NCBI GenBank assembly: GCA_016197185.1
Contig: JACPWH010000102.1
Span: forward strand, 1 to 41,986
DNA from: Ignavibacteriota bacterium
GTDB taxonomy: Bacteria; Bacteroidota; Ignavibacteria; Kapaibacteriales; UBA961
DNA: 41,986 nucleotides
Direction: 5' to 3'
The notes below the pieces were generated by a model. The model saw only the letters and a list, made by a program, of their open reading frames with translations. It was not told the DNA's origin and did not search any database. Within the stretch, counting starts at the first letter, position 1, and the number at the start of each line of letters is the position of its first letter. The translations under genes and the position numbers were made by a program. Of this stretch, positions 1-41,986 are shown piece by piece.

Positions 1-130
1 GGGGTGATTCTGAAACATCAAGCTCGCTGACAGCATCAAATGCACGGGCGAAACCGGAGGTCTGCAAAGCAATCGTTCCTACAGATGTTATCATTGCTTT
101 TTGTAGAAAGTTACGGCGAGAATCTCTCAT
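1..130 (-). CDS. N-terminus of a Tat-exported protein, truncated by the window edge
   Basis: Reverse-strand ATG at 130 opens MRDSRRNFLQKAMITSVGTIALQTSGFARAFDAVSELDVSESP, a twin-arginine (SRRNFLQK) signal peptide; ORF runs off the edge. Confidence 0.65.
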   Translation of the reverse strand, partial: MRDSRRNFLQKAMITSVGTIALQTSGFARAFDAVSELDVSESP

Positions 131-363
131 AAGGATAGTCCCAAAATTTAAAGAATTGGTATTACAACCGCAAATTGAGAAGAAAAGTGCAATCCGCCAA
201 AAACTTTCTCTTTTGCGAAAGATTCTTGAGCTAATTGAATGGGGGAAAAAAAAATTCTTTGTCATAAATGGGTTTCTTTAGCAGTTTCTTTTTACTTTTG
301 TGTTTTACAGTATGAATTAACGATTCTTCAACTAAACTGCTTGATTATTATACGGAGGTTTTA

Positions 364-3306
364 ATGCGTACTTTTTACCGGTATCTCATGGTAGTTGCTG
401 TGTTAATATCCTGTTACGATTCAACGATATTTTCGCAACCGATTTCACGACCATTCCCTTTTACAATTCCTTTAAATGGAATTAATCAAACTGAATTTAA
501 TAGTCCTCCTTTAAAACCAATAAGTCGAATTTCCATAAAAGACGGGCATTTCGCCACTGCCGACGGTAAACGTGCACGTTTTATCGGAGCTTCGTTCTAC
601 TATACTGCCTGTTATCCTGACAGTGCAGATGCAATTTCAATAGCTAAACGATTGGGGTCATTAGGTTTTAATGCTGTAAGATTCAATGCTTACGATTTGA
701 GAAATTGGAATGAATCAACATTTTTAGCACCAGGTAATAGTTCAGATGCTCTTAGCCCGGAACAAATGAAGAGAATCGACTGGTTCATCTATCAATTATC
801 CTTGAACGGAATCTATATTTATTTACCTATTCTTAGCGAATGGCTGCCCAGGCAGGATGATGGTATTGCAAAATGGGATAGTCTTCCACGCTATATTTCG
901 TTTATAGAACCTGATTTTTTACCTAAGCACAAGCAAGTAATAAGAATGTTGATGAATCATATAAATCCTTATACACAAAATGCTTGGAAAGATGAGCCTG
1001 CAATTGCTTTTATGGACTTAACGTATGAAAATTCACTCATATACCAATGGCAGAACGGAAATCTGCTCTATCCAAAACAATATGGACTTAGTTCATATAA
1101 TGTAAAACGATTGGATTCTCTTTTCTCCCTCATTCTCCAATCCAAATACGGGAATGATCTGGCACTCAAAAAAGCTTGGGAAAGTTTACCTGCTTCTTCT
1201 GCTAATATTCTTATGAATGGAGGATTCGAAGATGCTGCAGACCCAACTACCAACTGGCAGCTTTCAGTAAATGAACAGGCAAAAAGCGTGTTATTAACTT
1301 CTGACGGTAATAAAGTGGAAGGTGAACGTAGTGCTAATGTGAAGGTAAGTCAGACATCAGGACTGAGTTATGCAGTGCAATTTATTAATCAAACAGCTAA
1401 ACTTGTTAAATATAGGGACTATGAATTACGATTCTCTGCAAAAACAACAGCAGCTGTGGGGAAACGCCCATTTATAGTTGTGGCACAGCGTGGAATGCAG
1501 CCGTATGAAGTGTATGGCTTATATCAGCAAGACACTGTAACAGCAAACTGGAAAGAATATGTTATCCCATTTCGCGCCAATACTACTGATAGTTCAACGG
1601 TAAATTTGTCGTTCTATCTTGGACAGGCGACCGGAGATTTTTTCCTTGATAATGTTCAATTGCGCGAGGCAACAACACAAGGACTTATGTCAAACGAAAG
1701 TATGGCTAATTTCTCTGTAAAACGCTCTTCGTGGTATGACAACTCCATCAATATACAACGTATGGCGGATAATGCGATATTCTATACCGGACTTGTAAAA
1801 AACTATACTGACCAAATGTATTCGTTCCTAAAGGATTCAATTGGAACTAAAGCTCTTATCTCAGGTGGCACGCAAACAGAACTGCTCAACGACCTTTTTG
1901 CAATCAAGAACACAGATTTTACCAATGAATTCGGCGGCTGGGACGGAGCAGACCAAAAGGGTGGAATTCAATATATCCAGAATGCAGGAATGACCTCAAG
2001 TCCTTATGCAGCTGCATTCCCGGAATATGCGCGGGCAAAAATTAAGGATAAGCCATTCTTAATAAGTGGTTTTTTAATGGCGTACCCGGCTGCAAATCAA
2101 AATGAAATGTTGACGATGCTCCCTGCATATTCAGCCTATCAGGATTGGGATGGTTTTTTCCTGACATATTACAACGATAGCAGATATACCTTTAACAATA
2201 ATTACATTGACAGTACGGCAGCCTATCAACTCAAGAACTCAACCTTCCTTTCGATGATGCCACAAGCAGCGAAGGCATTTTATTCGGGTGCAATTGCTCC
2301 TGCCAAACGGACAATCAATTTGAAATATACAACCAATAATTTGCTTACTCCCCAATGGCAACTCTACCGCCCGCATTGGCTTGAAATAAACACAGATCAA
2401 CGGATGCTACTGTTTCGCAAAATACAGATTGATTCATTTGATGCAGAGGAGCAAACTGAACAACCACACCGAACTATTGCAGAACTTTCGAGTGACAACG
2501 GAGTGGATATTAAAGATATGATTTCAGATACAGAAGAACTCCTTTGGAACGCTGCAGATAGTTTTTTTACTGTGAATACTCCCAGATATATTTCTGCAAC
2601 AGGTTCGATAGGAGGTAAAATTCTACGGTTCACTCCTGATAAGGTAGATGTTCGTGTAGAGAGGTTGGATGCCGGGTCGGTGGGTTCTTTTTCATGGATT
2701 AGTGAAGATTCGTTACCCGTTACTAAATCACGGAAGTCATTACTTACCCTCTCTTCCCGAGCAGTAAACAGCGGAGCGGTTTGGCAACTGAAAAACGCTC
2801 TTACAATATGGGGCAAAGGTCCGATGCAAACGGAAGCGATGACAATACGTTTTGCTTTTGAATCAGGATATGATTCCATAAGAATAACGCCATTGGATTC
2901 TGCAGGTAATCGTATTGCAAATCAGATTCCCATTACAAAAATGTCTGGAAGGCAATATACTTTCGATATAGATCAGGATAAAGTCAATTCTATTTGGTTT
3001 ATCGTGGAACAATTGGGTATTAACGGAATAGCCGAAGAATCAACAGATGAATTTACTTTGAATACTCTTTATTCATCATACGACCAAAGTTCTTGCAGAG
3101 CAATTGCAACATTCCCACAATCGGGCAACGCGGCAGCACTGACAATTACAAATGGTCTTGGAATTGAAACAATGCTTTGGCACGGAACGGCGAACGGGCA
3201 AACTGAACAGATAAATATTCCGGTTACATTTGCGTCAGGTATATATTTATTAAAAGCTGAGACTTCAGGAAAAATGGTTACTCATAAGTTTATGATTGTT
3301 AGGTAA
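364..3306 (+). CDS. Secreted glycoside-hydrolase-like protein (cellulase/GH5-like TIM barrel plus CBM-like module) with T9SS-type C-terminal domain
   Basis: 980 aa ORF; N-terminal signal; ARFIGASFYY...GFNAVRFNAYD barrel start; ILMNGGFEDA...W CBM4/9-like start; C-terminus GIYLLKAETSGKMVTHKFMIVR typical of T9SS type A CTD. Confidence 0.65.
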   Translation: MRTFYRYLMVVAVLISCYDSTIFSQPISRPFPFTIPLNGINQTEFNSPPLKPISRISIKDGHFATADGKRARFIGASFYYTACYPDSADAISIAKRLGSLGFNAVRFNAYDLRNWNESTFLAPGNSSDALSPEQMKRIDWFIYQLSLNGIYIYLPILSEWLPRQDDGIAKWDSLPRYISFIEPDFLPKHKQVIRMLMNHINPYTQNAWKDEPAIAFMDLTYENSLIYQWQNGNLLYPKQYGLSSYNVKRLDSLFSLILQSKYGNDLALKKAWESLPASSANILMNGGFEDAADPTTNWQLSVNEQAKSVLLTSDGNKVEGERSANVKVSQTSGLSYAVQFINQTAKLVKYRDYELRFSAKTTAAVGKRPFIVVAQRGMQPYEVYGLYQQDTVTANWKEYVIPFRANTTDSSTVNLSFYLGQATGDFFLDNVQLREATTQGLMSNESMANFSVKRSSWYDNSINIQRMADNAIFYTGLVKNYTDQMYSFLKDSIGTKALISGGTQTELLNDLFAIKNTDFTNEFGGWDGADQKGGIQYIQNAGMTSSPYAAAFPEYARAKIKDKPFLISGFLMAYPAANQNEMLTMLPAYSAYQDWDGFFLTYYNDSRYTFNNNYIDSTAAYQLKNSTFLSMMPQAAKAFYSGAIAPAKRTINLKYTTNNLLTPQWQLYRPHWLEINTDQRMLLFRKIQIDSFDAEEQTEQPHRTIAELSSDNGVDIKDMISDTEELLWNAADSFFTVNTPRYISATGSIGGKILRFTPDKVDVRVERLDAGSVGSFSWISEDSLPVTKSRKSLLTLSSRAVNSGAVWQLKNALTIWGKGPMQTEAMTIRFAFESGYDSIRITPLDSAGNRIANQIPITKMSGRQYTFDIDQDKVNSIWFIVEQLGINGIAEESTDEFTLNTLYSSYDQSSCRAIATFPQSGNAAALTITNGLGIETMLWHGTANGQTEQINIPVTFASGIYLLKAETSGKMVTHKFMIVR

Positions 3307-3316
3307 GAATGTAATA

Positions 3317-3906
3317 ATGAATTTCATACAATTTGTACTTCAAACTATCGGCGTAATCACCATCACTATATATTATTCAATTGTAGTGATGGCAAAAATG
3401 GTCGGTAGGCGTAATAAAAGTGTGTATTTCAAGTATTCACGGAAATGGTCGAAAGGTTTGCTTACTATATGCGGAGTATCTGTACGGGTTAAGAATGCAG
3501 AATTACTGCCAAAGGATGAATCGCGGGTTTATATTGTCAATCACTCAAGTTTATTTGATATTCCCGTTTTACTTGCCTCTCTTGATGATTCCATTCGAAT
3601 CATGTACAAAAAGGAATTGGAGAAAATCCCGTTTTTAGGCTGGAACATGAAGATGTCCCCTTTCATTGCCGTTGAGCGTGAAAGTGCTTCGAACGCGATG
3701 GAAAGTATTAATACGGCAATCGATGCAATCAAGCATGGAGAAAGTGTTATCATTTTTGCAGAAGGTACACGCTCGAAGGATGGCAAGTTGCAACAATTTA
3801 AACGCGGAGGTTTTTATCTTGCTGCACAACCGAATTAAACCGCGCGCAGGAAAAAGAATTGATGAAGAGTGTTTGGGAGGGTATGAATGAGGAATTAGAA
3901 AAATAA
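3317..3906 (+). pseudogene. plsC: 1-acyl-sn-glycerol-3-phosphate acyltransferase (PlsC-like), internally deleted and frameshifted
   Basis: VNHSSLFDIPVL (NHxxxxD) and FAEGTRSKDGKLQQFKRGGFYLAAQ motifs; frame stops at 3838; PlsC-like tail TELNRAQEKELMKSVWEGMNEELEK* continues in another frame to 3906. Confidence 0.65.
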
Positions 3907-4049
3907 ATTTCTACAGTAGAGACAGGGTAATGACCTATCTCTCAATAATTTACCAGTAAAACATAATTTGTCTATAGATAAGGCAAGCCTTTTCTATACA
4001 AAAAAAATTATGCGAAAAACAGTTATATCTATAATAATCACGAGGAATT

Positions 4050-5297
4050 ATGCTGGAATTGAATGACAACCAATATGAAGTGCAGGGTATCGCCCTTACC
4101 GAGCTTGCAAGCCGCTACGAATTGCCATTGTATGTGTATGATGCCGATACGATGAAACGGCAATACGATAGTCTGACATCTGCTTTCGGTGGACTCGCCA
4201 TGAAGGTCAAGTATGCGTGTAAGGCATTGAATAATTTATCAATATTGTCACTTTTCCGCTCGTGGGGTTCGGGTTTGGATACTGTTTCAATACAGGAAGT
4301 GGAGCTTGGTTTGATGGCTGGATTTGCTCCAAAAGATATTATTTACACTCCAAATTGTGTTTCATTCGAGGAAATAGCTCAGGCTGTTACCAAAGGTGTT
4401 GTTATCAATATTGACAATCTTTCGATTTTGGAGCAATTCGGCAATACCTTCGGTGGAAATTACCCCTGTTGTGTGAGAATTAACCCGCATATTTTAGCAG
4501 GTGGAAATTACCATCTGCAAACAGGACATATTGATTCCAAATTTGGAATCTCAGTTTATCAATTGCGTCATTTATTACGGATTGTAAAAACATATTCGAT
4601 GAATATAACAGGGCTTCACATGCACAGCGGCTCGGATATTCTGGATGCAGGTGTTTTCCTTCAAGGTGCTGAAATTTTATTTGATACTGCAAAGAACTTC
4701 CCTGATTTACAGTTCATAGATTTTGGCAGCGGTTTCAAAGTAGCATATAAAGATGATGATGTTGTTACCGACATCGCTGAACTCGGAAGGAAGCTAACGG
4801 CAGGATTCAAGGAATTTTGTACTGAGTATGGCAGAGATTTGGAAATTTGGTTCGAACCCGGTAAATATTTGGTAAGTGAGTCGGGATATTTTCTTGTAAA
4901 GACGAATGTTATCAAACAGACTGTTTCCACTGTTTTTGCAGGTGTGGATTCGGGGCAGAATCACTTGATTCGTCCGATGTTTTATGATGCATATCACCGT
5001 ATCCTGAATGTATCAAATCCAACCGGAACGCCACGTGTGTATAGTGTGGTTGGGTATATCTGTGAAACAGATACGTTTGCTTATGACAGAAGGCTGCCCG
5101 AAGTACGGGAGAGTGACATCTTATGTTTTTTGAATGCGGGTGCTTATGGCTTTACGATGAGTTCGAACTATAATTCTCGGTTTCGTCCTGCAGAAGTTTT
5201 GGTGCTTAACGGCAAGGATTATTTGATACGTAAACGTGAAACGATGGATGATATTCTGCACAATCAAATCCGTATTGACGAAAAAACGTTTTCATAA
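4050..5297 (+). CDS. lysA: Diaminopimelate decarboxylase
   Basis: 415 aa; fold-type III PLP decarboxylase signatures (LYVYDADTMKRQY, VKYACKALNNLSIL, GLHMHSGSDILD, FEPGKYLVSESG, CETDTFAYDRRLP). Confidence 0.85.
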   Translation: MLELNDNQYEVQGIALTELASRYELPLYVYDADTMKRQYDSLTSAFGGLAMKVKYACKALNNLSILSLFRSWGSGLDTVSIQEVELGLMAGFAPKDIIYTPNCVSFEEIAQAVTKGVVINIDNLSILEQFGNTFGGNYPCCVRINPHILAGGNYHLQTGHIDSKFGISVYQLRHLLRIVKTYSMNITGLHMHSGSDILDAGVFLQGAEILFDTAKNFPDLQFIDFGSGFKVAYKDDDVVTDIAELGRKLTAGFKEFCTEYGRDLEIWFEPGKYLVSESGYFLVKTNVIKQTVSTVFAGVDSGQNHLIRPMFYDAYHRILNVSNPTGTPRVYSVVGYICETDTFAYDRRLPEVRESDILCFLNAGAYGFTMSSNYNSRFRPAEVLVLNGKDYLIRKRETMDDILHNQIRIDEKTFS

Positions 5298-5312
5298 ACA
5301 AATAAAAATCTG

Positions 5313-5320
5313 TATTTTTG
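5313..5320 (+). promoter_or_regulatory. TAnnTTTG (-7) promoter box for tRNA-Leu
   Basis: TATTTTTG 12 nt before the mature tRNA 5' end. Confidence 0.5.
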
Positions 5321-5331
5321 CGCTCTCCAAC

Positions 5332-5417
5332 GCGATGGTGGCGAAATCGGCAGACGCACAGGACTTAAAATCCTGGGCTCCGTAAGGAGCGTGTGGGTTC
5401 AAGTCCCACCCGTCGCA
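5332..5417 (+). tRNA. tRNA-Leu(UAA)
   Basis: 86 nt; acceptor GCGATGG/CCGTCGC, anticodon stem-loop CAGGA-CTTAAAA-TCCTG (anticodon TAA), long variable arm GCTCCGTAAGGAGC, GTTCAAGTC T loop. Confidence 0.95.
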
Positions 5418-5432
5418 CTCTTGGGAAAAATT

Positions 5433-5465
5433 AAAGCCCTGATCTTTTGATCAGGGCTTTTTTTG
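5433..5465 (+). terminator. Rho-independent terminator after tRNA-Leu
   Basis: AAAGCCCTGATC-TTTT-GATCAGGGCTTT followed by a T-run. Confidence 0.9.
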
Positions 5466-5531
5466 TGTGCAATACCTCCTACAGTTTACCCCTCCACTCT
5501 TTTGTTAATAGAATATAAAAGGTTTATTTGA

Positions 5532-5629
5532 GCGTTGAAATCGTGCGTTGAAATCGTGCGTTGAAATCGTGCGTTGAAATCGTGCGTTGAAATCGTGCGT
5601 TGAAATCGTGCGTTGAAATCGTGCGTTGA
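5532..5629. repeat. 13-bp tandem repeat array (GCGTTGAAATCGT), 7 full copies plus partial
   Basis: Direct count of identical 13-mers. Confidence 0.97.
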
Positions 5630-6185
5630 GCTTGCACAACCATCTTTATCATAATATATTAGCATGAGTTCAGGGTAATTTAAAACTATATCCCTGTTTT
5701 ATAGTGCATCAATACTTTTTAAGTACTTGTCAACGTACAGCTATTACATTATAAGGAATAGATCGAATGTAAAAAACGGATAACGATATTCGTTCAGTTC
5801 CTCTTTATAGTTTCAATAGTGAACACTTTGCAGGAACTTTGACAATAATTTAACAGGAGGTAATATATTTCAGAAAAGTAACAACCCAAATTCGGGAACT
5901 ACATATATAATCCTCCCTTGCTTTAGGTTAAGAAAAGTGAGCACGGAAAATGGCAGAAATGCAAAAACACTTAATCCTTGCTGATCGGATAGAACCTCTG
6001 AAGTAATATCTCGAGTAATATCTCGGCAAGCTACAGTCCGTTATGGACTATAAATAGACATAGTTAATTTCTGATAATCACATAAAAGTGATAAAAATAA
6101 GTAAGTGGAGTCTAGAACCCACTATAATAAACGGGGCGTTTTCCGAAAAGCCAAATGAGTAGGAAAATTTTAAGGAGCATTAAAA

Positions 6186-6557
6186 ATGGCAAATACAATT
6201 AAAATTACAGCATGCGATAATGAACTTATTCTTATTGCATACCAATCGGGTTCAAGTTTCGAATTATGCCGAATTCTTAGCGGCTACAACAATTCGGTAA
6301 ATATTAGTGTAAATATTTACAACGGTCAGTTTCAAGGAACACTTTTATTAGACGGGATAAATCCCGGCAACTCGTTGAGTGGTACTTATAATATAGCTCT
6401 GGCAAAGGGTCAATACAGCTTGATAGGATTAGGTATTGATTGGGGAGGACCACAGGCTTTTGCATTTTCATTGAATGGATCAGCAGCTGGCTTTATTGCA
6501 ACAGGCGGGGCTGATGGTTTAGTTTCATATACCAAACCTATTGTACTTACTGTTTAA
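6186..6557 (+). CDS. Orphan 123-aa, probably beta-rich protein of unknown function
   Basis: ORF with AAGGAG ribosome-binding site at about 6171-6176; no recognised family. Confidence 0.65.
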   Translation: MANTIKITACDNELILIAYQSGSSFELCRILSGYNNSVNISVNIYNGQFQGTLLLDGINPGNSLSGTYNIALAKGQYSLIGLGIDWGGPQAFAFSLNGSAAGFIATGGADGLVSYTKPIVLTV

Positions 6558-6608
6558 TAAAGTAAGTAATCAGTCCGGTTGTAAAGTAAGACGTTCTTTT
6601 ATTTGCTT

Positions 6609-6693
6609 TGATGATGAAAGTTGGCAGATACATGAGACTTAAATCTTGCGCCTTGAAAGAGGCATGTGGGTTCAAGCCCACCTGTCACGCTCA
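6609..6693 (+). pseudogene. Decayed tRNA-Leu copy
   Basis: Alignable with 5332-5417 (GGCAGA..CA..GACTTAAA-TC.TG.GC...GTGGGTTCAAG.CCCACC.GTC); 6-nt anticodon loop and broken acceptor stem. Confidence 0.8.
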
Positions 6694-6703
6694 TGGAAAA
6701 AAT

Positions 6704-6737
6704 GAAAGCCCTGATCTTTTTGATTAGGGCTTTTTTT
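6704..6737 (+). terminator. Duplicated rho-independent terminator after the decayed tRNA-Leu
   Basis: AAAGCCCTGATCTTTTTGATTAGGGCTTTTTTT, near-identical to 5433-5465. Confidence 0.85.
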
Positions 6738-6814
6738 GTTCGATTGTGTAAATACCCCTCAAAATCCCACCTATCTCTTTTCTACAATTTGTGCAAAAAA
6801 CCTTACTTTCCCGA

Positions 6815-6859
6815 GTGTTGAAATCGTGCGTTGAAATCGTGCGTTGAAATCGTGCGTTA
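6815..6859. repeat. Second array of the same 13-bp repeat, about 3 copies
   Basis: gTgttgaaatcgt followed by 2 perfect GCGTTGAAATCGT units and a partial. Confidence 0.95.
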
Positions 6860-6885
6860 TGCTTAAATATAAAAATATTTTTACA

Positions 6886-6893
6886 TATCTTTG
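6886..6893 (+). promoter_or_regulatory. TAnnTTTG promoter box downstream of second array
   Basis: TATCTTTG about 40 nt upstream of ATG 6933. Confidence 0.4.
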
Positions 6894-6932
6894 CAAAAAG
6901 TTGATATTTTAAATTTATTCCTAAAATCTACT

Positions 6933-7346
6933 ATGAATAAAATTTTACCATTAGTTACTACTTTGCTTTTACTTAATTTAAGTCGTGCGTATTCTCATGA
7001 TGATAATGCTTCAAGTCTTAAATTATTAATTGGTAAGTATAAAACGAGTTTAGACTCGGTTGAAACCGTCTATAAAGAAACCATGAAGGAATTAGATACT
7101 AAAAAAACAAGATTTTCTGCAGATAATGAGACTACAAGTTTAGATTTGTCTAGTAAAATTAAATTTTTAGAGGGGAAAATCAGTTCAATTGAACAAGAAA
7201 GAAAATTAGACATTGAAGCTAACGAAGCTGAAGTTCAGAAAGCTAAAGGCATATTGAATACAAGGTATAAAGCTGGTCTCGAGGCCATTATTTGTCGCCA
7301 CTTTATTTTTTTGTTTAATTTTAATTTATTTATTTTTCACAATTAA
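6933..7346 (+). CDS. Secreted or membrane coiled-coil protein of unknown function
   Basis: MNKILPLVTTLLLLNLSRAYSHDD signal peptide (in-frame start inside ORF 6891..7346), then heptad-rich region; C-terminus may be frameshifted. Confidence 0.5.
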   Translation: MNKILPLVTTLLLLNLSRAYSHDDNASSLKLLIGKYKTSLDSVETVYKETMKELDTKKTRFSADNETTSLDLSSKIKFLEGKISSIEQERKLDIEANEAEVQKAKGILNTRYKAGLEAIICRHFIFLFNFNLFIFHN

Positions 7347-7404
7347 AGGAATTCAAAGTCATAATTAAAAATGGAGTTAGATCGATATTATCGAATTTAT
7401 TTTT

Positions 7405-7788
7405 ATGTTAACAAGGAGATCTTATGATGACATGAAAGTAATTGATTTTGTTGTCAAAAACTATATTAATGAAAACAACTCTTTAATTGACACTCTGAAA
7501 GATTTGCATAAAGAATATATCAATACAAAAGATACATCTGGAGCAATTATGAGAGTTATAAGCAATTTGGATCGTTTTGAATTAGTTCTAAGTCAAATCC
7601 CTAATTTGATATTAAGAATAAAATCATTACATGAAGGCTATGTTGCAAGATTTCCTGATATGAGTCCAATATTTCAAAACATATTAGCTCAAGCTGATAA
7701 ATGCAAGGCAAGATATGATTCAGACGTGAAACCTATATTAGAAGTTACACCTGAGTTAAAGAATGATATTCTATTTTCAAACCTATAG
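7405..7788 (+). CDS. Hypothetical helical protein
   Basis: 127 aa ORF; start could be 7405 or 7432; no recognised family. Confidence 0.45.
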   Translation: MLTRRSYDDMKVIDFVVKNYINENNSLIDTLKDLHKEYINTKDTSGAIMRVISNLDRFELVLSQIPNLILRIKSLHEGYVARFPDMSPIFQNILAQADKCKARYDSDVKPILEVTPELKNDILFSNL

Positions 7789-7967
7789 TTTTATTCTCGG
7801 TCGTGTCAGGTGTTTCTACACATAATTTTAACTCACTCCGATGTAATTCATGTGTAGAATTTGTTTAATTTATTACAAAATTATCAATTTACCAATATAA
7901 GAAATAAACTTTAAACCAAAAAAACCGCCGTAACATCAACTCCTGCGGTCTTTTTATTACCCACCCC

Positions 7968-9773
7968 TCAATTCTTCTGCGGAAACCCAATCACGTCCGC
8001 AACCCCACTCCTGACCGAAAACCACACCACTTGTATAAATGTATCCCCCGGCTTACGGGTATATCGTATCTTGCCCAATTTCAAATTACCATTCTTGTCC
8101 CTCTCGTTCGAACCGTTAAACTTAAATGTATTGGCAAGGAACGACTTGATTATATTAAAAACACCATCGCCGCTTTTGGTCTGTTTATCAAGAAAAGATA
8201 AATGGAAATCTCTATACTCCACTCCAACCGTTCCTCGTGCCTTGCCGTCGTCCACCATCAAATTAAAAAATGAAGATTGTACAAAACCGGATGTGAGTTG
8301 AACGTGTTCCGCAATCTCGAGGAATGTATTGAACTTCGATAGCTTTATCGGGCTAAGATTACCGGACGCTCTAAAACAGAATTTAGGTGTAGTAAGCGGA
8401 GTGCTCAGTTGGAGAGTTAGTTTCCCTCCATCCATAAATTCGGAATTCAAGCTGATAACCATTGTGTCACCACGCCCATTATTATTCGATACATTCCGAA
8501 TCATTGCATTCATATTAGTAAATGTAATGGGAGCAGGTTTGGAGCGAGGTTGATAATATTCTCCATACTTGATATAGCCGTTCAATGCCTCTACACTGTC
8601 CACCTGAACTATTTGCTCAACATTGTACATAATCTCGTTGGGCATGGGAATCTTTGATTTCACGTCTTGATCACTCTTTTTATACATACTCACATAAATA
8701 CCCACTTCAGGGTCTTGTGCCTGTATATATCTTGCTTGGAATCTCTCACCTTTCAGCAAACCGGAGTATTGAATTCCATATACACTCAATTGAGGTAATA
8801 AAAAAGCAACCCGTGTCCTTCTGAATTTACTTGCATCAAAGAATTCGTTTTCCTCCAATAAAGGATCAATTCTATAATCATAAGCTACGGCTGTAGAATC
8901 TTGAACTGACGCGTGGACGATTGCACAATGGAATCTATATCCGTCTTTAGGCAAAGAATCACGTTCCGAACATTCTCCGTACTGAACATTTGTATTTTCA
9001 ATATTGAAACTGTCGATTTGTATTTTATCACTAAGTGAAGCAAGAAACTTACTTGTAGATGAATTTTTAGTACTATCAGGATCACATTCCTTATACATGT
9101 TCACCAGAACATTTAGCGAAGCGTCGTGCATATAGAGAGTGGATGCCCTGAAACTTTTGCCGTGCAATTGTTGAAAGAATGACAACCCCTTAATTTTCAC
9201 CTGAGGTAAAGACATTATATATCGTGTTTTTCGGAATTCACATTCATCAAAGAAAGCATTATCGTCCACAATCGGATGTATTTTCAAACTATCGAAAATA
9301 ACAAGAGAATCTCTCATCGACACTTTGAATTTATGACAACGAATTTCATACAAGGTCTTTTTCAATTTCACATCAATAGAATTGGCTTCCGCACTTATCC
9401 CTTTCAAAGCACTCATGTTCAAAGTATCTGCCCATAAAAGTTTGAACCAATTAATACCCCTTGCACTTGGCTTCCCGATACTGCATAAGAATGAAGAATC
9501 CTTTGCATTTATGTGAACATCCCCTAATTCAATATGTCCGTTCAGCAAATTAATATTCAGGTCTGACATATATAATATATAATCGGGATATGCCTCTGCA
9601 AATTCCATTTCTACTTGTTCTTTAAGATATTTATTGACAAATAAATCCGGTGATACTATTAATATAATCACAGTAGAAATTGCAATCGTTCCAAAGATAA
9701 TAGTACTTAACGTTACTATTTTCCATTTTGATTTTCTAACCTTTTCAGGTTTATATGGAGTTTCGGGGTTCAT
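7968..9773 (-). CDS. AsmA/DUF748-like membrane-anchored protein
   Basis: 601 aa; N-terminal TM helix, long repetitive beta region, C-terminal VEYRDFHLSFLDK...FIQVVWFSVRSGVADVIGFPQKN. Confidence 0.55.
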   Translation of the reverse strand: MNPETPYKPEKVRKSKWKIVTLSTIIFGTIAISTVIILIVSPDLFVNKYLKEQVEMEFAEAYPDYILYMSDLNINLLNGHIELGDVHINAKDSSFLCSIGKPSARGINWFKLLWADTLNMSALKGISAEANSIDVKLKKTLYEIRCHKFKVSMRDSLVIFDSLKIHPIVDDNAFFDECEFRKTRYIMSLPQVKIKGLSFFQQLHGKSFRASTLYMHDASLNVLVNMYKECDPDSTKNSSTSKFLASLSDKIQIDSFNIENTNVQYGECSERDSLPKDGYRFHCAIVHASVQDSTAVAYDYRIDPLLEENEFFDASKFRRTRVAFLLPQLSVYGIQYSGLLKGERFQARYIQAQDPEVGIYVSMYKKSDQDVKSKIPMPNEIMYNVEQIVQVDSVEALNGYIKYGEYYQPRSKPAPITFTNMNAMIRNVSNNNGRGDTMVISLNSEFMDGGKLTLQLSTPLTTPKFCFRASGNLSPIKLSKFNTFLEIAEHVQLTSGFVQSSFFNLMVDDGKARGTVGVEYRDFHLSFLDKQTKSGDGVFNIIKSFLANTFKFNGSNERDKNGNLKLGKIRYTRKPGDTFIQVVWFSVRSGVADVIGFPQKN

Positions 9774-9883
9774 GCGTTTGCAGGTATTATTTTATAAAAT
9801 TAGCTTTCTTCATTTTTTTAGGTACGTAAGTTCTGAAACAAAAATAATCATCATAATTAATATTCATAATTTGGCAATTATCA

Positions 9884-10006
9884 GACACTTCGACTGCGCT
9901 CTGTGTGACATAACTCATTGTTTTTAAGAAACTAAAAATGCCTGCCATGCGAGCACAGTCGAAGTGTGACATAACTTGATTGTCATGCTGAACTTAGTCG
10001 AAGTAT
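9884..10006. repeat. Intergenic inverted repeat built on the TGTCA..CTTCGACT motif
   Basis: ACACTTCGACTGCGCTC pairs imperfectly with GAGCACAGTCGAAGTGT; third related motif TGTCATGCTGAACTTAGTCGAAGTATT. Confidence 0.75.
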
Positions 10007-10395
10007 TTGATTATTTGCCAATTCAACTCTCTGCGTTTAGATTAATTATGTCTCGGTGCTTATTATACTGCTTGATCATACCCCCCAATTCTCTCGAAGA
10101 AGGGAGTTAGAACGTTTGTTCTGTTTTTTTCTGTAAATTGAGCAGGAACGTAACTGCCCTCTCTTGAAGAGGGAAGGAATTTCTTTAGATTTAAAAAACT
10201 GCCTGTTGTAACAAGGGAAAGAAGTTGTATCAATTTTTACAGATTTTCACTATTTTCTTTCAAATCTCGGCTTTGATAAATGAAAATCCTTCGTTTGATT
10301 ATCTTCCCTGTGATTGTAATAAACCCTTTAGGATATTTGCTAAAATACACAATCAATCAAATTACTCACCTGCCTTATCCTCTGTTTTATTACGT

Positions 10396-11433
10396 TTAGA
10401 CTCTTTTTGAGCCTCGCTCAAGCAATACTCCTATCCACCGAGTGTTTTCATTACTTTCCAATCCGAATTTCAATGCCATTGTGAGCGGCACGCATAACAT
10501 CGCCCCAACCGGACCGAGCAAATTACCCCAAAAAATCACCGAAAGAAATATCACTAATGTGGAAAGTCCGAGCATTTTCCCCATTAAACGCGGTTGAACG
10601 ATACTTCCCAATACGAACGTAAAGAACAGATACCCGAGAGCAACAATTCCTGTCTGTGCAGGACCTAATTGAATGAACGAAACTGCAACAGTAAGAACAA
10701 GTGCTATTGCCGAACCGATATTCGGTATATAACATAAGAAAAAAGTAATGAGACCTATCATTATCGCAAAGTCAACACCAAATAAAGCCAACCAGATAGA
10801 AGTAATAATTCCTGTTACCAATCCGTAAATTGTTTGGAAAATCATAAATCTGGGCATTTCCTGCATAAATTTACTAAACCCTGGAAAAGCAGCACGTGGA
10901 CTTTCTACGGCGGCACGAATCTTACTCGGGAAAGTGGAGGCTTCCATTAGTATGAACGATACCATCAAAAGGATTACCACTATACTTGAAACAAGCGAAC
11001 CGATACTGCCCAAAAATCCTGTTGCCAGCGCAGTCATATTCTCCGCATTTATAGATTTTGTGAATGTATCCTCACTTACTTTTATTCCCTTGCTGCCCAA
11101 AAACTCTACAATAGAATTTATATTTTGATGCAAACGATCCTGATATACAGGAAGGGATGTAAGAAGGCTATCAGTAAAATTTCCTATAATTAGCCCGATA
11201 AGAGCCAGAATAAGTATAAACCCTGAAATGACAATCAACACTCCTAATCCTAATGGAACACCTCTTTTGCTGAGTCGTCTGAGAATCGGAACTCCGAGTA
11301 TCGAAAGAAAAATTGAAATAAGAAAAGGCATCAGCACCGCTTGCGCTAAATATATTCCTCCTATAATAATTACTAACAAAGCACCTACCACAAGAAAGTT
11401 TGTCCCGCTTTTAAAAATTGTTTGTTCTTTCAT
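10396..11433 (-). CDS. AI-2E family transporter
   Basis: 345 aa polytopic protein with PerM/YdiK-like topology and motifs (GVPILRRLSKRGVP, FFLCYIPNIGSAIA, VQPRLMGKMLGLSTLVIFLSVIFWG). Confidence 0.85.
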   Translation of the reverse strand: MKEQTIFKSGTNFLVVGALLVIIIGGIYLAQAVLMPFLISIFLSILGVPILRRLSKRGVPLGLGVLIVISGFILILALIGLIIGNFTDSLLTSLPVYQDRLHQNINSIVEFLGSKGIKVSEDTFTKSINAENMTALATGFLGSIGSLVSSIVVILLMVSFILMEASTFPSKIRAAVESPRAAFPGFSKFMQEMPRFMIFQTIYGLVTGIITSIWLALFGVDFAIMIGLITFFLCYIPNIGSAIALVLTVAVSFIQLGPAQTGIVALGYLFFTFVLGSIVQPRLMGKMLGLSTLVIFLSVIFWGNLLGPVGAMLCVPLTMALKFGLESNENTRWIGVLLERGSKRV

Positions 11434-11584
11434 AACCGGTTTTTGAAGTAAATTTAGTAGGAGGTAACTGTACTTAAATTATAAAACAAAGGTATTTTCG
11501 GCAAGCTCTTTTTATTGTAGCAAAACACGAAAACACCTTCTGATATAATACTTTTATCTTTTTGAAATCATAGAACCATGAGTT

Positions 11585-12313
11585 CTACAACCTCTTCAAT
11601 GCACGAAAAGCTAATTTGATACCTTTTTCTATTTCATCACTATTGTTAGGATCCCTCGGGTCAAGAACAGAATTATCGTTTCTAAAAATAAACAACGGGT
11701 TCATAAAGAGAAGGATGCTATATGTAGTGTGAACCTGAATGTCAATATCATTCAGGAATTTTAAGGTCAAATTGTGGGTTGATTTGCTCTTATATGTAAA
11801 TGGATGTCCAACTCCATCTTTGTAAGAAATACCCTCTATAATTATTGTATAGCGGTCATCTGTTACAAAATCGCTGTACACTCCATCGTTAAGATACGCA
11901 CCCACTTCGTTTGCACTAAACTTATGAATTTCGAACTTGATATGGTCGTAAATTCCAATAGGAATCGGACTCGAAGCATTTAGATATGCTCCTGATGCAT
12001 CTATATTGAGGAGAAAAGGACCTACTTTAATATCATGACCGGGAAAGTTTGAATCTTCTTTGGTCATGTGCAATTTCATATTCGATATAAGTATTCTCAC
12101 TCTATTTATATGCAACGAATCTGCTGTTTCACCGTTTACAGTAATCGCCGGCTCCCCATTACTCTTCGAAGCAGGTGTTACAGATGTAGCATCTAATTGT
12201 GTGTATATTTGAATTTGAGGCTCATTGGATGTAGTAGTACTTTCAGAACATCCTAAAGTCCAAAGACTTATACAAATGGCGATTGCTAAGCGCAATCCAA
12301 TGAATGCTTTCAT
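11585..12313 (-). CDS. Putative lipoprotein of unknown function
   Basis: Signal with lipobox-like LWTLGC; 242 aa. Confidence 0.55.
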   Translation of the reverse strand: MKAFIGLRLAIAICISLWTLGCSESTTTSNEPQIQIYTQLDATSVTPASKSNGEPAITVNGETADSLHINRVRILISNMKLHMTKEDSNFPGHDIKVGPFLLNIDASGAYLNASSPIPIGIYDHIKFEIHKFSANEVGAYLNDGVYSDFVTDDRYTIIIEGISYKDGVGHPFTYKSKSTHNLTLKFLNDIDIQVHTTYSILLFMNPLFIFRNDNSVLDPRDPNNSDEIEKGIKLAFRALKRL

Positions 12314-12946
12314 GATACCCCCTATAAAGATTGATAAATAGTACCGATTAAAAAAATTTAACCGTTGATAAATTTAGATATTGAAACTGAACATACATGA
12401 TGCAACCAATGTAATAAGTAAGAAAAAGGACAGCAATAACCGGCAATAATTTGTTAGGGCGTATTTCAAAAAAGATAAGTATCTATATAACGACAAGTTG
12501 TATATGACATTATCTAAATTGTTGATAAAATAACCGCCCTCTCATGCAGAACTTGATTCAGCATCTCCGTACATACGTTGAAATTAGCACGACCAAAGAA
12601 CAACGGAGCCCCTGAACCCGATTCAGGGTGACAAGAATACATATTTTTTTCACTGCCATCTTTCTTGCCAAATAAATGATTTCTATTGTCTCGATTACTT
12701 TTGTCCCGGTACATATTTACTTACACATACAACATTGTATTTGAAACCACTTTGACTACCCAATCTTTAATTGTATTACGGATTTATTATTTAGATGTTG
12801 CAATTTCTTCTTCCATAATTATCTTACAAAGCTGCCCAAACTTTAGTTTTAATGTTTTACATATTCCCTCTAAAGAATTACATTATTCTTAGGGTGGCTT
12901 TGCAATAAGCATTTTTCAGATTCGATCCTTTGCCCATACATCCTTT

Positions 12947-13684
12947 CTACCTGAGTGACAGATATTCCTTCCAAACCAAGAATAACTCCCATGTTGCCTG
13001 TACATCCCTCAAGCAGTATTCCGCAATTTCCTTACCGCGTCCGGCTTGGAAATATTCAGCAACTTTCGAGCCGTCCACACCTTCGGATTTTGGAGATTTA
13101 ATCCCGAATGATTTGGTAAAAAAATCGAAATTATATCTGCGTGTTGCACCTGATTGTCCTCCATTATAAAAACATAACTCGTCGATCAAATCCGTATGCA
13201 GAGGATAATTAAAACGAGTGCCTTCCATTAAATTCCTCGAAGGGCGTACTCTAAGTATAGCAGAACGAAGCATCAGGAACGGCGCATCAAATGTTCGTCC
13301 GTTGAAACTTATCAAATGTAACTTAGGGTATTGACGAAGCAGTTTCCAAAAATTTGTAAGTAGTGTTTTTTCGCTGCACCGTACAAATTTCGCTCCGTTC
13401 GGTAAATCTTCGCTTGTAAATTCTCCTTCAGCCAAAGAATTATCCTGCAAATACGATGTCCGCTTCTTTTCAATAAACTCTCCCGATTCATCTTTTTCAA
13501 AATGAATAATTCCCAAACAAACCACTTGAGCAGTTATTGGTGACAGTGCCATTTCCGCCTTTTTTTTATTTTGCTCTTCAAGACTTGCAGTACCTCGAAG
13601 CAAGTATTCGTGCTGTGCTTCGTCGAATGATTCCCATGAAAGAGGTGCAGTTTCTATATCAAATACGCAATATGAATCAGCCAT
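12947..13684 (-). CDS. Predicted 3'-5' exonuclease (DnaQ-like, PolB exonuclease-related)
   Basis: VFDIETAPL (DxE), LISFNGRTFDAPFL, YCLRDVQATWELFL. Confidence 0.85.
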   Translation of the reverse strand: MADSYCVFDIETAPLSWESFDEAQHEYLLRGTASLEEQNKKKAEMALSPITAQVVCLGIIHFEKDESGEFIEKKRTSYLQDNSLAEGEFTSEDLPNGAKFVRCSEKTLLTNFWKLLRQYPKLHLISFNGRTFDAPFLMLRSAILRVRPSRNLMEGTRFNYPLHTDLIDELCFYNGGQSGATRRYNFDFFTKSFGIKSPKSEGVDGSKVAEYFQAGRGKEIAEYCLRDVQATWELFLVWKEYLSLR

Positions 13685-13725
13685 TGGTTTGCTCCTGCTA
13701 TTTTAGTAATAAGAAAATTTATGGT

Positions 13726-13990
13726 ATCAGACAATTTTTGGTTTCAGTAAGAACAGGAATCACCCTTAACAAGCAGGGCTGTTTTTCAACTTTTCAGATA
13801 GTCACATCCGAATAATAGATAACAATTACTTGTTTTTGTACCCCTGTGCACCCTTTGTGGTTCATCTTTTAACACAAAGTGCACAAAGGTTTTTCACAAA
13901 GTTCACTAAGAAATTTAGAAAACCTGCCCTGCTTGTTAAAGGGGAACGAGAAGATTTACATATACTACCACAAAAATTGTCAGAGAACCG
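13726..13990. repeat. Nested inverted-repeat element (family R2)
   Basis: Outer arms cagacaatttttgg...aacaagcagggc / gccctgcttgtt...ccacaaaaattgtcag; inner GTGCACCCTTTGTGG..CACAAAG.. arms. Confidence 0.75.
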
Positions 13991-14150
13991 AATTTTTTTA
14001 ATCGTCAATTGTACCTTGCGGTGCAATCTACAAAATCTTATAGAAATTGCCTGCCATCGCCCCAATTTTACTCATAATTTTCGTTTAATATCACACTTCT
14101 GTATTTTATCTTTTCGCAAAAGCCGATAAAGCGGTAAATTTGCAACCATT

Positions 14151-14933
14151 ATGAAAAACAACACAAAAATATCTCAGTTCTTAGGTAGCTTACCCGGTTT
14201 TTTTATCTGCCTTACAGCAGTACTTTTTATTTCAGGTTGCGGTTCAGGTGCTGCAGTAGATTACCGTGACCCCGAATCAGTATTCAAAGCGGGAGTAGCA
14301 GCTTTGAATGATAATGATTTCATTGAATCACAAAAAATGTTTGATATTGTACGGCTGCAGTTTTCAACCACCCAGTATGCCGATGATGCGCAATACTATC
14401 TTGCCGAGCTTAATTTCAAGCGCAGGGATTTTATCATAGCTGCTTTTAATTATAATATGTTGATACGGAGCTTTCCCACAAGTGAATATGCAAAGCGTGC
14501 GCTTTACAAATCAGCTTTGTGTTACGAGGAACTTTCTCCGCCATCCGACCGTGATCAAGAATATACTAAAAAAGCAATCCAAGCATTTTCTGAATTTCAA
14601 ACTGTGTATGCACAGGATTCTCTTGCAACAGCAGCTACCAACCATATCGTGGCTCTTAGGCATAAACTTGCAGAAAGGGAGTTCAATACAACATTGATCT
14701 ACCGTAAATTGTATAGCTGGAAAGCAACTCTTGTCTATTACGATACTCTTATCGAAGAGTATCCCGATACTGAGTTTTACGAACCTGCTTTTTTAGGTAA
14801 GGTAGAAATGCTCACCCAGCTAAAACGATATGACGAAGCGAAAGCATTGATTGAGGTATATAGAAAGAAATTCCCGAGTGGTAAGTTTCTGAACGACATC
14901 AGTACGATTGAAACGACGTTTCCGGCTAAATGA
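14151..14933 (+). CDS. bamD: Outer membrane protein assembly factor BamD
   Basis: Lipoprotein signal (FISGCG), TPR pattern FKAGVAALNDNDFIESQKMFDIV...YADDAQYYLAELNFKRRDFIIAAFNYNMLIRSFPTSEYAKRALY. Confidence 0.85.
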   Translation: MKNNTKISQFLGSLPGFFICLTAVLFISGCGSGAAVDYRDPESVFKAGVAALNDNDFIESQKMFDIVRLQFSTTQYADDAQYYLAELNFKRRDFIIAAFNYNMLIRSFPTSEYAKRALYKSALCYEELSPPSDRDQEYTKKAIQAFSEFQTVYAQDSLATAATNHIVALRHKLAEREFNTTLIYRKLYSWKATLVYYDTLIEEYPDTEFYEPAFLGKVEMLTQLKRYDEAKALIEVYRKKFPSGKFLNDISTIETTFPAK

Positions 14934-14965
14934 GTTTATATTTCCTAAAAACTGATATGTAACTG

Positions 14966-15094
14966 TTCAAAGCTGCCGAAATTGAGTTTGCTGTTAAAAT
15001 CATCAAAACAATGATTACTCAAAATGTGCCATTAGAGAAAATAATTTCATATACAGGATTGACAAAAGAAGAAATTGAAGAATTGATGAAATAA
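14966..15094 (+). pseudogene. C-terminal remnant resembling Rpn/PD-(D/E)XK transposase-family nuclease
   Basis: FKAAEIEFAVKIIKTMITQNVPLEKIISYTGLTKEEIEELMK*; no start or N-terminal domain. Confidence 0.5.
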
Positions 15095-15131
15095 ATTTAT
15101 TCAAAATCGAATAATATAATTCACAAAAATT

Positions 15132-15923
15132 ATGCTCCAACTTGATACACTTTCATCGCTCGAAGGACGCGCAGTACTCCACGATTGTTTTCGCGAGTTT
15201 CGTTATACCAAGCGTATGAATACAATTTCGACACTTGCGCTTACGTGGAGAATTTGTACCAAGGAACGAGAAATTTACCGCTATTCACAATCGGAAGTAA
15301 CTATTCTGCATCCGCTTGGAATTGTTTCCGGCACTTCGCTTTGGATGGAAGAGATCATCAACCGCTTCTATTTTTCAACGATCAATTCATTTGTCTATTT
15401 TGGAGCTGCTATTCTGCTGGTGTCGGTAGGTTTTAGAAGAATATACGAGGATTTACCCGATTTTATCGTTATAGGAAGTGTGATTTTTGAAGCAATCATG
15501 CTTATGTTCATGTTTATTGTGATGTTTTTCTCACCAACTGACGACGAAGAATCCGAAATATCAGCCGAAACAACAGCAGTTACCGAACTTATCCGCGAGG
15601 TTGGAGAAATTGCCCGTGATTATGCAGCAATATCTGTCCGTTTGGAATTTATAGGCGATTCTCTGGAAAATGTTTCTACACGTCAGGAAGCACTTATCAC
15701 TTCTTCATCAGAGGCGGTAAAGATTGCGTCAATGGCAGTAGCTCCGAATCCGCAACTTATTGATTCTATGCGTGAGACCACGGCAGCTTTGAACGATTTT
15801 ACCCAAGCACTCCGCACTTTAACAAGTTCAGCAGAGATGCTCAAAAGGGAAGAAATTGAGCTTGCAGTTCGCCGTGAAGTAGAATTAATGCTCACCCAAA
15901 ACGTCTCGAAACGCATATCATGA
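15132..15923 (+). CDS. Two-TM protein with cytoplasmic helical tail, possible divergent GldL (T9SS motor)
   Basis: TM hairpin FVYFGAAILLVSVGFRRIYEDLPDFIVIGSVIFEAIMLMFMFIVMFFSP then long helical tail; start uncertain. Confidence 0.45.
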   Translation: MLQLDTLSSLEGRAVLHDCFREFRYTKRMNTISTLALTWRICTKEREIYRYSQSEVTILHPLGIVSGTSLWMEEIINRFYFSTINSFVYFGAAILLVSVGFRRIYEDLPDFIVIGSVIFEAIMLMFMFIVMFFSPTDDEESEISAETTAVTELIREVGEIARDYAAISVRLEFIGDSLENVSTRQEALITSSSEAVKIASMAVAPNPQLIDSMRETTAALNDFTQALRTLTSSAEMLKREEIELAVRREVELMLTQNVSKRIS

Positions 15924-17455
15924 GACGCTCCACGCCGAAACGCAGACGCACAATAGAGATTTATTTCGTTCTCTATATTGCTGCCCTTGTGATGCTGCTT
16001 CCGAGTAAAAATGCAAATAATTCCCATAATTCTACAAAATTATGGGATGATTTATTCAGGCAGTCCTTTACCCTGCATCCTGAAAAAACAGTTCTCAATT
16101 GTAGATTAATTGCCGATTCTTCCGGTAATCGAATTATATCATTGGATTCATCTAACCTGATTGTCTATTCTGGGAACGTAAAAGATGTTCAATATGAATT
16201 CACGGTAGAAGACCAGTCCTTACGGCAAAAACTGACCTTAGTTTCTAATCAACCGTCTATCAACCGTTCATTTCTTTTGTTCCCGGCATCAGAACAAAAC
16301 GGTATTGAATTCAGATGGCACCCCCCTGAACATAACAGAATGAACCGCAATTTCGTTGTACACGTAAAGGCAACCGCATCTCCGCAACCGCTTTTGCCAA
16401 ACGACAGTATCCAACGTATGATTGATGCTGCCGGAGCAAGAATTACTGCCGAAGCTCAATTTAGTGTCAATATAATATTTGAAAATAGCGGAGCATTCTC
16501 TTCACAACCTATTGCTTCATTGCCCGGCTTTCGTGCTGATTCCACGATTACCGGCACACAAACTCCCAATGGCGGTATTTCTCCTCTGACTTTTTCAGGA
16601 AAACTTGGCGAATTTTCACTCAAACCGCAGCAATCAATCGTTAGATCACTTGCATATCAGCAGTGGACAAATAATGTTTTTCTATCCGGTATTTCCAGAA
16701 GTGAATTGAATTTACCGACAATCAGAATTGAACCTGCAAAATCAAACGGAGGAACTGCAACTATAAGCGAAATGAGAGAGAATGAAATTGTACTCGGAGG
16801 AACAAGTCCTGATGCAGGCACAATGAAAGTGATTATTACCGCAGAGCGAATTGCAGATAAAAAAGAAGTAACAGTAGATTTCACAATTCAACCTCAGCAG
16901 ATTCAAGCCCCTGAAATTGAAAGGACAATGTATCCCGGAATAACATATTTTATTCTGCCGAAACTCCCGATTTTGACAAATACTGAAGTTCGAGCTCTTC
17001 TGCGTGACGGCAAAACAGAGCGGGTATCATCACAAGGTGAGCAATTTACGTTTACACCGGATATTTCAGACACGCAAAAGATACTTACATTTGAACGTAA
17101 AGTAGGGTCAAATTTAGTAGGACAATCTATTGCCATTCACATAGAACCGTTCCCGCCGCCTGAAATATTAACTGACCAAATCACCTATCAAGGTAATGTA
17201 GTTCTCATTCGGACACGTTCGTATGGTTATAATAATCTAAAGGCAAACGATGCCCGTTTAGAGGTTGTGGATGGTAACGCTGCCACTCCAAAAGATATGC
17301 GAGGGAACAGGCAAATGGATAATAAAACACTTGCCATCATTCAAACATTCAGAATTGTTCCTGCTTCAAACAATAAACCGTTTAAGTTTAGAATACGTGC
17401 TGTGGACGAGCGAGGCAAGAGTTCAGCTGTGAAGGAGATTACGGGGGGGGAGTGA
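15920..17455 (+). CDS. Single-TM periplasmic protein, possible divergent GldM
   Basis: Overlaps previous CDS by 4 nt; basic N-terminus plus one TM (RRRTIEIYFVLYIAALVMLLP) then beta-rich periplasmic domains. Confidence 0.45.
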   Translation: MRRSTPKRRRTIEIYFVLYIAALVMLLPSKNANNSHNSTKLWDDLFRQSFTLHPEKTVLNCRLIADSSGNRIISLDSSNLIVYSGNVKDVQYEFTVEDQSLRQKLTLVSNQPSINRSFLLFPASEQNGIEFRWHPPEHNRMNRNFVVHVKATASPQPLLPNDSIQRMIDAAGARITAEAQFSVNIIFENSGAFSSQPIASLPGFRADSTITGTQTPNGGISPLTFSGKLGEFSLKPQQSIVRSLAYQQWTNNVFLSGISRSELNLPTIRIEPAKSNGGTATISEMRENEIVLGGTSPDAGTMKVIITAERIADKKEVTVDFTIQPQQIQAPEIERTMYPGITYFILPKLPILTNTEVRALLRDGKTERVSSQGEQFTFTPDISDTQKILTFERKVGSNLVGQSIAIHIEPFPPPEILTDQITYQGNVVLIRTRSYGYNNLKANDARLEVVDGNAATPKDMRGNRQMDNKTLAIIQTFRIVPASNNKPFKFRIRAVDERGKSSAVKEITGGE

Positions 17456-17496
17456 GTTGAAAATGTGGAATAATTTATATGTATTATAAAGACATT

Positions 17497-17530
17497 AGCC
17501 CTTGTAGGTTTTCGAAACCTACAAGGGCTC
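17497..17530. terminator. Bidirectional hairpin between gldM-like gene and argH
   Basis: AGCCCTTGTAGGTTTTCGAAACCTACAAGGGCT perfect stem. Confidence 0.7.
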
Positions 17531-17560
17531 CAAAGGTTAAAACCTTACCTCTATTACTCG

Positions 17561-18780
17561 CTACCCTTCTGTCAATTTCCTCATCACCTTTTCATACTCA
17601 CCCTCCTTAAACTCACCAATCAATTTCTGCATATTTTCAGCAATTTTATCATTACAGAGATTCCCTATACTCCCTTCATGCGTATGATGAAGCTCAGTTT
17701 CTCATCTTTCAGAATGTCCGGTGTAATTTCGATATGTTCAAGCATGAATGTGCATATTTCCAAGCACTGTTTCAGTTCATCAATTGCCGGAAACAAAATT
17801 TCTTTGGTGATCTGCATTTCACGGTGATACCCGGACGGAAGATTCACAGAAAGCATGGTCAGTTCATTGGGCATTGCTTGGATTCTATTGCATTTCCCGC
17901 GAATCAACTCAAAAACATCGGGATTTTTTTTGTGAGGCATGATACTTGACCCTGTAGTCAATTCATCTGCAAAACGAACAAAACCAAATTGTTGGTTCAT
18001 ATACAAGCACACATCCATACTGAATTTACCGAGTGTTGCTGCAATTGAACTAAGAGCCATAGAAATGATTTTTTCGGTTTTCCCGCGTGTCATCTGAGCA
18101 TATACCACATTATAATTCAAATCAGAAAAACCCAATAACTCTGCCGTCATTGTTCGGTTTAGGGGGAACGACGAACCAAACCCTGCACCCGAACCCAACG
18201 GATTTTTATTAATCACTTTGAATGCTGCCAGCAATATTTCAGTATCATCAACCAAGCTTTCGGCATACGCACCGAACCACAACCCGAACGATGATGGCAT
18301 CGCAAGTTGGAAATGAGTATAGCCCGGCATGAGCTTATCTTTGTGAACTTCGCTAAGGGATTGAAACTGTTTGAACAGCTTTTCCACAAGTAACACAATT
18401 TCAAGGGTTTCATTTCTCAGGAACAGTTTTATATCCACAAGTACCTGGTCATTTCTTGAGCGTCCACTATGGATTTTCTTCCCGTTTTCTCCTATACGCT
18501 CGGTGAGCATTGCTTCGATTTGTGAGTGAATGTCCTCTGCACCGGTATCTATTCTAAAATCCCCTTGTTCAATTTCGTGGTAGATTGAGATCAGTTCATG
18601 TTTTATTTGCGAATATTCTTCCGATGAAAGCAATCCTATTGACTCAAGCATTTGCGTATGGGCAAGCGAGCCGAGAACATCCCATTTGGAAAGCTGCAAG
18701 TCAAATTCTTGATCACGTCCAACAGTAAATGTTTCTACCAATTTTGAACTAAGTGTTGAATCTTTTTGCCAAATTTTCAT
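17561..18780 (-). pseudogene. argH: Argininosuccinate lyase with C-terminal internal deletion and frameshift
   Basis: GSGAGFGSSFPLNR and GSSIMPHKKNPDVFELIRGK present; frame ends at 17665 (IIRMKGV*) while TELHHTHEGSIGNLCNDKIAENMQKLIGEFKEGEYEKVMRKLTEG* continues in another frame to 17561. Confidence 0.75.
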
Positions 18781-18888
18781 GTTTTGTTTTTGTTATTATT
18801 TATATGAAGGTCAACAAGTTCGGTAAGTATTCAACATTACCCCTGTCTGGCGCAACTTTTTGAATTTTAAAGAAGTACTAAAGCATAC

Positions 18889-18988
18889 GTCATTCTGATG
18901 GAGTCTTCGACTGAAGAATCTCCGTTGGAACGTGAAATCAGCAAGATGGATGTGCTAACGGAGATTCTTCACTGGCGTTCAGAATGAC
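18889..18988. repeat. Dispersed inverted repeat, family R1 copy A
   Basis: gtcattctgatggagtcttcgactgaagaatctccgtt ... aacggagattcttcactggcgttcagaatgac. Confidence 0.9.
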
Positions 18989-19050
18989 AAACATTTTAAA
19001 GATGTCATTCAGTGCAGAATCGAAGCATCGAATACTTACTAAATTATCAG

Positions 19051-20115
19051 CTATACTATCTGCTCCAGCATTGCACAATAAAGCTCTATCCCCTCTTTAA
19101 TCTCATCCACATAGATAAATTCATCAGCAGTATGTGAACGCGCGGAATCACCCGGACCTATTTTAACTGACGTAACCGGAATTAACGCCTGATCGCTCGA
19201 TGTAGGTGAGCCGTATGTCGCGCGTCCGAGTTTCAATCCTGCTTGAACTATCGGATGTTCTATCGGGATGGATGACGAACGTGCACGCATTGAGCGTGGA
19301 GTTACCATACTTTGCACATTTTTCTTAATAATTTCCAACACTTCCTCATGCGTGTATTTATCCGTAATCCGTACATCAACCACATAATTACATTTATCAG
19401 GCACAACATTATGTTGTGTTCCAGCCTGTATCATTGTCACTGTCATTTTTACTTTCCCGAGATGTTCGGATACTCGGTCAAATTGGTAAGTACGAAACCA
19501 CTCAATATCTTTCATTGCATTATAGAGTGCATTAATTCCCTCTTCACGGGCAGCATGACCCGACTTCCCAACTGCAACACAATCTAACACCATCAGTCCT
19601 TTTTCAGCTACAGCAAGGTTCATCAGCGTTGGCTCACCTACTATTGCAAAGTCTATTGTTCCAAGCTGAGGGTAAATCAGTTCGATTCCGTTCAAACCCG
19701 AAATTTCCTCTTCAGCCGTTGCAGCAATAATGAAATTATACTTTAAGTTTTCTTTTTCGTAAAAGTAACAGAAGGTAGCAAGCAACGACACCAAACATCC
19801 CCCTGCATCATTGCTCCCCAAGCCGTAGAGTTTACCATCAATAATTTCAGGTAGAAACGGATTTCGGGTATAGCCGCTGTTTGGCTTTACGGTATCGTGA
19901 TGTGAATTGAGGAGAATTGTCGGTAAATCGGGGTTGAAATGCTTATTCATTGCCCACACGTTATTCATGGTTCTATTGGTAGGAATATTCTTTTTATTAA
20001 GAAATTCTTGGATAGCATCTGCGGTCAGATTTTCCTCCTTGCTGAATGAAGGAATGGAAATCAGCTTTTGCAAAAGTTCGAGGGCTTCGGAGAAAAGAGT
20101 ATTATGTAAGGACAA
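19051..20115 (-). CDS. argE: M20-family acetylornithine deacetylase-type amidohydrolase
   Basis: LLNSHHDTVKPNSGYTRNPF, LYGLGSNDAGGCLVSLL, ATAEEEISGLNGIE; in arg cluster. Confidence 0.8.
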   Translation of the reverse strand: MSLHNTLFSEALELLQKLISIPSFSKEENLTADAIQEFLNKKNIPTNRTMNNVWAMNKHFNPDLPTILLNSHHDTVKPNSGYTRNPFLPEIIDGKLYGLGSNDAGGCLVSLLATFCYFYEKENLKYNFIIAATAEEEISGLNGIELIYPQLGTIDFAIVGEPTLMNLAVAEKGLMVLDCVAVGKSGHAAREEGINALYNAMKDIEWFRTYQFDRVSEHLGKVKMTVTMIQAGTQHNVVPDKCNYVVDVRITDKYTHEEVLEIIKKNVQSMVTPRSMRARSSSIPIEHPIVQAGLKLGRATYGSPTSSDQALIPVTSVKIGPGDSARSHTADEFIYVDEIKEGIELYCAMLEQIV

Positions 20116-20890
20116 TTCGCGTACCTGATTGATGAGTTAATAATTGTGATAAATGTGCGGAGTTGCCAATGATAACTTCTTGTACTCCATTATCAAGAGC
20201 GATAAAAGAGTTGTCTAATTTGGGTATCATTCCTTTTACAATCCCTCCGGATTTTCTGAGAGAATGATATGTTTTTTCATCTAATTTCTCAATAACAGAA
20301 TCTGAATCTTCTACATTTTTAAGAACACCATTTTTCTCAAAACAATAGACTAATCCGGTCGAATAATACAAAGATAAGGCAATTGCCAAACATGAGGCAA
20401 TTGTATCGGCATTTGTATTCAAGAGTTGGGCGGCATCGGCGGTAATCGGGGCAACTACCGGAATATACCCGCCATCGAGTAATAATTGAAAGAACGGGAT
20501 ATTAATGGTTGCAGCATCTACATCACCTACGAAACCATAATCAACCGTAACGACAGGACGCTTTTGTGCCGGAATACTCCCTCCATCAACTCCGCATACA
20601 CCTACTGATGCAGCACCAAGAGCATTTAGTTTCGCTGTAATATTCTTATTCACCCAACCCGCATACACCATGCTTACAACTTTGAGTGTTTCTGCATCGG
20701 TGATGCGCCTTCCGTCCACCATTTGGGTTTCGATTCCAAGTTTAGTACTCATATTGGTTGCAAGTTTTCCGCCGCCGTGGACTAAAATTTTTGCACCTTC
20801 TATGTTTGCAAATTCTTGGAGGAATGCTGACAATTGAGGTTCATCATCGATGATGTTTCCGCCGATTTTTACGATTGTGAGTTTTTGCAT
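20102..20890 (-). CDS. argB: Acetylglutamate kinase
   Basis: MQKLTIVKIGGNIIDD...ILVHGGGKLATNMSTKLGIETQMVDGRRITDAETLKVV; start ATG at 20890 inside ORF 20102..20923. Confidence 0.9.
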   Translation of the reverse strand: MQKLTIVKIGGNIIDDEPQLSAFLQEFANIEGAKILVHGGGKLATNMSTKLGIETQMVDGRRITDAETLKVVSMVYAGWVNKNITAKLNALGAASVGVCGVDGGSIPAQKRPVVTVDYGFVGDVDAATINIPFFQLLLDGGYIPVVAPITADAAQLLNTNADTIASCLAIALSLYYSTGLVYCFEKNGVLKNVEDSDSVIEKLDEKTYHSLRKSGGIVKGMIPKLDNSFIALDNGVQEVIIGNSAHLSQLLTHQSGTRIVLT

Positions 20891-20900
20891 GATGTTATTC

Positions 20901-21857
20901 TTATTTATTTCTATTGCTCTCAAGGATTTCCTTCAACACCGCTTGCGCTGCGTAAATCCTGTTTTCTGCCTGCTGCATGATAAGCGAATTCGGGGAATCC
21001 AGCACCTCGTCCGACAGTTCCACATTTCTTCTGACGGGGAGGCAGTGCATGATATTTGCGTTGTTAGTATTTTTTAACTTATCGTTTGTTAGGAGCCATT
21101 TTTCATCTTGAGTGAGGATTTTCCCGTAGTCTTTATACGATGACCAATTCTTTACATACACAAAGTCTGCACCTTCCAATGCCTTTTGCTGGTCATGTTC
21201 GATTGTTGCGCCTTTGGTAAATTCTTCGCTTAGTTCATATCCTTCGGGGTGGGTAATGACCGTTTCGTACTTGCTTGCAATCGACCATTCTGCAAATGAA
21301 TTTGATACCGCTTGGGGGAGTGCCTTTACGTGCGGAGCCCATGTAAGCACAATTTTCGGTTTGGATTGTTTCAGATGCTCCTCGATAGTTATCATATCAG
21401 CCAAACTTTGGAGCGGGTGACGTGTGGCAGATTCCAAACTCATCACAGGGACAGGTGAATACTTTATAAACTGCGAAAGTACCTTCTCGCTGTAATCATC
21501 CTCACGGTTCATCAGTGACGGGAAACAGCGAATACCGATTATATCGCAATAACAACCCATTGCTCCCGCTGCATCCTTTATATGCTCAACAGTCGTTCCA
21601 TTCATAACAGCCCCATCGTTCAGTTCTAACGACCAGCCTTCCTTATCAATATTCATCACCATTGCATTCATGCCGAGGTTCATAGCTGCTTTTTGGCTGC
21701 TGAGACGCGTGCGCAAGCTCGGGTTCATGAAAATTAACCCCAAGGTTTTGTTTTTACCGAGTGCTGAATGTGCGAATGGATTTGCTTTCAGTTCTAATGC
21801 CTTGCGTACCATAGTCGAGATTGACGGGATGTCGGATACTTTTGTGAAGTTTTTCAT
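20901..21857 (-). CDS. argF': N-acetyl/N-succinylornithine carbamoyltransferase
   Basis: FMNPSLRTRLSSQKAAMNLGMNAMVMN, SLESATRHPLQSLADMITIEEH, MHCLPVRRNVELSDEVLDSPNSLIMQQAENRIYAAQAVL; Bacteroidota-type variant. Confidence 0.8.
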   Translation of the reverse strand: MKNFTKVSDIPSISTMVRKALELKANPFAHSALGKNKTLGLIFMNPSLRTRLSSQKAAMNLGMNAMVMNIDKEGWSLELNDGAVMNGTTVEHIKDAAGAMGCYCDIIGIRCFPSLMNREDDYSEKVLSQFIKYSPVPVMSLESATRHPLQSLADMITIEEHLKQSKPKIVLTWAPHVKALPQAVSNSFAEWSIASKYETVITHPEGYELSEEFTKGATIEHDQQKALEGADFVYVKNWSSYKDYGKILTQDEKWLLTNDKLKNTNNANIMHCLPVRRNVELSDEVLDSPNSLIMQQAENRIYAAQAVLKEILESNRNK

Positions 21858-21999
21858 GTAGAGAGTTTAGTTTCTAATAGACATTCTAATTGCAATACTT
21901 CAAATTTAGCACTTTTACACGGTTACAACAAATAACATTTCAACTCAAAATCAATGGCAACAACTGTGTTAATTTATTTTGCAATGTTACTCATAGTCT

Positions 22000-22245
22000 T
22001 TGATTTATAGTCAACAATATAGGATTTTTGCACTTGTGGATGTAAAATTAAAAATAGGACAACGGATAAGAGAATTGAGACAACAGAATGGTTTGTCTCA
22101 AAAGGGTTTATCATATGCTTCTGATTTGGAAATGAGTTATGACAGATGTCCTAAAATGTGTTTAGGTGAAGACTACATGATTGCTATTCCAGAATACGAT
22201 GAACAGGAGATAAAGAATAAAAGCGTTGTTTTTAAATTAAATTAG
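22000..22245 (+). pseudogene. Truncated XRE-family HTH protein fused to unrelated tail
   Basis: IGQRIRELRQQNGLSQKGLSYASDLE matches the start of HTH_3, then lacks the recognition helix. Confidence 0.5.
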
Positions 22246-23204
22246 ATTTCTCCTTTAATCACTTCAAAAAAATTATAAACGTCCTCTTCATTTTTCAGAT
22301 AAACTTCATATCTTTCTACACCGAGACTCCCTTTCTTTTTTGCCCCTGGTCGAATCCTATCATCAATATCTATCCCAGTAAGATTCATAATAGCATCTAA
22401 ATCAGTATTAACTTGTAAAAACGCTTTTCTTGGACCTTTTCCACCCGAACCCATAATAGAAAACGTATGTTCTTTTAATGAAACTTTAACTTTTGTTTGT
22501 TGAGTTTCTATCTCTACACTGGAAAGAGTCTTCAATAATTCATAAAAAATAAGGAATAATCTTTTTGCTTCATCTTTTTTATGAAAGAACATATCAATCT
22601 CGGTTATATTATCGATTATAGGTTTGTTATCAATTATAGCCTTAATCTTCTTTAGCTTTTCAGTGTTTTCCTTTTCAATTAACTCAAGAGGGTCATTATT
22701 CAAATAATCAATTAAAAGAAGTTCTTCTTCAAACCACATATACCTAATAAGTGTTATTTCACCTTTACTTTTTTTTGCCTTATCTACATCTAAGTTATTA
22801 AATTCTTTAGAAATTAGAATAAGATCAATAGTTTCTTTTGATATTTCAGTAAATTTTGGTAAATTCACGTTATACTTTTGAATCGTAAGTAAGTAAATGT
22901 TTGCAAAATTATCTTCAACAAAATCTTTATAATCACTTGCTTGATTACGGATATTTTTATCTAAATCTCTTTTTAATTCTATTACTACAAATTTTTTACT
23001 TTGTGGATTAAATGCTAAAATATCTATACGACCAGCTGTACCACGACTTCTTACATTTCCTTCAAGTGAAAATTCACTTTTAATAAACTTCAAATGAGGA
23101 AAAAAATCATTCCAATTTTCAGAAAGAAAACGATTTAGTTCAGATTCTGATTTATTGACTGATTTTAGAAATTTTTTATTATTTGATGAAAATATTCTAA
23201 TCAT
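22242..23204 (-). CDS. DUF91/NucS-like PD-(D/E)XK nuclease with DUF5655-like C-terminus
   Basis: RSRGTAGRIDILAFNPQSKKFVVIELKRDLDKNIRNQASDY nuclease core; C-terminal LGVERYEVYLKNEEDVYNFFEVIKGEI. Confidence 0.7.
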   Translation of the reverse strand: MIRIFSSNNKKFLKSVNKSESELNRFLSENWNDFFPHLKFIKSEFSLEGNVRSRGTAGRIDILAFNPQSKKFVVIELKRDLDKNIRNQASDYKDFVEDNFANIYLLTIQKYNVNLPKFTEISKETIDLILISKEFNNLDVDKAKKSKGEITLIRYMWFEEELLLIDYLNNDPLELIEKENTEKLKKIKAIIDNKPIIDNITEIDMFFHKKDEAKRLFLIFYELLKTLSSVEIETQQTKVKVSLKEHTFSIMGSGGKGPRKAFLQVNTDLDAIMNLTGIDIDDRIRPGAKKKGSLGVERYEVYLKNEEDVYNFFEVIKGEI

Positions 23205-23415
23205 TTTTTTTACCTTTTTCCGTTTCCTCTATATGCCATATTATGCTTCTTCCCAACTCAACTAATGCATAAAAATCTTCTAGTTCTAATGATTTCTCAT
23301 CGTCCCCATCAATTTCTTTAAATAGTGCAATAGTCTCAATCATTTCTTGATACTTTTCCGCATTAAATATTATTTGCACCATATATATTGCTTTAATTTT
23401 TAATTTTTTAGACAA
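23197..23415 (-). CDS. Small acidic protein overlapping the nuclease start
   Basis: 72 aa; 8-nt overlap (ATGATTAG) with downstream nuclease CDS; actual start may be the internal MVQIIFN. Confidence 0.5.
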   Translation of the reverse strand: MSKKLKIKAIYMVQIIFNAEKYQEMIETIALFKEIDGDDEKSLELEDFYALVELGRSIIWHIEETEKGKKND

Positions 23416-23603
23416 CTAACTTAATGATGTTACTCAAGATTAGTTAGATTACTGGTTATCCGTATCAGTTTTGAATAAGAATAGCCAAAAAAGTCCAGTC
23501 AAGTACTACGCCTGTTTTTCATTACTTGCCAGTTAAAACGTATAAACTTATTTATTAATATAGACTTAAGTTGTAGTTCTGTAAAAAAGGAATACTTGTT
23601 GAT

Positions 23604-23622
23604 GGCAGGTGTAGCACCTGCC
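23604..23622. repeat. Perfect hairpin GGCAGGTG-TAG-CACCTGCC
   Basis: 8-bp inverted repeat, no T-run. Confidence 0.7.
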
Positions 23623-23847
23623 TGGACATTTGGAAAAAACACAATGTCTTATTCCTGCGTAACATCTGTAACTAATTCTTTCTAATACAGATCAGCATTT
23701 ATACTCCAAAGACCTACAAAGCAACTTGAGTTTCAATAAATTTGTTTATCTGCAGTTTTTCATCATAGCTTTCTGGGTTGAAGGTGATAAAACTACGAAT
23801 AATTTTAAACTTTTTTACGTAGTAACTCAAATAAAATTGTATTTCAT

Positions 23848-24681
23848 CTACCCCCTACCCAAGAACTCCTCCACCATTGCCACCGTCAATTCAGGCACTC
23901 TGCTCCCCTTTATGTATGAATCTGCCTCGCCGATATACGTACCATGCCCGCCGGGTAGAATAGCCAGTGTAGCGTTGGGAAATATTCTGCTCATTTCAGC
24001 AGCGTGTTCCGGAAAGGATAAATCCTTATCACCTTGAATGATAAACACAGGAGCAATTATCTTTTTCAAATCTTCATCGTCAAAATCTTCGAACTCTTGC
24101 ATTCGTTTTGCACATCGGTCGTGCATGATTATCAAATCTTCGGGTTTGGGAGCTACTTCTATGTATGCTTTTTGTAATGTGATCGGCATATTATCCAAAG
24201 TAGCGTTGTTCATAAATTCAAAAAACTCTTTAGGCACTCCGCTTCGCTTGGTGAATGCTGATGCAATTACTAATTTATTTACAAGTTCTGGGTGTCTGAT
24301 ACCAATCTCAATACAGGTTTGCCCGCCGTTGCTGAACCCGAAGAAGTCTGCTTTTTCTATATTCAGGTGTTTGAGCAAGGCAGCCACATCGTCGGCATCG
24401 TGTTTAAATGATAAATCGCGGTCAATATCTGCGGTGCGTCCGTGCGATTGCAGTTCGACTGCAATTACCTGTCTGTTCTTTGCAAAAAACGGGAGGACAT
24501 TCCCAAATGTAGTTTGAATAGTAGATCCGCCTCCATGAATCAATACGAGCGGTTTGCCTGTTCCGTGAATTTCGTAATACATGGAAAGTTCGTTAACCGG
24601 AGCATAGCCGCTTATACTTTTATGATTATTGTGCTTAGGTTGTCCGTTGTAATTTCCGGGTATAGATTTTGCAGTTGTCAT
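23848..24681 (-). CDS. Alpha/beta hydrolase
   Basis: LVLIHGGGSTIQTTF, FFGFSNGGQTCIE nucleophile elbow, PVFIIQGDKDLSFP, GGHGTY. Confidence 0.85.
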   Translation of the reverse strand: MTTAKSIPGNYNGQPKHNNHKSISGYAPVNELSMYYEIHGTGKPLVLIHGGGSTIQTTFGNVLPFFAKNRQVIAVELQSHGRTADIDRDLSFKHDADDVAALLKHLNIEKADFFGFSNGGQTCIEIGIRHPELVNKLVIASAFTKRSGVPKEFFEFMNNATLDNMPITLQKAYIEVAPKPEDLIIMHDRCAKRMQEFEDFDDEDLKKIIAPVFIIQGDKDLSFPEHAAEMSRIFPNATLAILPGGHGTYIGEADSYIKGSRVPELTVAMVEEFLGRG

Positions 24682-24939
24682 ATTAATTGTAAAGATTATC
24701 AGATGTTGTGTTGAAACTTTCCACTTTCACAATGTACCGGAACTAATGTACATATAAACCCCCAAAACTCCAAATAAAGAATTCCTATCCCATTGCGAAC
24801 CTTTGCGCCCTCCCCAAGCCCTTTGCGTTAAAATTCCTCAAAACCCTTAGCCCCCAACAATTCCATTTGAAAATAGCAATAACCGTCGTAAATTGCATTC
24901 AACAATGTGTAATTTCATAATCCTGAAGGCAAATCAACG

Positions 24940-27279
24940 ATGGCATCTGCTACCAAACCCTCACAATCTTCACGTTTAAATTCCGCACAAGCCCCAACAA
25001 TCAAAGATATTTCTACGTGGATAGTCCTGCTCCTGTTTGCGGCTACCACTGCAATTTTCTTTCGAGATATTCTGTTTGGCAACAAATTTTTCTGGGATGA
25101 CATTGCCGAATATTATTATCCGTTCACGGTTTTTGCGGCACGACAATTAGCACAATTTCAATTGCCTTTTTGGAATCCCTACACATTCTCGGGAATGCCC
25201 TATTTAGCCGACTTCCAAGCGCAGACCTTCTACCCGCCGCATACGATGATGGCACTCTTCCTAAAGGGTAACGGGATGCTGCCCTCCAAACTTGTGGAGA
25301 CGATAATCATCGCGCACTTTGTACTTGCGCAATATGCCATGTATGCTTATGCACGTTCGCGGTCAATTTCGAGTTACGGGTCGCTCATTGCAGCTATTTC
25401 TTATGGTTTTTGCGGCTCGCTTGCGGTGCGGATTATCCATCCTATGGTTGTGTATCACCTTGCACTATTCCCTCTTATCCTGCTTAATTTCCATAAGGGA
25501 ATCGTTGAAAAGAAAATTAAGAATACGATTTATGCAGGACTTCTGCTGGCACTTGCAATGATTTCGGGTCACCCGCAAACTACGTCGTATGTGGTCTTAT
25601 TCCTTGCCGGGTATGCCCTTTGGAACGGGATCGCAATGATACGTTCCAAGGAACTTACAGGCGGTGCAATCGGAGGATTTGCGCTTCATGCATTCCTTCC
25701 CGTTCTTATCGCCGGAGGGATTACAGCCATTCAATTCCTTCCTGCGCAGGAGCTTGCCTCGCTCTCGGAACGTACAAAGATAACCTACGAGAAGACACCC
25801 GAAAACCCCAAACTCTACGCCTCCGACGGCTCTATGCGCCTCGGACAGATATACTCTGCGGTTGTAGCGAACATCTACGGCAAAGTATCGCAAACAGACG
25901 CTAAATCCAATAATTTCTATCTCCCGAACGTGGACGAAACAGGGACTGACCAACATTATTACTGGGATACCGCCTTCTATTTCGGGCTTGCCGCACTCTG
26001 TTTGGGGATATTCGGACTCAGCTTGAATTGGCGCACCCGATTTGGCGGATTTATGCTTGCAATGATTGCCTTTGCTGTCCTCTACGGCTTGGGTGCTAAT
26101 GGCTTTCTCCACCGGATGATGTTCTCGGTTCCGCTTTTGGGGTCATTCCGTAATCCCGGGCGGATGATGTTTTATGTGGGGTTTGGAATGTGTTTATTTG
26201 CAGGAATCGGGTTTGATTCCTTGTGGAAATCTGCCAAGAATTCCAAAACTCAGATGCGACTATTAGCTGCGTGTGCAATTCCTATTTTAATTGCACTCTT
26301 GGCAGCATCCGGCATTCTCCAAGGGTTTATCGATACACCGGAAGAGGTTATTTCCGCTACACAAAGTGGTGGGGTGACGGCTTTAATGCTTGCACTTGGT
26401 GTGGGTGTAATTGCATTTTTGATGTATAAAAAGATTCTTTCTCCATCAGTTGGCGGAGTTGTATTAGCAGTTATATGTATTATTGATTTGAATGTCGCAT
26501 ATTCGGGATTTAGTGGCAGCAAGGAGAATCCGGCAGAGAAATTCACCCTTGACCCTGCAATGAAACAGCAATTTGCAATCAAACCGCCTAATGATATTTT
26601 CCGTGTGGAGATGCGCCACAAACGCGGGTCGGCTATGCAGCGCAACCAAGGGGTTTTGGATAATATCATGTTATTTGAAGGGTATAACCCAATTCTTTTG
26701 CAACGCAGATCACCTCCGGCAGAGAATGGTAATATGGTGGAAGACTTGCTCGGCATCCGTTATAAATTTGATGTGGACACTGCCCGCCAGCAACTTGGTT
26801 TTGTGGAGCGTCCCAGTTATTTCAAACGTGCATGGATGGTCTATCAGCCGATTGTAACATCGGATGAGAATGTTGAGAAAACAATGCAGGCAGGGGGAAT
26901 TAATTACAGAAATCAAGTAGTCATCGAGCGTTCCCCTACTCTTTCAATGGGGAATCTTCCTGCTGATGAGGTGCGCCATTCTGTGCAATGTTTGAATTAT
27001 ACGAATAATGAATTTACATATAAAGTAACTTCGGATAAAGCAGGTATTCTCTGTTTTAGCGAAATTTGGTATCCTGCGTGGAAGGCTCAGATTGACGGTG
27101 CATCAACTGAAATTCTTCGGGCAAATTACAGTTTGAGAGGAGTTGAAGTTCCGGCAGGTGAGCATACTATTACAATGAAATATGATTCGGATACGTTCAA
27201 AACGGGAGCATGGGTTTCACTTGCTTCGCTTGTGTTATCAATTGGGGCTATTGGCTTTTTTAAGATGAAGGAGAAGTAA
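24940..27279 (+). CDS. YfhO-family membrane protein
   Basis: 779 aa polytopic; FWNPYTFSGMPYLADFQAQTFYPP; C-terminal YPAWKAQIDGASTEILRANYSLRGVEVPAGEHTITMKYDS. Confidence 0.85.
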   Translation: MASATKPSQSSRLNSAQAPTIKDISTWIVLLLFAATTAIFFRDILFGNKFFWDDIAEYYYPFTVFAARQLAQFQLPFWNPYTFSGMPYLADFQAQTFYPPHTMMALFLKGNGMLPSKLVETIIIAHFVLAQYAMYAYARSRSISSYGSLIAAISYGFCGSLAVRIIHPMVVYHLALFPLILLNFHKGIVEKKIKNTIYAGLLLALAMISGHPQTTSYVVLFLAGYALWNGIAMIRSKELTGGAIGGFALHAFLPVLIAGGITAIQFLPAQELASLSERTKITYEKTPENPKLYASDGSMRLGQIYSAVVANIYGKVSQTDAKSNNFYLPNVDETGTDQHYYWDTAFYFGLAALCLGIFGLSLNWRTRFGGFMLAMIAFAVLYGLGANGFLHRMMFSVPLLGSFRNPGRMMFYVGFGMCLFAGIGFDSLWKSAKNSKTQMRLLAACAIPILIALLAASGILQGFIDTPEEVISATQSGGVTALMLALGVGVIAFLMYKKILSPSVGGVVLAVICIIDLNVAYSGFSGSKENPAEKFTLDPAMKQQFAIKPPNDIFRVEMRHKRGSAMQRNQGVLDNIMLFEGYNPILLQRRSPPAENGNMVEDLLGIRYKFDVDTARQQLGFVERPSYFKRAWMVYQPIVTSDENVEKTMQAGGINYRNQVVIERSPTLSMGNLPADEVRHSVQCLNYTNNEFTYKVTSDKAGILCFSEIWYPAWKAQIDGASTEILRANYSLRGVEVPAGEHTITMKYDSDTFKTGAWVSLASLVLSIGAIGFFKMKEK

Positions 27280-27340
27280 AGATAGAAGTCTTGAAGATTA
27301 TTTAATATTCTTTAAAAAAAACTTGTCACACTGAGTTCCT

Positions 27341-27564
27341 GATAGTCGCTAAAGCCAACTGCAAAGTAAGACGATGACAAGGAAAGTTGAGACTGTCATT
27401 CTGAAGGAGTCTCCGACTGAAGAATCTCAGTTTAGACTGCTCTCAGAGAATTAATCATTTTACTATTATTGGCGTTAAGATTTTATACTTTATCAGACTG
27501 TTTTTCAAATTCTCGAGAGTCCATTAAACTGAGATTCTTCGGGCTAAGAAGCCCTCTGAATGAC
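27341..27564. repeat. Dispersed inverted repeat, family R1 copy B with left outer arm
   Basis: gatagtcgctaaagcc...gatgac outer arm, then gtcattctgaaggagtctccgactgaagaatctcagttt ... aaactgagattcttcgggctaagaagccctctgaatgac. Confidence 0.85.
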
Positions 27565-27819
27565 GGGCAAAATTAAAGATGTCTCACAGAGCCCGCCGTT
27601 GTCAGAACACTTACCTTATAAAGCCATTACAACTGTTTCATTCATTATATAACAGCGATTAAGGTGTCAATGAAAAACCTGATAATAAGTATTAAAAATA
27701 TGGAAAGTATTTAGACAACGACGGTTCAGTGTGACAAGTTTACTTTTTTGATATATTCTTATTCTATTGCACATTATTTAATAGGTTGGTTTTACCTCTA
27801 CTCACTATTTACTTCAATC

Positions 27820-28853
27820 ATGGCACACAAAAAATACCCGCGAGTAGTGATCATCGGTGCCGGATTTGCAGGGATTAATGCAGCCAAAGCCCTTGCCAAA
27901 AAGCCTGTTGATGTCATAATTATTGACAGGACAAATCATCATTTATTCCAGCCGCTTCTATATCAGGTTGCCTCGGCTGCGCTTTCCCCTGGTGATATTG
28001 CCTCACCAATACGTACTATTTTCCGTGGTAAGCCCAATATTTATGTAGAAATGGATGAGGTGACAGCGATTGATACCAAAAACCAAGTCGTTAAACTCTC
28101 CGAGCAAGATGATATAGCATTCGATTACCTCATTGTTGCACCCGGTTCACGACATTCCTATTTTGCCAATCCCGAATGGGAGCAATTTGCCCCGGGCTTG
28201 AAATCGTTGGATGATGCGCTTAAAATACGGGAGAAAGTACTGCTCTCCTTCGAGCAAGCCGAACATTTGGTCGGTACGGATGAAGCAACTAAATACCTTA
28301 CATTCGTTATCGTAGGCGGAGGTCCTACAGGTGTGGAAATAGCTCCAATGTTATTTGGGGAGCAGGAAATGCCGCTTCCCCAATCCTGAAAACACTTAAT
28401 TCCCCTCTCGACAGGTTAGGACGGGTAATAGTCAATTCCGATTGCGCGCTTCCGGGAAATCCCAATATATTTGTCATAGGAGATGCGGCACATTTTGAAG
28501 ACAGTAAAGGAAATGTCCTGCCGGGTGTAGCCCAAACTGCCATTCAACAAGGGCGATATGCAGCTTCCATACTATCAAAGAAAATCCCGAGAGAACACCG
28601 CAAACCGTTTATCTATAAAGACAAAGGTATTCTTGCCACGATAGGACGCGCTAAAGCAATCGCTCAAATCGGAAGATTGCAATTTTCAGGCATAGTAGCG
28701 TGGTTGATATGGGCTGTTATTCACGTTGTTTCGTTGATTGGCTTTCGCAATCAATTCAGAGTGATGACCGAATGGTTGTGGTATTATATTACCTACAATC
28801 CCGGGGCAAGATTGATAATTCGGTCTAAATTGAAGAAGGATTCGGATAAGTAA
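27820..28853 (+). pseudogene. ndh: Type II NADH dehydrogenase (NDH-2), internally deleted and frameshifted
   Basis: MAHKKYPRVVIIGAGFAGINAAKAL...TFVIVGGGPTGVEIA in frame 1 (stop 28389); NVIWGAGNAASPILKTLNSPLDRLGRVIVNSDCALPGNPNIFVIGDAAHFED...GVAQTAIQQGRYAA...IRSKLKKDSDK* in another frame to 28853. Confidence 0.85.
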
Positions 28854-29115
28854 ATAAATATTATTAATTTAGGCATTGTTATTTACATATAGCCTCTGTA
28901 GAAAAACGCACATAAATCCAAAACAGTTGCAAATGACGAAAGGAGTTTCTTAAACAAAGCAAGCACCTGACAACGACAAGCTCAATACGACAAATAAGTT
29001 ACTTCTCTCCTGCGCCCATAGAAGGGTTCAATTATTTACCAAATTGTGACAAAGATATTATTACCGGAAATATCAAACTATAGTAATTTAACAATACCTT
29101 AATTTAATATTATTG

Positions 29116-29615
29116 GGTCTCTGACAGTTTTTGTGAACGTATTTGCAAATTCCTTCATTTCCCCTTTAACAAGCAGGTCTGTTTTTCTAAAGAATATAGT
29201 GCCCTTTGTAATAAACCTTAGTATATTTTGTGTTAAAAGATGAACACAAAGGGTACAAAAAATCAGCAATTTTATATCTTATAATGAGAGATACAATATC
29301 TCCACTCTATAACTTAACAGTCTTGCTTTAGCAAGAGGATGACGCAGGTCATTCTTATTTGCTTATCATGTATCCTCCTTGCAAAAGCAAGGTTGTTTTT
29401 TAAATTTCATAGTGAACTTTGTGAAAAAACCTTAGTGTACTTTGTGTTAAAGATGAACCACAAAGGTCACAAAACATACACAAGGCTCACAGAAGCAAGT
29501 GATTGTTATCTATTATTTGGATTTGGCAATCTTAAAAATAGAAAATTGCCCTGCTTGTTAAAGATTGATTACTGCACTTGCAGAAGCCACTAAAATGTCT
29601 GAGAACCGTAATTTT
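29116..29615. repeat. Composite R2-family nested inverted repeats
   Basis: ggtctctgacagtttttgtg ... cccctttaacaagcaggtctg ... tgttaaaagatgaacacaaag, second aacctta..tgtgttaaagatgaaccacaaagg, ending ctgcttgttaaag...tgtctgagaaccg. Confidence 0.7.
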
Positions 29616-29637
29616 TTAATATAACCTTACACTCCAC

Positions 29638-31666
29638 ATGACCTACGAAGAATTACTGCAGATTCTCTATCAAGCAAAACAAGAAGAGCGAGGGTATAAC
29701 TACTCCGAATGTGAACGGTTATGCAATGTTGTATTTCAAGCTGTAGAGATCGAAAAACTCACTGAAGATGAACAACAATCGCTGCGAACAAGAGCATTTC
29801 ATTTATCTGGCAATGTCTCCTGCCGGTTACATCATTATTCCCTTGCTATCGAGAAGTTCAACCGAGGGCTTGAGATTGCTATAGCACAAAACAATAGAAA
29901 CGGTCAAGCGGGTTTGTTAGATGAAATAGGCGGGGTTTACTGGTGCATTTCAGATTATCCCAAGGCATTGGAGTATTATCACAATGCCCTTACAATAACC
30001 GAGGAACTTGGTATCCAACATGATATAGCGAAGGTTTTGGCAGATATTGGGTTGGTGTATATGGATATTGAAGATTTCGACCGTTCGTTGAAATATTATC
30101 AAAGAGCTTTAGCAATTGCAGAAAATGAACAGGATAAATCATCGATTACAATCTACCTTGGAAATATCGGGAATGTATATGGTGCTTTGGAGGATTACAA
30201 CCGTTGTCTCGAATACAATTTAAAAGGTCTTACTATTGCCAGAGAAATTGGCAACCTCAGAAGCGTTTCAGCAAAATTGAGTAATATTGGAATCGCTTAC
30301 CGTAAGCTGAACGACTATTCCATGTCAATGGAAAAAATACTAAAATTTATGTTTTATCTTTATTTTTAATAGTTAAATATATAAAGATTTATCATATTAA
30401 TAAGATTTTAAGTTTTTCGATAAATTTTGGTCACAATCTAAAATAAATTTATTAGACAACGGTTGTAATCCATGCTCACTTGCCTTAGAAAAATATTATA
30501 CTCTCGACAAGGAAATTCAAAGTGAGGATACAAAGCGAATAGCAGATAAATATGCTTATGAACTTCAAATAGTGGAGCAAGAAAAGCAAATAGCTGTCGA
30601 ACAGGCTCGCAATGAAGAAATTAGGCGGCAACAGCATATTCTGGAAGAACAGGCAGCTAAAATTCAACTTGCCAACACTGAACTTCAAGAACGAAATATT
30701 CAACTTGATAACGCCAATTATCAACTCTCGGAGCAAGCTGCTAAAATTCAGCTTACCAACACAGAACTTCAAGAGCGAAACATTCAACTTGATAACGCCA
30801 ATTATCAGCTCTCGGAGCAAGCTGCCAAGATTCAACTTACCAACACTGAACTTCAAGAACGAAACATTGAACTCGATAATGCCTATTTGCAACTATCGGA
30901 ACAAGCAGCTAAGATTCAATTGAAAAACACAGAATTGCATGAAACAAATATTGAATTGAACGATGCAAACCTGAAACTCGAAGAAGCAGGCAAATTCAAA
31001 ATGAAGATTCTTGGAATTGCATCTCACGACCTGAAAAACCCGATTGCAGGAATTAATTTATCGGCAGAGGTATTGATGAGATATGAGAAACTATCCCCTC
31101 AATCTACCAAAATGATGAAAAACATAATGAATTCATCCAAACGTATGTTGGATATAGTTGTGAACTTAATGGACGTTTCGGCACGGGAACTTGGCGAGAT
31201 TAAACTTACACACTCGAGTTTTGATATTGTTTCACTCGTCGAAGATATTTCTAAGGAATATCTGATGCGAGCCACAGAAAAAAAACAGATGTTGGAGTTT
31301 GAGTCGGATGGTGCTTGCACTGTGCTTGCCGATGAGCAATGTATGCGTCAGATATTCGATAATCTAATCAGTAACGCCATTAAGTATTCACCACAAGAAA
31401 AACGTATCAATATATCGGTTATGCCGTCAGCGAAAAAAGTGAAGGTTGCCATCGCCGACCAAGGACTTGGTTTGAGCACAGAAGACAAAGCTCTCATGTT
31501 CAGAGATTTCCAGAAGTTATCCTCGAAACCTACAGGCGGTGAAAGTTCAACGGGACTCGGCTTGTCAGTGGTCAAACATTTAGTTGAGCTTCATGGGGGG
31601 AAGGTATGGGCAGAAAGCGAAGGGAAAGGTATGGGTAGTACGTTTTTTGTGGAATTGCCCCTGTAG
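29638..31666 (+). pseudogene. TPR-histidine kinase gene interrupted between the TPR and kinase parts
   Basis: TPR ORF 29638..30369 ends in MSMEKILKFMFYLYF*; AT-rich segment follows; kinase part resumes as LALEKYYTLDKEIQSEDTKRIADKYAYE...ASHDLKNPIAG...STGLGLSVVKHLVELHGGKVWAESEGKGMGSTFFVELPL. Confidence 0.65.
30647..30982 (+). repeat. Four in-frame 84-bp tandem repeats encoding a 28-aa coiled-coil unit
   Basis: EQAAKIQLxNTELQERNIxLDNAxxQLS x4 upstream of the HisKA domain. Confidence 0.95.
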
Positions 31667-31669
31667 TTT

Positions 31670-32239
31670 TTACACTTTATTCTTCCTCATTTTTTCCCCT
31701 ATATACCTTTCTGCCATATCCGCAATCATAATCAGAATCACACCCAACAGCATTCCTTCAATCGCCCCGCCAATTACATCAGAAGGATAATGCACACCAA
31801 CATATACCCGTGAAAAAGCAACCAACGTTGCGATTGAATACACGAGCCATCTGGCTTTCGGGAAATAGGCGGATATCACAAGTTCTGCTTTAAAGTTGTT
31901 GACAGCATGGGTAGAAGGAAACGACTTACCGCCTCCGCACGGTACTAACAGCCGTACACCATCCAAAAATTGACATGGACGCTGACGCTCAAACAATTCC
32001 TTTATGAAGCGTGAGTTGAGCGGGTCGGCAATTAAAACAGCTGCTGCCAGAACTGCGGCACATATTCTCCCTTTCTTCCCGCCTCGCCAAAGAAGCCAAA
32101 CAAAGAGCAGCACATACACTGCATAAAAGTTCTTTACTTCCGTCACAAACGGCATTACGGCATCCATTACCGGGTTTGCAATCCATGAGTTACAGAGATG
32201 AAAGAAAAAGAGATCAATTGAGTAGAAAAATTCTATCAT
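31670..32239 (-). CDS. PAP2-family phosphatase
   Basis: KELFERQRPC, GGGKSFPSTHAVN, FSRVYVGVHYPSDVIGG motifs. Confidence 0.85.
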   Translation of the reverse strand: MIEFFYSIDLFFFHLCNSWIANPVMDAVMPFVTEVKNFYAVYVLLFVWLLWRGGKKGRICAAVLAAAVLIADPLNSRFIKELFERQRPCQFLDGVRLLVPCGGGKSFPSTHAVNNFKAELVISAYFPKARWLVYSIATLVAFSRVYVGVHYPSDVIGGAIEGMLLGVILIMIADMAERYIGEKMRKNKV

Positions 32240-32565
32240 AGTATGGATTTTTTTAACTGTGCAGGTTGTTTACCGGCGTGTATTACCTTATTATAAAAAT
32301 AAAAAACAAATCAAGTCATGGCAGTTGTTACAACAGCCATTCCGCTCATGCGCTTAGAATGAAGGTCGATTGCAACAACCGACCAGACCTAAAATTTGGT
32401 TTTATAACTATTGAATGCACGGGGGTTTACAATCGGCATCCTTTATGAGCTAATTAATTACGAAGTCGTATATAACAACCTACCGGACAGAAATTTACTA
32501 TGTATTTGCTTCCTATCTTTTGCAAATTGAGCCAACATACCCGTTGCCGTCCAAATTAAAAGACG

Positions 32566-32573
32566 TAATTTTG
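32566..32573 (+). promoter_or_regulatory. TAnnTTTG promoter box upstream of gmhA
   Basis: TAATTTTG about 46 nt before the start codon. Confidence 0.4.
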
Positions 32574-32619
32574 CATTAAGAATCTACAAAAATAAACTAA
32601 ATTCAATGGGGAATCCATA

Positions 32620-33216
32620 ATGAAATTTGACCAAGTTAAAATCAGCACGATAATCCGTGAATCGATTGCTACCAAAGAACAGCTTATTGCAGAGTGTTTG
32701 AATGAAATTGAGAAGTGCGGAGAACTTCTTGCGAATGTCTGTAAAAACGGCGGGAAAATGTTATTCTGCGGTAATGGCGGCAGTGCTGCCGACAGTCAGC
32801 ACCTTGCTGCTGAAATGGTCATTCGTTTGCGTGGCAATATTAACAGGGCAGCGATTCCTGCCATTGCCCTAACGGTTGACCCTTCGATTATGACTGCAGG
32901 TGGCAACGACATCGGCTTTGAAAACATATTTGCCCGTTGTGTGGAAGCTTATGGACGACCCGGAGATGCCCTTATCGGCATATCCACAAGCGGAAATTCC
33001 GAAAATGTTCTGCGTGCAATTCATCAAGCAAAAAAGCAAGGTGTCCTTACAATCGGACTTTTAGGTGCAGGGGGAGGAAAGATATTAGCTGATTGTGATG
33101 CTTCTGTAGTTGTACCGAGCAAAGTAACTGCACGCGTTCAGGAATCACATATCCTGATTGGTCATATTTGGTGCGAGATGATAGAAGAAAATCTTTTTCC
33201 TGAACTGTTTGTATAA
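32620..33216 (+). CDS. gmhA: Phosphoheptose isomerase (SIS domain)
   Basis: LFCGNGGSAADSQHLAAEMVIRL, GDALIGISTSGNSENVLRAI, TARVQESHILIGHIWCEMIEE. Confidence 0.9.
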   Translation: MKFDQVKISTIIRESIATKEQLIAECLNEIEKCGELLANVCKNGGKMLFCGNGGSAADSQHLAAEMVIRLRGNINRAAIPAIALTVDPSIMTAGGNDIGFENIFARCVEAYGRPGDALIGISTSGNSENVLRAIHQAKKQGVLTIGLLGAGGGKILADCDASVVVPSKVTARVQESHILIGHIWCEMIEENLFPELFV

Positions 33217-33304
33217 GTTATTACAGCAGATAACATTAGCGAAAACGACAAAAAAATATTCACCCAAAAGTGAAATTTCTTTTGGTAAATCTCAAAAAAC
33301 CTCT

Positions 33305-33312
33305 TATTTTTG
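33305..33312 (+). promoter_or_regulatory. TAnnTTTG promoter box (with upstream TTTTGG) for tRNA-Thr
   Basis: TATTTTTG with a TTTG about 20 nt further upstream. Confidence 0.5.
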
Positions 33313-33339
33313 CAATCTCGATTAGAGATATTCGAGTAA

Positions 33340-33411
33340 GCCAACTTAGCTCAGTGGTAGAGCAGCTGATTTGTAATCAGCCGGTCTGCGGTTCAAGTCC
33401 GCAAGTTGGCT
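33340..33411 (+). tRNA. tRNA-Thr(UGU)
   Basis: Cloverleaf: GCCAACT/AGTTGGC acceptor, anticodon arm GCTGA-TTTGTAA-TCAGC, T arm TGCGGTTCAAGTCCGCA. Confidence 0.95.
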
Positions 33412-33419
33412 CATAAGAT

Positions 33420-33463
33420 AAGCCCTTTGTAAACATAATAGTTACAAAGGGCTTTCTTTTTTT
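33420..33463 (+). terminator. Rho-independent terminator after tRNA-Thr
   Basis: AAGCCCTTTGTAAC-like stem with GTTACAAAGGGCTT followed by CTTTTTTT. Confidence 0.85.
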
Positions 33464-33516
33464 GCGGTTAATTATTGGAATTACCAACACTCCACATAAT
33501 CTTCGGTTTATAATAT

Positions 33517-34038
33517 TTAATGGCTAACCTTCTCGCCTGCCGCAACCTTTTTAATCACTTCAAAAAGTTTTTCTTCATCTCCAGGTGCATACGAATTGTG
33601 CATCCACACTATTTTACCGTCTTTGTCAATCAGGAAAGAATGCGGACACATATTGACATTCATTGCCCTTCTAAATTCTCCGTTCTCGTCTATATATACT
33701 TCAAAGTCCCAACGTTTTCCATTGATGAACGGTGCTACTTTGGAAGAATTACGAGCATCATCGGTAGAAATGGCAATGATTTTAACTCCTGTTTCTTTTT
33801 TCCAATCATCATACACATTATTCCAAGCAGTAAGTTCTTGAATACAAGGCTTACACCAGGTAGCCCAAAAATTAATGAGAATCGGCTTACCGCCATTTTC
33901 AAATGTGGATGTATTGATAATTTCTCCTTTCAGATTCTTGACATTTGCTGCAGGAATCTTTGTTTTGGCAGGGTCATCTGCAGGCTTAAAGCTTGCTGTG
34001 ACTAATGTCACTATCAGCAGGAACAATATTCGTTTCAT
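33517..34038 (-). CDS. TlpA/ResA-like thiol-disulfide oxidoreductase
   Basis: FWATWCKPC active site, ILINF, NMCPHSFLIDKDGKIVW; signal peptide. Confidence 0.9.
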   Translation of the reverse strand: MKRILFLLIVTLVTASFKPADDPAKTKIPAANVKNLKGEIINTSTFENGGKPILINFWATWCKPCIQELTAWNNVYDDWKKETGVKIIAISTDDARNSSKVAPFINGKRWDFEVYIDENGEFRRAMNVNMCPHSFLIDKDGKIVWMHNSYAPGDEEKLFEVIKKVAAGEKVSH

Positions 34039-34423
34039 GATAACTACCTTTCAATTCGTTAAAATACCATACATAAATTGGAACTTATTTCACTTACATA
34101 TTTTTAATTCTAAAAGATATTTTCCTAAAACTACAGAAAATAATGTTCAGAACAGCATTAAAAACTGTAATGCGGTCAATTCAAATACATTTTATTTCTT
34201 AAAACGTTTCTACTGTACATTTGGTTTGAATTTGCAAGCATCCATATCAATCAATTCTTTGGGTATCAGCCTTTTAAATATTCATAACTATGAGCTTCCA
34301 TCATACGAGAAAGGTTTAATTTTTTGTTTTTAGACAAAACCATTATCTCCTTGTGCATATCAAATCAAAAGAAATATCCTCTGTTTTCATTCGAAAGCTG
34401 TTGACACTGCCTTACTTGAATAC

Positions 34424-36811
34424 TCATTGAATAACCGACAGTACACGAATCGAGCCATTACCCTTTATCCGAACAAAAACCACTTGGTCGGCATCCATCT
34501 GGGGCAACGGAATCGAATGTGCACCCGAACCAAGACTTGATAGAGTTTGCTCATAAATAACTTGCCCGATAAGATTGAAATATGTAATCGAAAAATCAGC
34601 AGGAGAATTTGAGGTGTTTGTTATTATCAGTGTATTTTCTGATGTATAATATTGTGCTATATTAGATTTACTGTCCTGATCTACACCTGTTGAAGTGTAT
34701 GATGTGATCGGTACATTAGTAAAACATAATGCGCCTATTCCCTTTTTATTGGTTATCCACGGACCTTCGTATATCACCGAATCACCGCCATTATAATAGG
34801 CATCCGGCAAATAGGATATATAATGTGCCTGAGAAGGGTATCTGAGCGTCAGAGTAAGTGTATCACGGTTAAAATTACCATAAATTACATTCCCGAAGAT
34901 TCCGTCAAGATAGAAATAATCTTCAAGTGTACATACCCTTCCCAAATAATTCATCTTGGAGGGATACCGCAATTCATCTTTTTTCTGAATGTAGATAATC
35001 TTAATTTCATCATGATTTTTGGTAGAATAGAATGCCCTTTCTACATTTGGAGGAGTCGTATTTGCAGAATCTTTCGAATTGTAAAAATCAACTTCCATTT
35101 GCCAGAATGATTTTTCCGCAAGGTCAAGATACCCTTTGTGATAGTAATGACAACCGTCATGTTCTTTAATTGCATTGGTTGCGATTATTTTTATATCAGG
35201 ATACAATTTAGAAAAGTTCCGTTGTAACTCCCTCAGTTCCCAATGCGAACCAAAAGGACACCCGGGACGCAACTGATCTACATAAATCACTTTTAGATTC
35301 GGATAGTCTTCCTTCCAATCATGATACAATTCGTTAAATGCTTCCCCGTATCCGCCTACGTTTTCACCTTCACCCTGAAACCAAAACATTGCCTTTACCG
35401 CTTTATCAACGTTTCCTCTCCAAGCCCTATATAATCCTCTACCATAGATAGTGTTCAGATTCTTATGCGAACTGTCGTCCCTCTGATTGGTGTAAACACT
35501 CGATGACCCTGCCCCGGCATTAATGATGCACGTAGGAATCCCGTATTTTTCCAAAATAAGACGTTGAATTTCTATTCCCCATTCACAGGTCATGTATGGT
35601 CCGCTTCCTGCACTGTAAAAGTAATTAAACCCATGACCGTTCGCCATACCCCATGATGAATCTATTATATTATATGGCAGTAAATTCCCAGCCAAATACA
35701 ATACTCCCCACGATTTAAGAAGCGGATTCACATAAAGGGATGAATCACTTGCTGTGTGTGCGTTCGATTGCCCTGAAATCATATAGACATCCCCGCATGA
35801 TAGGTCTGCAGATTCTCCAATAAGAAGACGTTTATCTTCTTTACTCACATAGATTCTATACGTGAATAGAATAGGGCTTGCGGTAATGTTTGTATTGAAC
35901 TCAAACCTCGCGGTATCATCGGTATAGTTCAACGGATAGGATGTATATTCAGCTAAAGTGTCATTTTTAAACGTTAGGATAATGACAGAATCCCACCCGT
36001 TGCTATTTATTTTTCCGGCAATGTGTATCGGAGCAGAATTGGTGGAATCGTTTCGAGGAAAGAATTGAAAATGAGCCGGTTTTTCAAGGAAAGAAATATC
36101 AGGATATTCTGCATCGACAAGAGGAGCTCCCTCAACATTGGCAATATTCTGTATATCCCCGTAAATAACAGCATTTTTTGAGGTATCCGGTGCGATGTTT
36201 GGGATAACTTCTCCAAATTTCAATGCAAATGAATCCATATTATAATATTCAATCAATCCCTTTTCATTGCCTGTCAGATCCTTTTGGAATGATTCCTTGA
36301 TTTCCTTCTGTGAGCGGGTAACACCCCACATCCTTATTTCGTCGATAGTTCCGGTATAATAAAGAATCTGAAGTTTACTTGTGGAATCAATGTTCGCCGG
36401 GCAATCCCCATTGCCTACATATTCGCCATTTCGATAGAATCTCCACCCTACGCTGTCGTGAGTGATTGCAATATGTGTCCATGTATTCAATTTTAACCTG
36501 ACCGGATTACCTGCTGCTGAATGGGATGCACTCGGTATTCTTATTGATGCGTAATTTCCTCCGCCACCGTTAATCCCATTGTGCAAATGAATCCCGTAAC
36601 CATAGAAGTTCGACCCGAGAAACAACGGATACGAATGTTCATCGTCACGCTCCGGTTTTATCCAGAATTCCATAGTAATATTTTGTGTAGAGTAGGTAGG
36701 AACAGGTGCATAAAAAATTGCACTGTTTTTCATATAAAGAGCTTTGTTTTGTGCAGAGATTTCTACACCGGAGATGGTGAGGAGAAGTAAGATAAAAAAT
36801 AGTAATTTCAT
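34424..36811 (-). CDS. Secreted LamG-domain plus sialate O-acetylesterase (SASA-like) protein, possible T9SS cargo
   Basis: LamG-like N-terminus (NITMEFWIKP...WTHIAITHD), SASA motifs DVYMISGQSNAH and MFWFQGEGE; C-terminal beta-domain. Confidence 0.7.
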   Translation of the reverse strand: MKLLFFILLLLTISGVEISAQNKALYMKNSAIFYAPVPTYSTQNITMEFWIKPERDDEHSYPLFLGSNFYGYGIHLHNGINGGGGNYASIRIPSASHSAAGNPVRLKLNTWTHIAITHDSVGWRFYRNGEYVGNGDCPANIDSTSKLQILYYTGTIDEIRMWGVTRSQKEIKESFQKDLTGNEKGLIEYYNMDSFALKFGEVIPNIAPDTSKNAVIYGDIQNIANVEGAPLVDAEYPDISFLEKPAHFQFFPRNDSTNSAPIHIAGKINSNGWDSVIILTFKNDTLAEYTSYPLNYTDDTARFEFNTNITASPILFTYRIYVSKEDKRLLIGESADLSCGDVYMISGQSNAHTASDSSLYVNPLLKSWGVLYLAGNLLPYNIIDSSWGMANGHGFNYFYSAGSGPYMTCEWGIEIQRLILEKYGIPTCIINAGAGSSSVYTNQRDDSSHKNLNTIYGRGLYRAWRGNVDKAVKAMFWFQGEGENVGGYGEAFNELYHDWKEDYPNLKVIYVDQLRPGCPFGSHWELRELQRNFSKLYPDIKIIATNAIKEHDGCHYYHKGYLDLAEKSFWQMEVDFYNSKDSANTTPPNVERAFYSTKNHDEIKIIYIQKKDELRYPSKMNYLGRVCTLEDYFYLDGIFGNVIYGNFNRDTLTLTLRYPSQAHYISYLPDAYYNGGDSVIYEGPWITNKKGIGALCFTNVPITSYTSTGVDQDSKSNIAQYYTSENTLIITNTSNSPADFSITYFNLIGQVIYEQTLSSLGSGAHSIPLPQMDADQVVFVRIKGNGSIRVLSVIQ

Positions 36812-36958
36812 AGATAAATTTCGAGGTAAAAATAAGTAAGTAAATGGTGGTACTAAAATAACCGAAATGTTAAATAAAAAAAATATTTATCTGAAAATTG
36901 GCAAATAATTAAATGCTTCTACTAAACTCATCATTACAATCGAGTTATGTCACACATG

Positions 36959-37229
36959 GTTCATGACAGTCGCGAAAGCCGCCTACAAAATAATATAATG
37001 ACAAAAAAGAATAATTAAGATTGTCATTCTGAAGGAGTCTTCGACTGAAGAATCTCCGTTTGTGAGTTAAAATTGCAGGACTGATGCGCTAACGGAGATT
37101 CTTCACTACGTTCAGAATGACGTACATATTAAGAGATGTCATTTACATCTGTAAAGTTTGCTTGTCATCGTCAGTTTTTATCTCCAAGTCATTGCATTAT
37201 TTTACATCTGCTTTGCGACTGTCATGAAC
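36959..37229. repeat. R1 copy C with both outer arms (nested about 270-bp imperfect palindrome)
   Basis: Outer gttcatgacagtcgcgaaagccgcctacaaaataatataatgac / gtcattgcattattttacatctgctttgcgactgtcatgaac; inner 37023-37121. Confidence 0.9.
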
Positions 37230-37252
37230 TCTACATGACAATACCACATAAT

Positions 37253-37999
37253 TTATAGCAAAGAATATAGCACCGGTTTACTTGGTGCTGCATCAGTTTC
37301 AAGTGAGCATATTTGCAAGTTCAGCAAGTATAATCCGTCCGGAATTTCATCAGGAACAAAAATAAGTTCGGTGATTGTTGCATTTGTGCGCGGTTCTGAA
37401 GGGTAATTCCAAAAATTATGATGTGCTTCAAGTTTTCCCCCGTCCTCTTCCCTATCTATTGACGGCAAATCTATCAATAAATGCAACACTCCCCGTTCTC
37501 GTAGCCATGTTGCGGCATCTGCATCCAGATACGCAGGATTGTCGCCTGAGTATATGAAGTGCTTTTTCTCCGGTATGTTGGGCAGGGTTCGAATAATTAG
37601 GGCTTCCGTGCTTGATTTAATTGCAGCTTTAAGACTACCCGAAGTAACGATTTGATCTCCATTCTCAATATCAGTAGGTTGAACGCTAACTACTTCCGAA
37701 AGAAAGAAAAAAGTTGTGAGGGATTGATTGATGGTGATAACTTCTTTGGATATATGCCCTACACTTTCAGTATGCGTACCGTTGCCGTGAGGACTGATTG
37801 TGAGCGTTTCGCAGTTACACGCTCCACCTTCGCGCGTAGAACCTACAAAATCATATATTCTGAACGGTTCAAAGGAAGGATTCGGTAAAAAAAAGGCATT
37901 CGGATTGTCTGCTCCACTTTTCATAGGGATGGAAATATCTATCGGCTTTGATAAATCAACTTTCAGCGTTTGGTTATTGTGGTTAATTGTAGCAATCAT
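37253..37999 (-). CDS. Cyclase family protein (kynurenine formamidase-like)
   Basis: VDLSKPIDISIPM, HGNGTHTESVGHI metal-binding motif. Confidence 0.8.
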   Translation of the reverse strand: MIATINHNNQTLKVDLSKPIDISIPMKSGADNPNAFFLPNPSFEPFRIYDFVGSTREGGACNCETLTISPHGNGTHTESVGHISKEVITINQSLTTFFFLSEVVSVQPTDIENGDQIVTSGSLKAAIKSSTEALIIRTLPNIPEKKHFIYSGDNPAYLDADAATWLRERGVLHLLIDLPSIDREEDGGKLEAHHNFWNYPSEPRTNATITELIFVPDEIPDGLYLLNLQICSLETDAAPSKPVLYSLL

Positions 38000-38011
38000 A
38001 CTCTTAATTCC

Positions 38012-38824
38012 CTATTGATGAATATTGACAGGACTCCCCACTGAAATATGCCCGGATGCCATTCTGTTGGTATAATATGCACCAAACCATACTTTTCCGG
38101 TGTGGTGGTCACGTCTGAAATTAGCAAGCTCTCGCAGAGGCTCCTGACCCTTTTCGGCAGTTTGTTGGTTGATGGTTGTCACTACACAGCGAGCGCATCG
38201 TTTCCCAAAATCGAAGAGCTTGTTATCAATTTCAAAAACGCGCCAATCATCTTCTGCAAAACTATCCAAATCACCTTCGATAATGATATTTGCGCGGAAT
38301 CTGTCCGATAGCATAGGCTCTTTGATACGGTGATTCAGTTCACGAAGTGAATTTTGAGTGAGGACAAGGAGAGGATGACTATCACAAAAACCAACCGGAT
38401 GTTCACCGACAATCAACCCGGAAGCAACTACCCTGTTGAATGATTCGGAACGGTTGACCAATCTGCACTTACAATTGAGAATATCTGAAAAAAAATCTGC
38501 TGCTTCCCTACCTTCATCATACACAGAAAATGGTGCAGAACCCCACAGTGCAGTATAAAACTCATGCTCTTTCTCTGAATTCAAAGGAAGTTCAATACTG
38601 TCGCCTTTATAAGTAGCCCTAAGAACACCCTTATCAATCGCAGTGCGAACAAGTGCAAGTTCAGGATTATCACGCTGGGAGATTAGTTCTCCGTTTATAT
38701 CGGTTATCATCCACCGTCTATCATTTTCAAATCCGTATTTATCGAGATTTACCTGTTGCAAGGATATTCCTCCGCAGGATTTAATCGGGTAAATGTGGAG
38801 TGAATGGACGGCGGGAGAATTCAT
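38012..38824 (-). CDS. MOSC-domain protein (YcbX/mARC-like)
   Basis: LHIYPIKSCGGISL, ENDRRWMI, FGKRCARCVVTTIN. Confidence 0.85.
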   Translation of the reverse strand: MNSPAVHSLHIYPIKSCGGISLQQVNLDKYGFENDRRWMITDINGELISQRDNPELALVRTAIDKGVLRATYKGDSIELPLNSEKEHEFYTALWGSAPFSVYDEGREAADFFSDILNCKCRLVNRSESFNRVVASGLIVGEHPVGFCDSHPLLVLTQNSLRELNHRIKEPMLSDRFRANIIIEGDLDSFAEDDWRVFEIDNKLFDFGKRCARCVVTTINQQTAEKGQEPLRELANFRRDHHTGKVWFGAYYTNRMASGHISVGSPVNIHQ

Positions 38825-39129
38825 TATTGTGTTTTGATTTAAAGAAAGGAATTAAAAACTATCGACACAATTAGCGGGACATATTTATTTACAGTATTGC
38901 TATTTAAGTATAGCTGTTGAATTATTGAATAAAAACGGGCAAGTATCAGATACTTCTACTACGCTCAGCATGACAATTTTGCTGTTCAATTTATTTATAA
39001 ATACTTAATGTCACACTCAGAGCGCAGTTGAAATGTACAAACAACTGCCAAATTTTCAGTCTATAATACGGATGTACTTTCTTTATACAAAGTATTAGCT
39101 ATGCTAAAGTAGCAACGCCTAATCATATT

Positions 39130-39603
39130 CTAATCTTTAGGTTCCCACAATTGAATTTTATTTCCTTCAATGTCTAAAATATGAACAAATTTTCCATAAT
39201 CATAACTTTCAATTTTATCAACGATAGTTACGTTTTCCTTTCTTAATTCCTCGACCAATGTTTCTAAATTCTCAACTCTATAGTTTATCATAAAGTCTTT
39301 TGTAGATGGCTCAAAATATTTTGTTTTTTCTGCAAAAGGATTCCACTGGGTAAGCCCCTTTTTAGTACTGTCATCAATTTGCCGCCATTCAAAACTTGTT
39401 CCATACGGACTTGTGTTGAAGCCTAGATGTGTTTTATACCATTCATTAATTGCTTTTGGGTTTTTGCATTTGAAAAAAATACCACCAATACCTGTTACTC
39501 TTTTCACTTTTACTGGATTCTGTTGTGATGTCATTGTCTTAAATGCAAAACCGAAGCAAAATGACGTTGCGGTTATCAGGATTATGAAAGTCGCTTTTTT
39601 CAT
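39130..39603 (-). CDS. VOC/glyoxalase-family protein with signal/TM N-terminus
   Basis: GIGGIFFKCKNPKAINEWYKTHLGF ... GKFVHILDIEGNKIQLWEP. Confidence 0.85.
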   Translation of the reverse strand: MKKATFIILITATSFCFGFAFKTMTSQQNPVKVKRVTGIGGIFFKCKNPKAINEWYKTHLGFNTSPYGTSFEWRQIDDSTKKGLTQWNPFAEKTKYFEPSTKDFMINYRVENLETLVEELRKENVTIVDKIESYDYGKFVHILDIEGNKIQLWEPKD

Positions 39604-39870
39604 TGATTATATAAAATTATATTTTTTTAAATAGGGCTGGGATAAAATAATCGCAAGATTACATTCAGAATATTATTTGCCTAAAAAAATGGCAAGTAAT
39701 TAGATGCTTCGACTAAGCTCAGCATGACAATCAATCTCAAGTCACACTGAGCATAATCGTTGTCAGATACCAGCCAAATTATGAATAGTAATTGTGACTA
39801 TTATTTTTTTTCAAGCACTTAACATTTTAAGCGATGTCATTTACAGTTCATGACATCTTTAAATTTGCAC

Positions 39871-39976
39871 GTCATTCAGAGGGCTTCTTAGACCGAAGAA
39901 TCCTTCTGAATGATATGCTCTAAATATTCTATTTTAATGTCATTGGCTTATTTTGTAGGCGGCTTTCGCGACTATC
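39871..39976. repeat. R1 copy D (short inner hairpin plus right outer arm)
   Basis: gtcattcagagggcttcttagaccgaagaatccttctgaatgat; outer gtcattggcttattttgtaggcggctttcgcgactatc. Confidence 0.8.
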
Positions 39977-40072
39977 TGGAACTCAGTATGACAAAACTTC
40001 AAATGCGTAATTAATTTTGACCCATACCTAATTTAAGTACTAGGACAGATTTATTTTAAATAACGAACGGTT

Positions 40073-40172
40073 GTCATTCTGAGGTCTTCTTAGACCGAAG
40101 AATCTCCGTTTGAGCGTGACATCTACTTGTCGGATGTACAAACGGAGATTCTTCGTTACCGCTCAGAATGAC
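40073..40172. repeat. R1 copy E
   Basis: gtcattctgaggtcttcttagaccgaagaatctccgtttg ... caaacggagattcttcgttaccgctcagaatgac. Confidence 0.9.
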
Positions 40173-40268
40173 AAAACTTCAAATAGATAATTAATTCTGT
40201 CCTGCTACTTAACTGTTTTTACAATTTATACTTTGCAAATACAAATCTGTCACCTAATATTACTTACT

Positions 40269-41986
40269 TCACCGATAAAACACCGGAAACTTCTTAGGGT
40301 TCGATTCATTCATCACATCATACACACATTCAAAAATATGCTCCATTTCGGGTTTCGAGAAGTAATTGCCGTCTGTGCCATAGGCAGGACGGTGTTCTTT
40401 CGCCGCAAGTGTTCGCGGACCAGAATCGAGATACTTATACCCGTTCTGCACATCGAGTACTTCACGCATCATATATGCTGTTGTTCCACCGGGGACATCT
40501 TCGTCCACAAAGACAATTCGGTTGGTTTTGCGAAGGGATTCCACAATTTTTCCATTAATATCGAACGGCAAAAGAGTTTGAACATCAATCACTTCAGATG
40601 ATATGCCCGTTTTCGCAAGAGTTTCCGCAGCATCAAGTGCAGTTTTGCAAGTTGCACCATAGGTTACTATTGTAATATCAGTACCCTCTCTGATTACCTC
40701 CGGCACTCCAAGCGGAACAGTGTATTCTCCCACATTCGACGGTAATTTTTCTTTCAGACGATACCCGTTCAATACTTCGACAATCAAAGCCGGTTCGTCT
40801 GCTTTTAGAAGAAGATTATAGAATCCTGCAGCTTGGGTCATATTACGCGGCACGCACACATGGATACCTCGCAAAAGATTTATTATACCTGCCATCGGGC
40901 TTCCACTATGCCACACACCTTCCAAACGGTGTCCGCGGGTACGGATGATGACCGGGGCTTTTTGTCCCCCCTTAGTACGCCACTGCACAGTTGCCAAATC
41001 GTCCGACATAATTTGGAGCGGGTACAGCAGATAATCCAAATATTGAATTTCTACAATCGGACGCAAGCCGCGCATTGCCATTCCGATTGCCTGCCCCATA
41101 ATCGTCACTTCGCGGATACCGGTATCCGACACCCGCAACTCTCCGTGCTTGGCTTGCAATCCTGCAAATCCCTGATTCACATCTCCAATTTTACCAACAT
41201 CCTCCCCAAATGCAATTACACGGGGGTCACGGGTAAGTGCAGCATCAAAGCACGCATTCATTACCTCGGAACCGTTAATCATCGGGGAGTCTGCATTGTA
41301 CGTTGCTGCAATAGCTTGGACTTTTAAGGCAGATTCTTTGGATTCACTATAGAGATATGAACTGTATCGTTCTGCTCCTATTTTTTCCTGAGATATTTTC
41401 CAATCGACCAATTGTTGTTTTGAAGCGATTGCCTCGTTGCGAGTGATGAGCAACACCTTGTGAATCGCGCTCATATAATCCTTGCGAAACGGCTCACGAA
41501 TGGAACAAAGTTCCTGGTTAATTTTGTGTATTTCAGCTGAATTTGCAGATTCGTTTGCAGTTTGCGTAAGCATCTGAGAAACAGTATGTATCTCCGTAAT
41601 AATCGGCTGGAGATATGCTTGCCATGCTTCTTCTTTCCACGAACGTACAAGAGCAATGTCTTCTTTCTCAAATTCATCCAACTGCTTGGCAGTCGCTAAG
41701 TTTTCGCCGATCATCCAGTCGCGCATTCTTGTTACCGCGTCGAAATCCGCCTCCCATTGCAAACGCTCCTTGGATTTATAGCGTTCGTGACTGCCGGAGG
41801 TTGAGTGTCCCTGTGGCTGGGTAACTTCAATTACATGAATAAGCTGCGGAACGTGTTCGGTTCGGGCAATTTCAGCAGCACGTTTGTATATATCCACCAA
41901 TGCGGGATAGTCCCACGCTTTTACCACGTGAATATCATAACCGTCAGTTGAACCGGGTTTGCGCTGGAAACCGCTCAGAACCTCAC
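40269..41986 (-). CDS. Fused alpha/beta E1 component of a 2-oxoacid dehydrogenase, N-terminus beyond window
   Basis: Beta-subunit motifs FGEDVGKIGDVNQGFAGLQAKHGELRVSDTGIREVTIMGQAIGMAMRGLRPIVEIQYLDYL; alpha-type GHSTSGSHERYKSKERLQWE; ORF open through window end (EVLSGFQRKPGSTDGYDIHVVKAW). Confidence 0.85.
   Translation of the reverse strand, partial: EVLSGFQRKPGSTDGYDIHVVKAWDYPALVDIYKRAAEIARTEHVPQLIHVIEVTQPQGHSTSGSHERYKSKERLQWEADFDAVTRMRDWMIGENLATAKQLDEFEKEDIALVRSWKEEAWQAYLQPIITEIHTVSQMLTQTANESANSAEIHKINQELCSIREPFRKDYMSAIHKVLLITRNEAIASKQQLVDWKISQEKIGAERYSSYLYSESKESALKVQAIAATYNADSPMINGSEVMNACFDAALTRDPRVIAFGEDVGKIGDVNQGFAGLQAKHGELRVSDTGIREVTIMGQAIGMAMRGLRPIVEIQYLDYLLYPLQIMSDDLATVQWRTKGGQKAPVIIRTRGHRLEGVWHSGSPMAGIINLLRGIHVCVPRNMTQAAGFYNLLLKADEPALIVEVLNGYRLKEKLPSNVGEYTVPLGVPEVIREGTDITIVTYGATCKTALDAAETLAKTGISSEVIDVQTLLPFDINGKIVESLRKTNRIVFVDEDVPGGTTAYMMREVLDVQNGYKYLDSGPRTLAAKEHRPAYGTDGNYFSKPEMEHIFECVYDVMNESNPKKFPVFYR

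Follow-up and report, generated by a model that had tools for sequence, protein, structure and literature searches.

A decayed tRNA-Leu copy and the accessory DNA behind it

The window, which is the whole 41,986-nucleotide stretch of Ignavibacteriota DNA analyzed here, contains an intact tRNA-Leu(UAA) gene followed by its terminator and, 69 bp past the terminator, by an array of the 13-bp unit GTTGAAATCGTGC (Table 1). The first-pass annotation had placed a decayed second tRNA-Leu(UAA) and terminator about 1.3 kb downstream, with a GTTGAAATCGTGC array behind each copy, and this was borne out. The second tRNA is indeed degenerate: it has no tRNA fold, its acceptor stem is broken, its anticodon loop is 6 nt, and neither ARAGORN nor Rfam calls it. 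The score of its alignment with the intact gene was reached by none of 1000 shuffles, as was that of the two terminators with each other, and positions 6623-6858 match positions 25-251 of the query at 75% identity (E 1e-31). The spacers had been called alignable as well, and here the support is marginal and depends on the scoring: 238 of 1000 shuffles reach the score of a strict local alignment, compared to 1-5 of 1000 for a soft global one. Because of this marginal support, spacer homology was not accepted as proof of a duplication of the whole module. The sequences upstream of the two tRNA copies are unrelated to each other. The two copies lie on a single contig and differ by about 25%, which excludes an assembly duplicate.

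Although genuine, the tRNA duplication is nothing unusual, and relics of this type are most simply explained as segmental duplications. The relic in the window would be a copy of the tRNA-Leu, its terminator, and perhaps the start of the array, made amid the turnover of accessory genes and separate from the operator system described below. Its terminator may still insulate the second unit.

Table 1. Features of the window around the two tRNA-Leu copies
Feature	Position	Strand	Basis
Intact tRNA-Leu(UAA)	5332..5418	+	ARAGORN; Rfam RF00005, 57.5 bits
tRNA-Leu intrinsic terminator	5433..5464	+	Fold z -5.7; U-run read directly
Accessory stretch	5465..11580	.	blastn against G001 C15 (absent at same site) and G002 C645
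Putative 13-bp operator array 1, seven GTTGAAATCGTGC units	5534..5624	+	TRF, 100% matches; array scan
Predicted promoter 1	5632..5662	+	-33 TTG at 5632-5634; -7 TATATTAG at 5655-5662 (5/6 of TAnnTTTG); fixed 30-bp offset from array end
DUF805 RNA (RF03081), leader of 123-aa gene	6100..6169	+	cmscan, 76.6 bits
123-aa protein gene, predicted target 1	6186..6557	+	ORF; G009 homologue
Decayed tRNA-Leu(UAA) relic	6609..6694 (about)	+	Homology, 0/1000 shuffles; no ARAGORN or Rfam call
Relic's terminator, nearly unchanged	6704..6738	+	Fold z -6.5; homology
Putative 13-bp operator array 2, three GTTGAAATCGTGC units	6817..6855	+	TRF; array scan
Predicted promoter 2	6863..6893	+	-33 TTA at 6863-6865; -7 TATCTTTG at 6886-6893 (6/6)
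137-aa protein, apparent signal peptide, predicted target 2	6933..7346	+	ORF read
127-aa orphan	7405..7788	+	ORF

The locus downstream of tRNA-Leu(UAA) had been expected to vary between relatives, and it does. About 6 kb (5465-11580) is missing from the sister species G001, where blastn finds the tRNA-Leu and a diverged terminator directly abutting the orthologue of window positions 11585-12313; the 6 kb is therefore accessory, either gained in this genome (G000) or lost in G001. Its AsmA-like and AI-2E genes are common to G000 and G002, a sister MAG from the Ignavibacteria. At the syntenic locus of G002, the tRNA-Leu terminator is present twice, a tRNA-Leu(UAA) relic lies between the copies, and an array follows. 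At the tRNA-Leu(CAA) locus, G000 has about 2.1 kb, including an array, that is absent in G001. The comparison of an insertion boundary at C180 extends as far as a contig end in G001. Another tRNA-Leu(UAA) fragment in G000, consisting of the 3' half and terminator, lies behind rsgA (C151, 3189-3287, minus strand) and has no array. The stem of this last terminator is closer to that of G002 than to that of G000's own tRNA-Leu terminator.

These observations bear on the suggestion in the first-pass annotation of a tRNA-anchored locus for gene capture or duplication. In a capture locus, the tRNA-Leu, terminator, and array would together serve as a module for recombination, and an integrase supplied in trans would place genes between tRNA fragments. 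Such a locus could account for the accessory DNA found behind both tRNA-Leu(UAA) and tRNA-Leu(CAA) relative to G001, as well as for the recurrence of tRNA-Leu relics. It is common for accessory genes to lie behind tRNA genes. The alignment of the window relic runs from near the 5' end of the tRNA through the terminator and is not limited to the 3' end; tyrosine recombinases leave copies of the 3' end, whereas this relic also includes the 5' half and terminator. The proteins examined around the window arrays and the ORFs read or scanned in 5465-11580 include no integrase or recombinase, in agreement with the earlier remark that none was visible. Moreover, only five of the 24 arrays known from G000 and G002 lie behind a tRNA-Leu or a relic, and it is from promoters, not from insertion ends, that the arrays keep a fixed distance. 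Since the majority have no tRNA anywhere near, the array was rejected as part of a tRNA module. Capture is thus quite unlikely: the variable site and the recurring relics stand, but the array falls outside the tRNA module and reads as an operator.

Arrays, predicted promoters, and downstream genes

The GTTGAAATCGTGC array is found nine times in G000 and 15 times in G002. No other genome among 124 of the order has it, and a scan of 85,462 species, one genome each, returned only G002's own record. The number of units varies between loci, ranging from 2 to 7. For the window, TRF gives spans of 7.5 units (5532-5629) and 3.2 units (6817-6858), with 100% matches. CRISPR features are lacking in the window arrays, whose units run head-to-tail with no spacers between them. 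Elsewhere in the window, an 84-bp tandem repeat (30656-30919, 3.1 copies) is possibly coding since its period is divisible by three.

When the 24 arrays are aligned on their ends, a common geometry is seen. A -7 box that matches TAnnTTTG in at least five of six positions lies exactly 30 bp past the array end in 14 of the 24, nine of them perfect, compared to a background of 0.0098 per position elsewhere (binomial P about 1e-22; a few arrays are orthologous pairs, so about 22 are independent). A TT at -33 is present at offset 7 after the array end in 20 of the 24. In Bacteroides, the published consensus (PMC7366714) pairs TAnnTTTG at -7 with TTTG near -33; that both motifs come from other Bacteroidota is a caveat. 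Upstream of the arrays, only about 3 nt are shared, and a search of the aligned flanks for shared terminal inverted repeats gave no conserved columns beyond the array and promoter. Because of the fixed promoter distance and the location of arrays behind small AraC-like genes (see below), the array reads as an operator and not as a capture site. Judged from sequence, it is a putative iterated operator upstream of a predicted promoter.

Could the array instead be a mobile minisatellite or MITE that landed near promoters by chance? A minisatellite-bearing MITE is known in Porphyromonas gingivalis (PMC4596501), and the many near-identical copies in two genomes, with copy numbers that differ by locus, are what such an element would leave. 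The aligned columns, however, lack shared flanks and terminal inverted repeats, the spacing to the promoter is an exact 30 bp, and different units with the same pitch lie beside homologous regulators. This origin is very improbable.

The genes downstream of the arrays are mostly unrelated to one another. Their products include secreted proteins with Por_Secre_tail or subtilase domains, tail-collar proteins, a phage-type lysozyme, a C70-like peptidase, DUF2589, and orphans. At one G000 locus (L014, C295, 4883-5302), two opposite-facing arrays are about 320 bp apart, one ahead of a secreted-protein gene and the other ahead of three genes with phage tail-collar domains. Directly behind the array at L011, L014, and L062 is a gene starting with MECFMQ or MECLMQ, with conserved leader DNA, from a dispersed family of secreted proteins.

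In the window, both modules had been described as followed by orphan genes. The 123-aa protein has no match in Pfam and PHROG scans, but it is not a strict orphan, as a 64%-identical homologue is encoded in G009, which belongs to another genus of the same family. The 127-aa protein has no match in a Pfam scan, and its gene is possibly co-transcribed with the preceding 137-aa gene. The G009 homologue also sits behind a DUF805 RNA. This RNA (RF03081) is found 6-19 nt ahead of the start codon in many unrelated genes of the order (L085-L104). In relatives, most DUF805 RNAs have no upstream array and one DUF805b lies behind an array; the RNA was considered as a part of the array system and left as unrelated. 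The leader of the 123-aa gene also contains two copies of an exact 12-bp direct repeat, AGTAATATCTCG (6002-6025).

Small AraC-type regulators and their linked arrays

At three loci (L009, L051, and L061), the gene immediately upstream of the array encodes an AraC-type protein of 144-155 aa that consists of the HTH_18 domain alone. A regulator beside the array is the exception, as most GTTGAAATCGTGC arrays have no adjoining regulator gene. Members of the regulator family are about 131-179 aa long, with one domain and no ligand domain. Pfam PF12833 (HTH_18, two HTH motifs) scores above its cut-off in two members, and TIGR04094 matches weakly in 5 of 10. Compared with solved structures, the family profile is closest to YesN-type and MarA DNA-binding domains (MarA 1bl0, E 5e-10; SoxS, 2e-9), and AraC is also matched. 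In G000, the GTTGAAATCGTGC-linked regulator is a 149-aa protein encoded at C33:17544-17993. G002 has two, on C760 and C107, that are only about 39% identical, and either may be the one that serves the arrays in trans. An AlphaFold model of the 155-aa C107 regulator alone had a pLDDT of 39 and was discarded.

Homologues of the regulator occur in three families of the order with a tandem 11-13-bp array of their own, usually no more than about 60 bp past the stop codon and in some cases overlapping it. Among the units are GGCGAAATCGTTC, TCTGATTTTGTCC, TATGATTTTGAC, CGGACAAAATGGG, GCGAAAATTACAG, GCGAAAATTATAT, GTCCGTAGAAAAA, CGAAAAGGTGCGC, and GAAATAATAGCC. Apart from GTTGAAATCGTGC, units are local, present at one or two places per genome beside their own regulator. 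Tandem repeats are found behind 20 of 30 short AraC-like genes versus 1 of 36 long ones (Fisher 1e-8). A promoter resembling TTG-20 bp-TAnnTTTG fits best behind 13 of the 17 other arrays linked to a regulator; the fit was searched over spacings of 18-22 and is therefore supporting and not independent proof. At some loci (L143, L135, and L150) the array is short or degenerate, and one strong family member, on G025 C86, has no array. When the search was widened to the phylum outside the order, most of the regulators returned were long, and no array accompanies the three short ones that were checked, L171, L172, and L174. On G001 C60 (L209, 12000-26000), three successive units of a small AraC-like gene and an array lie in a row. 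Two of these three regulators are broken by frameshift or truncation while their arrays and promoters are kept, as expected if the intact regulator serves the broken units in trans.

Regulator and unit also covary. The similarity of units tracks the identity of regulators (Mantel r 0.57, 0/5000), and in a deduplicated set of 15 dissimilar members the correlation is r 0.40 (1/5000). Classes of the second recognition helix match classes of units: TLRD goes with GAAATCG, TFNR, TFQR, and TLKR with TGATTTTG, and SFRR with CAAAATGGG. Part of the Mantel signal could come from common descent of linked DNA. The GTTGAAATCGTGC unit, however, also recurs in trans at unrelated loci, and descent at a single locus does not explain this recurrence.

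The arrays might still be operators bound by a repressor or by some different DNA-binding protein, with the adjacent AraC-like genes acting elsewhere. The position of an array is by itself no proof of activation, and the scarcity of adjoining regulators would suit this explanation too. The arrays are, however, upstream of the -33 element and not over the promoter, and both the linkage of regulator to array and their covariation tie the two together. MarA/SoxS-like proteins, which are among the closest solved relatives, are activators that work from such positions upstream of -33. A repressor or a different protein is therefore unlikely, and activation by the small AraC-type proteins is the preferred reading.

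A predicted regulator and operator system compared with known systems

Small AraC-type activators probably bind to iterated operators that adjoin the activators' genes, and the GTTGAAATCGTGC unit has probably spread from there to a regulon of 9-15 promoters that includes both window arrays. A stand-alone AraC/MarA-like (HTH_18) regulator would bind each 13-bp array head-to-tail. Between the end of the last repeat and the -33 element are 7 bp, a distance at which the bound protein could touch RNA polymerase and activate transcription. The number of units, 2-7, would set the strength of the response. AraC-type proteins usually cover about 17-20 bp, so a 13-bp pitch would need unusual packing. 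Each regulator would be encoded directly upstream of its own array, the unit having diverged together with the DNA-binding domain. The predicted GTTGAAATCGTGC regulon comprises 9 promoters in G000 and 15 in G002, mostly of secreted or orphan genes, and would take in both window targets. The chances are about even that these are examples of a wider family of orthogonal regulator-operator pairs, in which an array lies behind each gene, unit and DNA-binding domain co-diversify, rows of MarA-like proteins read the length of the array, and one unit occasionally spreads genome-wide. No matching description of tandem 13-bp AraC operators was found in the open-access literature searched.

If this is true, these uncultured Ignavibacteria-like bacteria contain a natural collection of regulators matched to operators encoded beside them, with recognition sequences that are specific to each clade. 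How AraC-type helices encode specificity could then be tested directly, and orthogonal promoters that can be tuned by length would be on offer. The system would also explain repeat arrays otherwise filed as minisatellites or attachment sites, and it predicts a common regulon for otherwise orphan secreted proteins.

Several known systems share parts of this design. Like MarA, SoxS, and Rob, the regulator is a small protein with essentially one HTH_18 domain (two HTH motifs), and its site adjoins the promoter. MarA uses single, degenerate marboxes of about 20 bp, whereas here there are 2-7 near-exact tandem units of 11-13 bp that lie beside the regulator gene and are clade-specific. The direct-repeat operators of AraC/XylS, such as araI1-I2, also lie beside the -35/-33 element. 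In araI1-I2, two half-sites about 21 bp apart serve a dimer, in contrast to the open-ended series of 11-13-bp units seen here. tRNA-associated genomic islands resemble the locus in having accessory genes downstream of a tRNA-Leu and a tRNA relic; they differ from it in that no integrase was found here and the relic spans nearly the whole tRNA and its terminator. In the TIGR04094 or Spy1337/R28 system, an AraC-like gene likewise adjoins the gene for a secreted or surface protein under its control, but transcription of Spy1337 is divergent and the intergenic region contains a homopolymer tract (PMC7098570). It has no iterated operator, while here the orientation is the same and a tandem array is present. 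The design of regulator plus iterated operator looks new, and the tRNA relic beside it is an ordinary remnant.
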